DNA from: Bacilli bacterium
Lineage (GTDB): Bacteria; Bacillota_I; Bacilli_A; RF39; UBA660
DNA length: 57,183 nucleotides
Direction: 5' to 3'
Assembly: GCA_017887425.1 (NCBI GenBank)
Contig: JAGHHZ010000004.1
Location: forward strand, 1-57,183
Every line of letters starts with the position of its first letter. Within the stretch, counting starts at the first letter, position 1. Shown piece after piece: positions 1-57,183 of the stretch. The notes under the pieces are model-generated. The model saw only the letters and a program-made list of their open reading frames with translations. It searched no databases and was not told the origin of the DNA. Made by a program: the position numbers and the translations under genes.

Positions 1-2
1 TT

Positions 3-323
3 GGATTTCATATAGCAACAATCTTTACTTCTATTATTTGGTGGTTATGGCATTTACCAATATTTTTTATAAGAGGAACAGCAAATGCAAATATGAACTA
101 TTTTCTTTTTGGAATAATGTGTTTAACTTTATGTTATGCTTTGGCAACAATAAGAAAGGTATCGAAAGGTGTATTTCCTTGCATATTAACTCATTGCTTA
201 ATAAATGGGTTATCTGCAATATTTGTATTTAATTATAGTTTGTTAAGTTGTTGTATAACTTTAATTGTAACAATAATAGTATCAATACCAATTTTAAATA
301 TAAATAAAAGATATATAAGGTAA
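3..323 (+). CDS. CPBP-family intramembrane protease, 5'-truncated by window edge
   Basis: The window opens inside this gene: the frame is open from base 3 to the TAA at 321-323, leaving about 106 C-terminal residues. The fragment begins with a hydrophobic helix containing WWLWHLPIFF, which matches the conserved Trp/His motif of the CPBP (CAAX protease/ABI) family. Further hydrophobic segments follow, and the protein ends in a basic tail. Family members are integral-membrane proteases often tied to bacteriocin processing or immunity. The EExxxR motif expected upstream lies outside the window, so catalytic competence cannot be judged. A palindromic repeat starts five bases after the stop, which makes this the first visible gene of the cassette-like array. 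Confidence 0.75.
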   Translation, partial: GFHIATIFTSIIWWLWHLPIFFIRGTANANMNYFLFGIMCLTLCYALATIRKVSKGVFPCILTHCLINGLSAIFVFNYSLLSCCITLIVTIIVSIPILNINKRYIR

Positions 324-327
324 TTAT

Positions 328-371
328 AAATTACAATTTAGTGATTTGTTTAATAAATAGTAATTTGAAAG
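328..371 (+). repeat. Cassette-like palindromic intergenic repeat, copy 1
   Basis: This 44-base element has outer inverted arms AAATTAC (328-334) and GTAATTT (360-366). An inner pair, ATTTGTT/AATAAAT, flanks one base, and there is an unpaired bulge on the left side. It begins 5 bases after the upstream stop and ends 12 bases before the next start codon. Copy 2 differs at only about two positions. There is no T-run, so it is not an obvious intrinsic terminator. Confidence 0.8.
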
Positions 372-383
372 TGAGTTGATAAT

Positions 384-860
384 ATGGCTAATGAGAATAA
401 AAAAGATTTTAATACTATGATGAAAAACAATAAAGATATGCCTAAAATTCAAATTGTAGAAGATGAAAATACTATTAAAAAATATGGTGGCTCTAAAATG
501 TTTTTTGCACCTCCACTTTATTATGATAAACTAATGAAAAAAGTTCCGAAAGGAAAATTAGTTACAGTAGGTCAAATGAGAGATTATCTTGCAAAACAAA
601 ATAAAGCCGATTTTACTGATCCTATGACTGCTGGAATATTTGTAAATATTGTAGCTTGGGCTAGTTATCAAAGGGATGCTGATATTACACCTTATTGGCG
701 AACATTAAAATCAGATGGCGAATTAAATGTAAAATATCCTGAAGCAATAGAACTACAAAAAAGATTACTTGAAGAAGAAGGACATACTATCATTTCAAAG
801 GGAACAAAAAATATAAAATACTATGTTAAAGATTTTGAAAATGTTTTAATAGAATTATAA
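384..860 (+). CDS. MGMT-fold alkyltransferase-like protein without the active cysteine
   Basis: This 158-residue protein resembles the DNA-binding half of O6-alkylguanine transferases: KVPKGKLVTVGQMRDYL corresponds to the helix-turn-helix entry, and TPYWRTLKSDGELN to the PCHRVxxxDGxL active-site strand, followed by QKRLLEEEGH. The methyl-accepting Cys is missing; the local sequence is P-Y-W-R. By analogy with ATL proteins it may bind alkylated or bulky lesions and flag them for repair rather than transfer the alkyl group, but that is inference. A true ogt with PCHR lies 5.5 kb downstream. The gene sits between a palindromic repeat and the SRPBCC gene, with 31 bases to the latter. Confidence 0.6.
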   Translation: MANENKKDFNTMMKNNKDMPKIQIVEDENTIKKYGGSKMFFAPPLYYDKLMKKVPKGKLVTVGQMRDYLAKQNKADFTDPMTAGIFVNIVAWASYQRDADITPYWRTLKSDGELNVKYPEAIELQKRLLEEEGHTIISKGTKNIKYYVKDFENVLIEL

Positions 861-891
861 TTCAAGTTTAATAAGTTATGGAGGTATATCT

Positions 892-1290
892 ATGATTAGG
901 TCAAATATAAAAAAAGAATTTAATTGTGATAAAAATAAATTATGGAATATTATTACAGATAATGCCAATTTTGCTTGGAGAAGCGATTTATCAAAAATAG
1001 AAATCATAGATAATACACATTTTGTTGAATATACAAAAAAGAATTTTCCTACTTATTTTACTATTATTTCAAAAGAAAAATTAAAAGTATATAAATTTGA
1101 ATTAAAAAATGAAAATCTAAAAGGAAAATGGATAGGTATTTTTAAAGAACTTCCAAATGGTAATATTGAATTAGATTTTACAGAAGAAATAGAGGTTAAT
1201 AGTTTTATAATGAAAATGTTAGCAAAATTTTATTTAAAAAGTCAGCAAAAAAGATATATGAGAGATTTAGAAAGAGAATTAAACAAATAG
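892..1290 (+). CDS. SRPBCC (START-like) family protein
   Basis: This 132-residue protein starts MIRSNIKKEFNCDKNKLWNIITD, a typical first strand and helix of the SRPBCC/polyketide-cyclase fold. WRSDLSKIEI, then alternating strands and a long C-terminal helix (FIMKMLAKFYLKSQQKRYMRDLERELNK) complete the expected hydrophobic-ligand-binding fold. Ribosome site GGAGG lies just upstream of the ATG. The ligand is unknown; homologues are small cytosolic proteins often carried in accessory clusters. Its TAG stop lies inside AAACAAATAGTAATTTG, a half copy of the palindromic repeat found behind neighbouring genes. Confidence 0.65.
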   Translation: MIRSNIKKEFNCDKNKLWNIITDNANFAWRSDLSKIEIIDNTHFVEYTKKNFPTYFTIISKEKLKVYKFELKNENLKGKWIGIFKELPNGNIELDFTEEIEVNSFIMKMLAKFYLKSQQKRYMRDLERELNK

Positions 1291-1297
1291 TAATTTG
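1281..1297 (+). repeat. Half copy of the cassette-like repeat
   Basis: AAACAAATAGTAATTTG matches the right half of the 44-base repeat (AATAAATAGTAATTTG) with about one difference and overlaps the stop codon of the SRPBCC gene. The left half is not clearly recognisable. It may be a degenerate boundary element or a chance resemblance in AT-rich sequence. Confidence 0.4.
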
Positions 1298-1369
1298 TAA
1301 AGTAGTAAACTTTAGGTGTGTGTAATATTTTCAATTTAAATGATATGATTTATTTGAAAGGAGAAAAGT

Positions 1370-2104
1370 ATGGATCAAATAAAAATTGGTAAATTCATTT
1401 CAAAATCAAGAAAAACAAAGAAAATTACACAAGAGCAACTTGCAGAAAAATTAGGTGTCAGTAAAAATGCAGTAAGTAAATGGGAAAGAGGCTTAAACCT
1501 TCCAGATGCTTCAATTATGCTGGAACTTTGTAATACTTTAGGAATATCATTAAATGAGTTATTTGCAGGTGAACATCTAAAAGAACAAGAAGTAAAGAAT
1601 CAATCAGAAAAAAACATTTTAGAGATTTTAAAATTTACCAATGACAAAAGCAAAAAGTATAGGATTTTAATACTCATTATTTCAGTATTGCTTATTATTT
1701 CATTTGTTATATTGGGAAAAGAATTGCTAGTCAAGTGTGGTTATATTATGGATAGTGATTTAAGATATTCACAAATATATATAAGTGGTGACGGAAATAT
1801 TAAAGGAAATATCGATGTAAATAAGTTTGGAAAAATAAATATTGATTTTGACATAGGTGCAAATAAATATGGTGATGCAGTCTTTAAAGATCCAGTTAAA
1901 GCATTAAAACGATTAAAAAAAGATTATTTTAAAGGAATAAAGTTAATACAAAAAGAATTTAATCTATTACCTTTAAATAATTTTACCTATAAAGATTATA
2001 AGACCTATGGTTGGCAGGTTACTACTGGTACAGATGAAGAAAAAGAACAAGCAAGATTTGTATCTTCTTTTATGGATATTTATGAAAACAGTTTTAATCG
2101 ATAA
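1370..2104 (+). CDS. XRE-family regulator with C-terminal membrane anchor
   Basis: This 244-residue protein has an N-terminal helix-turn-helix (about residues 6-62: KIGKFISKSRKTKKITQEQL, then KLGVSKNAVSKWERG), a linker, and one strongly hydrophobic segment near residues 98-117. The roughly 125-residue C-terminal region is therefore predicted to lie outside the membrane. Such tethered XRE proteins are common in Bacillota, and their external part may sense envelope signals. A strong AAAGGAG site precedes the ATG, and TATGAT near 1345 is a plausible -10. The N terminus is closely related to the regulator at 3156. The stop codon overlaps the first bases of repeat copy 2. DNA targets are unknown. 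Confidence 0.8.
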   Translation: MDQIKIGKFISKSRKTKKITQEQLAEKLGVSKNAVSKWERGLNLPDASIMLELCNTLGISLNELFAGEHLKEQEVKNQSEKNILEILKFTNDKSKKYRILILIISVLLIISFVILGKELLVKCGYIMDSDLRYSQIYISGDGNIKGNIDVNKFGKINIDFDIGANKYGDAVFKDPVKALKRLKKDYFKGIKLIQKEFNLLPLNNFTYKDYKTYGWQVTTGTDEEKEQARFVSSFMDIYENSFNR

Positions 2105-2146
2105 ATTACAATTTAGTGATTTGTTTAATAAATAGTAAATTGAAAG
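2103..2146 (+). repeat. Cassette-like palindromic intergenic repeat, copy 2
   Basis: This copy is nearly identical to the 44 bases at 328-371; the only difference is AAATT instead of AATTT near the right arm. It begins inside the TAA stop of the XRE gene and ends 10 bases before the next start. The position relative to flanking genes is the same as for copies 1 and 3. Confidence 0.85.
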
Positions 2147-2156
2147 AGAGAGTGTT

Positions 2157-2810
2157 ATGAAAAAGAGAATAATAGTAATTACACTTATTAGTTTGTTAAT
2201 TTTAATCTTTATAATTATTTATTTACTATATAAATTTAATTATATACCACACAAGATGTATAGTAATGAATATTTTAATATAAAAACTTATACAAGTAGT
2301 ATAGATAAAGATAATGATGGTGTTGATGATCAAACGGATATATTGAATAATGTTCGTGAATATATAGCAACAAATCCAAAATATAAAAGTAAATATTATG
2401 CAAGCGGTTATCCAGATGATGGATACGGTGTTTGTACTGATGTAGTTGCTTTTGGATTAAAAGGTGCTGGATATGATTTAATGGAATTAGTAAATGAAGA
2501 TATAAAAAATAATAGAAATAATTACAATATTGATACAATAGATAAAAATATAGATTTTAGAAGAGTTCAAAATTTGAAAATATATTTTGAAAATAATGCT
2601 ATTTCTCTTACAACTGATGCTTATGATATTGAAAATTGGCAAGGGGGAGATATAGTAATATTTCAAAATCATATTGGAATAGTATCAAATAACAGAAATA
2701 AAGACGGTGTTACTTTTATTATTCATCATGCTAATCCATTACAAAAATATTATGAGGAAGATATTTTAGAATCAAGAAATGATATAATAGGACATTATAG
2801 AATGAGTTAG
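2157..2810 (+). CDS. DUF1287-family secreted or membrane-anchored hydrolase-like protein
   Basis: This 217-residue protein has a short cytosolic start and one uncleaved-looking hydrophobic segment (about residues 5-26). The extracellular domain contains GVCTDVVAFGLKGAGYDLME, IDFRRVQNL, WQGGDIVIF and NHIGIVSN, the hallmarks of the DUF1287 (YijF-like) family. The Cys in VCTD and the His in NHIG are placed as in NlpC/P60-like cysteine hydrolases, so a cell-wall-related activity is plausible but unproven. It also has an acidic DKDNDGVDDQTD stretch resembling a Ca-binding loop. It is enclosed on both sides by the 44-base palindromic repeats, as a single-gene cassette would be. Confidence 0.75.
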   Translation: MKKRIIVITLISLLILIFIIIYLLYKFNYIPHKMYSNEYFNIKTYTSSIDKDNDGVDDQTDILNNVREYIATNPKYKSKYYASGYPDDGYGVCTDVVAFGLKGAGYDLMELVNEDIKNNRNNYNIDTIDKNIDFRRVQNLKIYFENNAISLTTDAYDIENWQGGDIVIFQNHIGIVSNNRNKDGVTFIIHHANPLQKYYEEDILESRNDIIGHYRMS

Positions 2811-2812
2811 AT

Positions 2813-2857
2813 AAATTACAATTTAGTGATCTGTTAAATAAATAGTAATTTATTGAA
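2813..2857 (+). repeat. Cassette-like palindromic intergenic repeat, copy 3
   Basis: The outer arms AAATTAC (2813-2819) and GTAATTT are intact. The inner part differs from copies 1 and 2 by a C for T and one more substitution, and the last bases diverge (TATTGAA). It starts two bases after the DUF1287 stop and ends just before the GGAGG of the next gene. Confidence 0.75.
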
Positions 2858-2869
2858 TGGAGGTGTTAT

Positions 2870-3067
2870 ATGTTAATTACAGGAATTTTAATTACAATAG
2901 TTGCAATTTTTATGGTTTTATTTCCTCAATTTTTTATGGGACTTAAAAATCCCAGAATTCCCGATAAATTATTAAAAAATCCTAAAATGAAAATTGTTCT
3001 TAGAGTATGGGGTGGCATTTTTGTAATAGTGGGAATTTTATTGATTATTTTCGCAACTATTAAATAA
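2870..3067 (+). CDS. Small two-helix membrane protein
   Basis: This 65-residue protein has hydrophobic segments at about residues 2-22 and 46-63, joined by a basic loop (LKNPRIPDKLLKNPKMKIVLRVWGG). GGAGGTG lies 9 bases before the ATG. No family is assigned with confidence; similar two-helix proteins of unknown function are frequent in Bacillota. It directly follows repeat copy 3 and precedes the second XRE regulator, with no terminator visible between them. Confidence 0.6.
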   Translation: MLITGILITIVAIFMVLFPQFFMGLKNPRIPDKLLKNPKMKIVLRVWGGIFVIVGILLIIFATIK

Positions 3068-3155
3068 GATATTATAATTTTATATACCCTCGATATATTT
3101 CCTGTTAAAAATAGCTTTTACATTATAAAATATTAATGTGAAAGGAGCAAAATTT

Positions 3156-3866
3156 ATGGATCAAGAAAAAATTGGAAAATTTATTGCTAGTTGTAGAAGA
3201 AAGAAAAATATCACACAGCAAGAGTTGGCAGAAAAATTAGGTGTGTCAGATCGAACTATTGGAAATTGGGAAAATGGAAGGAATATGCCTGATTTATCAT
3301 TGTTTAAACCTTTGTGTAATGAGCTTGATATTACTTTAAATGATTTAATGAGTGGCGAAAAAGTAAACGAAAAAGAATATCAAGAAAAATTAGAGGAAAA
3401 TATCATCAATACCATTAACTATACAAATAAAAAAATAAAAAATCGCAATAATCTTATTGGATTAATATTAATTATTTTTGGGGTATTGATTTCAATTACG
3501 GCTGTCGCAATATTTCCTAGTGAAAGTAGTTGGGGATCTATTTATTCTGTTTTTGGTGCGATAGTTTCTTTAGTTGGTGTTAGTAGATTTACCAAACAGT
3601 TAGCATATTCAAAAAGATTAATATGTAATTTTAGCTATTTTTTAATATTTATAATGGTATTAATGACAATAGATTATATTGGTGTCATTAATATTCATCA
3701 AGCACCAAGATTTTCATTGATAAAAGTTTCAGGAGCTAATGTTATCTATTATGATACTCCATTTTATGATGTAGTTAGATGTAATGTTGATAAAGATAAT
3801 GAAACATTTAAAGTTATTAAAAATCAAAAGTATGATAGAGATAATATAGATAATTTTTGTAAATGA
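3156..3866 (+). CDS. XRE-family regulator with several transmembrane helices
   Basis: The ATG at 3156 is chosen because AAAGGAG (3141-3147) fits it and MDQEKIGKFIASCRR matches its paralogue at 1370; an upstream GTG (3138) overlaps the ribosome site. The 236-residue protein has an HTH in residues 5-62 (QQELAEKLGVSDRTIGNWEN). About three hydrophobic segments lie between residues 100 and 180, and a short polar tail follows. Only 28 bases separate it from a membrane-protein gene downstream, so the two are probably co-transcribed and may form a sensor/regulator pair. The target is unknown. Confidence 0.75.
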   Translation: MDQEKIGKFIASCRRKKNITQQELAEKLGVSDRTIGNWENGRNMPDLSLFKPLCNELDITLNDLMSGEKVNEKEYQEKLEENIINTINYTNKKIKNRNNLIGLILIIFGVLISITAVAIFPSESSWGSIYSVFGAIVSLVGVSRFTKQLAYSKRLICNFSYFLIFIMVLMTIDYIGVINIHQAPRFSLIKVSGANVIYYDTPFYDVVRCNVDKDNETFKVIKNQKYDRDNIDNFCK

Positions 3867-3894
3867 TAAATCATGGTTAAAGGAGATGATTCTT

Positions 3895-4290
3895 TTGAAA
3901 AAATATATTCAAGCTATAGGTATATGGTTTTTAATTGTACCACTAGCAATTTTAAACGGTGGATTAAGAGAAAATATACTGGTTAAATTAGGTAGCATTG
4001 CTCTACCATTAAGTGGAATTATTTTAAGTATTTGTATATTTGTAGTGGCATTATTGTTAATACCAAAAATTAAAGAGTGCAAATCAAAAGATTACATTAT
4101 TTTTGGTATTATTTGGTTTGTTTTAACAAATTTATTTGATTTATTGATGTATATTAGTGAAGGTAAAGGAATCAACGAATTATTAAATTCATATAACTTT
4201 ATAAATGGCAATTTATGGATTTTAGTTGTAATAACTACATTTGTATCTCCAATAATAGTATCAAAAATAAAATGTTTAAAACAGTCTTAG
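3895..4290 (+). CDS. Four-helix membrane protein of unknown function
   Basis: TTG 3895 is chosen as start because GGAG (3882-3885) lies 9 bases upstream; an ATG at 3886 is too close to that site. The 131-residue product (KKYIQAIGIWFLIVPLAI...) is almost entirely hydrophobic, with four predicted helices separated by short charged loops (KIKECKSKDY, MYISEGKGINE). It lies immediately downstream of the membrane XRE regulator and ends before a strong bidirectional terminator. No family is recognised. Confidence 0.6.
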   Translation: MKKYIQAIGIWFLIVPLAILNGGLRENILVKLGSIALPLSGIILSICIFVVALLLIPKIKECKSKDYIIFGIIWFVLTNLFDLLMYISEGKGINELLNSYNFINGNLWILVVITTFVSPIIVSKIKCLKQS

Positions 4291-4336
4291 TGTTTTAAAA
4301 GTTGTTACCAAAAGATGCTTAAATATTATTTTAATA

Positions 4337-4368
4337 AAAAATATCAACACTCAATAGTTGATATTTTT
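4337..4368. terminator. Bidirectional intrinsic terminator
   Basis: Arms AAAAATATCAAC (4337-4348) and GTTGATATTTTT (4357-4368) form a perfect 12-bp stem with an 8-base loop; T-rich sequence flanks it on both strands. It lies between the convergent XRE/membrane-protein pair and the TetR remnant. Confidence 0.8.
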
Positions 4369-4590
4369 ATTTTGATATTCTTCGATAAGGATTTGATTAA
4401 TTTCTTCAGAATCTTCTTTACAACCATTATATAGCCATTTTTTAATAATAGTATTAATTCCCACCATAAAAAACTCGATATGATATTCGATGTGATCGTC
4501 ATTGTATAACATTTTAGATAAATTAGAATCATATTTATTCTTACTTAAAAGGTAATAAAGAATAATTAAGTAGAGATATTTAATCTCCAT
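4351..4590 (-). pseudogene. TetR-family regulator remnant (C-terminal ligand domain only)
   Basis: This 79-residue frame (MEIKYLYLIIL...) ends with FFMVGINTIIKKWLYNGCKEDSEEINQIL. That matches the last helices of TetR/AcrR regulators, where a G-x-x-x-x-I-x-x-W-x-x-x-G motif is typical. An in-frame TAA lies two codons upstream of the ATG, and no helix-turn-helix is encoded there. It therefore looks like a truncated relic of a roughly 190-residue regulator rather than a working gene. The 3' end overlaps the terminator at 4337-4368. Confidence 0.6.
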
Positions 4591-4626
4591 TTTTTATGAT
4601 ATAATTATTAAAGATGTAATTAGATT

Positions 4627-4935
4627 ATGAAAAAGATAATCAATAAAATATTTATTCTAAATAAAGTAATAGGAGCTATTTAATTTAGTTTTTATTTTAC
4701 TGATATATGCATTTAGTAATCATTCAGAAGATACGCTACTGGTTATGTTTGTTATTTACTATCAACCGATACCTTGATAATTTTTTGTATTTGGTTTTTT
4801 AAAGTTTGGAAATTTGGCAATAATGATTCATCTTTTAAATCTGTTATGACCGGTTCGATGGGATTTGTAGTATGTATTATAAATTCAATTATGTCTATTT
4901 ATATGATAGTTAAGGCGAATAGAAATTTAAAGTAA
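4627..4935 (+). pseudogene. Decayed small membrane-protein gene
   Basis: Beginning at ATG 4627, the sequence encodes MKKIINKIFILNKVIGAI, then TAA. The following hydrophobic stretch (LVFILLIYAFSNHSEDTLLV) is open until a TGA near 4773. Translation of the rest continues in another frame (TLIIFCIWFFKVWKFGNNDS, then hydrophobic to VKANRNLK and TAA at 4933-4935). Joined, this would be a roughly 100-residue, three-helix membrane protein broken by one stop and one frameshift. Family unknown. Confidence 0.5.
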
Positions 4936-4960
4936 TTATATAGAAAAGAGGAGATTGTTA

Positions 4961-5572
4961 GTGGAAAAGTGGTTAGAATTGATAATTGAAATTCAAAGTT
5001 TAGCGCAAAATGGGTTAGCTTATACTAATAATGTCTATGATAAGGAAAGGTTTGGAAGATTACGCGATATATCAGCCGAAATGTTAAGTATGAAATCTGA
5101 TTTATCACTTGAAAAAGTAAAGGATTTATTTTGTTCTGAAAAAGGTTATCAAACACCTAAATTAGACACGAGAGCGGTTATATTTAAAGATGATAAAATT
5201 TTATTGGTTAAGGAAAATAATGGTACTTGGTCATTACCAGGAGGTTGGGTTGATGTTTTAGAATCAGTCGCTTCAAATACAGTAAAAGAAGCAAAAGAAG
5301 AAACGGGCTTGGATGCTGTACCCAAAAGAATAATTGCTATTCAAGATAGAAATAAACATAATAAACCAATATATGCTTATGGTATATGTAAGATATTTGT
5401 TTTGTGTGAAGTAATAGGCGGAAAGTTTGAAAAAAATATTGAAACAATCGAAACAAATTATTTTTCACTAGATGAATTACCATTATTAGCAGAAGCTAAA
5501 ACAAATAAAGAACAAATAGAAATGTGCTTTAAAGCCGTAAATGATGAAAGTTGGCAAGTTCAATTTGATTAA
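4961..5572 (+). CDS. Nudix hydrolase with N-terminal Nudix_N_2-type helical domain
   Basis: GTG 4961 is chosen because AAAGAGGAG ends at 4953, leaving good spacing; the TTG at 4955 is too close. The 203-residue product has an N-terminal helical domain (about residues 1-60) typical of the group with a pre-Nudix dimerisation domain. The Nudix fold spans roughly residues 65-190. The Nudix box is G-x5-E-x7-K-E-A-K-E-E-T-G-L: the usual Arg of REUXEE is replaced by Lys and all metal-binding Glu are present. It probably hydrolyses a nucleoside-diphosphate derivative such as a nucleotide sugar; the substrate is not evident. A GNAT gene follows 44 bases later. Confidence 0.85.
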   Translation: MEKWLELIIEIQSLAQNGLAYTNNVYDKERFGRLRDISAEMLSMKSDLSLEKVKDLFCSEKGYQTPKLDTRAVIFKDDKILLVKENNGTWSLPGGWVDVLESVASNTVKEAKEETGLDAVPKRIIAIQDRNKHNKPIYAYGICKIFVLCEVIGGKFEKNIETIETNYFSLDELPLLAEAKTNKEQIEMCFKAVNDESWQVQFD

Positions 5573-5603
5573 TTTTATAAAATAATCAAATAATGTAATT
5601 GAA
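5559..5603 (+). repeat. Palindromic element behind the Nudix gene, possible divergent relative of the cassette repeat
   Basis: ATTTGATTA (5563-5571) and TAATCAAAT (5583-5591) form a perfect 9-bp inverted repeat overlapping the stop codon. The outer bases TTCA/TGAA can also pair across a bulge. Its right end, GTAATTGAAAG, resembles GTAATTTGAAAG of the 44-base repeats. The relationship is suggestive only. Confidence 0.4.
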
Positions 5604-5616
5604 AGTAGGTGGTTGG

Positions 5617-6075
5617 ATGATAAGAATAGCAACTGATAATGACATCGATATAATTTGTAAATTAAGGATTTTGCAACAAAAAGAGGATTGGAAAGAAGAA
5701 CATATTGATGAGTTATCTTTTTATGATATGACTAAAAAATTTTTGGAAAATCATTTAAATAAGGATTTATATATATTTTTAAATATAATTGATTCTAAAA
5801 TAGCCGCTACGTGTGGGATCCAAATAATTGAATATCTACCACAATGTAACGATAACGGTAGACAAGGATATATCTGTGATGTTTATACATTAGATAATTA
5901 TAGAAGAATGGGACTACAAAAGGATTTATTAAAAACTATTATAGAATTTTCAAGAAATAAGAATCTATGTGAATTAAATTTGTCTAGTGATAATGAAATT
6001 GCAATTAATTTATATGAAAAAATTGGCTTTGAACATGACAAATTAATAATGCGTTTGGAATTATCTAATAATTAA
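5617..6075 (+). CDS. GNAT-family N-acetyltransferase
   Basis: The ATG at 5617 (MIRIATDNDIDIICKLR) gives the standard GNAT start; an upstream TTG would add only six residues made from the ribosome site. The 152-residue protein shows the acetyl-CoA strand-loop (GYICDVYTLDNYRRMGLQKDL; the R-x-x-G-x pattern lies in RRMGLQ). A later NLSSDNEIAINLYEKIGFEH segment is the classical C-terminal motif B (N..A..LYEKxGF). Substrate unknown: it could acetylate a small amine, an antibiotic or a protein N terminus. It lies in the accessory block together with the Nudix gene. Confidence 0.85.
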   Translation: MIRIATDNDIDIICKLRILQQKEDWKEEHIDELSFYDMTKKFLENHLNKDLYIFLNIIDSKIAATCGIQIIEYLPQCNDNGRQGYICDVYTLDNYRRMGLQKDLLKTIIEFSRNKNLCELNLSSDNEIAINLYEKIGFEHDKLIMRLELSNN

Positions 6076-6167
6076 TTAAAATAGAATTTGGCATTAAATT
6101 AAAAGGACTCTTTATAAAATATATTCTTTAAATTATTAATGTGATAAAATTATACATAGGTGATTAT

Positions 6168-6416
6168 ATGAAAAATGTAGAAAAAATAATAATTAATACT
6201 GATGAAAAAGAAATGGAAAAGGTTAATTGGACTAATGCTTGGAGTAAAAAATATCCTGTTTTAGCTAACTATCAAAATAAAGTGGATATTGAATATTATC
6301 AAGAAGAAATAAGAAAATTATTAGATAGTTTAGAAGAGGAATATGATTATAATAAATTAGATGCTATGTTAGTGTTAAAAGATATTTTATATCATGAATG
6401 GAAAGATAATAAATGA
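6168..6416 (+). CDS. Conserved-looking small acidic protein coupled to ogt
   Basis: ATG 6168 is supported by AGGTGAT (6158-6164); the GTG at 6141 has no such site. The 82-residue product is hydrophilic and predicted mostly helical, with features NWTNAWSKKYPVLANYQNKV and YNKLDAMLVLKDILYHEW. The stop TGA overlaps the start of ogt (ATGA at 6413-6416), so the two are almost certainly translated together. No family is recognised. An accessory role in alkylation repair or its regulation is inferred only from this coupling. Confidence 0.65.
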   Translation: MKNVEKIIINTDEKEMEKVNWTNAWSKKYPVLANYQNKVDIEYYQEEIRKLLDSLEEEYDYNKLDAMLVLKDILYHEWKDNK

Positions 6417-6937
6417 TTTATAAAACATATTATAGTTCACCTATTGGTAAATTGCTCTTAGCTAGTGATGGGGAAAGTTTAACAGGTTTATGGATAGAAG
6501 GTCAAAAACATTATCTTTATAAAATAAATAAACAATTAGTTACTAATGATAATTTAGAAATATTTAAAGAAGTTAAAAATTGGTTAGATAAATATTTTAA
6601 AGGTGAAAAAGTTAATATTAATAATCTAAAGCTGAATCCTAGTGGTACTAAATTTCAAAAAGAAGTGTGGAAAGTGTTATGTGACATCCCATATGGCGAG
6701 ATTATTACGTATAAGGAAATATCAAAAAAAGTAGCGCACAATTTAAATAAGGAAAGAATGTCTGCTCAAGCAGTAGGAGGAGCTATTGGCCATAATCCTA
6801 TTTCAATTATTATCCCATGTCATCGTGTTATTGGAAGTGATGGAAATTTAACTGGTTATGCTGGAGGAATAGATAAGAAGATAAAATTACTACAAATTGA
6901 AGAAAACGATATAAATAAGTTTTATTTTAAGAATTGA
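6413..6937 (+). CDS. ogt: Methylated-DNA--protein-cysteine methyltransferase
   Basis: This 174-residue suicide enzyme removes alkyl groups from O6-alkylguanine in DNA. Residues 1-70 form the N-terminal ribonuclease-like half (YYSSPIGKLLLASDGESLTG). The C-terminal half has the DNA-binding helix (FQKEVWKVLCDIPYGEIITY), the Asn hinge GGAIGHNPI, and the active site IIPCHRVIGSDGNLTGYAGG with the acceptor Cys near residue 136. All key residues are present. It overlaps the preceding 82-residue ORF by four bases and is followed after 11 bases by a DUF1848 gene, so it forms a three-gene group probably devoted to DNA lesions. Confidence 0.95.
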   Translation: MIYKTYYSSPIGKLLLASDGESLTGLWIEGQKHYLYKINKQLVTNDNLEIFKEVKNWLDKYFKGEKVNINNLKLNPSGTKFQKEVWKVLCDIPYGEIITYKEISKKVAHNLNKERMSAQAVGGAIGHNPISIIIPCHRVIGSDGNLTGYAGGIDKKIKLLQIEENDINKFYFKN

Positions 6938-6948
6938 AGTGATTAATT

Positions 6949-7836
6949 ATGATATTAAATGTAAGTGGTAGAACCGATATTGTGGCATTTTACTCTAAAT
7001 GGTTTATGAGGTGTTATAAAGAAGGATATTTTGATGTTAGAAATCCATTTAATCCTAAGTTAGTAAGTCGCATTAATATAAATGATGTTGATGCGATTCT
7101 TTTTTGTACAAAAAATCCACTTCCTATTTTAAACGATATAAATAAAATTGATAAACCAATCTTTTTCCATGTTACTCTAACTTCTTATCATAAAGATATT
7201 GAACCAAATGTACCTCCCAAAGGTCTTATTATTGAAGCTATAAAAAAATTATCTAATTTAATTGGCATTGACAATATATATGTTCGTTATGATCCAATTT
7301 TTATAAGTGATAAATATACTTTAGAGTATCATATTAAAGCTTTTGATAAGATGTGTAGTTTGTTAAATGGTTATGTAAAAACGATTATTGTATCATTTTT
7401 AGATGATTATAAAAATGTGCGAAAAAATAAAAGTGTTTTAAAATATCGTTCATTAACGGAAAGCGATTATCAACAAATCGGTCTTAATTTTAGTAGAAGT
7501 GCTAAAGAAAACAATATGACTGTTCAAACTTGTTTTGAGGATAAAAACCTAGTCGAGTATGGTTTTATTAAAAGTGATTGCTTGTCTCATGAATTAGCTT
7601 ATAAATTAACTGGTAAAAAATATAAAACTTGGAAAGCAAGAAAAGATAAAAAATGTAATTGTGTTGAATTAGTTGATATTGGTTGTTATAATTCTTGTAA
7701 ACATATGTGTAAATATTGTTATGCTAATTTTGATGAAGATAAAGTAAACGAAAACTATTCTAATCATAACATCAATTCTTCTTTATTAATTGGACGAGTT
7801 GAAGAAGATGATACTATAAAAAATAGGATAGGATAA
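6949..7836 (+). CDS. DUF1848 family protein with C-terminal cysteine cluster
   Basis: This 295-residue protein starts MILNVSGRTDIVAFYSKWFM and continues RNPFNPKLVSRI, DAILFCTKNPLP and VRYDPIFIS. These are signature segments of DUF1848, a TIM-barrel-like family considered distantly related to spore photoproduct lyase and radical SAM enzymes. Near the C terminus, CYNSCKHMCKYCYANFDE supplies closely spaced cysteines able to hold an iron-sulfur cluster or metal. It directly follows ogt, consistent with a DNA-repair-associated function, but the reaction is not established. No terminator is visible directly after it. Confidence 0.75.
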   Translation: MILNVSGRTDIVAFYSKWFMRCYKEGYFDVRNPFNPKLVSRININDVDAILFCTKNPLPILNDINKIDKPIFFHVTLTSYHKDIEPNVPPKGLIIEAIKKLSNLIGIDNIYVRYDPIFISDKYTLEYHIKAFDKMCSLLNGYVKTIIVSFLDDYKNVRKNKSVLKYRSLTESDYQQIGLNFSRSAKENNMTVQTCFEDKNLVEYGFIKSDCLSHELAYKLTGKKYKTWKARKDKKCNCVELVDIGCYNSCKHMCKYCYANFDEDKVNENYSNHNINSSLLIGRVEEDDTIKNRIG

Positions 7837-7859
7837 TTTACTTAAAATTAATATTTTTG

Positions 7860-7889
7860 TTGACAAACATATATTCGTTATGATATGAT
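7860..7889 (+). promoter_or_regulatory. Sigma-A promoter of the ORF6N gene
   Basis: TTGACA at 7860-7865 and TATGAT at 7884-7889 are separated by 18 bases. A second TATGAT overlaps at 7879. The start codon follows about 60 bases downstream. Confidence 0.65.
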
Positions 7890-7948
7890 TGGCTTGTAGG
7901 AGTTAATCATATTTTTTGTTAAATTTATAAAAGAAAGTAAGGTGAAAT

Positions 7949-8863
7949 ATGAATGAAGTAGTTGTAAAAAATGATATCAATATTGAAAATCTAATTTACG
8001 AAATAAGAGGAGTTCAAGTGATGCTAGATAGTGATTTGGCCAAACTTTATGAATGTGCTAACGGAACTAAGACGATTAATTTAGCTGTTAAGCGACATAT
8101 TAATAGATTTCCTGAAAGATTTATGTTTCAAATATCAAAAGACGAGTATTACAAAATTCTAAGGTTTCAATCTGAAACCTTAGAATTAGAGCAAGGAAAA
8201 TATTCAAAATATTTACCATATGCATTTACTGAGCAAGGAGTAGCAATGTTAGCTACTGTTCTTAGGACTAGAGTGGCTGAAGAAGTGAGTATTAAAATAA
8301 TGGATGCTTTTGTCGCAATGCGAAAATATATATCAACAAATTTAATCGAACAAAAATATATAAACAATTTAGTATTAGAAGATCATGAAAAAATTAAAGC
8401 TTTGGAATCCTCATTTGCTAAGTTTGAAGAAAAAAGAAAAGTAAATGAAATCTATTTTAATGGTCAAATTTATGATGCTTATTCTAAAATTCAAGAAATA
8501 TTTAATGAAGCTACTAAAGAAATTACAATTATCGATAATTATGCTGATTATACTTTACTTGATATCATTAAAAGATTAAAGATAAAAGTAATAATTATAA
8601 CAAAACCCAATAATTTATTAACAAAACAAGATATTATAAAGTATAGTAAACAATATAATAATCTAAAAGTTATATATGATAATACTTTTCACGACCGTTA
8701 TTTTATTTTAGATAATAAAATAGTTTACCACTGTGGAGCTAGTATAAATAGAATTGGTTATAAAACATTTTCCATTACTTTAATTAATGATGAAGAAATA
8801 CGCCAAACATTAATTAGCAAAGCTTATAAAATTGTAAAAGAAAGTGATGCAAAATATGAATGA
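7949..8863 (+). CDS. ORF6N-domain protein with PLD-like C-terminal domain
   Basis: This 304-residue protein has an N-terminal ORF6N (KilA-N-related) domain, roughly residues 10-115, recognised from IRGVQVMLDSDLAKLYE, NRFPERFMFQ and LPYAFTEQGVAMLATVLRT. A helical linker follows. The C-terminal domain (about 195-300) contains FHDRYFILD and YHCGASINRIG, resembling one HxK/HxR half-site of phospholipase D-like folds. ORF6N domains are common in phage and phage-derived DNA-binding proteins. The combination suggests a nucleic-acid-binding protein with possible phosphodiesterase or signalling activity, perhaps in phage conflict; this is inference. It is followed immediately by a broken second copy. 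Confidence 0.75.
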   Translation: MNEVVVKNDINIENLIYEIRGVQVMLDSDLAKLYECANGTKTINLAVKRHINRFPERFMFQISKDEYYKILRFQSETLELEQGKYSKYLPYAFTEQGVAMLATVLRTRVAEEVSIKIMDAFVAMRKYISTNLIEQKYINNLVLEDHEKIKALESSFAKFEEKRKVNEIYFNGQIYDAYSKIQEIFNEATKEITIIDNYADYTLLDIIKRLKIKVIIITKPNNLLTKQDIIKYSKQYNNLKVIYDNTFHDRYFILDNKIVYHCGASINRIGYKTFSITLINDEEIRQTLISKAYKIVKESDAKYE

Positions 8864-9745
8864 AGTAGTTGTAAAAAATGATATCAATATTGAAAATCTA
8901 ATTTATGAAATAAGAGGAGTTCAAGTGATGCTAGATAGTGATTTGGCCAAACTTTATGAATGTGCTAACGGAACTAAGACGATTAATTTAGCTGTTAAAC
9001 GACATATTAATAGATTTCCTGAAAGATTTATGTTTCAATTGACTGAGAAAGAAACAAGAAAACTTCCAAGGTTTCAACTTGAAACCTTGAACAAAAGAGG
9101 ACATAATATTAAATACTTACCATATGCATTTACTGAGCAAGGAGTAGCAATGTTACTACTGTTCTTAGGACTAGAGTGGCTGAAGAAGTGAGTATTAAAA
9201 TAATGGATGCTTTTGTCGCAGTGCGAAAATATATATCAACAAATTTAATCGAACAAAAATATATAAATATTTTAGTATTAGAAGATCATGAAAAAATTAA
9301 AGCTTTGGAATCCTCATTTGCTAAATTTGAAGAAAAAAGAAAAGTAAATGAAATCTATTTTAATGGCTAAATTTATGATGCTTATTCTAAAATTCAAGAA
9401 ATATTTAACGAAGCTACTAAAGAAATTATAATTATTGATAGTTATGCTGATTATACTTTACTTGATATCATTAAAAGATTAAAGATAAAAGTGATAATTA
9501 TAACAAAATCCAATAATTTATTAACTAAACAAGATATTATAAAATATAGTAAACAATATAATAATCTAAAAGTTATATATGATAATACATTTCATGACCG
9601 TTATTTTATTTTAGATAATAACATAGTTTACCATTGTGGAGCTAGCATAAATAGAATTGGATATAAAACATTTTCGATTACTTTAATTAATGATGAAGAA
9701 ATATGTCAAACGTTAATCAATAAAGCTTATATAATAGCGATATGA
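8856..9745 (+). pseudogene. Broken tandem copy of the ORF6N/PLD-like gene
   Basis: ATG 8856 overlaps the end of the intact copy by 8 bases and the sequence then repeats it almost base for base. The frame is destroyed by a one-base deletion near 9154 (TTACTACT against TTAGCTACT) and by a CAA-to-TAA change at 9368-9370. The end of the copy also differs (IIAI against IVKESDAKYE). One block, about 9039-9112, is strongly diverged from the corresponding 8132-8206 of the intact copy, although both flanks are nearly identical. It probably no longer makes a full protein, though the first 112 residues with the ORF6N domain could be translated. Confidence 0.85.
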
Positions 9746-9876
9746 TATGAGATGAATGATGTATTGATAAAACTACTATATCAATATAATGACAATATTT
9801 AGTAAAATAATAATTATCGATATCAATAATATTGTCTCTTTAAAATATAATTGGTAAAATGATTAAGAGGGATATA

Positions 9877-10425
9877 ATGACAGAATTAGAAAAAATGATT
9901 AATGGTGAGTATTACAAGGCAACTGATTTAAAATTAATTTATTTAAGAGACCGGGCAAATAGAATAACGCATAAATATAATAGTAAAGTTATTCATGAAT
10001 ATGATATGCAAAATAGATTGTTAAAAAAGTTACTAAATACTAATGGTAATTTTTGGATTAAACCACCTTTTTATTGTGACTATGGTTTTAATATTACAAT
10101 TGGTAAAAATGTTATTATGAATTATGGCTGTATTTTATTAGATGTTTGTCCAATAAAAATCGGAGATAATACTTTAATTGGACCTAATGTTGGAATATAT
10201 ACAGCTTCTCATCCAATTAATCCGCAAGATCGTTTAGAGGAAAAAGAGTATGGCAAACCGATTACAATTGGTAATAATGTTTGGATTGGTGGCGGATCTA
10301 TAATTTTAGGTGGAGTAACAATAGGAGATAATACTGTTGTTGGAGCAGGTAGTGTTGTTACTAAAGATTTACCTAGTAATGTTGTTGCTGTCGGTAATCC
10401 TTGCAAAATAATTAAAAAAATTTAA
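9877..10425 (+). CDS. maa: Maltose/galactoside O-acetyltransferase (left-handed beta-helix)
   Basis: ATG 9877 is chosen because AAGAGGGAT fits it; an upstream ATG at 9859 precedes that site. The 182-residue protein begins TELEKMINGEYYKATDLKL, the conserved MAA N-terminal domain. Hexapeptide repeats follow (IGKNVIMNYGCILLD, IGDNTLIGPNVGIYTASHPI, ITIGNNVWIGGGSIILGGVT, IGDNTVVGAGSVVTKDLPSN). The catalytic His is in TASHPI. It transfers acetyl from acetyl-CoA to a sugar hydroxyl, usually regarded as detoxification of non-metabolised sugars. It closes the accessory block. Confidence 0.85.
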   Translation: MTELEKMINGEYYKATDLKLIYLRDRANRITHKYNSKVIHEYDMQNRLLKKLLNTNGNFWIKPPFYCDYGFNITIGKNVIMNYGCILLDVCPIKIGDNTLIGPNVGIYTASHPINPQDRLEEKEYGKPITIGNNVWIGGGSIILGGVTIGDNTVVGAGSVVTKDLPSNVVAVGNPCKIIKKI

Positions 10426-10434
10426 AATATATGT

Positions 10435-10440
10435 TATAAT
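10435..10440 (+). promoter_or_regulatory. Extended -10 promoter of dedA
   Basis: TATAAT preceded by TG one base upstream (TGTTATAAT) lies 25 bases before the dedA start, with AAAGGAG between. No good -35 is evident, as expected for an extended -10 promoter. Confidence 0.55.
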
Positions 10441-10464
10441 AATTTTAATAAAAAGGAGCAAAAT

Positions 10465-11088
10465 ATGGAAGAATTTATATTATCGATGATGAATCAATTT
10501 GGTTATATCGGTGTTTTTTTACTGATAGCCATTGAAAATATATTCCCACCAATTCCTTCAGAAGTAATTTTACTTTTCGGTGGTTTCATGACAACTTATA
10601 GTGAGCTTAATATTATTTTAATGATTATTTTCGCAACATTAGGCTCATTATTAGGGGCAATAGTTTTATATTATATTGGTAAAATATTAAATAAAGAAAG
10701 ATTAAAAAAAATAGTTTCTGGTAAAATAGGGAAGGTATTACGGCTTAAAAATAGTGATATTGATAAAGCTGATGAATGGTTTGATACCAAAGGAAATAAA
10801 ACAGTTTTCTTTTGCCGTTTTATACCGATTGTTAGAAGTTTAATTTCTATTCCTGCTGGCATGAGTGAGATGCCATTAGGTAAATTTTTCTTATACACTA
10901 CGACCGGTTCATTAATTTGGAATACGGTATTAATTGTTATTGGATCAATAGTCGGGGAAAATTGGCAATCAATATTAAATATTTTTGATACTTATTCTAA
11001 TATTGTTCTAGTGTTATTAGTAATTATTTTTGTAGTCGGTGTTTATCTTTTCTACCACACTAAAAATAAAAAGAAAAGTAAAAGTTGA
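10465..11088 (+). CDS. DedA-family membrane protein
   Basis: This 207-residue polytopic protein contains NIFPPIPSEVILLFGGF, LGALVLYYIGK-like sequence, FFCRFIPIVRSLISIPAGM and GSLIWNTVLIVIGSIVGENW, the characteristic DedA/SNARE-associated motifs. The FCRFIPIVR arginine lies in the re-entrant region thought necessary for function. DedA proteins in Gram-positives are implicated in lipid-carrier or phospholipid recycling and in proton-motive-force homeostasis. AAAGGAG lies 9 bases before the ATG. Its stop codon lies within the -35 box of the argS T-box promoter. It ends in a strongly basic cytosolic tail. Confidence 0.9.
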   Translation: MEEFILSMMNQFGYIGVFLLIAIENIFPPIPSEVILLFGGFMTTYSELNIILMIIFATLGSLLGAIVLYYIGKILNKERLKKIVSGKIGKVLRLKNSDIDKADEWFDTKGNKTVFFCRFIPIVRSLISIPAGMSEMPLGKFFLYTTTGSLIWNTVLIVIGSIVGENWQSILNIFDTYSNIVLVLLVIIFVVGVYLFYHTKNKKKSKS

Positions 11089-11113
11089 CAAGAAAGCTAA
11101 AAACTGCTAAAAT
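11085..11113 (+). promoter_or_regulatory. Promoter of the argS T-box transcript
   Basis: TTGACA (11085-11090) overlaps the dedA stop codon; 17 bases later comes TAAAAT (11108-11113). Confidence 0.75.
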
Positions 11114-11120
11114 TAAACAC

Positions 11121-11320
11121 ATTGAAAACGAGGAAGAGAAATAGTAATAAAATTAATTATTTATAGTGAGTTATCGGTTGGTGGAAGATAATGATAATAT
11201 TTTATGAACGCGTCTTGGAGTTTTAAAGCAGATCTGCTATAAAGATTAAAGTGTATAGGTTTCTATAAAATAAGGTGGTACCGCGATAATTCGTCCTTAT
11301 GTTATAGGGACTTTTTATTT
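11121..11320 (+). promoter_or_regulatory. T-box riboswitch, arginine specifier, controlling argS
   Basis: A stem I with GAGGAAGAG (start) and the apical GGTTGGTGG-type loop is followed by GAA-CGC, where CGC (11209-11211) is the Arg specifier codon. The same GAA-NNN layout holds at the aspS leader with GAC. The T-box AAGGTGGTACCGCG (11272-11285) carries the TGGT that pairs with the uncharged tRNA end. A terminator stem GTCCTTAT/ATAGGGAC (11293-11311) followed by TTTTTATTT completes the switch. Uncharged tRNA-Arg should stabilise the antiterminator and turn on argS. Confidence 0.92.
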
Positions 11321-11336
11321 TAGAAAGGGTGATTTT

Positions 11337-12998
11337 ATGTATAAAGATTATATTATTAAGCTAGTTAAGGAAATAATAGGTGATAAAAACATCGTTGTTG
11401 AAATTCCTCCTAAAAAAGAAATGGGGGACTATAGTGTTCCTTGTTTTAGTTTTAAAGATGACGTTAATAAAAATCCTTTAGAAATAGCTAATAAAATTAA
11501 AGAAAATATTAGTGATGAAGATGGCATTTTTGCTAGTGTTAAAACAATGGGTCCTTATGTTAATTTTTACCTTAATTATGATAAAGTAAGTAACATTATT
11601 AAAGAGATATTAGATAAAAAAAGTAATTATGGTTCACTAAACCAAGGACATAACGATGCTTTATTAATTGAACACACCTCAATTAACCCTAATGCGGAAC
11701 CACATATGGGAAGATGTCGTAATAGTTTAATTGGTGATTTCTTAGCTAACTTATTTAAATTTGTCGGTTATGAAGTGGAAAGACATTATTTTATTAATGA
11801 TTTAGGTAAAAAAATCGCTTTGCTTGTTATCGGTGTTGAAAAGTATGGATTAAAAACAGATAGTTTTAGTGATATATTAGATGTTTATGTTAAGATAAGT
11901 AATGAAGCAAAAACTGATGAAGCGTTAGAACAAAAAGCTTTTGATTATCTAGAATTAGTTGAGTCTGGTAATCAAGAAATGATCAATAAATTTAAAAGTA
12001 TTACTGATAAGTGTGTCGAAGGACAAATGAAAATATTTAATGAATTAGAAATTAATTTTGATGTTTTTACTCATGAATCAGACTATGTTTATAATAATTA
12101 TTTAACGAACATTTTAAATAAAATTGATGAAAAAGGTAAACTAAAGCTTGATGAAAATGGTCGATATTATGTTGATTTATCTGATTATGATATTCCAACT
12201 AAAGAACCTGTTTTAGTTTTAACAAGATCAAATAAAACATCTTTATATCCAATTAAGGATATTGCTTATACGATGCATAAGATGGATTTAAATAGTACTA
12301 ATAATTATATTGTTTTAGGTGAAGATCAAGAAGTATATATGAAACAAATAGCAGCAACTTTAGATATTTTGGGATATAAAGCGCCTAAATTAATAAGTTA
12401 TTCTTATGTTTTATTAGATGGCGATAAAATGAGTACATCTAATGGTACTTTGGTTTTAGTAACTGATTTTATTAAAGCTTTAAGAGAAAAAATAAAAAAA
12501 GAATTTGAAAATAGAAATTTAGAGTGTAGCGAAGATACTTTAAAAATATTAACTAATGCTTGTATCAAATATACGATGCTTAATGTATCAAGAAATAAAA
12601 TAGTTAATTTTAATTTTGATAATGCCACTAGTTTTACTGGGGAATCAGCTATTTATATTTTATATAGTATTGTTAGAATTAATTCGATTTTAAGAAACAA
12701 TAAATATGAAAATACGGAAATCAAATTAACTGATGAATTAGAATATCAAATAGTTAAAGATTTAATTGAATTTCCTAGTTTAGTTAATGATTTATTAGTA
12801 ACTAGTGAACCAGTACTACTAACAAAATATATCTTTAATTTAACTCAAAAATTCTCATCATATTATGAGAAAGTTAATATTAGTAATATAACTGATGTAC
12901 AAATTAAAAATTCAAAATTGTTATTATTAGAAGCAATAAAGATAGTTTTAACTAATGGTTTAAGTATTTTAGGAATTAAAACGATTGAAAAAATGTAA
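11337..12998 (+). CDS. argS: Arginyl-tRNA synthetase
   Basis: This 553-residue class I synthetase charges tRNA-Arg. An N-terminal Add1-like domain (residues about 1-90) precedes the active site HTSINPNAEPHMGRCRNSLI, where the HIGH signature reads HMGR, a variant seen in some ArgRS. The second signature is DGDKMSTSNGT, corresponding to KMSKS. The C-terminal DALR anticodon-binding domain is present (AIYILYSIVRINSILRN). The gene lies 26 bases after its T-box terminator with AAAGGGTGAT as ribosome site. Length is normal for the shorter bacterial type. Confidence 0.95.
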   Translation: MYKDYIIKLVKEIIGDKNIVVEIPPKKEMGDYSVPCFSFKDDVNKNPLEIANKIKENISDEDGIFASVKTMGPYVNFYLNYDKVSNIIKEILDKKSNYGSLNQGHNDALLIEHTSINPNAEPHMGRCRNSLIGDFLANLFKFVGYEVERHYFINDLGKKIALLVIGVEKYGLKTDSFSDILDVYVKISNEAKTDEALEQKAFDYLELVESGNQEMINKFKSITDKCVEGQMKIFNELEINFDVFTHESDYVYNNYLTNILNKIDEKGKLKLDENGRYYVDLSDYDIPTKEPVLVLTRSNKTSLYPIKDIAYTMHKMDLNSTNNYIVLGEDQEVYMKQIAATLDILGYKAPKLISYSYVLLDGDKMSTSNGTLVLVTDFIKALREKIKKEFENRNLECSEDTLKILTNACIKYTMLNVSRNKIVNFNFDNATSFTGESAIYILYSIVRINSILRNNKYENTEIKLTDELEYQIVKDLIEFPSLVNDLLVTSEPVLLTKYIFNLTQKFSSYYEKVNISNITDVQIKNSKLLLLEAIKIVLTNGLSILGIKTIEKM

Positions 12999-13027
12999 TT
13001 TATATATAATAAAGGTTGGTGATAGTG

Positions 13028-14014
13028 ATGGTTTATGATGACTTTGATGAAATTGTCTTAAGCATGCTAGAAAAAAATTTTAGTCTAACTCGTCTTCAGA
13101 AATTACTTGAAGAAAATGGTTTTTTATCCTTTTTTGCTAATTTATCAAAACAAAATAAAAAGGATTTCCTTTATTTGATTAAACTAATTAAAAAAAATCC
13201 TAATGACAGCAGAAAAAATTTTATAAATGCTTTTTTGTCGTTGGAAAATGAACTATCAAAAAAAGTTGAAACAAACACTATAACATCAGATGAATTATTA
13301 TTTTTAATCTTTTTAACTGCCAATAAGATATTAACTAATGAAGAAGTAAATAAAGATTTAGTTAAACTTATATCAGAAAATTATATATTAAAAAAACCTT
13401 TCTTAATTGCCGAAGAATTACTAATTTTATTAATGTATAATATTGAATTAGCTTCAAAATTTACCAATCAAAATTGTGATATTAGATTTACATCTAGTAT
13501 ATCCGCTTTTGCTCAAATGAGTAGCGATATGAAGCAAGATTCGGTTTTACAAATAGATGGTAGTTTTTATAATAAGATGCTTGAATTAGAAAAAATAAGT
13601 GAAAGCGATTACTTTGAAATGTTTTGCTATCAAACTTTTGCTATATTACACGAATTTAGGCATGCTCAACAGTTTTCATATGTAGTCAACAACGATGATG
13701 ATTATTCTAGAATTCTACAAAAAGAAATCGCTATTACGCAATATTATTGTGATTTTTATTTAAAGTATCATGAATTTTTCCTTTTGGAAAAAGAAGCAAA
13801 CGAATTTGCTTTTGAAAATTTGGAAAAGTTTTGCCATGGTTTTTTAACACCTGATTATATTAAAAAATTCATTTTATTGGCTAAAGCAAAATTAGCGCCA
13901 AAACATAATTCTCTTAAATTACCGGGCTTTAAGGAAAAATTTGCTATTTTATCTGAAGAAATAGAAAAACAAGAAAATGTTTTTGAAAATAACGATAAGA
14001 AGACTAGTTTTTAG
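13028..14014 (+). CDS. Uncharacterised protein with an HEFRH putative metal motif
   Basis: The start is uncertain among 13016 (TTG), 13025 (GTG) and 13028 (ATG); ATG 13028 (MVYDDFDEIVLSMLEKNF) is preferred. The 328-residue product is hydrophilic and predicted mostly helical. Near residue 208, FAILHEFRHAQQFSYVV contains HExxH, the zinc-binding motif of zincin peptidases, in a helix. A third ligand could come from the later Glu-rich helices (HEFFLLEKEANEFAFEN). Function is not established; a cytosolic metallopeptidase-like protein is the best guess. It lies between argS and an ABC exporter on the same strand. Confidence 0.55.
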   Translation: MVYDDFDEIVLSMLEKNFSLTRLQKLLEENGFLSFFANLSKQNKKDFLYLIKLIKKNPNDSRKNFINAFLSLENELSKKVETNTITSDELLFLIFLTANKILTNEEVNKDLVKLISENYILKKPFLIAEELLILLMYNIELASKFTNQNCDIRFTSSISAFAQMSSDMKQDSVLQIDGSFYNKMLELEKISESDYFEMFCYQTFAILHEFRHAQQFSYVVNNDDDYSRILQKEIAITQYYCDFYLKYHEFFLLEKEANEFAFENLEKFCHGFLTPDYIKKFILLAKAKLAPKHNSLKLPGFKEKFAILSEEIEKQENVFENNDKKTSF

Positions 14015-14025
14015 CTAGTTTTTTT
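14003..14025 (+). terminator. Weak intrinsic terminator overlapping the end of the HEFRH gene
   Basis: ACTAG (14003-14007) and CTAGT (14015-14019) form a short stem around the stop codon and are followed by a run of seven T. A TATAAT at 14028-14033 directly behind it can serve the next gene. Confidence 0.5.
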
Positions 14026-14049
14026 GCTATAATTTAGAAGGTGGATATT

Positions 14050-14913
14050 ATGCTTAAGATAGATAAATTGACTAAATATTATGGTAAAATTAAAGGAATT
14101 GAAAATTTATCGTTAGAGTTAAATGAAGGCGAAATATTTGGCTTTATTGGTCCTAATGGAGCAGGTAAATCAACTACTATTAAATGTATTATGAATTTAA
14201 TTAATAAAAATAGTGGCGATATTTATATTGATGGTAAAATTAATAGTAAAGATGACCTTGAATTAAAAGAAATAATTGGGTATTTACCTAGTGAGATATC
14301 ATTATATGATGATATGACAGTAAAGCAAATTTTAGATTATAATGCCCAGTTTTATAAAAAGGATACAAGTTTTAAAAGAAAAGAATTAGTAACTAAATTT
14401 CAACTTGACGAGTCAAAAAAAATCGAACAATTATCTTTAGGTAATTTAAAAAAATTGGGGATTGTTTTGGCTTTGGTTCACGATCCTAAATTAATTATTT
14501 TAGATGAACCGACTAGTGGTTTAGATCCAATTATGCAGGATGTTTTTTATAACATATTAAAAGAAGAAAGAGAAAAAGGTAATACTATTTTTTATTCGAC
14601 TCATATCTTAAGTGAAATTAAAAAAATATGTGACCGTGTTGGAATTATAAAAGATGGAAATTTAATAAAAGTTGAAACATTAAAGGAAATGAAAAATAAT
14701 AATTTAGTTATTGTAACCATTAAAAGTAGAAAAATAGCTAATATAAAGACAGAATTAAAATTAAAAATCTTAGAAGAAAATGAAGAAGAAATTAAAATTT
14801 TATATAATGATGATATTAATAAATTAATTAAATTATTAGAATGTTATAATTTAGAAAAACTTCTAATTGAAGAGCTATCAATTGAGGATATGTTTATTCA
14901 TTATTATAAGTAG
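14050..14913 (+). CDS. ABC exporter ATPase (ABC-2 type)
   Basis: ATG 14050 is chosen because AAGGTGG lies just upstream; the GTG at 14041 is part of that site. The 287-residue ATPase has Walker A GPNGAGKST, a Q-loop near YLPSEISLYDDMT, signature LSLGNLKKLG (LSxGN in place of LSGGQ, usual in this subfamily), Walker B LIILDEP and the switch His in STHI. A roughly 80-residue C-terminal extension follows. It pairs with the permease starting 9 bases downstream. Such exporters move drugs, peptides or unknown envelope substrates; specificity cannot be read from the sequence. Confidence 0.9.
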   Translation: MLKIDKLTKYYGKIKGIENLSLELNEGEIFGFIGPNGAGKSTTIKCIMNLINKNSGDIYIDGKINSKDDLELKEIIGYLPSEISLYDDMTVKQILDYNAQFYKKDTSFKRKELVTKFQLDESKKIEQLSLGNLKKLGIVLALVHDPKLIILDEPTSGLDPIMQDVFYNILKEEREKGNTIFYSTHILSEIKKICDRVGIIKDGNLIKVETLKEMKNNNLVIVTIKSRKIANIKTELKLKILEENEEEIKILYNDDINKLIKLLECYNLEKLLIEELSIEDMFIHYYK

Positions 14914-14921
14914 GTGAATTT

Positions 14922-15713
14922 ATGTTAAAAAGAGAAATGCAAGTTAATTTAAAAAGTTTTATTGTATGGACTAGTATTTTAATTATCATTTTTGCTTTAG
15001 TGTTTGCTATATATCCTTCAATTATGGATAATGAAAATATTGCAATGATGGAAGAATTTATGAATTTGTTTCCTGAAGAGATAATTAAGATGTTTAATAT
15101 GGATATTTCTAGTTTATCAAGTGCTTATGGATGGTTCAAAACGGAAGGATTAATCTTTATTTTACTTATTATTGGTGTGTATGCGGCTACATTAGGAAGT
15201 AATATTTTGTTAAAAGAAGAGAGTGATAAAACAATTGAGTATTTAGCTTCTAAGCCAATTAGAAGAAATGAAATTATCACATCTAAAATACTATGTGGCT
15301 TATTTTATATAAGTTTAATGATAATATTATTGTTTTTATTTAACTTTATCGGTTTATCTTTAATCGAAGATTTTGACATTAAATCATTTATTTTACTTAG
15401 TTTGTCGCCATTTTTAATTGCTTTACCAATTTTCTTTATTTGTATGTTTATTAGTACATTTTTTAATAAAACTAAAAAAACATTTGGTATCGCAATTGGT
15501 TTAGTTTTTATAAGTTATTTCTTTATGATATTATCTAATTTAAATGAAAATACGGAAGTTTTTAAATATTTTTCGCTTTATACTTTAGCTGATTCAAGAG
15601 AAATTATATTAAATAATAGAATTCCTATAATAAATGTATTGATATTTTTTATTATCATAATAGTTTTTGTATTAGGAATTTATCATAAATACAATAGAAA
15701 GGAATTAGTATGA
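14922..15713 (+). CDS. ABC-2 family permease
   Basis: This 263-residue protein has six predicted helices: one near the N terminus (FIVWTSILIIIFALVFAIYP), an extracytoplasmic loop, then helices around residues 75-95, 125-150, 160-185, 190-205 and 235-255. The cytosolic segment LLKEESDKTIEYLASKPIRR between helices is a typical coupling-helix region of ABC-2 exporters (DKTIEYLASKPIRR matches the SGTLEyLLskPvsR pattern). It is co-directional with and adjacent to its ATPase. Its TGA overlaps the ATG of the next gene. Confidence 0.85.
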   Translation: MLKREMQVNLKSFIVWTSILIIIFALVFAIYPSIMDNENIAMMEEFMNLFPEEIIKMFNMDISSLSSAYGWFKTEGLIFILLIIGVYAATLGSNILLKEESDKTIEYLASKPIRRNEIITSKILCGLFYISLMIILLFLFNFIGLSLIEDFDIKSFILLSLSPFLIALPIFFICMFISTFFNKTKKTFGIAIGLVFISYFFMILSNLNENTEVFKYFSLYTLADSREIILNNRIPIINVLIFFIIIIVFVLGIYHKYNRKELV

Positions 15714-16228
15714 TGTGTGATGATTATGTTGTTTTTGATATTGAAACAACAGGATTAAACAAAGATTATGATTATATAATTGAAATAGGAGCTTTAAAAT
15801 ATAAAAATAATGTTTTAGTTGATGAATTTAACTACTTAATTAATCCTAAAATAAAATTACCAGAAATTATAACAACAATTACTGGAATTAAAGATGAAGA
15901 TTTAATTAATCAAGATACTATTGACAATATTTTACCTAAATTTATCGATTTTATTGAAGATTTACCTTTAATTGCTCATAATAATGAATTTGATTTAGGA
16001 TTCATCAATAAAAATATTAATGATTTAAATTTAAATAAATTAAATAATAAAAATATTGATACATTGGCTTTAGCTCGTATTTATTTACCACAAATGTATA
16101 ATTATAAATTGGAAACATTAAAAAAATATTTTAATATTAAACAAGTGTCACATCGAGCAATCGGTGATTGTTATACGACTAATTATGTTTATCAAGAATG
16201 TAAAAAAAGAGCAACTATTAAAAATTAA
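15710..16228 (+). CDS. DnaQ-like 3'-5' exonuclease
   Basis: This 172-residue DEDDh exonuclease has ExoI YVVFDIETTGLN (Asp and Glu ligands), ExoII IAHNNEFDLGFI and ExoIII SHRAIGDCYTT (His and final Asp). It corresponds to the PolC/epsilon proofreading fold but is free-standing. It may act in DNA repair or RNA trimming. The start ATG overlaps the upstream permease stop (ATGA), indicating translational coupling to the ABC exporter, although no functional link is known. It ends just before a bidirectional terminator. Confidence 0.9.
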   Translation: MMCDDYVVFDIETTGLNKDYDYIIEIGALKYKNNVLVDEFNYLINPKIKLPEIITTITGIKDEDLINQDTIDNILPKFIDFIEDLPLIAHNNEFDLGFINKNINDLNLNKLNNKNIDTLALARIYLPQMYNYKLETLKKYFNIKQVSHRAIGDCYTTNYVYQECKKRATIKN

Positions 16229-16230
16229 AA

Positions 16231-16254
16231 AAGCTTATTCATTTGAGTAAGCTT
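16231..16254. terminator. Bidirectional intrinsic terminator
   Basis: AAGCTTATTC (16231-16240) pairs with GAGTAAGCTT (16245-16254) with one G-T pair and a 4-base loop. A-rich sequence lies on the left and T-rich on the right. It separates the convergent exonuclease and PsbP-like-sized membrane protein genes. Confidence 0.8.
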
Positions 16255-16773
16255 TTATTCTACTTCAATTGTTGCTAACCATTTTTCGAATTTTGGGAAA
16301 TATGTGTCCTTATTATCTTCTTCACAAAATAAATTAATTATCCAAAAAGCAGTATTTCCTTTGGTAACAGCTGTCATATAAGAATAATTTTTGCCACTTG
16401 CTGTATTATTATAAGTGTAATATAATATTTGATCATTTAATTTTTGATATTCATTGTCTGTTTCGTTGACATATGAAACTAATTCTGCGTACTCTTCTAA
16501 TGAAACATTTTCATCAATTTCTAAAGAACTTAAGTCTTCATAGGTTTCTTTAACAACAGAAATACCTGCATTTTGACTTTCATAATAAAAAGTTGCTCCA
16601 ATATAATCTTTTTCATAAAAACCATCTTCCATAGTTATTGTAAATCCACTATTAGAATAAGTTTTTTCTTCAATTTTATTACCAAATAGGTTAGCCCCAA
16701 TCGATGAGCCAATACCAAAACATACAATAAAACAAATAACTCCCACAATTACTTTAACAACATTTTCTTTCAT
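16255..16773 (-). CDS. Membrane-anchored extracytoplasmic protein of unknown function
   Basis: This 172-residue protein has one N-terminal hydrophobic segment (VVKVIVGVICFIVCFGIGSS) acting as signal anchor. A roughly 140-residue external domain of mixed strands follows (YSNSGFTITMEDGFYEKDYI ... YSYMTAVTKGNTAFWIINLF ... FEKWLATIEVE). The pattern, with a final F-x-K-W-L-x-T-I-E, resembles small PsbP/LpqN-like lipoprotein folds, but no family is assigned. AAAGGAGGAAGT lies directly upstream of the ATG at 16773. A membrane-protein gene on the same strand lies 35 bases upstream. Confidence 0.65.
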   Translation of the reverse strand: MKENVVKVIVGVICFIVCFGIGSSIGANLFGNKIEEKTYSNSGFTITMEDGFYEKDYIGATFYYESQNAGISVVKETYEDLSSLEIDENVSLEEYAELVSYVNETDNEYQKLNDQILYYTYNNTASGKNYSYMTAVTKGNTAFWIINLFCEEDNKDTYFPKFEKWLATIEVE

Positions 16774-16808
16774 GAACTTCCTCCTTTAGATAATTATACA
16801 TAAAAATA

Positions 16809-17084
16809 TTAATTATTGCTAGACTTTAGACCTAACTTTCCTTTAAATATTTTATATAAAGCTTCCGCGCCAATAATTACTATGAAACCGCACCATAAAG
16901 AATTAACTAATCCTAGATTGGTAAACGATAAAGAAAAAAGTGTTCCGATAATAAATTCTAGAACGATAAAAATTAAACAATTATTGATTTTAAAATTATC
17001 TTTAATATATTGAATAGCTTGCGTTGCAATCAAACTAGCTAAAGATGAAGTTGCTAAAATATCGGTTAATATATTTAAATTCAT
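16809..17084 (-). CDS. Small three-helix membrane protein, possibly holin-like
   Basis: This 91-residue protein has an amphipathic start (LNILTDILATSSLASLIATQ) and two strong hydrophobic segments: CLIFIVLEFIIGTLFSLSF and LVNSLWCGFIVIIGAEALY. It ends in a basic tail (KIFKGKLGLKSSNN). Size, topology and the GAEALYK end recall phage holins, but no phage genes are nearby and the assignment is tentative. AGAAAGGTTGAT lies upstream of the ATG. It is divergent from tcdA. Confidence 0.5.
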   Translation of the reverse strand: MNLNILTDILATSSLASLIATQAIQYIKDNFKINNCLIFIVLEFIIGTLFSLSFTNLGLVNSLWCGFIVIIGAEALYKIFKGKLGLKSSNN

Positions 17085-17170
17085 TTGATCAACCTTTCTA
17101 ATACATTAGTTTATATTATGATAGTATTTTTAATATGATTATATTTTCCACTACTAAATTACCTTATATC

Positions 17171-17199
17171 TTTACTTTTCAAGTGTTTTCCGATATAAT
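17171..17199 (+). promoter_or_regulatory. Promoter of tcdA
   Basis: TTTACT (17171-17176) and TATAAT (17194-17199) are separated by 17 bases; the tcdA start lies 18 bases beyond, giving a very short leader. Confidence 0.6.
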
Positions 17200-17216
17200 T
17201 ATAATGGTGTTAGGAT

Positions 17217-17897
17217 ATGGAAGAAAGACTTATTTGGCTTTTTGGCAATAAATTAGAAATAATTAAAAATAAGACGGTTTTAATAGTTGGTCTAGGAGGA
17301 GTAGGAAGCTATGCTATAGAAACTTTAGTTAGAACGTGCTTTAATAAACTAATAATTGTCGATAATGATACAATTGATATCACTAATTTAAATAGACAAT
17401 TGATGAGCAATATCGATAATATTGGTAAATACAAAACTGATGTTTGGGAAGAACGAATAAAGAAAATAAATCCTAACTGTCAAGTAATTAAAGTAACTGA
17501 ATTTATTACTAAAGATAATTTAACTGATTTATTTAAAGAAAAGATTGATTATGTTATCGATGCTTGTGATACCATAGAAACAAAAAAAGAATTAATTAAA
17601 TATTGTCTACAAAATAAAATTAAATTTATTTCCTCTTTAGGAATGGCTAATCGCATAGATGCTACTAAAGTTAAATTTAGTTATCTTGATAAAACGGCTT
17701 ATGATCCTTTGGCTAAAAAATTAAGATTGTTAATCAAAAAAGAAAATATTAAAGGAAAGATTCCCGTTGTCTATAGTGAGGAAATACCAGTAAAAAGCTC
17801 AAAATTAGGCTCGGTTGCTCATGTTCCAGCTACGGCGGGATTGATATGCACGAATTATATTATCAATGATATTTTAAAAGGAGTTAATTATGAATAA
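17217..17897 (+). CDS. tcdA: tRNA threonylcarbamoyladenosine dehydratase
   Basis: This 226-residue E1-like (ThiF/MoeB fold) enzyme starts with the nucleotide-binding loop VLIVGLGGVGSYAIETLVR. VDNDTIDITNLNRQLM, the ATP-site D-x-D-x-x-N-x-N-R-Q motif, follows. VIDACDTIETKKELI and FISSLGMANRIDATK are typical of the YgdL/TcdA branch. It converts t6A at position 37 of ANN-decoding tRNAs to the cyclic form ct6A using ATP. The gene overlaps the following ORF by 8 bases. Confidence 0.88.
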   Translation: MEERLIWLFGNKLEIIKNKTVLIVGLGGVGSYAIETLVRTCFNKLIIVDNDTIDITNLNRQLMSNIDNIGKYKTDVWEERIKKINPNCQVIKVTEFITKDNLTDLFKEKIDYVIDACDTIETKKELIKYCLQNKIKFISSLGMANRIDATKVKFSYLDKTAYDPLAKKLRLLIKKENIKGKIPVVYSEEIPVKSSKLGSVAHVPATAGLICTNYIINDILKGVNYE

Positions 17898-18390
17898 ACT
17901 AAAAACAGTTATTAAAAAATTAAATGGTAATGTTTTAGGAATAGGTTTAAGCGAAGATTTAACTGCTTTAATTGAAAAAAATGATAATATTACAGAATGT
18001 AATTTATTAAATTCCTACACTAAAGGCAAGTTTAAAAAAAGTTTTTTTAATAAGACAATTAAGATAAAAAAAATAAGGAAAGTATTTAAAAAGAAAAAAA
18101 TTGATTATATTATTTGTAATTATGATGAGATAAGCAATTATCTTAATACATTTGTTAAGGACAGTATTTATATTAATAAAGGTAAATTATATTTTTATGG
18201 TAATATCGATGTTGATTTATTAAAGTTAAAATATGGACGATATAATGTTGAAATAAATTTAATTGATAAAAAAATTATCGAAATTGATACAAGTTCAGCT
18301 AAAAATAATTTTTTTAAAGATAATTATTATCGATTAGTTGATTTTAAGGATCGACTAGTTGAAATTATTGGCGATGTATTGATGAATTAG
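17890..18390 (+). CDS. Uncharacterised basic protein translationally coupled to tcdA
   Basis: This 166-residue protein starts inside the end of tcdA (ATG 17890). It is Lys-rich (KGKFKKSFFNKTIKIKKIRK) and has alternating hydrophobic strands (VLGIGLSEDLTALIE, IDYIICNYDEI). This recalls the first half of a Rossmann-fold methyltransferase, G-x-G-x-S included, but no full motif set is visible. It could be a degenerate SAM-binding protein or a new RNA-binding protein. Overlap with tcdA suggests a link to tRNA modification. It is followed 10 bases later by the pilin gene. Confidence 0.5.
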   Translation: MNKLKTVIKKLNGNVLGIGLSEDLTALIEKNDNITECNLLNSYTKGKFKKSFFNKTIKIKKIRKVFKKKKIDYIICNYDEISNYLNTFVKDSIYINKGKLYFYGNIDVDLLKLKYGRYNVEINLIDKKIIEIDTSSAKNNFFKDNYYRLVDFKDRLVEIIGDVLMN

Positions 18391-18400
18391 GAGGAAATAT

Positions 18401-19240
18401 ATGAAAAAAGGTTTTACATTAGCGGAATTATTAGGAGTAATAATTTTATTAGGTGCTATAGCGTTGATTATCGTACCTTTAGTTAGTAATTCGATGCATG
18501 ATTCAAAGGAAACTTTATATAATGATCAAATTAAAAGTATCGAATTATCTTTAGCTTCGTGGATGAGTAGTAATCAAACGCCAGCTGAAGGAGAGACAAT
18601 AACTTTATCTTTGAGTCAATTAAAAGAAGCTGGACTTGTGGAATTAGATATAACTAATCCTATGACCGAAGAATTGTTTCCTAATGATATGATATTAAAA
18701 ATTACTAACAATAATGGCATTATTGAATATGAAATAAGTGAAAATGGAAATAATAAAGAAGATTATAAATTAATTCCTAGTATTAGAATTAATGGTAATG
18801 TACTAGAATATGTCGAAGTTAATAGTGAAAATTATAATGATTTAGGAGTTACAGCTAAAGATGCTAGTAATAATGTTTTATCGGATGTTAGTGTTGTTAC
18901 TTCGCCTAACTTAGATTTAACGCAAATAGGGACTTATTTGAGAAGTTATACTGTTACTGCTAATGGTTATAGTAATATTGCTTATAGAACAATTATCGTA
19001 AGAGATACAACTGGGCCAGTTATCGAGTTTCCTGGCGATTTAACTTTAAGTTTAAGTCAAGTTGATAGTTATGATTTTAAATCAGATATTACCGTTACAG
19101 ATAATAGTGGAGGAGCAGTTGAAGTGACAGTTACTGATAATATTCATTCTTTAGCTGGTAGCTATACAGTTGAATATCGAGCAACTGATGCATCTGGAAA
19201 TGTTAGTACTAAATTAAGAAGGGTTGTTGTCACAGAATAG
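18401..19240 (+). CDS. Prepilin-like protein with C-terminal Ig-like (DUF5011/HYR-type) domain
   Basis: This 279-residue protein starts MKKGFTLAELLGVIILLGAI, a canonical type IV prepilin leader: short basic peptide, cleavage after Gly, Phe+1, Glu+5, then a hydrophobic spine helix. Residues about 30-130 look like a minor-pilin domain (QIKSIELSLASWMSSNQTPA). Two beta-rich modules follow (about 125-200 and 200-279). The last one, with DTTGPVIEF and YRATDASGNVST, is typical of DUF5011/HYR domains of surface proteins. No prepilin peptidase, assembly ATPase or platform protein lies in this window. AGGAGG precedes the ATG; smc follows after 11 bases. Confidence 0.8.
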   Translation: MKKGFTLAELLGVIILLGAIALIIVPLVSNSMHDSKETLYNDQIKSIELSLASWMSSNQTPAEGETITLSLSQLKEAGLVELDITNPMTEELFPNDMILKITNNNGIIEYEISENGNNKEDYKLIPSIRINGNVLEYVEVNSENYNDLGVTAKDASNNVLSDVSVVTSPNLDLTQIGTYLRSYTVTANGYSNIAYRTIIVRDTTGPVIEFPGDLTLSLSQVDSYDFKSDITVTDNSGGAVEVTVTDNIHSLAGSYTVEYRATDASGNVSTKLRRVVVTE

Positions 19241-19251
19241 GAGTAAGACTT

Positions 19252-22197
19252 ATGTATTTAAAAGCAATTAAAGCACATGGATTTAAATCGTTTGCTGATA
19301 AGACATTAATCGAATTGGATAATAAAATAACGGGAATCGTTGGACCTAACGGAAGTGGTAAAAGCAATGTTGTCGATGCGATTCGTTGGGTTTTAGGAGA
19401 GCAATCAGTCAAATCATTACGTGGTGATGGTAATATGACTGATGTTATCTTTTCTGGTAGCAAATCAAGAAATGCTTCTAATGTGGCTTCTGTTACTTTG
19501 ATTTTAGATAATACTGATAAGTATTTTCCTTTAGAATTTAATGAGATAGCTATTAAAAGAAGAGTTTATCGCGACGGGACTAACGAATATTTTCTCAATA
19601 ATGAAAAAGTAAGATTAAAAGATATTACCAATATTTTATTAGATAGTGGAATAGCCAAAGAAAGTTTTAATATTATCTCTCAAGGTAAAATAGAGGAAAT
19701 TTTATCTAACAAACCGGAAGATAGAAGAGTTATATTTGAAGAAGCTGCTGGTGTTTTGAAATATAAAAGAAGAAAAGAAGAAGCATTAAGAAAATTAGAT
19801 AAAACACATAATAATATGGCTAGAGTTAACGACATTATTAACGAATTAGAAAATAGAGTTGAACCTTTAAGAATTCAAAAAGAACAAGCTATAAAATATA
19901 ACAATTTGACTGAAGACTTAAAATCAGTTGAAGTAGCTTTAATAGTTAACGATATAACTAATTTGAATTTTGAATATCAGCAGGATAAAAATAAAATTGA
20001 TTCTTTAAATTTAGAAATTTCTCGATTAAGCACTAATAATAGTGTCGGAGAAGCTAAAATAGTTGAATATAAGAAAAATATTACTGATTTAGAAGTTGAA
20101 ATAAAAAAATATCAAGATTATTTAATTAAATTAATTAGTGATGTTGAAAAGATAAATAGTCGTAAAGCGATTATTTTAGAACGTCAAAAATATAATGTCG
20201 CTGATAGTAAAATTCATGAAAATTTAATTTTATTGAAAGAAAAAGAGTATAATTTAAATTTAGAAATTACTAAATTAGATAATGAAATTAAAAATATCGA
20301 ATTAAATGGCGTTACTATTTCTCAAAAGTTAACTAAAGAAAGCCAAAGATTAAATGAAATAAAAAATAATAAGCTATCTTTAGAAAATGAATTACAAGAA
20401 AATATTCGTAAAGAAAATAATTTAAATTTAAAAATCGAATCATTAAAATACAGTATCGATAACAATAGTAGTTTACCAATCGCTGTTAAAAAAATATTGG
20501 AAAATCCTAAATTAAGAGGAATTCATAATATTATTGGTAATTTATTTGATACTGATGAAAAATATTCTTTAGCTATTTCAACAGCACTTGGTGCGAGTTC
20601 TGTTAATATTGTAACCGATAATGAATATATGGCTAAAGAAGCAATTAACTATTTGAAAGAAAATAAATTAGGACGAGCTACTTTTTTTCCTTTAAATGTT
20701 ATTAAACCTAAATATATCGATAGTGAAACTTTAAACATTGTTAAAGGTTTAAATGGCTATTTAGGTATAGCTAGCGATTTAATAAAATATGATCGAACTT
20801 ATCAGGATATTATATTGAACCAACTAGGTAATGTTATTGTAACTGATAATATTGATAATGCGAATATTGTTGCTAAAGCGATTAGTTATCGTTATCGAAT
20901 TGTTACTTTAGATGGTGAAATATTACATGTTGGCGGTTCATTAACTGGTGGAGCTGTTGCTAAAACAAGAAATGTTATTTTAGAAAAATACGAATTAGAA
21001 AAATTAATTAAAGAAGCTAATTTAGTAGTTGAAAATATTAAAAGTATCGAAGAAAAAATCAATGAAATCGATAATCAATATCGCGCTTATGAAGATAAAA
21101 TTTACTTAATTAATAAAGAAAAAATTGATAATGATGTTTTATTAGATAATCATAAAAAAGAAAGTATTAAAAAACAAGAAGAATTAAAAACAGTTACTTA
21201 TGAAATAACTGGTAATAATAATATTTTAACTAATCAATTAGCTAACGAAGAACAAGCTGTTTTAAAGGAATATTACGAGACATTAGAGAAAAAAGAAAAG
21301 GTTGAATTATATTTAAACAGTTTAAATAAGAAAAAAGATGATTTGACTAGTGAGTTATCTGATTATGAATTGATGATCAAAAAAGAAAACAGTTTATTTA
21401 ACGAGAAAAAAGAAATTTTAAATCAATTAGAAATAACTGTTAATAGATTGGATGTTAAATTAGATAATTTATTAAATACTTTATCCGAAACTTATTCTTT
21501 AACTTATGATTCTGCTATTGCTAAATACAAGTTAGAAATCGATGCTTCTTTAGCAAGAACACAAGTTAATAATCTAAAAAGACAAATTAAAGAACTGGGA
21601 GTTGTCAATTTGGGGGCTATTGAAGAATTTGATGAGGTTAATAAAAGATATGAATTTTTACTTGCGCAAAGAGACGATTTAACTAATGCTGAAAATACTT
21701 TATTAGAAATAATTGATGAAATGGATAAAGTTATGGAAAAAGAATTTACTAATACCTTTAAGATTATTAAAGAAAATTTTGCTATTACATTTAAAGAATT
21801 GTTTAAAGGAGGAACTGCTGATTTAAAGTTGACTAATCCCGATAATGTATTGGAAACAGGAATTGAAATAGTAGCTAGTCCTCCAGGTAAAAAATTAACG
21901 ACTATTTCTTTACTTTCTGGTGGCGAAAAAACATTTACTGCTATTAGTTTATTATTTGCTATCTTAAAATCGAAACCAGTTCCATTTTGTGTTTTAGACG
22001 AAGTAGAGGCTGCTTTAGATGATGTCAATGTTGATTCATTTGGTAAATATGTTCGTTCTTTAAAAGACAAAACACAATTTATTATTATTACTCATAAGAA
22101 AAAAACGATGGAATATGTCGACACATTATATGGAATTACAATGCAGGAATCTGGAGTTAGTAAATTGGTTAGTGTTAAACTAGAAGAAATTAATTAA
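19252..22197 (+). CDS. smc: Chromosome partition protein SMC with short coiled-coil arms
   Basis: This 981-residue condensin ATPase organises and segregates the chromosome. The N-terminal head has FKSFADKT, Walker A GPNGSGKSN and ISQGKIEEILSNKPEDRR. A coiled coil runs from about residue 170 to 415. The hinge spans about 420-565 (LRGIHNIIGNLF to HVGGSLTGG, with conserved glycines). A second coil runs to about 775. The C-terminal head has GVVNLGAIEEF, the signature LLSGGEKTFTAISLLFAI and Walker B FCVLDEVEAALDD. All catalytic motifs are intact. Typical SMC proteins have about 1,180 residues; each arm here is about 80-100 residues shorter. The pilin gene lies 11 bases upstream. Confidence 0.95.
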   Translation: MYLKAIKAHGFKSFADKTLIELDNKITGIVGPNGSGKSNVVDAIRWVLGEQSVKSLRGDGNMTDVIFSGSKSRNASNVASVTLILDNTDKYFPLEFNEIAIKRRVYRDGTNEYFLNNEKVRLKDITNILLDSGIAKESFNIISQGKIEEILSNKPEDRRVIFEEAAGVLKYKRRKEEALRKLDKTHNNMARVNDIINELENRVEPLRIQKEQAIKYNNLTEDLKSVEVALIVNDITNLNFEYQQDKNKIDSLNLEISRLSTNNSVGEAKIVEYKKNITDLEVEIKKYQDYLIKLISDVEKINSRKAIILERQKYNVADSKIHENLILLKEKEYNLNLEITKLDNEIKNIELNGVTISQKLTKESQRLNEIKNNKLSLENELQENIRKENNLNLKIESLKYSIDNNSSLPIAVKKILENPKLRGIHNIIGNLFDTDEKYSLAISTALGASSVNIVTDNEYMAKEAINYLKENKLGRATFFPLNVIKPKYIDSETLNIVKGLNGYLGIASDLIKYDRTYQDIILNQLGNVIVTDNIDNANIVAKAISYRYRIVTLDGEILHVGGSLTGGAVAKTRNVILEKYELEKLIKEANLVVENIKSIEEKINEIDNQYRAYEDKIYLINKEKIDNDVLLDNHKKESIKKQEELKTVTYEITGNNNILTNQLANEEQAVLKEYYETLEKKEKVELYLNSLNKKKDDLTSELSDYELMIKKENSLFNEKKEILNQLEITVNRLDVKLDNLLNTLSETYSLTYDSAIAKYKLEIDASLARTQVNNLKRQIKELGVVNLGAIEEFDEVNKRYEFLLAQRDDLTNAENTLLEIIDEMDKVMEKEFTNTFKIIKENFAITFKELFKGGTADLKLTNPDNVLETGIEIVASPPGKKLTTISLLSGGEKTFTAISLLFAILKSKPVPFCVLDEVEAALDDVNVDSFGKYVRSLKDKTQFIIITHKKKTMEYVDTLYGITMQESGVSKLVSVKLEEIN

Positions 22198-22223
22198 CTT
22201 GTTTTATAAAGGGACGTATTTTT

Positions 22224-23207
22224 ATGATGACTTGGGTAGACGAGCTTTGTAGGAGCTTAGTTCCATTTATATTAACTTATATAAAACCATTTATTATTAC
22301 ATTTTTATCAAGTGGGGCTATTGGTGGTATTGCTGAAGGATATGTTTTAAGTAAAAAATATAATCATAATTTAAAAACAGCTAAAATAGTTACTGCTCGA
22401 CCAATGGTAAAAATTGAAAATAATGTAGAAAAGGTTGAACAAGAATCTGTCCCCCAATTTGAAGATGTACCACCCGAATCACTTTTGTTTGATGAAGAAA
22501 CTAAAAAAAGTATTGTTGAAAACCAATTGTCAGATACAATTAAAGAATTTGTGACGACAATCGAAGAAAAAAATAATAATCTTAATTTATTCTTTATGTA
22601 TGATAATTTACGTTCGTTAAAAGTTAATAGAGATATTGATTTTATTACGAAATTTTTGAAAGGATGGAATGGGGTTTATCTTACCGGAACGAATGAAATT
22701 AAATTATCCGAAAATAGCAAAATAACATTTTTCCACGAATTATTTCATATGGCAACTGCATTTAAAAGGTATGGAGTTGTTTATTGCGGATTTTCACAAT
22801 ATGGTGGTGAAAATAATTTGATAGGAACTGGAATCAATGAAGGATATACCAATTTATTAGTTGAACATTATTTTGGTTTAAAACCTAAATCATATAAAAA
22901 TGAAATGAGAATAGCAAGACAAATAGAAAATATAATAGGTCGAGAAAAGATGGAACAATTGTATTTTAAGGCAGATTTACAAGGATTAATTGGCGAATTA
23001 AGCAAATATTGTTCGTTAGATAAATCATTAAATTTAGTTCAGACAGTCGACTATATTAATTATGTAAATTCCCACCATAGATGGGGAATGCTTCCAGTTA
23101 AAAAAACTTATTTAGATAAAAGTATTGCTTTGGCTGATGGTATTATTAGTGACATGACTAGTACAAAGAATCAAGCAGAAAATCAATATAACCAAAAAAT
23201 AAGTTAA
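22224..23207 (+). CDS. Membrane-anchored putative zinc metallopeptidase
   Basis: This 327-residue protein has an N-terminal hydrophobic segment (about residues 14-45: PFIITFLSSGAIGGIAEGY), a charged linker and a C-terminal catalytic-looking domain. HELFHMATAF, with HExxH at about residue 171, is followed some 38 residues later by GTGINEGYTNLLVEHYFG. There NEGYTN supplies a Glu as third zinc ligand, the gluzincin arrangement. It could be a cytosolic- or outside-facing protease depending on topology. Substrates are unknown. It lies between smc and pyrG with no visible promoter of its own. Confidence 0.6.
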   Translation: MMTWVDELCRSLVPFILTYIKPFIITFLSSGAIGGIAEGYVLSKKYNHNLKTAKIVTARPMVKIENNVEKVEQESVPQFEDVPPESLLFDEETKKSIVENQLSDTIKEFVTTIEEKNNNLNLFFMYDNLRSLKVNRDIDFITKFLKGWNGVYLTGTNEIKLSENSKITFFHELFHMATAFKRYGVVYCGFSQYGGENNLIGTGINEGYTNLLVEHYFGLKPKSYKNEMRIARQIENIIGREKMEQLYFKADLQGLIGELSKYCSLDKSLNLVQTVDYINYVNSHHRWGMLPVKKTYLDKSIALADGIISDMTSTKNQAENQYNQKIS

Positions 23208-23212
23208 ACACC

Positions 23213-24905
<1,693 letters not shown>

Positions 24906-24907
<2 letters not shown>

Positions 24908-25454
24908 ATATTAATCTAATTTCATTTTCATTGAAGAATGGTTTTTTAGGATTTATATGATCATAAAATAGTATTCCGTTTAAATGATCAATTTCATGTT
25001 GAAAAGCAATTGATAATTCTTCTCTTGCTCTTACTCTTATTTTATTGCCATCTATATCATAACCTTCAACGGTTACTCTAGCATGCCTTGGAACATGTCC
25101 TTCGACATCTCTATTAACTGATAGGCACCCTTCACCAACTTCAGCGGCAATCATTTCTTCAGAATAAGAAACTATTTTTGGATTGACGAAAACATATTCG
25201 TCGAAAACTCCATCTTCAACTTCGTGAACAATGATAATAATTCTTTTATTTAAACCAAGCTGAGGGAAAGCTAGTCCCATTCCAGGTCTTAAATTATATT
25301 TTTCGGCTAGTTCTTCAATTTGACTGTATGTTAATTCATCGATTGCTTGTTTAATTAATTTTTTATCTTCTTTAGTTAGAGGAAAAGTCGCATCTTTACT
25401 AATTTTTCTTAATCTTTTATCTTTTTCATCGAGAATATTTAATTTTTCAAACAA
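24906..25454 (-). CDS. def: Peptide deformylase
   Basis: TTG at 25454 is preferred as start because AAAGGAAGTGAG lies 8-9 bases upstream; the GTG at 25463 abuts that site. The roughly 182-residue metallohydrolase removes the formyl group from nascent proteins. Motif I reads GMGLAFPQLG (Phe replaces the usual Ala), motif II is EGCLSV with the metal Cys, and motif III is QHEIDHLNG with HExxH. An insert around residues 65-110 fits the type 2 (Gram-positive) enzyme. It is convergent with pyrG. Confidence 0.93.
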
Positions 25455-25510
25455 AAAACTCACTTCCTTTCACTAAACACTAGTATTTTATCACATTTTC
25501 TTAAAAAAGC

Positions 25511-25536
25511 AAAATAAAAAGGAAGAAATTTCTTCC
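25511..25536 (-). terminator. Intrinsic terminator of the YjcZ-like gene
   Basis: GGAAGAAATTTCTTCC (25521-25536) is a perfect palindrome. On the minus strand it is followed by TTTTTATTTT. It overlaps the stop codon. Confidence 0.7.
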
Positions 25537-25736
25537 TATCTATTACATGGCGATGGAGATTGACATTGACAAGAATTGTTGTTTTCAAATGCACGAGCTC
25601 CGATAATTATTACTAGTAAAATAAATAATACTAATAAAATAGCAGCGCCATATCCAGCACCATTGCCATAGCCATAGCCGTAGCCACCGTATGGTTGCCC
25701 ACAGCCATAACCGCTATATCCTCCGTAATAATACAT
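25536..25736 (-). CDS. YjcZ-family small sporulation-type membrane protein
   Basis: This 66-residue protein has a Gly/Tyr-rich N terminus (YYYGGYSGYGCGQPYGGYGY) and a single hydrophobic helix (AAILLVLFILLVIIIGARAF). A short Cys-containing tail follows (CQCQSPSPC). This is the layout of the YjcZ family, small proteins often found in spore-forming Bacilli. AAGGAGGTAATAAT precedes the ATG at 25736. The terminal cysteines are unusual and could cross-link or bind metal. Together with spoIIGA-sigE 1.4 kb away it supports sporulation capacity; expression timing is not known. Confidence 0.7.
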   Translation of the reverse strand: MYYYGGYSGYGCGQPYGGYGYGYGNGAGYGAAILLVLFILLVIIIGARAFENNNSCQCQSPSPCNR

Positions 25737-25865
25737 ATTATTACCTCCTTCTTGCTAATATATTTTATTTGTTTTTGAGTTTTTTGTTCATTTAAAAAAC
25801 CTATTTTTTAAAGTTGGTATTTTCAAAATATTAAAAATGTGATATTATTAATTAAGGTGAAAGAT

Positions 25866-27044
25866 ATGAAAAAGCTGTTTTCAAATTTACGAGATTTAAT
25901 ATCTAAAATGGACCGACCGTTATTAGTTGTTACAATTTTATTTTTCTTATTTGGGTTACTTAATATAGTTACTGCTTCAAGTAGAGAAGCAGTAGTACGA
26001 TATGAAGTTTCAACTTATTATTATTTTTTTAAACAATTACAAATGTTAATAATCGGTTTGGTTTTATCTTATGTTATCGTTAATTTGAAAACAAAATATT
26101 ATAAAAATTTAATTATTTTTGCTTATATAATAGTCTTAATTTTAGTTTTACTTTTATTTCCTTTTGGAACAGAAGTAAACGGAGCTATTAACTGGTTACC
26201 AATACCAGGAATTGGTACGATTCAGCCGAGTGAATTGGCTAAACCAGTAACAATTATTTTAATAGCCGTTATTTTTGAACAATATTATCGAATATTTAGA
26301 TCAGATAACCCTAAACGATATAGTAAAATAGGTATATTATTAATTATATTTATTTTAATTCCTGTTTTAACTTTTATGCAAAAAGATTTAGGTAGTGCTT
26401 TAATTATGTTATCGATTTTTGGTGTTATGTTTTTAGCTAGTCCAATTAGAAGAATAGATAAGTTAAGAACCGTAGGATTAGTTTTAGCTGTTGGAATTTT
26501 AGGAGCAGCAGTCATCGTTTTAAAACAAGGTTATTTATTAAGTGATGCTCAACTATCACGCTTTGATTTTTTTAATCCATGTTCTAAGTATGAAACAACT
26601 GGTTATCAAGTTTGTAATGGTTTTATTGCTTTAAATGATGGAGGATTATTTGGTTTAGGAATTGGTAACAGTAAACAAAAGTACTCTTATATACCAGAAC
26701 CTCATACCGATAGTATTTTTGCTATAATTGGTGAAGAGTATGGCGTTATTAAATGTAGTTTTATCTTTATGGCATATATTTTTGTTATTTTTAGAATTTT
26801 AAAAATATCTACTAATTCAAATACTATTCGTGGTAGATTTATTTGCCTTGGGATAGCTACTTATATATTTATGCATATTTTTATTAATTTAGGTGGCTTA
26901 TTTGGAATTATTCCATTAACTGGTGTACCTTTACCATTCTTGTCTTATGGTGGAACTTATGCAATTAGTTTAATGTGTTCATTAGCGGTTGTTCAAAGAT
27001 TCCATATCGAGAAGAAAGAAGAAAAATTTAAATTAAATCACTAA
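25866..27044 (+). CDS. SEDS-family peptidoglycan glycosyltransferase (RodA/FtsW/SpoVE)
   Basis: ATG 25866 is chosen because AAGGTGA lies just upstream; the ATT-rich upstream extension has no ribosome site. The 392-residue polytopic enzyme polymerises lipid II into glycan strands. It carries NGAINWLPIPGIGTIQPSEL, MQKDLGSALIML, PEPHTDSIFAIIGEEYG and LTGVPLPFLSYGGT, the SEDS signatures including the catalytic Asp in the HTDSIF/KDLGS region. RodA, FtsW and SpoVE cannot be separated from this sequence alone. Proximity to spoIIGA-sigE leaves a sporulation-linked role open. Confidence 0.9.
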   Translation: MKKLFSNLRDLISKMDRPLLVVTILFFLFGLLNIVTASSREAVVRYEVSTYYYFFKQLQMLIIGLVLSYVIVNLKTKYYKNLIIFAYIIVLILVLLLFPFGTEVNGAINWLPIPGIGTIQPSELAKPVTIILIAVIFEQYYRIFRSDNPKRYSKIGILLIIFILIPVLTFMQKDLGSALIMLSIFGVMFLASPIRRIDKLRTVGLVLAVGILGAAVIVLKQGYLLSDAQLSRFDFFNPCSKYETTGYQVCNGFIALNDGGLFGLGIGNSKQKYSYIPEPHTDSIFAIIGEEYGVIKCSFIFMAYIFVIFRILKISTNSNTIRGRFICLGIATYIFMHIFINLGGLFGIIPLTGVPLPFLSYGGTYAISLMCSLAVVQRFHIEKKEEKFKLNH

Positions 27045-27073
27045 AACGACAAAATTTTAGTGATTTTTTTTTT
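27035..27073 (+). terminator. Intrinsic terminator behind the SEDS gene
   Basis: AAATCACTAAAA (27035-27046) pairs perfectly with TTTTAGTGATTT (27055-27066) and is followed by a T-run to 27073. TATAAT (27073-27078) immediately behind it can start the spoIIGA transcript. Confidence 0.9.
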
Positions 27074-27098
27074 ATAATTTTATTCGAGGTGATGGATA

Positions 27099-27869
27099 AT
27101 AAAAATATATTTAGATTTGTTAATGATTCTTAATTTCTTTTTTGACTTTATTTTACTTTTATCGGTTTCAATTTTATTAAGAAGAAATGTTAGTATTTAT
27201 AAAATATTAGGTGGATCTTTTATTGGGGGAGTTAGTATATTATTTTTATTTATTGACCTTAATTCTTTAACTTTATTTATTTATAAATTTATGATTAGTA
27301 TTTTAATGATTTTAGTAAGCTTTGGTTATAAAAGTATTAAATATACATTTAAAAATATGTTATATTTATATACCGCTAGTATTATTTTAGGTGGATTTTT
27401 ATATTTTTTAAATGTCGAGTTTTCCTATCAACAATATGGACTTGTTTTTGTAAATAATGGTTTATCAGTAAATGTTATCTTTTTAATCATATTTTGTCCA
27501 ATTATTATATATATTTATGTTAAGCAGGGATTATGGTTAAAAAATAATTATAGTAACTATTATAAAGTAACAATTTATTATGATAATAAAAAATATTTAT
27601 TAAATGCTTTTTTAGATACAGGTAATAATTTAGTTGTTCCTTTTACGAAAAAACCAGTTATTTTAGTTAATAAAAAAATAAAAGTCGATAAATTTTTTTA
27701 TATTCCTTATAAAGGGGTTAATAATCAGGGAATGATTAAATGTTTTAAAGCTGATAAAATTGAAATAAATAATTTGGTTAAAAAAAATATTATCGTTGGA
27801 TTATTAAACGAGAAGATTAAAATTGATGGCGTTGATTGTTTATTGAATAAAAAATTATTGGAGGGATAA
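27099..27869 (+). CDS. spoIIGA: Sigma-E processing peptidase SpoIIGA, apparent ATA start
   Basis: The protein has an N-terminal five-helix membrane domain and a C-terminal aspartic-protease half with [20 protein letters not shown], where the catalytic Asp is near residue 173. As dimer it cleaves pro-sigma-E in the mother cell after engulfment signalling from the forespore. Homologues begin MKIYLDxxxLLNFxFD. Here that homology begins [16 protein letters not shown], and GAGGTGAT (27086-27093) is spaced for an ATA codon at 27099. The first canonical start, TTG 27117, lies 23 bases from the ribosome site. sigE follows one base after the stop. Confidence 0.88.
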
Positions 27870-27870
27870 A

Positions 27871-28554
27871 GTGTTAACAAAACTAAAAAATTTAATTATT
27901 AAAATATTCACACAAGAGATATTTTATGTTGGTAGTGCTGATAAACTACCACCACCTTTATCAAAAGAAGAAGAAATTTTATATGTGACTAAATCAATGG
28001 AAGGAGATGAGTTTGCTAGAGCCAAACTAATAGAACATAATTTAAGATTAGTTGTCTTTTTAGCTAAAAAATATGAAAATACTAAAATTGATTTAGAAGA
28101 TTTAGTAAGTATTGGAACTATTGGCTTAATAAAAGGCGTTAATACTTATAAATTAGATAAAAATATTAAATTAGCTACTTACGCATCACGTTGTATCGAT
28201 AACGAAATATTAATGTTTTTAAGAAAAAATAAAAAAAGAAAAGGCGAAGTTAGTTTTGAAGATAGTTTAAGTTATGATGCTGAAGGTAATGAATTACATC
28301 TAGAAGATATATTAGGGACTGAAGCTGATATTGTTACTAAAGGATTAGAAGAAGAAACTAACCGTAAATTGTTATATCAAGAGATAAATAATTTAAATAA
28401 AAGGGATAAACAAATAATGATATTAAGATATGGTTTGTTTAATCATGAAGAAATGACGCAAAAAGATGTCGCTGAAATATTAGGTATATCGCAATCTTAT
28501 ATTTCGCGGATTGAGAAAAAAGTAATTAGAAGACTTAAAAAAATTCAAAAATAA
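27871..28554 (+). CDS. sigE: RNA polymerase sigma-E (mother-cell sporulation sigma factor)
   Basis: This 227-residue sigma-70 family protein begins with an amphipathic pro-sequence ([20 protein letters not shown]). The segment [14 protein letters not shown] matches the SEALPPPLSxDEE seen after the pro-peptide of sigma-E. Region 2 contains [20 protein letters not shown] and [20 protein letters not shown]. Region 4 ends with [20 protein letters not shown]. It starts with GTG after GGAGGGATAA and is co-transcribed with its protease SpoIIGA, the standard arrangement in endospore formers. The downstream partner sigG seen in many Bacilli is absent; topA follows instead. Confidence 0.93.
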
Positions 28555-28563
28555 GTCTTTTTG
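28530..28563 (+). terminator. Intrinsic terminator overlapping the sigE 3' end
   Basis: AAGACTTA (28530-28537) and TAAGTCTT (28552-28559) form an 8-bp stem with a 14-base A-rich loop, followed by TTTTG. The left arm lies in the last codons of sigE. Confidence 0.7.
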
Positions 28564-28591
28564 TTTTAAATTGAAATATTTTAGAATAATA

Positions 28592-28620
28592 TTGACAAGA
28601 GAAAAATATTAGTGTATAAA
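28592..28620 (+). promoter_or_regulatory. Promoter of topA
   Basis: TTGACA (28592-28597), 17-base spacer, TATAAA (28615-28620), with GTG directly before the -10. The topA start is 23 bases downstream. Confidence 0.8.
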
Positions 28621-28642
28621 CTATATACGAGGAGTGATTATT

Positions 28643-30673
28643 TTGAAATTAGTCATTGTTGAGTCCCCAAGTAAAAGTAAAACAATAGAAAAATATTTAG
28701 GTAAAGACTATGAAGTTTTATCTAGTAAAGGTCATATAAGAGATTTATCGACGAAAGGTAAATATGGATTGGGTGTTGATTTAGAAAATGATTTCAAACC
28801 TGATTATGTTACAATTAAAGGTAAATCAAAATTAATTAATGATTTAAAAAAAGAAGTTAAAAAAGCTGACTTTGTCTATCTTGCTACCGATCCCGATAGG
28901 GAAGGAGAAGCTATTTCTTGGCATCTATTTGATACTTTAGGTTTAAAAGATAATAATTATGAGCGAATTGTTTTTAATGAAATAACTAAAAATGCGATTT
29001 TAAATTCATTTGATCATGCTCGTAAAATTGATCAAAATTTAGTTAATAGCCAAGAAACAAGAAGAATATTAGACAGAATAATTGGTTTTAGATTAAGTAA
29101 ATTAATGCAAGCTAAGACTGATGGTACTTCAGCTGGTAGAGTTCAAAGTGTCGCTTTAAAATTAATTGTCGATAAAGAAAGAGAAATTGAAAAGTTTGTT
29201 CCTGAAGAATATTGGACAATAACAGGTGTTTTTAAAGATTTTGAAGCAGAATTATTTAATTATAACAACAAAGAAATTACTATTAAAAATGAAGCTGGAG
29301 CTAACGAAATATTAGCTAAATTAAGTAAGTCATTTAAGATTGCTAGTGTCGATAAGAAAAATAAAAATAAAAAATCTAATCCACCTTTTATAACTAGTAC
29401 TTTACAAAGACTAGCTTCTAGTAAGTTAGGATTTAATGCGAAGAAAACAATGTCTTTAGCGCAAAAATTATATGAAGGAATCGAACTTAAGGATGAAACA
29501 GTCGGATTAATTAGTTATATGCGTACTGATTCCGTTCGTTTATCAGATGAATTTATTAAATCAACTTATGGATTTATTAAAGATAAATATGGTGAGGAAT
29601 ATATTGGTTATGTTAAGACTAATAAGAAAACTGAAAATGTTCAAGATGCTCATGAGGCAATTAGACCAACTAGTATCAATCGTACACCAGAAAGTGTGAA
29701 ACCATATTTAAGTAATGATGAATATAAATTATATAAAATGATTTATTACCGTGCTTTAGCTAGTTTAATGAAAGATGCGGAAACTACTAATACAACTGTT
29801 GTTTTAGATAATAATAATTATCAATTCAAAGCAACAGGTCAAGTTATTGTTTTTGATGGTTATTTAAAAGTGTATAGTGATTACGAAGATACGAAAGAAA
29901 ATATTTTACCGCCTTTTGATACTTACAATTCTAATGTGATAGTTGCTAACGATATAACCAAAGAACAACATTTCACGAAACCTCCTGCTCGTTATACGGA
30001 AGCTAAATTAATTGAGGAAATGGAAAAATTAGGCATTGGAAGACCTAGTACTTATGCGACAACTATGGAAACATTAAAATTAAGAAAATATGTCGACGTT
30101 GTCGACAAGAAATTTATTCCTACTAAAATAGGTATTGAAATAACTGATAAATTACAAGAATGTTTTAGTCATTTAATCAATGTTGAGTATACAGCTAATA
30201 TGGAAAATGATTTAGACAAGATAGCTGAAGGTAAAGAAAATTGGGTTGAAACATTAAGAAACTTTTATAATGACTTCGAACCAGCTTTAAAAGAAGCTTT
30301 TGATAAATTACCTAAAAAAGAAGCTGTTAAAACAGGAGAGGATTGTCCAAATTGTGGTAGTCCATTAGTAATTAGAAATGGTAAATATGGCGAGTTTACA
30401 GCATGTAGTAATTATCCAGCTTGTAAATATATAAAACAAGAGGAAAAAGAGGTTAAAGAAATTATTGATTGCCCTAATTGTGACGGAAAAATAGTTGAAA
30501 AAAGAAGTAAAAAGGGTAAAATATTTTATGGTTGTAACAACTATCCTAAATGTAAAACTGCTTATTGGGATATGCCGATAGCCGAAAAGTGTCCAAATTG
30601 TGGTAGTTTGTTAACGATTAAAGGTAAAAAAATAAAATGCAGTAGTTGTGATTATGTAAAAGAAGATTCTTAA
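28643..30673 (+). CDS. topA: DNA topoisomerase I
   Basis: TTG 28643 is chosen because GAGGAG (28629-28634) is correctly spaced and KLVIVESPSKSKTIEKYLG is the universal start; the GTG at 28634 is too close. The 676-residue type IA enzyme relaxes negative supercoils. The TOPRIM domain has ATDPDREGEAISWHL and the active site GLISYMRTDSVRLS carries the catalytic Tyr. Three C-terminal zinc ribbons are visible (CPNCGSPLVIRNGKYGEFTA..., CPNCDGKIVEKRS..., CPNCGSLLTIKG...CSSC). It is monocistronic between a strong promoter and terminator. Confidence 0.96.
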   Translation: MKLVIVESPSKSKTIEKYLGKDYEVLSSKGHIRDLSTKGKYGLGVDLENDFKPDYVTIKGKSKLINDLKKEVKKADFVYLATDPDREGEAISWHLFDTLGLKDNNYERIVFNEITKNAILNSFDHARKIDQNLVNSQETRRILDRIIGFRLSKLMQAKTDGTSAGRVQSVALKLIVDKEREIEKFVPEEYWTITGVFKDFEAELFNYNNKEITIKNEAGANEILAKLSKSFKIASVDKKNKNKKSNPPFITSTLQRLASSKLGFNAKKTMSLAQKLYEGIELKDETVGLISYMRTDSVRLSDEFIKSTYGFIKDKYGEEYIGYVKTNKKTENVQDAHEAIRPTSINRTPESVKPYLSNDEYKLYKMIYYRALASLMKDAETTNTTVVLDNNNYQFKATGQVIVFDGYLKVYSDYEDTKENILPPFDTYNSNVIVANDITKEQHFTKPPARYTEAKLIEEMEKLGIGRPSTYATTMETLKLRKYVDVVDKKFIPTKIGIEITDKLQECFSHLINVEYTANMENDLDKIAEGKENWVETLRNFYNDFEPALKEAFDKLPKKEAVKTGEDCPNCGSPLVIRNGKYGEFTACSNYPACKYIKQEEKEVKEIIDCPNCDGKIVEKRSKKGKIFYGCNNYPKCKTAYWDMPIAEKCPNCGSLLTIKGKKIKCSSCDYVKEDS

Positions 30674-30695
30674 GTTAATTCTTGAGAATTTTTTA
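30666..30695 (+). terminator. Intrinsic terminator of topA
   Basis: ATTCTTAAG (30666-30674) pairs with CTTGAGAAT (30681-30689) with one G-T pair and is followed by TTTTTT. It overlaps the topA stop. Confidence 0.8.
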
Positions 30696-31113
30696 GTTAT
30701 CAGAAGAAAGTTTTTAAATTTGGTAAGCAAATTATTTAAGATAAATGATAAAAAGTAGTATTATTTTAAAAAATTAATTAAGTATTTTTTATTGTAAATA
30801 AAAGTTTTTTAACATAATAACTACATTTGAAAAAAAATCATATGATAATAATGGGTTGAAATTTTAAATAGAATTTGTTAATTGAAAATTCAGAAAAATG
30901 TATAATTGTCAATGATGTGAAACAAAACTTGTAAAAAATTAATTGACACATAAAATAATATGTGATAACATAATAATAGATTTTGCATTATGTATTTTCA
31001 TTATAATAGTTACACTGTTTAATTACTCACATCTTTTTAATAACGAATGGAGGTGATATTTATTTAAATTTATAAATTTTCACATAAATTTGTTTATATG
31101 AGAGGAGAATTTT
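30696..31113 (+). other. 418-base AT-rich intergenic region with one promoter and long leader
   Basis: No open frame of note is present. TTGACA (30943-30948) and TAACAT (30966-30971) with a 17-base spacer form a good promoter, so the next gene has a leader of about 135 bases. The leader contains imperfect inverted repeats (ATAACATAAT...ATTATGTAT around 30965-31000) and a GGAGGTGAT site near 31050 in front of a short ATG frame of six codons. No known riboswitch was recognised. Confidence 0.5.
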
Positions 31114-31713
31114 ATGAAGAAAGTTATTATTATAAGTTTAATGATACTATTGCTTTTTTGCAATGAAAAAGTAGAAGCTTTATATGTAAATGGAGAAAAA
31201 ATAGATTTTGATAACAAAATCACTACACCAGCAAATAGAAATTTTGCATATATGATACACGATGGATGTGAATATACTGTTGCAATACCAGCTGGTGCTC
31301 AAAAGTTAATGTATCCAACAGGAATGACAAATCCTATAGTACTTTGGCAAACAACAAATTATCAACAATCAAAAATGGATTTTTATCAAGAAAATTTATC
31401 CAATGTCGATTATAGTGCTAAAACATCTTTTTTTAGAAAAAATACAAATGATGAATATTATCAAATGCCTATTTATCAGTTAAATTTGTATGATTGGGTT
31501 TATGGAGAAATAACTCTTAATGATTATTATATGGACGATATGACTAGCAATCATCGCTCTGCAACAGTTTTACATGAAATGCTACATGTTTTTGGATTGA
31601 ATGATTTATATAATCAGTCAAATAAAGGTTCTATTATGTATGGATTTGATAATAGAAATACGATGGTTATGACTTCAGATGCAAACCAAGTTTTAAATGA
31701 TAAATATAATTAG
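31114..31713 (+). CDS. Secreted matrixin-like zinc metalloprotease
   Basis: This 199-residue protein has a signal peptide (KKVIIISLMILLLFCNEKVEA, probably cleaved near residue 22). The small catalytic domain contains LHEMLHVFGLNDLY at about residue 154, the extended HExxHxxGxxD zinc motif. SIMYGFDN, the Met-turn, follows some 18 residues later. Asp in place of the third His is seen in snapalysin-like and some other metzincins. It would be exported and could process surface or host proteins; substrate unknown. GAGAGGAGAATTTT precedes the ATG. A lipoprotein gene follows 13 bases after the stop, so they form an operon. Confidence 0.75.
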   Translation: MKKVIIISLMILLLFCNEKVEALYVNGEKIDFDNKITTPANRNFAYMIHDGCEYTVAIPAGAQKLMYPTGMTNPIVLWQTTNYQQSKMDFYQENLSNVDYSAKTSFFRKNTNDEYYQMPIYQLNLYDWVYGEITLNDYYMDDMTSNHRSATVLHEMLHVFGLNDLYNQSNKGSIMYGFDNRNTMVMTSDANQVLNDKYN

Positions 31714-31726
31714 AAAGGAGAATTTT

Positions 31727-32395
31727 ATGAAAAAAATATTAATAATTACATTATTATCTATGCTTTTAATTGGATGTGAAAATGAAACTCTTAAAAGTGA
31801 AGAAGTTTATGATTCAGAATTAGAACAGCAAGTAGAAAAAAGAGATTATTATGGTTATCAAGAATTTGAATATTCTTGGGTTTATGATGTTTCTGATTAT
31901 ACTAAAGTGATTGATAATGCTACTAAGATTTTAAAGGTAAAAGTTTTAGATACGGGTGATGGAACATTTGAATTTTCAAGCGGAGTATCGGCTTCTCCTT
32001 TATCATCAGTTGAAGTAGAAGTTTTAGAAGTATTATATGGTGATAATAGTGATATGGATATTACGACTGTTTATAAAGAAGGTGGAGATGTAACTATCGA
32101 ACAAATGATAGATTATTATCCAAGTGAAAAAATAGAAAAAATGGGTTTAGATGATATTTCTATTGAAGATGCTAAAAATAAATATATGGCATTTGAAACT
32201 ATTGAATTAGAAAAAGATAATATTTATATTTTAACTTTAAAAAAGAATGATAACGAAAATATCTGGTTTATCACACCAAGTGGTTATGGTGTGTTCAAAT
32301 TAAATGATATAAACACTTTAGAAACAAATTCAAATGAAACTTATACCAATTTTATTACTAATAAAACTGTTGATATTGCTGAATTTAGGAAATAG
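31727..32395 (+). CDS. Lipoprotein of unknown function
   Basis: ATG 31727 is chosen because AAAGGAGA precedes it. The 222-residue protein has a lipoprotein signal peptide (KKILIITLLSMLLIGC; lipobox LIGC, lipid-modified Cys at residue 17). An acidic, strand-rich external domain follows (ILKVKVLDTGDGTFEFSSGV, SSVEVEVLEVLYGD, YILTLKKNDNENIWFITPSG). The order of strands suggests a compact beta fold that might bind or inhibit a partner. Being in the same transcript as the secreted metzincin, it could be its regulator, inhibitor or substrate; that is inference from position alone. Confidence 0.7.
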   Translation: MKKILIITLLSMLLIGCENETLKSEEVYDSELEQQVEKRDYYGYQEFEYSWVYDVSDYTKVIDNATKILKVKVLDTGDGTFEFSSGVSASPLSSVEVEVLEVLYGDNSDMDITTVYKEGGDVTIEQMIDYYPSEKIEKMGLDDISIEDAKNKYMAFETIELEKDNIYILTLKKNDNENIWFITPSGYGVFKLNDINTLETNSNETYTNFITNKTVDIAEFRK

Positions 32396-32410
32396 TAATA
32401 AATATATTAA

Positions 32411-32437
32411 AGTCAAATTAAAAAGTTTGGCTTTTTT
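32411..32437 (+). terminator. Intrinsic terminator
   Basis: AGTCAAA (32411-32417) and TTTGGCT (32426-32432) form a 7-bp stem with one G-T pair, followed by a T-run. An extended -10 promoter (TGTTATAAT, -10 at 32452-32457) for the tex gene follows. Confidence 0.7.
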
Positions 32438-32476
32438 GTTTTAAAATATGTTATAATAATTTTTAAGGTGAGTAAA

Positions 32477-34612
32477 ATGAATCAAGATATAATTAAACAA
32501 ACAAGTATTGAATTAAATATAAAACCTCATCAAGTTGAGGCTGTTTTAAAACTATTAAGTGAAGGAAATACTATTCCTTTTATTGCAAGATATCGTAAAG
32601 AAGCAACTGGAGCTTTAGATGAAGAACAAATTAGAAAAATTAATGAATTATATGAGTACCAAGTTAATTTATTAAAAAGAAAAGAAGATGTTATTAGACT
32701 AATTGATGAAAAAGGGTTATTAACTGAAGAATTAAAAAATCAAATTTTAAATGCTAGTAAATTAGTGGAAGTAGAAGATTTATATCGTCCATATAAAGAA
32801 AAGAAAAAAACTAAAGCAACTGATGCAATTAATAATGGATTAGAACCTTTAGCTAAAATAATTATGTCATTTCCTATTAAAGGTAGCATTAATGAGATTG
32901 CTAGTAAATATTTAAATGATAAGGTTAAAACAGTTGAAGATGCTATTCAAGGGGCTAAATATATTATTGCTGAGTGGATAAGTGATAATGCGTCTTATCG
33001 TAAATGGATTAGAAATTATACTTATCGTAATGGAGTGATTATAACTAAAATAAAGAAAGATGCTAATGATGAAAATAAAACATATGAGATGTATTATGAC
33101 TATCAAGAAAAAGTAAAAGAAATTAAACCGCATCGTGTTTTAGCTATCAATCGAGCAGAAAATGAAAAGGTTATTAGTGTTAATATCGACATTGATAAAG
33201 ATGAAATAATTAATCATATAAAAACTAAAATAATTAAAAATGATAAATCATTTGTTTTAGATATTGTTATTGATGCGATTAATGATGCCTATAAAAGATT
33301 GATATCTCCTTCGATTGAAAGAGAAATAAGAAGTGAATTAACGGAAAAGGCCGAAGAAGTAGCGATCGATAATTTTGGTAAAAATCTAGAAAAATTATTA
33401 TTACAACCACCGATGAAAGATAAGATGGTATTAGGTTTAGACCCAGCTTACAGAACCGGATGTAAATTAGCTGTTTTATCGCCAGTTGGGCAAAGCTTAG
33501 AAATAGCTGTTATCTACCCGCATGAACCAGTTAAAAAATACGATGAAGCTAAAAAGATAGTTTTAGATTTAATTGATAAATATAAAATCGATATTATCGC
33601 AATTGGTAATGGAACAGCATCTCGTGAAAGTGAAGCTTTTATAGCTGATGTCATTAAAGAATCTAATAGAAAAGTAGAATATATTATTGTTAGTGAAGCA
33701 GGCGCTAGTGTTTATTCAGCTAGTAAGATCGCGATCGAAGAGTTTCCTGATTTGACCGTTGAAAAAAGAAGTGCGATTAGTATTGGTCGAAGATTACAAG
33801 ATCCATTAGCTGAATTAGTTAAAATCGAACCAGAAAGTATTGGCGTTGGTTTATACCAACACGATGTTTCTAACAAAAGATTAACAGAAAGCTTAGATTT
33901 TGTCGTTAGTAGCGCGGTTAATAAAGTTGGGGTTAATGTTAATACGGCTAGTCCTTCTTTATTTAAATATGTATCAGGAATTACGAAAAAAAATATTGAA
34001 AAAATATTAGAGTATCGTAATAAGAATAGAATCAAAAATAGAGAAGAAATTAAAAAAATATTATCTGATAAAACTTATGAACAAGCAATTGGTTTCTTAA
34101 GAGTTGTCGATGGAACTAATCCTTTAGATGTAACAGGAATCCATCCAGAAAGCTATGATATTACTTTAAAATTACTTGCGATGTTAGATTTAAGTATTAC
34201 TGATTTAGGTACTGATAAATTAATTGAAAAGTTAGATATTGATATTAATGATTATAGTAAAAAATTAAATACCGATATTTATACTTTACAAGATATCATT
34301 GAATGTTTGAAAAAACCTAATCGTGATCCACGTGATGAGATGCCTAAACCAATTTTAAGAAGTGATATATTACATATTGAAGATTTACAAGTGGGCATGA
34401 AATTACAAGGAACTGTTCGTAATGTCGTCGATTTTGGAGTATTTATCGATATTGGACTTAAAAATGATGGTTTAGCGCATATTTCTAAGTTAACTAATAA
34501 ATATATTAAACATCCAATGGAAGTAGTTAATGTCGGTGATATTGTCGATTGTTATGTCGATGGAATTAATCTTGAAAAAAATAAAGTTTCATTATCATTA
34601 TTAGAAAGGTGA
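32477..34612 (+). CDS. tex: Tex-family RNA-binding transcriptional accessory protein
   Basis: ATG 32477 is chosen because AAGGTGA is six bases upstream. The 711-residue protein has the Tex order. The N-terminal helical domain contains IKPHQVEAVLKLLSEGNTIP and FIARYRKEATGALDEEQIR. The YqgF/RNase H-like core has VLGLDPAYRTGCKLAVL. Helix-hairpin-helix segments include VNVNTASPSLFKYVSGITKK. A C-terminal S1 domain starts at GMKLQGTVRNVVDFGVFIDI. It binds nucleic acid and affects transcription and stress tolerance in several bacteria. Its TGA overlaps the preceding ribosome site region of the next lipoprotein gene, indicating co-expression. Confidence 0.92.
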   Translation: MNQDIIKQTSIELNIKPHQVEAVLKLLSEGNTIPFIARYRKEATGALDEEQIRKINELYEYQVNLLKRKEDVIRLIDEKGLLTEELKNQILNASKLVEVEDLYRPYKEKKKTKATDAINNGLEPLAKIIMSFPIKGSINEIASKYLNDKVKTVEDAIQGAKYIIAEWISDNASYRKWIRNYTYRNGVIITKIKKDANDENKTYEMYYDYQEKVKEIKPHRVLAINRAENEKVISVNIDIDKDEIINHIKTKIIKNDKSFVLDIVIDAINDAYKRLISPSIEREIRSELTEKAEEVAIDNFGKNLEKLLLQPPMKDKMVLGLDPAYRTGCKLAVLSPVGQSLEIAVIYPHEPVKKYDEAKKIVLDLIDKYKIDIIAIGNGTASRESEAFIADVIKESNRKVEYIIVSEAGASVYSASKIAIEEFPDLTVEKRSAISIGRRLQDPLAELVKIEPESIGVGLYQHDVSNKRLTESLDFVVSSAVNKVGVNVNTASPSLFKYVSGITKKNIEKILEYRNKNRIKNREEIKKILSDKTYEQAIGFLRVVDGTNPLDVTGIHPESYDITLKLLAMLDLSITDLGTDKLIEKLDIDINDYSKKLNTDIYTLQDIIECLKKPNRDPRDEMPKPILRSDILHIEDLQVGMKLQGTVRNVVDFGVFIDIGLKNDGLAHISKLTNKYIKHPMEVVNVGDIVDCYVDGINLEKNKVSLSLLER

Positions 34613-34617
34613 TTAAT

Positions 34618-35025
34618 TTGAAAAAAATAGTTATTTTATTGTTGTGTTTTATGTTAACCGGCTGTTTTGAGAACAGTGGTTATTTAGTTAAAACTTGTAC
34701 TAAAGAAGAAAAATCAGATACATTTACAGGTATTACAACTTATACTTTTGGATTTAAAAGTGATGTTATCGATGATTTGAAAATTACTTATGACTATCAA
34801 GATAGTAATAGTGAAACAATTGAAGCTTTGAAGTTATCTTTAATTACCCAAAATAATTATTTAAATTTAAATGAAGAAGTTTTAGTTGATAATGCTAACC
34901 AATATAAAATAACTTATCAATTACCCCTTGATCCTAGTGATGAAGTAAAAGAAAAATTTGTTATTAGAACAAGTCGTACTGATTTAGTTAATAACTTAAA
35001 AGAGGAAGGATTTACTTGTGAGTGA
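34618..35025 (+). CDS. Small lipoprotein (DUF1307-like)
   Basis: TTG 34618 is preferred because AAAGGTGAT ends six bases upstream; the GTG at 34609 overlaps the tex stop. The 135-residue protein has a lipoprotein signal (KKIVILLLCFMLTGC). A small external domain carries two further cysteines (LVKTCTKEEK and GFTCE at the end) that could form a disulfide. The strand pattern and size resemble the YehR/DUF1307 lipoprotein group, function unknown. It overlaps or abuts tex upstream and the next lipoprotein gene downstream. Confidence 0.6.
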   Translation: MKKIVILLLCFMLTGCFENSGYLVKTCTKEEKSDTFTGITTYTFGFKSDVIDDLKITYDYQDSNSETIEALKLSLITQNNYLNLNEEVLVDNANQYKITYQLPLDPSDEVKEKFVIRTSRTDLVNNLKEEGFTCE

Positions 35026-35029
35026 TTAT

Positions 35030-35572
35030 ATGAAAAAGATATTGTTATTATTTAGTTTAGTATTATTAGTTGGTTGTTGGAATCGAAATGATATTAAAAA
35101 GTTTAAGGAAGAATATGAATCTTTAAACGATGGTCAGATTGAAGTAAATATTAATCTTGATTATCAAGTTACTTATCTAGATTCTGATGAAACAGCGGAA
35201 TTTTTAAATAATGATACTGGTATTATTCTATTTGGCAATCCAGAAGATTTGAAGACTAGATCAATTGTCGAAACTCTTTTTATGGTAGCAAATGATAATG
35301 AATTGGATCTAAAGTATTATAACCCAAGTACCTATGAAGATAATGGTATCGATGAATTTGCTGATATCGTAGGTGCTTTAAGTGCTTTTTTACCTTCTAA
35401 TGATGATGGGGAAAAGTTACTTCGAACACCTGATGTTTATTTTGTCAAAGATGGTGAAATAGTTGGTAATTTTTATGGTAGTATCGATGAATTTAACGAT
35501 GAAGAATTAACTGATGAGCAAAAAGAAGAATTATATGATCATTATAATCAATTAGCTAAATTAGTAAAATAA
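35030..35572 (+). CDS. Thioredoxin-fold-like lipoprotein lacking CxxC
   Basis: ATG 35030 gives MKKILLLFSLVLLVGC, a clean lipoprotein signal; an in-frame GTG at 35018 overlaps the upstream gene. After the lipid Cys, the 180-residue protein contains TGIILFGNPEDLKTRSIVET, with FGNP where thioredoxins have FxAxWCxxC. Then come LKYYNP and TPDVYFVKDGEIVGNFYGS, the cis-Pro strand and beta-hairpin of the fold. No redox cysteines remain. It resembles bacteriocin-transport-accessory-type thioredoxin-like proteins and may be a structural or chaperone factor at the surface. Confidence 0.6.
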   Translation: MKKILLLFSLVLLVGCWNRNDIKKFKEEYESLNDGQIEVNINLDYQVTYLDSDETAEFLNNDTGIILFGNPEDLKTRSIVETLFMVANDNELDLKYYNPSTYEDNGIDEFADIVGALSAFLPSNDDGEKLLRTPDVYFVKDGEIVGNFYGSIDEFNDEELTDEQKEELYDHYNQLAKLVK

Positions 35573-35573
35573 G

Positions 35574-35598
35574 CACTAACAAATTTGTTAGTGTTTTT
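35574..35598 (+). terminator. Intrinsic terminator
   Basis: CACTAACAAATTTGTTAGTG (35574-35593) is a perfect 20-base palindrome followed by TTTTT. TATAAT at 35617-35622 starts the next operon. Confidence 0.85.
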
Positions 35599-35638
35599 AA
35601 ATATTTAAAAATAGTGTATAATTTAAACAGGTGAGTTT

Positions 35639-36307
35639 ATGAAAATATTAATTATCGAAGATGATAGCACAATAAGAAGTGGACTAAAGTACTGTTTAGA
35701 ATATGAAGGATATGAAGTAGTTGAAGCTTCTTGTGGTAAGGAAAGTTTAGAAAAATTAAATAATATTGCTTTAATATTATTAGATGTTAATTTGCCGGAT
35801 ATCAATGGTTTTGAATTGTTTAAAAAAATAAAAAATATTAAAAATATTCCGATTATTTTTTTGACTGCTAATGATTTAGAACCTTCAATTGTTATGGGAC
35901 TAGATATGGGGGCAGATGACTATGTCACTAAACCTTTTAAAACAAGAGAATTAATTTCAAGAATTAAAAACATATTAAGGAGAAATAATCACCATGAAGT
36001 AATAAATGTTAAAAATATAACAATCGATTTAAAACAAGCTAAAGTATTTAAAAATGGTGCTGATGTTAATTTAACTGCTTTAGAATATAAAATATTGTTA
36101 GCTTTAGCTTTAAATCCTAATCAAGTTTTTACAAGAGAAAAATTATTAGCTGATATTTGGGATGTTAATGAAGAATATGTATACGACAATACATTGACTG
36201 TTTATATTAAAAGAATAAGAGAAAAAATCGAAGATGATGTAACTGATCCTAAAATCATTAAAACAGTAAGAGGAATTGGTTATAAAATAGGTGATGATGA
36301 TGATTAA
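35639..36307 (+). CDS. OmpR-family response regulator
   Basis: This 222-residue protein has a receiver domain with acidic pocket EDD (residues 7-9), phospho-acceptor Asp49 in LILLDVNLPD, the T in FLTAND and Lys in VTKPF. A winged-helix DNA-binding domain follows (residues about 125-222: LTALEYKILLALALNPNQVF, YIKRIREKIEDD, IKTVRGIGYKI). It overlaps the kinase gene downstream. The VanR/BceR-type context suggests it responds to an envelope threat and controls the ABC transporter at 38404. An inverted repeat at 38328-38355 is a candidate binding site. Confidence 0.92.
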   Translation: MKILIIEDDSTIRSGLKYCLEYEGYEVVEASCGKESLEKLNNIALILLDVNLPDINGFELFKKIKNIKNIPIIFLTANDLEPSIVMGLDMGADDYVTKPFKTRELISRIKNILRRNNHHEVINVKNITIDLKQAKVFKNGADVNLTALEYKILLALALNPNQVFTREKLLADIWDVNEEYVYDNTLTVYIKRIREKIEDDVTDPKIIKTVRGIGYKIGDDDD

Positions 36308-37484
36308 AAATAAAGAAATCAAAAAATTAATTTTAGTCGAAATGATATTTTTAATTATTACGATTATATTTAGTATTTTTATAGCTAATATTATTAATAA
36401 TAATTATAAACAAGAAATAATTAATAATAATAGTTATATCGTTGGTAGCTTGATTGAAAAACATCCGGAATTGGAAGATGATATTATTGCTAGTATTATT
36501 TTAAAAGAAAATTATGAATTAGGTAATAGTATTTTAGAAAAATATCAGTTAAACAATGTTGATTATATTAATTATAATAATAATTATTTAATTTTAATAT
36601 TAGCTATTGCTATTTATTTGGGTTTGTTATTTATTAATTTTATTTTTATTTATAACATGTATCAAAAAATAAAGAAAATCGACCAATATATGAATAATAT
36701 TTTAAATGATGATTATTCACTTAATATTAAAGAATATTGTGAGGGAGATATCAGTAATTTAAAAAATGATGTTTATAAAATGACTGTTAAACTAAAAGAA
36801 CAAAGCGAATTATTAACTAAAGATAAAAAATATTTAGAAGAAACTTTAGAAGATATATCACATCAGATTAAAACGCCTTTAACTAGTATGTATATGATTA
36901 ATGATATTTTAACTAGTGAAAAAAACGAAAGAATAAGAAAGGAATTTTTGATTAAAAATAAAAATCAAATCGAAAGAATCGAATGGTTAGTAATTAGTTT
37001 ACTTAAACTGTCGAAACTGGATAGTGGTACAGTTAAATTAAAAAAAGAAAAGATTAAAGTTAAAGATTTAGTTAATAAAGCGATCGAGCCGATTAAAGTG
37101 TCTTTAGATTTAAAATCAATTGATTTAGATTTAAATTTATCTAATGATACTGTTTTAGTCGATATTAATTGGACTAAAGAGGCATTGTTAAATATTATTA
37201 AAAATGCTTGTGAACATACTAAAGATAAGATTACTATTACTTCTAAAAATAATCCTCTTTATTTAGAAATAAGAATAACTGATAATGGTAAAGGGATTGC
37301 TAAAAAAGATTTAAAACATATATTTGAAAGATTTTATAAAGGTAGTGACAATAAGGATAGTATTGGTATTGGTCTTAATATGTCCAAAAAAATTATCAAT
37401 TTACAACAAGGAATAATCGAAGTTGAAACAAAAGAAAATATAGGAAGTACTTTTATAATTAAATTATATAAAAATAATTTGTAA
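36300..37484 (+). CDS. Sensor histidine kinase
   Basis: ATG 36300 is chosen from four clustered starts because AGGTGAT is best placed. The 394-residue kinase has two transmembrane helices (about residues 10-30 and 100-125) enclosing a roughly 70-residue extracellular sensor. A HAMP-like linker follows, then the H-box LEDISHQIKTPLTSM with His near residue 188. The ATPase domain has N-box NIIKNACEHT, G1 ITDNGKGI and G2 GIGLNMSKKI. It overlaps its response regulator by 8 bases. The ligand is unknown. Confidence 0.92.
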   Translation: MIKNKEIKKLILVEMIFLIITIIFSIFIANIINNNYKQEIINNNSYIVGSLIEKHPELEDDIIASIILKENYELGNSILEKYQLNNVDYINYNNNYLILILAIAIYLGLLFINFIFIYNMYQKIKKIDQYMNNILNDDYSLNIKEYCEGDISNLKNDVYKMTVKLKEQSELLTKDKKYLEETLEDISHQIKTPLTSMYMINDILTSEKNERIRKEFLIKNKNQIERIEWLVISLLKLSKLDSGTVKLKKEKIKVKDLVNKAIEPIKVSLDLKSIDLDLNLSNDTVLVDINWTKEALLNIIKNACEHTKDKITITSKNNPLYLEIRITDNGKGIAKKDLKHIFERFYKGSDNKDSIGIGLNMSKKIINLQQGIIEVETKENIGSTFIIKLYKNNL

Positions 37485-37488
37485 TTAA

Positions 37489-37517
37489 TTGACAATCGAG
37501 TTAATTTATAGTAAAAT
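37489..37517 (+). promoter_or_regulatory. Plus-strand promoter, unit 1
   Basis: TTGACA (37489-37494), 17-base spacer, TAAAAT (37512-37517). Spacing, -10 box and the TTAATTTATAG spacer end are identical in unit 2. Confidence 0.8.
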
Positions 37518-37523
37518 GTATGT

Positions 37524-37640
37524 AGATGAGAAATCATCATATAATAAAAAAGAGATACATTTAATATTGGAGTGTTAGATATTTTACTCTAAAGTTTTTA
37601 GTTTAAAGAAAATACTGTTTCAAAAGTTAATTCGATGTTT
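37524..37640 (+). ncRNA. Predicted antisense/antitoxin-like RNA, unit 1
   Basis: The strong promoter at 37489 should start an RNA near 37524. It begins with a hairpin GATGA-GAAA-TCATC (37525-37538) and runs towards the imperfect terminator-like stem around 37607-37640. Its 3' part is antisense to the end of the convergent small ORF. End points are estimated. Confidence 0.5.
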
Positions 37641-37735
37641 TTCTGAAAGGCTAATTTTTTTTTAAGAATTGGGATTGTGTAAAAAATAATTAGAGCAAAA
37701 GCTATAAGTAATTCCACAAAATAGTTTTCTTTCAT
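37598..37735 (-). CDS. Short hydrophobic peptide, candidate type I toxin 1
   Basis: This 45-codon ORF starts MKENYFVELLIAFALIIFYT and continues IPILKKK before a polar tail. It has one transmembrane helix with Lys at the C-side, the usual make-up of type I toxins. The helix and LKK correspond to MELIIFITIVLYTIIVLKKD of unit 2. A GTG within it (37717) corresponds to the unit 2 start. The ribosome site AAAAAGGAG lies 20 bases upstream, so the start is uncertain. An A9 run (T9 on the plus strand, 37655-37663) lies at the KKK. One A fewer would end the peptide as LKKN, matching LKKD of unit 2. Confidence 0.5.
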   Translation of the reverse strand: MKENYFVELLIAFALIIFYTIPILKKKLAFQKNIELTFETVFSLN

Positions 37736-37798
37736 AAGATTTATTCGTAATCCCACTCCTTTTTAAAACATAGTAAAACACTAAAACTCAAATGTATC

Positions 37799-37826
37799 TC
37801 TATAGTTAATTATAGACAAAAGTCAA
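37799..37826 (-). promoter_or_regulatory. Minus-strand promoter of candidate toxin 1
   Basis: On the minus strand, TTGACT (37821-37826) and TATAGA (37799-37804) are separated by 16 bases. A TATAAT also lies within the spacer (37809-37814). Confidence 0.55.
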
Positions 37827-37928
37827 CTACGAATTAAATATGTTATGACGATTGGTGTTTTTATTGCGAAAAATATTAATGAATGTTATAATGAATATGG
37901 ATAAAATATTAATATGAATGAACGGTAG

Positions 37929-37957
37929 TTGACAGATAAATTAATTTATAGTAAAAT
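37929..37957 (+). promoter_or_regulatory. Plus-strand promoter, unit 2
   Basis: TTGACA (37929-37934), 17-base spacer, TAAAAT (37952-37957). Confidence 0.8.
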
Positions 37958-37963
37958 GTACGT

Positions 37964-38086
37964 AGATGAGGAAAACTCATATAATAAAAAAAGAGATACA
38001 TTTAATATTTGCGTGTTAGATGTTTTACTCTAAATTTTTCTATCTAAAGAAAACACCGTTTCAAAAGATGATTCGGTGTTTTCGTT
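37964..38086 (+). ncRNA. Predicted antisense/antitoxin-like RNA, unit 2
   Basis: This RNA is predicted to start near 37964 and end at the stem GAAAACACCG/CGGTGTTTTC, giving about 120 bases. The 5' hairpin ATGAG-GAAAA-CTCAT (37966-37980) corresponds to the one in unit 1, with sequence changes on both sides of the stem. The only region complementary to the toxin mRNA is the shared terminator. Confidence 0.5.
38049..38086. terminator. Bidirectional terminator shared by unit 2 RNAs
   Basis: GAAAACACCG (38049-38058) and CGGTGTTTTC (38074-38083) form a perfect 10-bp stem with a 15-base loop. TTTTCGTTT follows on the plus strand and TTTTCTTT on the minus strand. In unit 1 the same position has an eroded version. 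Confidence 0.8.
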
Positions 38087-38091
38087 TAAGA

Positions 38092-38154
38092 TTAGTCCTT
38101 TTTAAGGACTATGATTGTATATAATACAATAGTTATAAAAATAATTAATTCCAT
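38092..38154 (-). CDS. Short hydrophobic peptide, candidate type I toxin 2
   Basis: A 20-residue ORF, MELIIFITIVLYTIIVLKKD, is preceded by GAAAGGA seven bases before the ATG. It consists of a single membrane-spanning helix ending in Lys-Lys-Asp, the composition of membrane-acting type I toxins. The frame overlaps another small ORF (38102-38188) that has a perfect AAGGAGGTGAT site; translation of one probably influences the other. The homologous peptide in unit 1 is longer at both ends. Toxicity is inferred from layout and composition only. Confidence 0.55.
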   Translation of the reverse strand: MELIIFITIVLYTIIVLKKD

Positions 38155-38188
38155 TGGAATTAATCCTTTCTATAGTTTTTTTAACCAT
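38102..38188 (-). CDS. 28-codon upstream ORF overlapping candidate toxin 2
   Basis: ATG 38188 follows AAGGAGGTGATTTCT, one of the best ribosome sites in the window. It encodes MVKKTIERINSNGIN followed by a Tyr/Asn-rich end. It runs through the toxin 2 start in another frame and stops 10 bases before the toxin stop. It may be a coupling leader peptide controlling access to the toxin start, or a peptide in its own right. No equivalent frame is conserved in unit 1. Confidence 0.45.
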   Translation of the reverse strand: MVKKTIERINSNGINYFYNYCIIYNHSP

Positions 38189-38281
38189 AGAAATCACCTC
38201 CTTAAACAATAAAATCAAAAAACTAAAAGATAATATTGTTAATGGAGTAAAACACCTAACTACTAAATATATCTCTATATT

Positions 38282-38310
38282 AATATAAGTTAATCATGAG
38301 CAAAAGTCAA
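38282..38310 (-). promoter_or_regulatory. Minus-strand promoter of candidate toxin 2
   Basis: On the minus strand, TTGACT (38305-38310) and TATATT (38282-38287) are separated by 17 bases. TTGACTTTTG is identical in unit 1. Confidence 0.65.
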
Positions 38311-38327
38311 CTACAGATTAATATATT

Positions 38328-38382
38328 ATGACTAATTTGTCACTAAAATAGTCATTTGATTGTAATAATTGTTTAATATAAT
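38328..38382 (+). promoter_or_regulatory. Putative response-regulator operator and promoter of the MacB-like ABC operon
   Basis: ATGACTA (38328-38334) and TAGTCAT (38349-38355) form a perfect 7-bp inverted repeat with a 14-base spacer, ending at a TTTGAT -35-like box (38355-38360). TATAAT lies at 38377-38382, and AAGGAG precedes the start at 38404. The placement directly upstream of the -35 fits an activator such as the response regulator at 35639; binding itself is inferred. Confidence 0.55.
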
Positions 38383-38403
38383 TATCTTGGAAGGAGAAAA
38401 AGT

Positions 38404-39084
38404 ATGGAAATTTTAAGAGTTGAAAATTTGTGCAAAAATTATGGCAAAGGTGAGACTTTAGTTAAAGCTTTAGATAATGTTAGTTTTACAGCTGAAAAAG
38501 GTGAATTTATTGCTATCGTTGGTAGTAGTGGTAGCGGTAAATCAACTTTACTACATATTTTAGGTGGTGTTGACCGACCTACTAGTGGTAAAGTATATGT
38601 TGAAGGCGAAGACGTTTATAAATTAAATGAAAACAATTTGGCTATTTTCCGTCGTCGTCAAGTTGGTTTAATTTATCAGTTTTATAATTTGATTCCTATT
38701 TTAAATGTTAAAGAGAATATTACTTTACCAATTTTATTAGATAATAAAAAACCTGATGAAAAGTATTTAGATGAGTTAATCGAAACTTTAGGTTTAACTA
38801 ATCGAGTTAGTCATTTACCTAATGAATTATCAGGGGGACAACAACAAAGAGTAAGTATCGGTAGGGCATTAATGAATCGCCCAGCTTTACTTTTAGCCGA
38901 TGAACCAACTGGTAATTTGGATAGTAAAGCAAGTCGTGAGATAGTCGAACTATTAAAATTATCTAATCAAAAATATAAACAAACAATTATTATGATTACC
39001 CACGATCATAATTTAGCTTTAAATGCTGATCGAATTATTACTTTAGAAGACGGTAAAATAATTTCTGACGAAAAGGTCAAATAG
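38404..39084 (+). CDS. ABC transporter ATPase (MacB/LolD type)
   Basis: This 226-residue ATPase has Walker A GSSGSGKSTLLHILGG, Q-loop YQFYNLIP, signature LSGGQQQRVSIGRALMNRP, Walker B LLLADEPTGNLDSKAS and switch His in TITMITHD-like MITHDHNL. The combination is typical of mechanotransmission-type transporters (MacB, LolCDE, Bce relatives). It partners with the 877-residue permease that starts one base after its stop. The operon follows a two-component system separated by the tandem peptide units, and probably exports or removes an antimicrobial peptide or lipoprotein-like substrate. Confidence 0.93.
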   Translation: MEILRVENLCKNYGKGETLVKALDNVSFTAEKGEFIAIVGSSGSGKSTLLHILGGVDRPTSGKVYVEGEDVYKLNENNLAIFRRRQVGLIYQFYNLIPILNVKENITLPILLDNKKPDEKYLDELIETLGLTNRVSHLPNELSGGQQQRVSIGRALMNRPALLLADEPTGNLDSKASREIVELLKLSNQKYKQTIIMITHDHNLALNADRIITLEDGKIISDEKVK

Positions 39085-41718
39085 ATGAATATATTAAACA
39101 ATTTAACAATCAAACATTTAAAGTCAAATAAAAAAAGAACTGTCGTTACAATAATAGGTATTATTTTATCGACAGCTTTAATGGTGGGAATTGGTCTACT
39201 TTTTTCAACAGTTCGTGATAATTCATTAAAAATGGTTATCGAAAATAATGGCGATCATCATATTGCAATTGATGTGCCAAAAGATAAGTTGGATTTTGTA
39301 GCTAAAAATGATAGTGTTTTAAAATATAAATATAAATCTAGTTTAGGTTATGCTTTATATGAGGGAATAACTAATGAATATAAACCTTATATTCAAGTAT
39401 TTTCTGCATCAAATGAATACTTATCTGATTTAAAACTAATTGAAGGTAATTTACCAACTAATAGTAGTGAAATTGTTATCTCTAATCATTTAAGAACTAA
39501 TGGCGAAGTTGAAATAAATGTTGGAGATAAAATAACTTTAGATATTGGTGAACGAGTTTCTAATGATGGTGTTTTATTAGAAGATACTCCTTATGCATAT
39601 GAGCGTGTATGCGACACGAATGGCGTATGTACATTTCATAACACTGAAGAACATTTAATCAACACTAAATCTTATGAATATACCGTAGTTGGTATTGTCG
39701 AAAGAGATATTTTAGAAGATTATTCTAGTCCAGGATACAGTGCGTTTACTGTTTCAGAAGATAATAATAATTTAAAGGTTTATGTAACTTTCAAAGATGC
39801 GACAAAAACCTATAAAAATACCGATAATTTAGTTAGTAGTTTAGGGTATGATAAAACAATATATGATGATGTTATCTATTGTGATGAGGTCACTTATAAT
39901 GATAGTTTATTAGGATTTTATGGTGTTACTAATTATAGCAATTTAGTTGATGCTTTAGCTTCACTTATTATCATTATTTTAGCTTTAGTTTCAATAGCTT
40001 GTATTATTGTTATTTATAATTCATTTGCTATATCAGTTATGGAAAGAAAAAAACAATTTGGTTTATTTTCAAGTATTGGAGCTACTCGTAAGCAATTAAA
40101 ATATACGGTATTTTTTGAAGCATTTATCGTTGGAATCATTGGAATTCCTCTTGGAGTGTTATCGGCTTATTTAGGTATTGGAATAGTTTTAAAAATCGTT
40201 AATTATTTACTCCCTAATGTCTTTGATTTTCCATTAGCTTTAGTAACTTATCCATTATTTATTGTTATCCCAATTTTATTTATGATAATAACAATAATTA
40301 TATCAGCTTACTTACCAGCTAAAAGTGCATCTAAAGTTAGCCCAATTGAAGCAATTAGGTTGAATGATGATATTAAAATAAAATCTAAAAAGTTAAAAAC
40401 CCCAAAAATAATTAATAAGCTATTTGGTGTTGAAGGGGAAATAGCTTATAAAAATATGAAACGGAACAAGAAAAAGTACCGGATTACTATTGTTTCATTA
40501 TTTATTAGTATCGTTTTATTTATATCGTTTAGTTCATTGTTAAAATATGGTATTGAAGGAGTATATGATTATACAGAATTACCAGAGTATGAATATATTA
40601 TTTATGGTTATGGTAGTGAGGAAAATAAAGAAATTTTAGATAATATTATTGATCAAGTATTAAAAGTTGATGGTATTAAAGAATATAGTATTGCTGAGTC
40701 TATTAGTTTATATGCTGATTTTAATATTGACATATTTACTGATGAATTATTAGATGTCTTAGGTTATACGAAAGAAGATATTGCTTCAATGGATATTCAA
40801 AATGTTAATTTAATTAAATTGAATAATGAAGAGTATGAAAACTATAAAAAAGAATTAGGTTTAAGTGATAATCGTCCGATTTTATTAAATACTTATAGTA
40901 CTATTAAATATACTGATACTTCTAGAAAACAAATTACCGTTAAACCATATAATAGTATTACTAGTTTAGAACTTTATTATTATGATTATACTAATGAAGT
41001 ACCATATGATAAAACATATAGTTTGGATAATATTTATATGACGGATATTTTACCATTCGGCGTTAGTGTTGACTATCCTGAAACTTTAAATTTTATTGTT
41101 AGTGAAGAGTTTTTTAATGAGGTTAATCAAGATATAAATAATCCGTCACGTGATATGATTTCTTCAACCATTTATTTAAATGCTAATAATTATGATGAAA
41201 TTGATAATTTATTGGATAAAGATAGTACTACTAATATATTAGATGAAAAAGTATCTATTTCAACAATTAATATAAAAGAAGAAATGCAACTAATGAGTAA
41301 TATTGTTTTAGTAATTAAAATTTTATTATACGGCTTTATTAGTTTAGTAACTTTAATCGGTGTTACTAGTGTTATCAATACGATTAATACAAGTATTGCT
41401 TTAAGAAAAAAAGAGTTTGCTGTTTTAAGAAGTATTGGACTTACACCTCGTGGATTTAATAAAATGTTATTATTTGAATGTATCTTATTTGGTATTAAAT
41501 CATTATTATATGGTATTCCTGTAGCTTTATTAGTAACAGTTTTATTACACTTATCAATGAATGATATTGTTTCATTTGATAGTATTATAATTCCATATAG
41601 TAGTATTTTAATAGCTATTGTTGGAGTGTTCATAATAGTTATAATAAGCATGTGGTATGCGACAAGAAAGATTAAAAAAGATAATATTTTAGATGCTATT
41701 AGAGAAGAAAATATTTAA
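39085..41718 (+). CDS. FtsX/MacB-like ABC permease
   Basis: This 877-residue permease begins with a cytosolic helix (NNLTIKHLKSNKKRTVVTII) and a first transmembrane helix. A roughly 230-residue extracellular domain follows, then three helices (about residues 290-420) with the FtsX motif (VMERKKQFGLFSSIGATRKQ). A fourth helix comes near residue 465. A second extracellular domain precedes a final FtsX set with LRKKEFAVLRSIGLTPRGF and a short tail IKKDNILDAIREENI. The duplicated FtsX layout matches Gram-positive MacB-like exporters. It has no separate membrane-fusion partner here. Confidence 0.9.
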   Translation: MNILNNLTIKHLKSNKKRTVVTIIGIILSTALMVGIGLLFSTVRDNSLKMVIENNGDHHIAIDVPKDKLDFVAKNDSVLKYKYKSSLGYALYEGITNEYKPYIQVFSASNEYLSDLKLIEGNLPTNSSEIVISNHLRTNGEVEINVGDKITLDIGERVSNDGVLLEDTPYAYERVCDTNGVCTFHNTEEHLINTKSYEYTVVGIVERDILEDYSSPGYSAFTVSEDNNNLKVYVTFKDATKTYKNTDNLVSSLGYDKTIYDDVIYCDEVTYNDSLLGFYGVTNYSNLVDALASLIIIILALVSIACIIVIYNSFAISVMERKKQFGLFSSIGATRKQLKYTVFFEAFIVGIIGIPLGVLSAYLGIGIVLKIVNYLLPNVFDFPLALVTYPLFIVIPILFMIITIIISAYLPAKSASKVSPIEAIRLNDDIKIKSKKLKTPKIINKLFGVEGEIAYKNMKRNKKKYRITIVSLFISIVLFISFSSLLKYGIEGVYDYTELPEYEYIIYGYGSEENKEILDNIIDQVLKVDGIKEYSIAESISLYADFNIDIFTDELLDVLGYTKEDIASMDIQNVNLIKLNNEEYENYKKELGLSDNRPILLNTYSTIKYTDTSRKQITVKPYNSITSLELYYYDYTNEVPYDKTYSLDNIYMTDILPFGVSVDYPETLNFIVSEEFFNEVNQDINNPSRDMISSTIYLNANNYDEIDNLLDKDSTTNILDEKVSISTINIKEEMQLMSNIVLVIKILLYGFISLVTLIGVTSVINTINTSIALRKKEFAVLRSIGLTPRGFNKMLLFECILFGIKSLLYGIPVALLVTVLLHLSMNDIVSFDSIIIPYSSILIAIVGVFIIVIISMWYATRKIKKDNILDAIREENI

Positions 41719-41733
41719 AAGTATTTTCTTTTT
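41706..41733 (+). terminator. Intrinsic terminator of the MacB-like operon
   Basis: AGAAAATATT (41706-41715) pairs with AGTATTTTCT (41720-41729) with one G-T pair, followed by a T-run. An extended -10 (TGGTATAAT, -10 at 41740-41745) follows for the next gene. Confidence 0.75.
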
Positions 41734-41762
41734 CTATGGTATAATTTAAGTGGGTGGTTGAA

Positions 41763-42653
41763 TTGAAAGTTTTAAGTTTAAAAGAACCTTATGCTAGTTT
41801 AATAAAAGAAAAAAAGAAATTGATTGAAACAAGAAGTTTTAAAACTAATTATCGAGGAGAATTATATATTCATGCTAGTATTAATAAAAGTAAAATAGGT
41901 AGTAATCTTTTAGAATTGGTTGAAAACTTAGATTTAAATTGTGGATATATAATTTGTAGATGTAACTTAGTCGATTGTATTTATATGACTGAAGAATATG
42001 TCAATAATATGAAGAAAAATAATTATCAAGAATACATATGTGGGGAATATAAAGTAGGAAGATATGCTTGGATATTAGAGGATGTTGAAGAAATACAACC
42101 AATTAGAGCTAAAGGGAATCTTAATATATGGAACTATTATAATGAATTTGATGTTTTAGATTTAATGCAAGATATAAAAGATGGATGGTTAGATAAAAAT
42201 AATCATAAACATTTTTTAGATAATGATTTATTTTTAGATAATTATATGTTACAAACTCCTCAAGAAGTTTTGAAAAATGAAGTAGGAGTATGTTGGGATC
42301 AAGTAGAGCTTGAAAGATATTTACTTAAAAATAATGATTGGAATATAAAGACATATTTTATCGTTCATTATGATGATATATGTCCAACTCATACCTTTTT
42401 GACATTTAAAAAAAATAGTAATTACTATTGGTTAGAACATGCATGGGAAAAATTTAGAGGAATTCATGAATATAGTAGTTTAAATGAATTGTTAAATGAT
42501 GTTAAGAGTAAATTTATTGAATTTGAATTAAAAAGCAATTATCAAACAAATAAATTAATCATTTATGAATATAAAAAACCGAAATATCATATTTCAGTAG
42601 CAGAATTTTATAAACATTGTGAAAATGGTGATGTTGTTAATTTGGTTGACTAA
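41763..42653 (+). CDS. ASCH domain fused to transglutaminase-like domain
   Basis: TTG 41763 is chosen: it gives MKVLSLKEPYASLIKEKKKL, the standard ASCH start, with GGGTGG upstream. The 296-residue protein has two parts. Residues about 1-125 form an ASCH (RNA- or modified-nucleobase-binding beta barrel) domain: IETRSFKTNYRGELYIHAS and GRYAWILEDVEEIQPI. Residues about 150-296 resemble a transglutaminase-like cysteine protein: NEVGVCWDQVELERYLL supplies a Cys in a helix, THTFLTF the His, and WLEHAWEKFRG a following acidic position. The combination is unfamiliar. A nucleic-acid- or nucleotide-linked protease/acyltransferase is conceivable; function is not known. Confidence 0.6.
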   Translation: MKVLSLKEPYASLIKEKKKLIETRSFKTNYRGELYIHASINKSKIGSNLLELVENLDLNCGYIICRCNLVDCIYMTEEYVNNMKKNNYQEYICGEYKVGRYAWILEDVEEIQPIRAKGNLNIWNYYNEFDVLDLMQDIKDGWLDKNNHKHFLDNDLFLDNYMLQTPQEVLKNEVGVCWDQVELERYLLKNNDWNIKTYFIVHYDDICPTHTFLTFKKNSNYYWLEHAWEKFRGIHEYSSLNELLNDVKSKFIEFELKSNYQTNKLIIYEYKKPKYHISVAEFYKHCENGDVVNLVD

Positions 42654-42693
42654 TGTTTATATCTAGAATATAATTATATAAAGAAGGTGTTTT

Positions 42694-42918
42694 ATGAAAG
42701 AAATAGTAACTGATAAAGGTTTATTGAAAATAAGTCGAAATTTAGGTGTCTTGGGAACTGCTGGGTTTGTTTTATTTAGTGCTGGTTTTGCGACCGGCGC
42801 AATTGAAACAATAGATCCAGTCGTTAAATATATTGCTTGTAGTGGACTAGTGTTAAATGCAGGTATTGCTGGGTCAATGACTTATGATATTCATAAACAA
42901 TTAAAAAAACTAAAGTAA
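42694..42918 (+). CDS. Small two-helix membrane protein
   Basis: This 74-residue protein has a basic/polar start (KEIVTDKGLLKISRNLG), hydrophobic segments at about residues 18-36 and 45-64, and a Lys-rich tail (KQLKKLK). AAGGTG precedes the ATG. No family is recognised. It is convergent with the tiny membrane ORF at 42923 and separated from it by a terminator stem. Confidence 0.55.
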   Translation: MKEIVTDKGLLKISRNLGVLGTAGFVLFSAGFATGAIETIDPVVKYIACSGLVLNAGIAGSMTYDIHKQLKKLK

Positions 42919-42932
42919 ATCTTTAGTTTTTT
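42904..42932. terminator. Bidirectional intrinsic terminator
   Basis: AAAAAACTAAAG (42904-42915) and CTTTAGTTTTTT (42921-42932) form a perfect 12-bp stem with a 5-base loop, overlapping the ends of both convergent genes. Confidence 0.85.
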
Positions 42933-43054
42933 GGTACGATTAATTTTTTAGTTAAAAAGCGCATAAACATAATTAATAATATTAATGGTGTTAAAATAAT
43001 AAATAAAATTGTTGAAATAGTAATTCCTCCAGCTGCGATTAAAATACCACGCAT
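42923..43054 (-). CDS. 43-residue membrane peptide
   Basis: This short ORF encodes a peptide beginning MRGILIAAGGITISTILFII, continuing with a second hydrophobic stretch (LTPLILLIMFMRF) and a basic tail (LTKKLIVPKN). GAGGGAT lies five bases before the ATG. Its stop is inside the bidirectional terminator, which therefore fits as its own terminator. Composition is that of a small membrane protein or bacteriocin-like/toxin-like peptide; no family is assigned. Confidence 0.5.
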   Translation of the reverse strand: MRGILIAAGGITISTILFIILTPLILLIMFMRFLTKKLIVPKN

Positions 43055-43098
43055 AATATCCCTCTTTTCGTTTTATAGTATATCATATTATAAAAATA

Positions 43099-43126
43099 TT
43101 GACAAGTTTCGAAAATATGCTAAAAT
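43099..43126 (+). promoter_or_regulatory. Promoter of the aspS T-box transcript
   Basis: TTGACA (43099-43104), 16-base spacer, TAAAAT (43121-43126). Confidence 0.7.
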
Positions 43127-43132
43127 ATAGGT

Positions 43133-43330
43133 ATATTATTTGTTTGAAGGAGTATATATAATAATTTAAATAGAGAGCTGATGGTTGGTGAAAATCAGTT
43201 AATAGTTATATAGAAGACATCAAACGTTAAATAACCGGGTAATTCCGTTAAAAATTAAAGTGCATAGATTCTATGAAATAAGGTGGTACCGCGATAATTC
43301 GTCCTTATGTTTATAGAATTTTTTTATTAG
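43133..43330 (+). promoter_or_regulatory. T-box riboswitch, aspartate specifier, controlling aspS
   Basis: Stem I carries GATGGTTGGTGAAAATC, followed by GAA-GAC in which GAC (43216-43218) is the Asp specifier. The T-box AAGGTGGTACCGCG lies at 43280-43293. The competing terminator uses ATTCTAT...ATAGAAT arms and ends in a T-run at about 43319-43325. The layout matches the argS leader at 11121, with a different codon. Confidence 0.92.
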
Positions 43331-43339
43331 GAGGATATT

Positions 43340-45079
43340 ATGAAAATAAACAATAATGGAAAATTTAATATTAAAAATGTTGATGAAGTTGTAACTTTAT
43401 ATGGCTGGGTAGCTAAAAAAAGAAATTTAGGTGGTCTAATTTTTATTGATTTAAGGGATCGTAGTGGTATAATTCAATTAGTAATTAAGCCAGAAAATAG
43501 CTGTTATAATTTAGCTGAAACTTTAAAAAACGAATATGTAATTAAGGTAGTCGGTAAAATAGCAGAAAGAGAAAGTAAAAATTTAAACTTAGCGACCGGT
43601 GAAATTGAAGTTATCGTCGATAATTTAGAAATTTTAAATACTAGTATCGATATTCCATTTAGTATTACTGATGACACAACTGCTTTAGAGGATACTCGTT
43701 TAAAATATCGTTATTTAGATTTAAGAAGAAGTGAATTGCAAAATAAAATGATTATGCGTCATAAAATTACTTTTGCTATTCGTGAATATTTAAATAAATT
43801 AGATTTTTTAGAAATTGAAACGCCTATTTTATGTAAAAGTACGCCTGAAGGTGCAAGAGACTATTTAGTTCCCTCAAGAATATTTAATGGTAAATTTTAT
43901 GCTTTACCACAATCACCACAAATTTTTAAACAATTATTAATGGTTGGTGGTATGGAAAGATACTTTCAAATTGCTAAATGTTTTCGTGATGAAGACCTAA
44001 GAGCAGATCGTCAACCAGAATTTACGCAAGTTGATATGGAAATGAGCTTTGTTGACGAAAATGATGTTATGACAACTGTCGAAGGTTTAATTGCTCATGT
44101 TTTTAAAGAAATTAAAAATATTGATATTGAATTACCTTTAAAAAGAATGAAATATGATGATGCGATTAACTATTATGGTTCTGATAAACCTGATTTAAGA
44201 TTCGATATGAAGATTAATGATATAACTGATATTTTTAAAGATACCGAATTTACAATATTTAAAGATAATATTAGTAATGGGGGAATTATTAATTGTTTAG
44301 TAGTTAAAAATAGTGCTGATAAATTTTCAAGGAAAGATTTAGATAAATTAACTGATTTTATTAAAACATATAATGCTAAAGGATTAGCTTATTTAAAGAT
44401 TGATAATGAGATTAGTGGTAGTATTGCTAAAGTTATTAAAGAAAATGAACTAAATGAGTTAAAAGATAAATTAAATTTAGAAAATAATGATTTAGTTTTA
44501 ATTATATCTGATAAGAAAAATGTAACTAAACAAGCGTTAGGTGCCTTAAGATTAAAATTAGGCCGCGATTTAAATTTAATTAGTAAAAATTATGAATTGT
44601 TATGGGTAGTTGATTTTCCATCTTTTGAATATAGTGAGGAAGAAAAAAGATATGTTGCTTGTCATCATCCTTTTACATCTCCTAAAGATAGTGATGTTGA
44701 TAAGTTATTAACTGATAAAGCTAATTGCTATTCAAAAGCTTATGATATTGTCATCAATGGTTATGAAGCTGGTGGGGGATCAATTAGAATTCATGATCAA
44801 GAAGTTCAAAATAAAATGTTTGAAGCATTAGAATTAACTGAGGAACAAATCAAAGAAAAATTTGGTTTCTTTGTCGAAGCTTTAAAATATGGAACTCCTC
44901 CTCATGGTGGTTTAGCTCTAGGCTTAGACCGATTAGTTATGTTATTAACGGATACTGATAATATTAGAGACGTTATTGCATTCCCTAAAACAGCTAGTGC
45001 TAATGATTTGATGAGTGAGTGTCCAAATGTTGTTGATGAAAAACAATTAAAAGAATTAGGAATTAAAATACAGAATTAA
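43340..45079 (+). CDS. aspS: Aspartyl-tRNA synthetase
   Basis: This 579-residue class II synthetase has an N-terminal OB anticodon-binding domain (VTLYGWVAKKRNLGGLIFID), the flipping loop and motif 2 (YFQIAKCFRDEDLRADRQPE), and FTQVDMEMSFV. A bacterial-type GAD insertion domain occupies about residues 290-400 (GIINCLVVKNSADKFSRKDL). Motif 3 is GGLALGLDRLVMLL, and the DVIAFPKTASANDLM end is typical. The GAD insert marks it as the bacterial type. GGAGG lies before the ATG, after the T-box terminator. Confidence 0.96.
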   Translation: MKINNNGKFNIKNVDEVVTLYGWVAKKRNLGGLIFIDLRDRSGIIQLVIKPENSCYNLAETLKNEYVIKVVGKIAERESKNLNLATGEIEVIVDNLEILNTSIDIPFSITDDTTALEDTRLKYRYLDLRRSELQNKMIMRHKITFAIREYLNKLDFLEIETPILCKSTPEGARDYLVPSRIFNGKFYALPQSPQIFKQLLMVGGMERYFQIAKCFRDEDLRADRQPEFTQVDMEMSFVDENDVMTTVEGLIAHVFKEIKNIDIELPLKRMKYDDAINYYGSDKPDLRFDMKINDITDIFKDTEFTIFKDNISNGGIINCLVVKNSADKFSRKDLDKLTDFIKTYNAKGLAYLKIDNEISGSIAKVIKENELNELKDKLNLENNDLVLIISDKKNVTKQALGALRLKLGRDLNLISKNYELLWVVDFPSFEYSEEEKRYVACHHPFTSPKDSDVDKLLTDKANCYSKAYDIVINGYEAGGGSIRIHDQEVQNKMFEALELTEEQIKEKFGFFVEALKYGTPPHGGLALGLDRLVMLLTDTDNIRDVIAFPKTASANDLMSECPNVVDEKQLKELGIKIQN

Positions 45080-45093
45080 ATACTGTATTTTTT
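45065..45093 (+). terminator. Intrinsic terminator of aspS
   Basis: AAAATACAG (45065-45073) and CTGTATTTT (45083-45091) form a perfect 9-bp stem overlapping the stop, followed by T. An extended -10 (TGGTAAAAT, 45103-45111) follows for the next gene. Confidence 0.85.
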
Positions 45094-45130
45094 CTTTATT
45101 TATGGTAAAATATATTTAGTAGGTGAGTGT

Positions 45131-45841
45131 ATGAATAAAAGTTTTAAGATATTTTTAAATATTGTTATTATTGCTGCAGTTGGATTAGTTGCATTTTTAG
45201 TTATTCGCAATTTTATGACTGATGGTAAAGTGCAAAGAGAAATCAAAGAAATATATGATTTGATTTATAACTCTGATGAAGAAACATATGATTTAGAGAC
45301 AATCTATACTAAACTTGATGATGTAGTTAGTAATGATGGATATGCTATAGTTGAGATTGTTGCCAAAGATTATTTGTCAGATGTTTTTGATAAAATTTTA
45401 GAACTAGAAGATATTATTAATGATGAACGAATGAATGATGTCTTAACTGTTACTAATTACAAAGAAGATGGACCTAATTTTACTGATACTATCAATTATT
45501 TAGATGAAACGAAACAAAAAGTTTTAAATTTAAAAGCATCAATGTTAGGTGATTTAGAGGTCAATACAATTATGTCATATATTATTAATGAAGATTTAGA
45601 AGAAAGTTATATTGATTTATATGGAACATTAGAATTCGCTAAAGAGAGTAATATAAATAAAAATAAAGAAAATATTGAAAGTGCTGTCGATTCATTTGTC
45701 AGTCAAATTGAAGGAATGGAAAGCGTTATAGACTTTTTAATTGAAAATAAAAATGAATGGGAAATTAACGATGATATGATAGTTTTTGATGATACTTCTT
45801 TGTCTAATGAATATAACGATATGATTTCAAGTATTAGATAG
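45131..45841 (+). CDS. Single-pass membrane protein with helical external domain
   Basis: This 236-residue protein has one N-terminal transmembrane segment (FLNIVIIAAVGLVAFLVI) followed by an acidic, almost wholly helical domain with coiled-coil character (EIKEIYDLIYNSDEETYDLE, YLSDVFDKILELEDIINDER). The gene at 56768 encodes a paralogue of its first 100 residues: both have xYDL/xYAL, KLDxxxSxxDYAxVE and K.Y..D....I....NDR/NDER. No family is recognised. It could form a surface filament or stalk, or act as a scaffold. Two bases separate it from the next gene, so the two are co-transcribed. Confidence 0.6.
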   Translation: MNKSFKIFLNIVIIAAVGLVAFLVIRNFMTDGKVQREIKEIYDLIYNSDEETYDLETIYTKLDDVVSNDGYAIVEIVAKDYLSDVFDKILELEDIINDERMNDVLTVTNYKEDGPNFTDTINYLDETKQKVLNLKASMLGDLEVNTIMSYIINEDLEESYIDLYGTLEFAKESNINKNKENIESAVDSFVSQIEGMESVIDFLIENKNEWEINDDMIVFDDTSLSNEYNDMISSIR

Positions 45842-45843
45842 TT

Positions 45844-46464
45844 ATGAAAAAGCCAATTATTAAAATATATAAAGAAATAGATATTATTAAGTCTTTAAAT
45901 GATGAATTGTTTTGTAATTTAAAAATAATAGATAAAGATGGTGTAGTTAATTATAAAAATGAAGTTTTATTTGATAGTTGTGAATTAATTAAAATAGATT
46001 TTACAAAATATAAAATTAAAAAATTAGAGTTTATCGATTGTATTATTGAAAATTGTGATTTTTCTAATCTCGAATTCGAAGAATTAACTTTTAAAAGATG
46101 CCGATTTATTAATTGTAAAATGGTAGGAGTTAATTTTATTAATACATCTTTAAGCGATATTTATTTTGAAAATTGTATTTTAGCATATAGTAATTTTGCT
46201 AATAATAAATTTAAAGATATTGAATTTATTAGATGTGATTTTATGGATTCTAGATTTTTTGATATAGAGTCTTCTAAATTAAAACTTCAAAATTGTAATT
46301 TTGCCAAGTGTCAGTTTTATAACAATGATTTTGTTAATGTTGATTTTAGTGATTCCAATATCGATAATATAACAACTGATCTAAAAAGTATAAAAAAAAT
46401 AATTGTTAATCAAGATCAAGCCATATCTTTAGTTACTTTGTTAGATATAACGGTTAAGTTTTAG
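45844..46464 (+). CDS. Pentapeptide-repeat-like protein
   Basis: This 206-residue protein has tandem five-residue periodicity with central Phe/Leu/Ile and frequent Cys-Asn-Phe, as in IDCIIENCDFSNLEFEELTF and RCRFINCKMVGVNFINTSLS. The pattern predicts a right-handed quadrilateral beta helix of about seven to eight coils (residues 45-175), flanked by unrelated ends. Pentapeptide proteins include DNA-mimicking gyrase protectors (Qnr, MfpA), but the charge is mixed here and no such role can be claimed. It follows the membrane protein at 45131 by two bases. Confidence 0.7.
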   Translation: MKKPIIKIYKEIDIIKSLNDELFCNLKIIDKDGVVNYKNEVLFDSCELIKIDFTKYKIKKLEFIDCIIENCDFSNLEFEELTFKRCRFINCKMVGVNFINTSLSDIYFENCILAYSNFANNKFKDIEFIRCDFMDSRFFDIESSKLKLQNCNFAKCQFYNNDFVNVDFSDSNIDNITTDLKSIKKIIVNQDQAISLVTLLDITVKF

Positions 46465-46507
46465 AAATCTATAATTCATTACACTGATGTTAGAAATAGG
46501 TGAGTAA

Positions 46508-47119
46508 ATGACCAAAGTTAAAAATGATAAAATGCTTATTGCTAGTTTAATTTTATTAATAATTTTTATCTTTCTTGTGTTTCTTCATAATTATTTTAAT
46601 ATAATAGACGACTTTGTTTATTCACTTGTTAAACCACTCATTTCAAACGATATGACTAATATTATGCAGTTTATAACTTTTTTCTCTGATCCTATTTGGT
46701 GTATTTTATTAAGTTGTTTAATGATATTGTTTGTGAAAAATAAAAAGATTAGTAAAGCTTTTATTTTAAATTTAATATTAGTTTTTTTATTAAATTATGT
46801 TTTAAAAATACTGTTTTCAAGAAATCGTCCAGCTGATATAAATTTAATTGTTGAAACAGGTTTTAGTTTTCCCAGTGGTCATGCAATGATGAGTCTAGGA
46901 ATATATGGTTTTTTAATTTATTTGTTGCTTTTAAGTGATAAAAATAAAATTTCCAAAATAATTGGTACTTGTTTTTTAATATTACTCATATTTTTAATTG
47001 GTATAAGTCGTATTTATTTAGGAGTTCATTATGCGACTGATGTAATTGCCGGCTTTGTTATATCAGCTAGTTATTTGCTTTTATTTATTAGGTTTACTTA
47101 TCCTAAAATTAAGGGTTAG
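46508..47119 (+). CDS. PAP2-family membrane phosphatase
   Basis: This 203-residue protein with six predicted helices carries all three PAP2 motifs: KILFSRNRP (Kx6RP), FPSGHAM (PSGH) and SRIYLGVHYATD (SRx5Hx3D). It dephosphorylates a lipid phosphate at the outer face of the membrane, for example undecaprenyl pyrophosphate or phosphatidic acid. Undecaprenyl pyrophosphate recycling is plausible because several cell-wall stress systems follow downstream, but the substrate is not fixed by sequence. AGGTGAGTAA precedes the ATG. Confidence 0.9.
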   Translation: MTKVKNDKMLIASLILLIIFIFLVFLHNYFNIIDDFVYSLVKPLISNDMTNIMQFITFFSDPIWCILLSCLMILFVKNKKISKAFILNLILVFLLNYVLKILFSRNRPADINLIVETGFSFPSGHAMMSLGIYGFLIYLLLLSDKNKISKIIGTCFLILLIFLIGISRIYLGVHYATDVIAGFVISASYLLLFIRFTYPKIKG

Positions 47120-47142
47120 AATAATTAAAATAGGGAGGATTT

Positions 47143-47898
47143 ATGAAGAAAAAAATTTTAATATTAGTTTTAACTGTTATTTTATTATGTGGTCTTATTT
47201 TGTTTATCTTTTATTTGAGTGGCTTTTTTAGTAGAACGAAAACTTTTGTTATTGATAACGAGGAAATAGAATTATCAATTCCTATTTATTCTTATAGTTT
47301 TAAGAAAGATGATTCTAAAATTAGTTTTAAAACATTAGATAGTAATTATGAGATTAACCTTTTAAAAGATGATTATCAAAATACAATGCAAGAATTAACT
47401 TGTTTAGATGGGCAAGTTACTTATTATAGCAAAGATAAAAATCTCACCTTTTATAACTTTGATATAAGTGGTGATATAGTTAAAATAGTTAGTTTTAACT
47501 ATTATAGGGGACATTATTGCAATGATAAAGAAGCCGAAATGATTGATAAAGAGTTACAAAATCTTAATTTTGAAATTAGTGTTTCAAAATCTAATACTTG
47601 TGAAAACGAAAAAAGTGAAATATATACTAATGTTTATACATATTGTTTAGATGAAGTGCAAGTTAGTATAGATAACAATACAATTTATTTAAGAGATGCT
47701 TTGAATGATAGTTTAATCGATATGGATAAAATTATTAGGAAAAATGAAATAACTGCTAAATATGCCCAAGGATTAAAAGAAACATTTGATGATGATATTT
47801 TGTTTTCTAATTTAGAATACAGTATTTTGGTTTGTAATAATGGTAAATATATTATTAGTAGTAGTGATTTAGAATATTCAAACAATTTATGTGAATAA
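47143..47898 (+). CDS. Membrane-anchored extracytoplasmic protein of unknown function
   Basis: This 251-residue protein has an N-terminal signal anchor (KKKILILVLTVILLCGLILF) and an external domain. The domain includes strands (EIELSIPIYSYSFKKDDSKI, YYSKDKNLTFYNFDISGDIV) and several cysteines (LTCLDG, GHYCND, SNTCEN, YTYCLD, LVCNNG, NLCE). These could make three disulfides. GGGAGGATTT precedes the ATG. It lies 23 bases after the PAP2 gene and ends in a 15-bp terminator stem. No family is recognised. Confidence 0.6.
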   Translation: MKKKILILVLTVILLCGLILFIFYLSGFFSRTKTFVIDNEEIELSIPIYSYSFKKDDSKISFKTLDSNYEINLLKDDYQNTMQELTCLDGQVTYYSKDKNLTFYNFDISGDIVKIVSFNYYRGHYCNDKEAEMIDKELQNLNFEISVSKSNTCENEKSEIYTNVYTYCLDEVQVSIDNNTIYLRDALNDSLIDMDKIIRKNEITAKYAQGLKETFDDDILFSNLEYSILVCNNGKYIISSSDLEYSNNLCE

Positions 47899-47941
47899 AA
47901 ATAAAACTATTAGTTAGAAATAATTAATAGTTTTATTTTTT
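47898..47941 (+). terminator. Strong intrinsic terminator
   Basis: AAAATAAAACTATTA (47898-47912) and TAATAGTTTTATTTT (47925-47939) form a perfect 15-bp stem with a 12-base loop, followed by T. It insulates the following GntR operon. Confidence 0.85.
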
Positions 47942-47943
47942 TA

Positions 47944-47985
47944 TTGACAAACATACAATATTTGTATATACTGTATATATACAAA
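47944..47985 (+). promoter_or_regulatory. Promoter with palindromic operator of the GntR-ABC operon
   Basis: TTGACA (47944-47949), 17-base spacer, TATACT (47967-47972). A perfect inverted repeat, TTTGTATATA (47961-47970) and TATATACAAA (47976-47985), spans the -10 box with a 5-base centre. This is the expected position for autorepression by the GntR/YtrA-type regulator that follows. Confidence 0.75.
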
Positions 47986-47996
47986 GAGGTGATATC

Positions 47997-48389
47997 TTGC
48001 AAATAATAATTAGTAATAGTAGTGATACGCCAATTTATCAACAAATTGTCGATAATATTAAAGAAGCGATTTTAAACGGTGACTTAATCGGTGGGGAAGC
48101 TTTACCATCGATTAGAACTTTAGCTAAAGATTTAAAAATTAGTAATATTACAACCAAACGAGCTTATGAAGAATTAGAAAAAGATGGTTTTATTGAAGCG
48201 ATTGCTACTAAAGGATATTTTGTTAAAAATAAAAGTGAAGATTTTAAAAAAGAAGAAATTTTAAAAAAAGTTGAAACGGCATTAAATGAAACAATTAAGA
48301 TTGCTAATACATATGGTATAACGAAAGAAGAAGTTTTAAATATGCTGAATATATTATATGAGGAGGAAAATAATGAAAAATATAATTGA
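47997..48389 (+). CDS. GntR-family regulator, YtrA subgroup
   Basis: The TTG start follows AGAGGTGAT. The 130-residue protein has the GntR winged helix-turn-helix: PIYQQIVDNIKEAILNGDLI, GEALPSIRTLAKDLKISNIT and TTKRAYEELEKDGFIEAIAT. Only a short C-terminal helical arm of about 50 residues follows, with no FadR or UTRA effector domain. This is the YtrA pattern, typically encoded directly ahead of ABC exporter genes and repressing its own operon. Its 3' end overlaps the ATPase gene by 17 bases. Confidence 0.9.
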   Translation: MQIIISNSSDTPIYQQIVDNIKEAILNGDLIGGEALPSIRTLAKDLKISNITTKRAYEELEKDGFIEAIATKGYFVKNKSEDFKKEEILKKVETALNETIKIANTYGITKEEVLNMLNILYEEENNEKYN

Positions 48390-49221
48390 AATTAAAAATC
48401 TAAATAAAACTTATCCTAGTTTTAAATTAGATAATATAAACTTAATTATTCCTAAAGGAAGTATTGTTGGACTGGTTGGTCAAAATGGTGCTGGTAAGAC
48501 AACATTAATCAAGTTATTATTAGAGATTATTCATAAAGATAGTGGTGAAATTATAATTTTTAATAATGACAAAATAAGCGAAGTAAAAAAAGATATTGGA
48601 GTTGTTTTAGATGAATCGTTTTTCCCAGAAATTTTAAAAATAAATGACATTAAAACAATTATGAAAAATATATATCCTAATTGGGATAATGATTTATTTG
48701 AACAATATTTAAAAAGATTTAAATTAACAAACAATCAACCATTGAAGGAATTGTCTAAAGGAATGCGTAAAAAGTTAGAAATCATAACAGCTTTATCACA
48801 TCATCCACGTCTTTTAATATTAGATGAACCAACTAGTGGCTTAGATCCAATTGTAAGGAATGAAATTTTAGATATATTTCGGGAATTTATTGAAAATGGC
48901 GAAAATAGTATTTTATTTTCTTCTCACATTACAAGTGATTTAGAAAATATTGCTGACTACATCATTTTTATTAATGAAGGTAAGATTGTTTTTGACAAAA
49001 CTACCGACGAGATTATTTCTAACTATGGAATAATCAAATGTAGTGCTGCTGATTATATGAAAATAGATAAGAAAGATATTTTAAGTATGATTAAAGATAA
49101 ATATAGTTATCAAGTACTTGTAAGTAATCGCAAAAAATATCAAGATAAAAAATTAAAGTTAGTTGTCGATAAAGCTAAAATCGAAGATATTATGTTAATA
49201 ATGGTGAAAGGAGAAAAATAA
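48373..49221 (+). CDS. ABC exporter ATPase of the GntR-controlled operon
   Basis: ATG 48373 is chosen because GAGGAGG lies just upstream; the ATG at 48358 precedes that site. The 282-residue ATPase has Walker A GLVGQNGAGKTTLIKLLLEI, signature LSKGMRKKLEIITALSHHPR, Walker B LLILDEPTSGLDPI and switch SSHITSDLE. A C-terminal extension of about 80 residues follows. The KGMRKK signature variant is common in YtrB/EcsA-like exporters. It works with the 216-residue permease that overlaps its stop by one base. The substrate is unknown; such systems often answer to cell-wall antibiotics. Confidence 0.92.
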   Translation: MKNIIEIKNLNKTYPSFKLDNINLIIPKGSIVGLVGQNGAGKTTLIKLLLEIIHKDSGEIIIFNNDKISEVKKDIGVVLDESFFPEILKINDIKTIMKNIYPNWDNDLFEQYLKRFKLTNNQPLKELSKGMRKKLEIITALSHHPRLLILDEPTSGLDPIVRNEILDIFREFIENGENSILFSSHITSDLENIADYIIFINEGKIVFDKTTDEIISNYGIIKCSAADYMKIDKKDILSMIKDKYSYQVLVSNRKKYQDKKLKLVVDKAKIEDIMLIMVKGEK

Positions 49222-49871
49222 TGAAGGGTTTAATTTTAAAAGATTTATCAATTATTAAAAATCAAATGAAAAGTTTACTTATTATTATGACATTATTTGT
49301 ATTTTTGTCGATTGTTAATAAAGAATTTTCTTTTATTTTGTTTATTGTTCCTTTTTATATGCTTATGATTTTAATAACAACTTTAAGTTATGATGAATTT
49401 AATCATTGGGATACTTATTGCAATACTTTACCTTTTAGTCGTAAAGATATTGTTAAAGCTAAATATTTATTATTTAATTTATGTAATATATTTTTATTAG
49501 TTATTGGTTTACTAGTATCAGTAATTGTACCTTTATTTACAGATATTACTTTTGAAAGTTTATTTTCTAGTATTATAGGTACTGTTTTAGGTATTTCAAT
49601 TGTTATTTCTTTATTAATTCCGTTTTATTATAAATATGGTTCGCAAAAGGGAAGAATAATGCTATTTGTTGTTATTATGGCTTCAGCATTACTTATTGGC
49701 GGATTATTTAAAATTCTTCAAGGCATCAATTTTGATGTACTTGCTGTCATTAATAAATTAGAAAATATTAATTTTATAATACTGATTTTTGGCATATTGT
49801 TATTTGTTTTAATAATAATTTATATTTCTTATCTTATATCTTGCCGTATTTATAGTAAAAAAGAGTTTTAA
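49221..49871 (+). CDS. ABC-2-type permease (six helices)
   Basis: This 216-residue hydrophobic protein starts MKGLILKDLSIIKNQMKSLL. Six predicted helices lie at about residues 17-40, 42-58, 82-105, 112-135, 140-160 and 188-210, with the coupling segment SYDEFNHWDTYCNTLPFSRK between helices 2 and 3. That segment is characteristic of the small ABC-2 permeases accompanying YtrA-type regulators. The ATG overlaps the ATPase stop (TAATG). It ends at a strong bidirectional terminator. Confidence 0.85.
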   Translation: MKGLILKDLSIIKNQMKSLLIIMTLFVFLSIVNKEFSFILFIVPFYMLMILITTLSYDEFNHWDTYCNTLPFSRKDIVKAKYLLFNLCNIFLLVIGLLVSVIVPLFTDITFESLFSSIIGTVLGISIVISLLIPFYYKYGSQKGRIMLFVVIMASALLIGGLFKILQGINFDVLAVINKLENINFIILIFGILLFVLIIIYISYLISCRIYSKKEF

Positions 49872-49909
49872 AAAATATGATGTTTTAAATATTAACATCA
49901 TATTTTTTT
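49870..49909. terminator. Bidirectional terminator
   Basis: AAAAAATATGATGTT (49870-49884) pairs with AACATCATATTTTTT (49894-49908), a perfect 15-bp stem with a 9-base loop, between convergent genes. Confidence 0.9.
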
Positions 49910-49913
49910 AAAT

Positions 49914-50732
49914 TTATAGTAGTCTATTGATTTGCTTTTTACTTAATTTAGTTAATTTGACAATCAAATCGATGCTCATTCCTTCGGCTAACATATTTTT
50001 AGCGACGCTTAAAATTCCTGCTTGTTTACCTTCTTTTTTACTTTGGCGAACTAAAGCATCTTGATACATTTTCCGTTCTTCTTCAGCCGTAAACCAACTA
50101 ATTACTTCATCATCGTTATTAACTTTATCTGCTAGTTCTTTATATTTCATGACTTTATCACTCCTTTTGGCTAATTTATATAATTCTTCTTTGTCTAAAC
50201 CTAACATAATAATTACTTCATCACCACTATTAAATTTCTTACCATTATTATAATAATCTTCGATGTATAAGTCTACATTTATGTTTAAAATTGTTAAAAT
50301 ATCGGTTACTATTAGTTTCTTTTGTTTACTATATAGTCCTAATTCATCTTTTTTGTATCCTCGATAATTAAAATTTAGATTTATTTGAACTATTTTTTTG
50401 TTATGATCAAAAACTTTTCTACCTTTTTCAGCTTTACTAGTACATAATTTAAAAGCATAGAAAAGATTACGCGTAAAGGTAAGATTATCAAATTTAGAAT
50501 TTAATTCAACATTGATATATTCATTGTTTGTTTTGATTAATAAATCTAACTTTTGAATACGATTATTTATTTTATCAGTAACTAAATTAGGATTTAAAAT
50601 ATTTATGCTTTTGATTTTTCTTTCTAATATAGTTTCTAATAAATCTTTTAACAATTGTTTATCGTTTAAAAAGATATACATGAAAATTATCTCATGTTTG
50701 GCTGTATAATATTTTGAGGTTATTTCAATCAC
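49914..50732 (-). CDS. Rpn-family PD-(D/E)XK nuclease / putative transposase-like protein
   Basis: This 272-residue protein begins ITSKYYTAKHEIIFMYIFLN, close to the start of the recombination-promoting nuclease (Rpn, PDDEXK_2) family. The nuclease core has QKLDLLIKTNNEYINVELNS: Asp, then ExN in place of the usual ExQ/ExK. FTRNLFYAFKLCTSKAEKGR follows. The C terminus (YQDALVRQSKKEGKQAGILS, then AKNMLAEGMSIDLIVKLTKL) is the usual variable tail. Rpn proteins cut DNA non-specifically and are linked to horizontal transfer or phage defence; they are not self-mobile in the strict sense. No terminal repeats were seen around it. Confidence 0.85.
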   Translation of the reverse strand: MIEITSKYYTAKHEIIFMYIFLNDKQLLKDLLETILERKIKSINILNPNLVTDKINNRIQKLDLLIKTNNEYINVELNSKFDNLTFTRNLFYAFKLCTSKAEKGRKVFDHNKKIVQINLNFNYRGYKKDELGLYSKQKKLIVTDILTILNINVDLYIEDYYNNGKKFNSGDEVIIMLGLDKEELYKLAKRSDKVMKYKELADKVNNDDEVISWFTAEEERKMYQDALVRQSKKEGKQAGILSVAKNMLAEGMSIDLIVKLTKLSKKQINRLL

Positions 50733-50936
50733 TTCCTTTCTTAAAAACTCCTCTATAAGTTATATAGAACAAAAGTAGGTGATTTCCTTTTTATTTTGAA
50801 AAAAAATTAAAAAAAGATAAAATTTCTTTTATTTTTTAATTATTAGTTATCACAATTTTTAATTTTAACACTCGCTTTACAGTAATTAAATTAATAATAA
50901 AATTGATTAAGTTTTATATCATTTTATTATTTATGA

Positions 50937-50942
50937 TATAAT
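50937..50942 (+). promoter_or_regulatory. Extended -10 promoter of the Bce-type regulator/kinase genes
   Basis: TATAAT preceded by TGA (TGATATAAT) lies 16 bases before the start codon, giving a very short leader. The 200 bases upstream (50733-50936) are AT-rich with no further recognisable element. Confidence 0.5.
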
Positions 50943-50958
50943 AATTTTTGGTGATGAT

Positions 50959-51621
50959 ATGCAAAAGATTTTAATTATTGAAGATGATATAAATGTTCGA
51001 GAAGAGTTAAAAGAATTATTGATTAATTCTAATTATGAGGTAGTTGCTTTAGCTGATTTTAAAAATTCATTAGAACAAATATTAAATATTAATCCTGACT
51101 TAGTTTTATTAGATATCAATATTCCTTATTTAAACGGCGAAGAACTACTTAAAAATTTAAGAAAAGAAAGTAATATTCCTGTTATTATGGTTACTAGTAA
51201 AAACAATGAAATCGATGAAGTTTTATCGATGAGTTATGGTGCTGATGATTATATTACCAAACCATATAATCCGACTATTTTATTACTTAGAATTGGTGCT
51301 ATTTTAAAAAGAATGGATAATATCCCTGATTCAATTAAATATAAAGACTTATTAATTTATCCAAGACAAGCACTTATAAAAAAACAAGATAAGGAAATAA
51401 TATTAACAAAAAATGAAATGATTATTTTTAGTTATCTATTAACTAATAAAAATGAAATTGTCAGTCGTGATGAATTAATGACGGAACTATGGAATAATGA
51501 TGAGTATATAAACGATAATGCATTAACAGTTAATATTAGTAGATTAAGAGATAAATTGGAAGAATTAGGCTATGATGATATGATTGAGACAAGAAAAGGG
51601 CAAGGATATATTTTATTATGA
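50959..51621 (+). CDS. BceR-type response regulator
   Basis: This 220-residue OmpR-family regulator has acidic pocket EDD (8-10), phospho-acceptor Asp52 in LVLLDINIP, T in MVTSKN and Lys in ITKPYNP. The winged-helix domain (about 125-220) carries LTKNEMIIFSYLLTNKNEIV and TVNISRLRDKLEELG. The ITKPY variant of the switch Lys segment and the pairing with a short BceS-like kinase place it in the BceR group. Candidate target: TTACA-TAAT-TGTAA at 52631 in front of the cognate transporter. It overlaps the kinase gene by four bases. Confidence 0.92.
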   Translation: MQKILIIEDDINVREELKELLINSNYEVVALADFKNSLEQILNINPDLVLLDINIPYLNGEELLKNLRKESNIPVIMVTSKNNEIDEVLSMSYGADDYITKPYNPTILLLRIGAILKRMDNIPDSIKYKDLLIYPRQALIKKQDKEIILTKNEMIIFSYLLTNKNEIVSRDELMTELWNNDEYINDNALTVNISRLRDKLEELGYDDMIETRKGQGYILL

Positions 51622-52628
51622 AAATAACTAGTTTTTTTAAAGATAAATTATTTAATTTAATTTTATATTTAATCGCTTATGGTATTCTGTTATCAATGTT
51701 ATTTGTATTCCATGTTTCATCATCTTTAATTTTAGCTTTTACAATCGTCTATGCTTTTTTAGTTTTACTGATATTCTTATATGAATATTATCGCCGAAAG
51801 TATTTTTATAAGCAATTATTTAATAATTTAAAAAATCTTGATGAAAAATATTTAATTTCCGAAATGATTAGGGAACCTAATTTTTTAGATGGAAAAATTT
51901 TATGTCAAGTTTTATATGAAACTAATAAATCAATGAAAGAAAATGTTAACGATTATGAGTTTAAATTAAACGATTTTAAAGAATACATTGAAACTTGGAT
52001 TCATGAAGTAAAACTTCCTTTAGCGACATTAACCTTAAAAAATCATAATTCTAAAAATAAGTCATCTATAAAGGAAATTAAGAAAATCGACAATTATGTT
52101 GAACAAGTTTTATATTATGCTCGAAGTGAGAATTCGGAAAAAGATTATTTGATTAAAGAAATCAGTCTAAAAAAAGTCATTCATAAACTAGCTTTAGAAA
52201 ATAAAGATGCTTTTTTAGAAAACAATGTTACTTTAGAAGTTGATATTACTGATATTAAAGTATTGACTGATGCGAAATGGCTAGAATTTATTATTAATCA
52301 AATTATTAGTAATAGTTTAAAATATTACCGTAAAGATGTCGATTCATTTGTTAAAATTACTGCTTTTAAGAATGAAGATAAAACAATTTTAAGTATTTAT
52401 GATAATGGAATTGGTATTTCTAAAACTGATTTACCCCAAGTTTTTAATAAATCATTTACGGGAAACAATGGAAGAATCATCAATAGTTCTACTGGGATGG
52501 GATTATATATTGCTAAAAAAATGTGCCTTAAATTAGGTCATGAGATTACAATCGAGTCTAAAGTAGGAGAGTATACAAAGGTAAATATTATTTTTTATAA
52601 TAATGATTATTTTGCTGTTTTAAAATAA
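51618..52628 (+). CDS. BceS-type intramembrane-sensing histidine kinase
   Basis: This 336-residue kinase has two close N-terminal helices (about residues 10-30 and 35-55) with only a few residues between them, so there is no extracellular sensor domain. The H-box is TWIHEVKLPLATLTL with His near residue 129; HEVKLP in place of HExRTP is a hallmark of BceS-like kinases. The ATPase part has IINQIISNSLKYYRKD, SIYDNGIGI and STGMGLYIAKKM. Such kinases do not sense the drug directly but read the flux through the partner BceAB transporter, whose genes follow 85 bases downstream. Confidence 0.93.
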   Translation: MKITSFFKDKLFNLILYLIAYGILLSMLFVFHVSSSLILAFTIVYAFLVLLIFLYEYYRRKYFYKQLFNNLKNLDEKYLISEMIREPNFLDGKILCQVLYETNKSMKENVNDYEFKLNDFKEYIETWIHEVKLPLATLTLKNHNSKNKSSIKEIKKIDNYVEQVLYYARSENSEKDYLIKEISLKKVIHKLALENKDAFLENNVTLEVDITDIKVLTDAKWLEFIINQIISNSLKYYRKDVDSFVKITAFKNEDKTILSIYDNGIGISKTDLPQVFNKSFTGNNGRIINSSTGMGLYIAKKMCLKLGHEITIESKVGEYTKVNIIFYNNDYFAVLK

Positions 52629-52630
52629 CC

Positions 52631-52693
52631 TTACATAATTGTAATGATTTGTAATTTTAAACTGACGACAAATTATAGTCTTTAATCTATACT
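52631..52693 (+). promoter_or_regulatory. BceR-like operator and promoter of the bceAB-type genes
   Basis: TTACATAATTGTAA (52631-52644) fits the TNACA-N4-TGTAA operator described for BceR-like regulators exactly. TATACT at 52688-52693 is a likely -10; the -35 position (ACGACA) is weak, as expected for an activator-dependent promoter. The operator begins two bases after the kinase stop. Confidence 0.7.
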
Positions 52694-52712
52694 GATTATG
52701 GAGGCAGAAATT

Positions 52713-53480
52713 ATGGAAAAAATATTAGAATTATCGAAAGTAGAAAAATACTATGGTAATAAGTCAAGTTTAACTAAAGCACTTAATAATATTTCTTTTA
52801 GTGTTGAAAAAAAGGAATTTGTAGCTATTATGGGAGCTAGTGGTAGTGGTAAGACTACTTTACTAAACTGTATTTCAACAATCGATCGTGTTACCGCGGG
52901 GCATATTTTTGTAGCTGGTGAAGATATTACTAAATTAAAAGGTAATAGTCTAAACAAATTTCGCCGTGAGGAATTAGGATTTATTTTTCAAGATTTTAAC
53001 CTTTTAGATACTTTAACTGCTTATGAAAATATTGCTTTAGCCTTATCAATTCAAAATGTTAATGTTAATGAGATTGATCAAAGAATTAAAGAAGTAGCTA
53101 AAAAATTAAATATTAAAGATGTGTTAGATAAATACCCTTATCAGATGAGTGGGGGACAAAAACAACGAGTTGCTTCAGCACGAGCTATTATTACTAATCC
53201 TAAACTAATTTTAGCTGATGAACCAACAGGAGCTTTAGATTCTAAATCATCTAAAATGTTATTAGAAAGTTTTAACTATTTAAATCAAGAGTTAGATGCA
53301 ACAATTTTAATGGTTACTCATGATGCTTTTACAGCTAGTTATGCAACTCGGGTAATTTTTATTAAAGATGGTAAAATATTTAATGAAATTCATAAAGGCG
53401 ATAGTACGAGAAAAGAGTTTTTTGATAAAATAATCGATGTTGTGACTTTACTTGGAGGGGATTATTCCGATGCTCTTTAA
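52713..53480 (+). CDS. BceA-type ABC transporter ATPase
   Basis: ATG 52713 is chosen because GGAGG (52700-52704) is 8 bases upstream; the ATG at 52698 overlaps it. The 255-residue ATPase has Walker [22 protein letters not shown]-loop FQDFNLLD, signature [20 protein letters not shown], Walker [17 protein letters not shown] and switch [28 protein letters not shown] near the C terminus is a BceA trademark. With the 683-residue permease it should confer resistance to lipid-II-cycle-targeting peptides such as bacitracin-like compounds or lantibiotics; the exact drug is unknown. Confidence 0.93.
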
Positions 53481-55521
53481 GTTGTCTTTAAAAAACATAA
53501 AAAAAAGTTTCAAAGATTATGCTATTTACTTTTTTACTCTTATTTTAGGTGTTGCTATTTTCTATGTTTTTAATGCGATTGAAAGTCAAACCGTATTATT
53601 AAAAGTTACATCTTCAACTAGAGAAATTATTGACCTTATGGTTAATATGTTATCTGGGGTAAGTGTTTTTGTCTCATTTATCTTAGGATTTTTAATTATT
53701 TTTGCTAGTCGTTTTTTGATGAAAAGAAGAAATAAAGAATTTGGTATTTATTTAACTTTAGGAATGAGCAAAGGAAAAATTAGTAAAATTCTTTTGTGTG
53801 AAACAATTATTATTGGTATTATTTCTTTAGCTGTTGGTTTATTAATTGGCGTTGCTTTATCGCAATTAATGAGTATTTTTGTTGCTAATATGTTTGAAGC
53901 TGATATGACGGAATTTACTTTTATTTTTTCAAGTAAAGCAATGATTAAAACTTTAATTTATTTTGGAATTATGTATTTATTAGTTATGATATTTAATACT
54001 GTTTCAATCAGTAAATGTAAATTAATTGATTTATTACAAGCTAGTCGTAAATCAGAAAATATCAAAATGAAAAATTCGGTTGTATGCTTAATTACTTTTA
54101 TTATTGCTGTTTGTATTTTAGGTTATGCTTATGCTTGTGTAACTATTAATGTTGAACAATTAGATACAGCTGATAAAATATTTATTCCCATCATTTTAGG
54201 AGTAGTAGGAACATTTTTAGTTGTCTGGTCTTTATCTGGATTAGTTTTAAAAATAGTTATGAATATTAAAAAATTATATTATAAAGGTTTAAATAGTTTT
54301 ACTTTAAGACAAATTAGTAGTAAAATTAATACAACCGTATTTTCTATGAGCATTATTTGTTTAATGTTATTTGTGACAATATGTGTTTTATCAAGCTCAT
54401 TATCAATTAAAAATTCGATGACAGCTAATTTAACTTCTTTAGCGCCAATTGATATTGAGTTATCTAAAACAAGAAATATTAGTAAAGAAAAGCAAGAAGA
54501 ATTTAGTTATTCTGACGAAATGGTTGCTGAATCTTATAATACTATAGCTGAAAGCTTAGAAAAAGTGGGATTTGATCTCCAAAAGTATTTTAGGGATATG
54601 GTGAATGTTAATATATATGCTACTGATGAATTAACGGTTGAAGATACATTAGGTAATAAGTTAGAAGAAACTAAAGAATTATATCCATATTTAACTTATC
54701 ATGTAGCTGAGACAATTATGAAACTTAGTGATTATAATAAAGTGGCTATGCTTTATGGTAATGAAACTTATGAATTAGAAGATAACGAATATTTGATTGT
54801 CGCTGATTTTGAACAATGGATTAATCTTAGGAATCCTGCTTTAAAAGATAATACTATAATTACTTTAAATGATAAAGAATATTATCCTAAATTTCAAGAA
54901 TGTCAAGATGGTTTTGTGGCAATTTCGAACAATCATATTAATGCTGGTATCATTGTTGTCCCTGATCATGCGGTCACCGAAAGTTGGTTAGAAGAAGAAA
55001 AGTTATTGGCTAATTATAATGCGGTTAATGATGAAGAAAGAAAAGAAATAGAAAATATAATTATTAACTTAAATGGTGATGGCATTTATTTAAATGCCTC
55101 AACTAAATTAAGTATTTATGAAGCAAGTGTCGGATTAGGCTCATTAGTCACTTTTATCGGTTTATATTTAGGAATTATTTTCTTACTTTCTAGTGCAGCT
55201 ATTTTAGCTTTAAAAGAATTATCTGAAAGTACTGATAATAAAGAAAGATTTAATATGTTAAGAAAATTAGGTACTGATGAGAAGTTAATTAATAAAGCTT
55301 TATTTAGACAAATTTTTATCTTCTTTATGTTTCCTTTAGTACTAGCAATTATTCATTCTATTTTTGGAATTATGTTTTGTGATTATATTTTAATGTCATT
55401 TGGTAATGAACAATTGTTACCATCGATTATTATGACCGCTATCTTTTTAATTATTATTTATGGTGGTTATTTCTTAATTACTTATTTTTGTAGTAAAAAT
55501 ATTATTAAAGAGACTTTGTGA
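53470..55521 (+). CDS. BceB-type FtsX-like permease
   Basis: ATG 53470 is chosen because GGAGGGG lies just upstream; the TTG at 53452 lies before it. The gene overlaps the ATPase by 11 bases. The 683-residue permease has ten predicted helices. The FtsX motif RRNKEFGIYLTLGMSKGKIS lies in the first set, and a roughly 200-residue extracellular domain sits between helices 7 and 8 (about residues 310-545). The final helices contain the matching NKERFNMLRKLGTDEKLINK. The large loop is the substrate-recognition part in BceB proteins. It completes a regulator-kinase-ATPase-permease module on one strand. Confidence 0.93.
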   Translation: MLFKLSLKNIKKSFKDYAIYFFTLILGVAIFYVFNAIESQTVLLKVTSSTREIIDLMVNMLSGVSVFVSFILGFLIIFASRFLMKRRNKEFGIYLTLGMSKGKISKILLCETIIIGIISLAVGLLIGVALSQLMSIFVANMFEADMTEFTFIFSSKAMIKTLIYFGIMYLLVMIFNTVSISKCKLIDLLQASRKSENIKMKNSVVCLITFIIAVCILGYAYACVTINVEQLDTADKIFIPIILGVVGTFLVVWSLSGLVLKIVMNIKKLYYKGLNSFTLRQISSKINTTVFSMSIICLMLFVTICVLSSSLSIKNSMTANLTSLAPIDIELSKTRNISKEKQEEFSYSDEMVAESYNTIAESLEKVGFDLQKYFRDMVNVNIYATDELTVEDTLGNKLEETKELYPYLTYHVAETIMKLSDYNKVAMLYGNETYELEDNEYLIVADFEQWINLRNPALKDNTIITLNDKEYYPKFQECQDGFVAISNNHINAGIIVVPDHAVTESWLEEEKLLANYNAVNDEERKEIENIIINLNGDGIYLNASTKLSIYEASVGLGSLVTFIGLYLGIIFLLSSAAILALKELSESTDNKERFNMLRKLGTDEKLINKALFRQIFIFFMFPLVLAIIHSIFGIMFCDYILMSFGNEQLLPSIIMTAIFLIIIYGGYFLITYFCSKNIIKETL

Positions 55522-55523
55522 AA

Positions 55524-55552
55524 GGAGGATAACTAGCTTTTAGCTAGTTTTT
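55524..55552 (+). promoter_or_regulatory. Stem-loop between ribosome site and start codon of the VanZ-RDD gene
   Basis: GGAGG (55524-55528) is followed by the perfect hairpin AACTAGCT-TTT-AGCTAGTT (55531-55549) and TTT. The next start codon is at 55558. Unfolded, the spacing is 29 bases; with the hairpin looped out it is 10. The same structure could also work as a terminator for the Bce-type operon. Confidence 0.5.
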
Positions 55553-55557
55553 GATGT

Positions 55558-56718
55558 ATGAGTTATATTGTAGCAATTAAGACAGCTGTTTTTACATTTC
55601 CTATTTTAGCTTTTCTTTTTACCATTCCTTTTATTTTAAATCAATATCATAAATATGGAGCTATTCATTATTTTCGAGTTCTAATAATTTACTCATTTAT
55701 TCTTTATTTAATAACAGCTTATTTTTTAGTTATTTTACCACTTCCAACATTCGAGGAAGTAGCTAATATGACAGGACCGACTATGCAATTAATTCCTTTT
55801 GCATTTATTGGGGATATTATTGAAAATGCTAATGAAATTACTAATTTTAATACATTTATTAATTTCTTTAAAAATTCTAGTGTTTATGTAGTTTTGTTTA
55901 ATATTGTTTTAACTATTCCTTTTGGTATGTATTTAAGATATTATTTTAAATGTAGTTTAAAGAAAACATTTTTCTTGTCTTTTTTATTAAGTTTGTTTTT
56001 CGAACTTACACAACTTAGCGGATTATATTTTATTTATCCTAGAGCATATCGTTTATTTGATGTTGATGATTTGATTTTAAATACTTTAGGTGGTGTATTA
56101 GGCTATTTTATATTAGGATTATTTAAAGGTATTTTACCAAGCCGTGAGAAAATCGATGAAGAATCATTGATTAAAGGAACTAAAGTATCTGGTTTAAGAA
56201 GAATTACATTATTTTTCTTAGATATTTTCCTTTATTTCATTTTAGTTATATTTGTAAGTATTTTTGTTAAAGACTATCCATTTATTATTACAGCCATTAT
56301 ATATTATGTCATTATTCCGACTATTTGGAAAGGAAAGACAATCGGAAGTAAATTTTTAAATGTTAGAATAACTTATAATCGATTTAATTTTATTAAAAAT
56401 ATTTTAAGACTTGCTTTTATTTATTTATATTATTTTCAATTACCAATTATTTTAGTTGTTTTTGCTATGTCGATTGTTAGTCATTTCAATTTAAGTAATT
56501 ATTTTACAATTTTTGTTTATTTAAGTGTGTTTTTGTTTATTTGTTTCTTTTACTTAATTAATATTATTTTAATATTAAAAAATAGAACTATATTTTATGA
56601 TAAAATTTTTAAAACGAAATATGAAAGCACAATTTTAATACCAGATTCTAAAGAAAATGAGATTGAAGAAGAAACAATTGATGTGAATAAAAAAGAAGAT
56701 AAGAGTGAGGGAAACTAG
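55558..56718 (+). CDS. VanZ-like domain fused to RDD-family domain
   Basis: This 386-residue membrane protein has two parts. Residues about 1-195 form a VanZ-like four- to five-helix unit with MQLIPFAFI, LLSLFFELTQL and the diagnostic RLFDVDDLILNTLGGVLGY. VanZ proteins give low-level glycopeptide or lipoglycopeptide resistance. Residues about 205-350 form an RDD unit: RRITLFFLDIFLYFIL and TIWKGKTIGSKFLNVRITYN match the Arg- and Gly-Lys-Thr-x-G-based RDD consensus. A charged cytosolic tail follows (ENEIEEETIDVNKKEDKSEG). VanZ-RDD fusions occur in Bacillota; position behind the Bce-type module suggests joint action against cell-wall antibiotics. Confidence 0.85.
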   Translation: MSYIVAIKTAVFTFPILAFLFTIPFILNQYHKYGAIHYFRVLIIYSFILYLITAYFLVILPLPTFEEVANMTGPTMQLIPFAFIGDIIENANEITNFNTFINFFKNSSVYVVLFNIVLTIPFGMYLRYYFKCSLKKTFFLSFLLSLFFELTQLSGLYFIYPRAYRLFDVDDLILNTLGGVLGYFILGLFKGILPSREKIDEESLIKGTKVSGLRRITLFFLDIFLYFILVIFVSIFVKDYPFIITAIIYYVIIPTIWKGKTIGSKFLNVRITYNRFNFIKNILRLAFIYLYYFQLPIILVVFAMSIVSHFNLSNYFTIFVYLSVFLFICFFYLINIILILKNRTIFYDKIFKTKYESTILIPDSKENEIEEETIDVNKKEDKSEGN

Positions 56719-56767
56719 TTTTTTAGATAGAAATGTGTTAAAATAGGAATATAAAATGGAGGTAATT

Positions 56768-57073
56768 ATGAAAAAGTATTGGTGGGTCATTGTTCTTTTG
56801 GGACTATTAGTTGTTGCTGGTGGTTTAATTTATTTTGTAACTACTGATTTTGAAGAAGATATTCAATTATTAGAAGAAATGGAAGAAGTTTATGCATTAA
56901 TGGACGAACATAATACTGATGAATTAAATCAAAAGTTAGATACAATAATATCAACTGGCGATTATGCGGTTGTTGAGAAAGCTGCTAAAAATTATACAAG
57001 AGACTTATACAATGTGGTTACAAATATTAGCAATGAATTAGCTAACGATAGAATTATTGAAGTGATATTATAA
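56768..57073 (+). CDS. Short paralogue of the membrane protein at 45131
   Basis: ATG 56768 is chosen because GGAGGTAATT lies just upstream; the ATG at 56756 precedes it. The 101-residue product has a transmembrane segment (WWVIVLLGLLVVAGGLIYFV) and an acidic helical domain (QLLEEMEEVYALMDEHNTDE, KAAKNYTRDLYNVVTNISNE). It lines up with residues 1-105 of the 236-residue protein at 45131 and then stops abruptly (NDRIIEVIL) where the longer one continues NDVLTVTNY. It is therefore a naturally short paralogue or a C-terminally truncated gene. A terminator follows directly at the stop codon, so it is at least cleanly expressed. Confidence 0.6.
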   Translation: MKKYWWVIVLLGLLVVAGGLIYFVTTDFEEDIQLLEEMEEVYALMDEHNTDELNQKLDTIISTGDYAVVEKAAKNYTRDLYNVVTNISNELANDRIIEVIL

Positions 57074-57112
57074 AAGTAGACAACTACAAAAAAGGTAGAA
57101 GTCTACTTTTTT
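57072..57112 (+). terminator. Intrinsic terminator
   Basis: AAAAGTAGAC (57072-57081) pairs with GTCTACTTTT (57101-57110) and is followed by TT. A smaller inner stem (CTAC/GTAG) is also possible. It overlaps the stop codon of the gene before. Confidence 0.75.
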
Positions 57113-57142
57113 AGTGATAAAATTATAATTGAAGGAGGAATT

Positions 57143-57183
57143 ATGAGAAAGAACAATATGAGAACACCAGAAGAAAAAGCAAA
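57143..57183 (+). CDS. Start of an unidentified gene, cut by window edge
   Basis: ATG 57143 follows GAAGGAGGAATT and opens a frame (MRKNNMRTPEEKA) that runs to the window end. TATAAT about 20 bases upstream can serve as -10. Too little is present to name a family. Confidence 0.5.
   Translation, partial: MRKNNMRTPEEKA

Follow-up and report, generated by a model that had tools for sequence, protein, structure and literature searches.

Introduction

What does a protein do that carries an ASCH domain and a cysteine enzyme of the transglutaminase or papain type on one chain, and is such a chain the product of a real gene? Both questions are raised by an open reading frame for 296 residues in a 57,183-nucleotide stretch of contig JAGHHZ010000004.1 (assembly GCA_017887425.1) from a Bacilli bacterium of the RF39/UBA660 lineage; the whole of this stretch is referred to below as the window. 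The original prediction, which was made from the letters of the DNA, proposed an N-terminal ASCH part followed by a transglutaminase-like core with a Cys-His-Asp triad and suggested that phage defence or nucleotide salvage might be its setting. No paper pairing "ASCH domain" with "transglutaminase" was found in a search that left most subscription papers outside its reach, and among the matches listed for ASCH together with vasohibin, none was by its title a paper on the domain. Papers cited here by PMC number are represented by the parts of their text that were available, and what is said of them applies to those parts.

Results

Domain content and predicted folds

The frame is open from either of two candidate starts, 41754 or 41763, through to 42653 (+), and because the TTG at 41763 lines up in the alignment with the ATG start of relatives, the start originally chosen is a sensible one (Table 1). 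Pfam places the ASCH domain (PF04266) at residues 4-82, with 24.5 bits against a cut-off of 21.2, and the PHROGs family phrog_3193, of unknown function, matches residues 1-130 (E 4e-28). When the catalytic half is scanned by itself, DUF553 (PF04473, "Transglutaminase-like domain") is the one Pfam family that attains its cut-off, with 21.1 bits against 20.5; with the whole protein as query the score falls below that value, to 18.0 bits. Relatives of this module lie on both sides of the same cut-off (L071, L065, L069, L115 and L120 above it, L049, L062 and L117 below; loci are cited by our L numbers), and the branch to which the window protein belongs differs further from DUF553 in having a C-terminal motif of its own, YxKPxxxxxxxFxxHCE. 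Almost no linker separates the two halves. A match of the C-terminal half to HVSL (PF09749) was weak, under cut-off, and was taken as chance; the fusion protein has no NCBIfam or PADLOC match at E up to 1.

Table 1. Coordinates of the fusion gene, its two halves and the codons of the presumed catalytic residues in the window
Feature	Position	Strand	Basis or remark
Fusion gene, 296 aa	41763..42653	+	TTG start; stop included; alternative in-frame GTG at 41754
ASCH half, residues 1-125	41763..42137	+	Pfam PF04266; conservation; TRIP4 ASCH fold
Transglutaminase-like (DUF553 / CPR-C4 / vasohibin-like) cysteine enzyme half, residues 126-296	42138..42650	+	PF04473 on half alone; CPR-C4 and VASH1 folds
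Presumed nucleophile, Cys177 codon (GVCWDQVE)	42291..42293	+	C in 44/44 distinct fusions
Presumed base, His210 codon (THTFL)	42390..42392	+	H in 44/44 distinct fusions
Presumed third triad residue, Glu225 codon (YWLEHAW)	42435..42437	+	E in 44/44 distinct fusions

The final AlphaFold2 model, for which the alignment had been enlarged with phage ASCH sequences to 56 aligned sequences, reached a mean pLDDT of 95.1 and a pTM of 0.78; in an earlier model the ASCH half was poorly predicted, with block means of pLDDT of 43-89. Residues 1-125 of the final model match the TRIP4 ASCH at Z 13.0 (117 aligned residues, 3.3 A), with EOLA1 tied at Z 12.1. The likeness to the TRIP4/ASC-1-type domain, a PUA-like barrel which belongs to the same Pfam family, includes a profile match (E 3e-12) and a common E-x-R-S-(W/F)-x-T-x-x-R-G-x-L stretch; unlike that domain, the window ASCH is joined to a cysteine enzyme and has Lys17 in place of the GxKxxExR glycine. 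Some TRIP4 ASCH entries in the PDB contain dsDNA, according to their titles. For residues 117-296, the best match among solved folds is CPR-C4 (PDB 7ob6, 7ob7 and 7pjo; Z 12.0, 153 aligned, 3.3 A), and the tubulin carboxypeptidase VASH1 also matches (Z 10.7, 139 aligned, 3.3 A). LapG (Z 8.5) and NTAQ1 (Z 7.1-7.4) are weaker matches, and arylamine N-acetyltransferase folds score as well.

Both domains of the original prediction are thus recovered by profile and by fold, together with the motifs that it had quoted from the second half, and its reservation that this half might lack a transglutaminase fold is removed by the model. There, Cys177 opens helix 177-188, His210 lies on strand 209-217 and Glu225 ends strand 220-225, so that the predicted fold carries the Cys on a helix and the His and Glu on the strands that follow. 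A profile of the catalytic module (20 sequences) gave 0 matches to PDB sequences at E 1 or better, so that the enzyme may be a peptidase, an acyltransferase or a deamidase.

Predicted catalytic set and conserved ASCH residues

Conservation was assessed across 44 distinct fusion proteins of at least 280 aa, the window protein included, and the three presumed catalytic residues are invariant also in 25 of 25 aligned fusions. The Cys and the His of the predicted triad therefore stand, but its third member is Glu225, not Asp. In a wider survey of the module (96 distinct copies, gaps set aside), the Cys position holds C in 92 and S in 3 of 95, the His position H in 92 and Y in 1 of 93, and the acid position E in 90 and D in 3 of 93; the substitutions of Ser for Cys (L023, L053, L072) and of Tyr for His (L088) all lie outside the ASCH fusions. 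CPR-C4 uses Cys61, His93 and the carbonyl of Leu115, with Ser108 also near His93 (PMC9108980), and its Cys-His spacing of 32 compares with 33 in the window protein. Because Glu225 stands at His+15, as does Ser108 in CPR-C4, we infer that a classical Cys-His-Glu set takes the place of the Leu carbonyl arrangement here, the equivalence being one of spacing and not of superposition.

The ASCH half is the more basic of the two in 25 of 25 comparisons (pI 7.6-9.8 versus 5.1-8.6). The characteristic ASCH motif has the form GxKxxExR. In the window protein its Lys19, Glu22 and Arg24 are present and Lys17 replaces its Gly, which some relatives keep (e.g. L013); Lys19 is found in 43 of the 44 fusions, and Glu22 and Arg24 in every one. 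Strong conservation of this half (K19, E22, R24, K27, T28, Y30, R31, G32, H37, Y101, W103) becomes invariance across all 44 at E22, R24, T28, Y30, R31, G32, H37, Y101, W103 and W123. The available text of PMC5615036 gives the motif as GxKxxxxR and describes both nucleic acid binding and RNA cleavage for ZmASCH.

Recurrence among genomes, plasmids and phages

A search of genome contigs found the full fusion at 23 of 29 loci; 45 of 100 genomes (the window's own included) matched, five of them with the full fusion. Within the same family, one of uncultured gut bacteria, 280 of 386 genomes matched. Among the carriers that have a name are Candidatus Faecimonas and Candidatus Onthousia, of the class Bacilli. 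One of the near-full-length copies of this family, G731:C1, is broken by an in-frame TAG; the same genome has two further copies whose frames are open. The loci fetched hold 57 full-length fusion ORFs (at least 280 aa), which reduce to the 44 distinct proteins; four shorter two-domain ORFs (truncated, broken or deletion form) were left out of this set. The suspicion, voiced with the original prediction, that two genes had been fused by assembly error is ruled out by these 44 distinct full-length proteins and by the 37 near-full-length copies counted in 35 of the 386 family genomes, since the fusion recurs in independent assemblies. The 136-aa gene at L027:2814-3224 (+) joins ASCH residues 1-87 to the end portion of the cysteine module and resembles a fusion that has undergone an internal deletion.

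Of 392 genomes drawn from the phylum, 10 contain the catalytic module, seven from the same family (the window's own included) and three from two other families of the class. A plasmid search with the module half gave no match, and the whole-protein query returned 16 plasmid records and one phage record, all through the ASCH half only. Viral scans found the module without ASCH, in IMG/VR contigs whose lengths range from 10 to 435 kb (L060-L069), where it can form part of long proteins (937 aa in L060, 1079 aa in L067 and 1837 aa in L069); none of 80 viral loci with ASCH relatives carries the cysteine module within the stretch examined.

History of the pairing and selection on the two halves

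A single clade of ASCH halves was rejected with 24 fusions (p-AU 0.00018) and, at a far smaller p, with 29, a set to which L125 had been added after its oddness was seen; the main 21 ASCH halves as one clade were not rejected (p 0.065). The catalytic halves as one clade were likewise not rejected (p 0.43 and 0.485). Since the ASCH halves do not make up a single clade and the catalytic halves may, the two must have been brought together, or brought together again, on more than one occasion: at least two ASCH lineages have been paired with the module, whether through separate fusions or through swaps. In L125/L130, at the ffh locus, the ASCH half belongs to the other clade, sharing 72% identity with an ASCH-only protein, and the catalytic half attached to it shares 83% identity with its counterpart in L010; grouping of the L125 catalytic half with those of L021, L023 and L028 was not rejected (p 0.257), so that L125 does not have to represent a pairing of its own. 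At the same locus, a relative with no recombinase or Fic match in 12 kb (L131/L106) has an ASCH-only gene, and in L132, L136 and L139 ffh is separated from another ASCH gene by a serine-recombinase element, with the fusion to the left of the element and another ASCH to its right in L136 and L139. Swapping of ASCH halves at this locus looks real.

Interchangeable ASCH halves and promiscuous fusions could mean that the module has no functional link to ASCH. According to this explanation, a selfish, often-moving catalytic gene is joined to whatever lies ahead of it, and the fusion arises as a side effect of recombination at ASCH genes, serine-recombinase elements beside ffh included. The many unrelated partners of the module fit such a history, as do the ASCH-only gene at the ffh locus and the large serine recombinase that lies within 6 kb of 14 of the 44 fusions (a lower bound, several being on short contigs). 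We nevertheless regard it as unlikely. Purifying selection acts on the ASCH half and on the catalytic half alike in pairs that have diverged further: among 14 pairs, every half-comparison with dS of at least 0.1 gives dN/dS of at most 0.362, and the ASCH-half values of 0.57-0.63 in the three closest pairs (window-L002, L016-L017, L019-L020) come from changes too few to judge. Key residues are kept in 44 of 44 fusions, 25 of which, the window among them, have neither Fic nor recombinase nearby. The fusion also moves as a whole, since it stands before Fic in L014 and after recombinase and NERD genes in L012, so that an attachment site alone does not explain the junction; a serine-recombinase attachment site was rejected as the general cause of the junction on the same two grounds, the position after the element in L012 and the 25 fusions that lack both neighbours. 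Finally, ASCH is the commonest partner read, with 44 distinct fusions against at most six for any other, although the use of the fusion as query favoured it. The fusion is a real, recurrent and selected architecture, and a new combination of known superfamilies.

Other partners of the catalytic module

Pfam identifies GNAT partners on the N side of the module (L072, L071), on both sides (L070) and on the C side (L117), a NUDIX partner in L058 and LigD_N in L069, a phage contig. An Ala_racemase_N (YggS-like) domain accompanies the module in two genomes, at L115:2058-3236 (-) by Pfam and at L116:1229-2407 (+) by similarity. A further domain of about 185 aa lies C-terminal to the module in L049, L111-L114 and L118 (L049:2002-2559, L112:939-1502); Pfam gives nothing for it in L049 and L112, the two that were scanned. 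Because the module is joined to GNAT, NUDIX, YggS-like and LigD-phosphoesterase domains as well, it appears, as judged from these domain assignments, to be a general, re-usable amide-bond enzyme that has acquired several domains as partners or for targeting, ASCH among them.

Two further arrangements were noted. In one ORF, L110:1612-2577 (-), ASCH is fused to an NTP_transf_6 nucleotidyltransferase. A stand-alone cysteine module is found upstream of thrS in eight loci (L021 and L023-L029, between engA and thrS), in one of which, L023, the Cys is Ser.

GNAT, NUDIX, YggS-like and LigD phosphoesterase domains mostly act on CoA, nucleotides, PLP or nucleic-acid ends. Such company would suit an enzyme of small molecules or nucleosides, in which the catalytic half is an acyl or amide transferase or hydrolase, either like arylamine N-acetyltransferase or directed at an amide-linked nucleoside, and ASCH binds the nucleoside part. 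The neighbours of a few fusions point the same way: L129 is flanked by a NUDIX gene on one side and a nucleoside 2-deoxyribosyltransferase-like gene on the other, and in L015 and L022 an HD-type gene overlaps the fusion by 4 bases (22.7 and 21.4 bits, cut-off 22). An N-acetyltransferase with a Cys-His-Glu set in its entry title (4dmo) is among the fold matches, and YqfB has an ASCH fold and acts on N4-acylcytidine through Lys21, Thr24, Arg26 and Glu74 (PMC6972931). We consider this explanation rather unlikely, as the N-acetyltransferase folds match less well than CPR-C4 and the vasohibins and the supporting neighbourhoods are few among the 44 and not common to the fusions. In particular, an N4-acetylcytidine amidohydrolase of the YqfB type is disfavoured because the position of the Thr nucleophile (K-x-x-T-x-R), equated by motif spacing, is Glu22 in 44 of 44 fusions. 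Other tight neighbours are of the metallo-beta-lactamase type (L015), SDR (L124), radical SAM with LysR (L127) and PHP (L123); when a common pathway or context was sought among the YggS, HD, radical SAM, PHP, metallo-beta-lactamase, SDR and LysR partners or neighbours and the NUDIX and deoxyribosyltransferase-like neighbours, none was seen.

Gene neighbourhoods and the question of defence

In the window, the fusion gene is accompanied by an ABC/FtsX transporter upstream, a two-component system and a 74-aa ORF, after which comes aspS with its T-box. Against PADLOC, eight of ten neighbouring proteins had no match, and the remaining two, the ABC transporter pair, had short matches in their ATPase and permease parts. 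T-box leaders were recognised at 43136-43309 (+), where one precedes aspS (43340-45079), and at 11122-11301 (+), both above the Rfam gathering score.

The phage-defence setting that had been proposed is not supported by the window, where no defence island was seen among the ten neighbouring proteins scanned, and finds partial support among relatives, where a Fic gene lies within 3.5 kb of 15 of the 44 distinct fusions (a lower bound, several being on short contigs) and directly downstream of the fusion in eight distinct loci. The one Fic protein scanned, that of L014 (PF02661), matches the PADLOC candidate PDC-S04 (E 8e-100), and serine recombinase and NERD genes are nearby. From these surroundings one could argue that the fusion is a phage-defence or toxin-antitoxin effector of mobile elements that acts with the neighbouring Fic protein. 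We think this improbable: no Fic gene is near 29 of the 44 fusions (some on short contigs), the fusion itself is without a PADLOC match and the window neighbourhood is ordinary. The tree of catalytic halves includes nine of the 15 Fic-linked fusions, of which eight belong to a single supported clade, so that the link may have been inherited and not repeatedly selected.

Discussion

Which reading, then, best accounts for the fusion? We tentatively favour a cytosolic cysteine amidohydrolase or peptidase that is tethered to RNA or DNA by its ASCH domain, the chemistry and the target being predictions and the reading as a whole standing somewhat short of an even chance. Catalysis by the cysteine half is likely and tethering by ASCH is plausible. 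In the mechanism that we propose, the ASCH half would bind RNA or DNA, where it might recognise a particular base or structure, and so would hold the catalytic half close to nucleic acid. Cys177, activated by His210, which Glu225 would orient, could then attack an amide or peptide bond in a protein located on the nucleic acid, and the outcome would be either hydrolysis, by a peptidase or a deamidase, or acyl transfer to another amine.

The nearest solved relatives of the catalytic half make such chemistry conceivable: CPR-C4 is a demonstrated cysteine protease and the vasohibins are carboxypeptidases (PMC9108980). The resemblance is one of fold, as no sequence similarity to CPR-C4 and no sequence match between the vasohibins and the catalytic half were found. 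No ASCH domain is described for CPR-C4 in the available text, and VASH1/2 differ further in being eukaryotic, in acting with SVBP and in using another third residue (PMC9108980). DUF553 is named in a classification of papain-like proteinases, which also offers a precedent for joining a papain fold to GNAT in the DUF3335 proteins; these belong to another papain-like family and are without ASCH (PMC10318531). On the ASCH side, EVE/ASCH proteins occur in (PIN)-GNAT-EVE operons, and ASCH or EVE domains are joined to HTH, HsdS and nuclease parts, so that they too are fusions of readers of the PUA superfamily, although a papain-fold partner is not described in the accessible portion of that work (PMC7641849).

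A reader-eraser would combine the same two activities differently. In this scheme ASCH would read a modified base, one in phage DNA or tRNA for instance, that bears an amide- or amino-acid-linked group; the cysteine half would cut the amide bond on the spot and so strip the modification. The NUDIX and LigD phosphoesterase partners, the very large phage contigs and the link to mobile elements fit this idea, which we rate as very improbable.

Whether or not the favoured tethered cysteine enzyme proves to be the right description, a vasohibin/CPR-C4-like cysteine module that occurs in gut bacteria and in very large phage contigs has on more than one occasion become coupled to a domain of nucleic-acid-binding type, and several nucleotide-type enzymes are also among its partners. 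Should the cysteine enzyme indeed be steered by ASCH, the fusion would represent a nucleic-acid-targeted peptidase or amidase, an activity that could be tested with a single protein of 296 aa.
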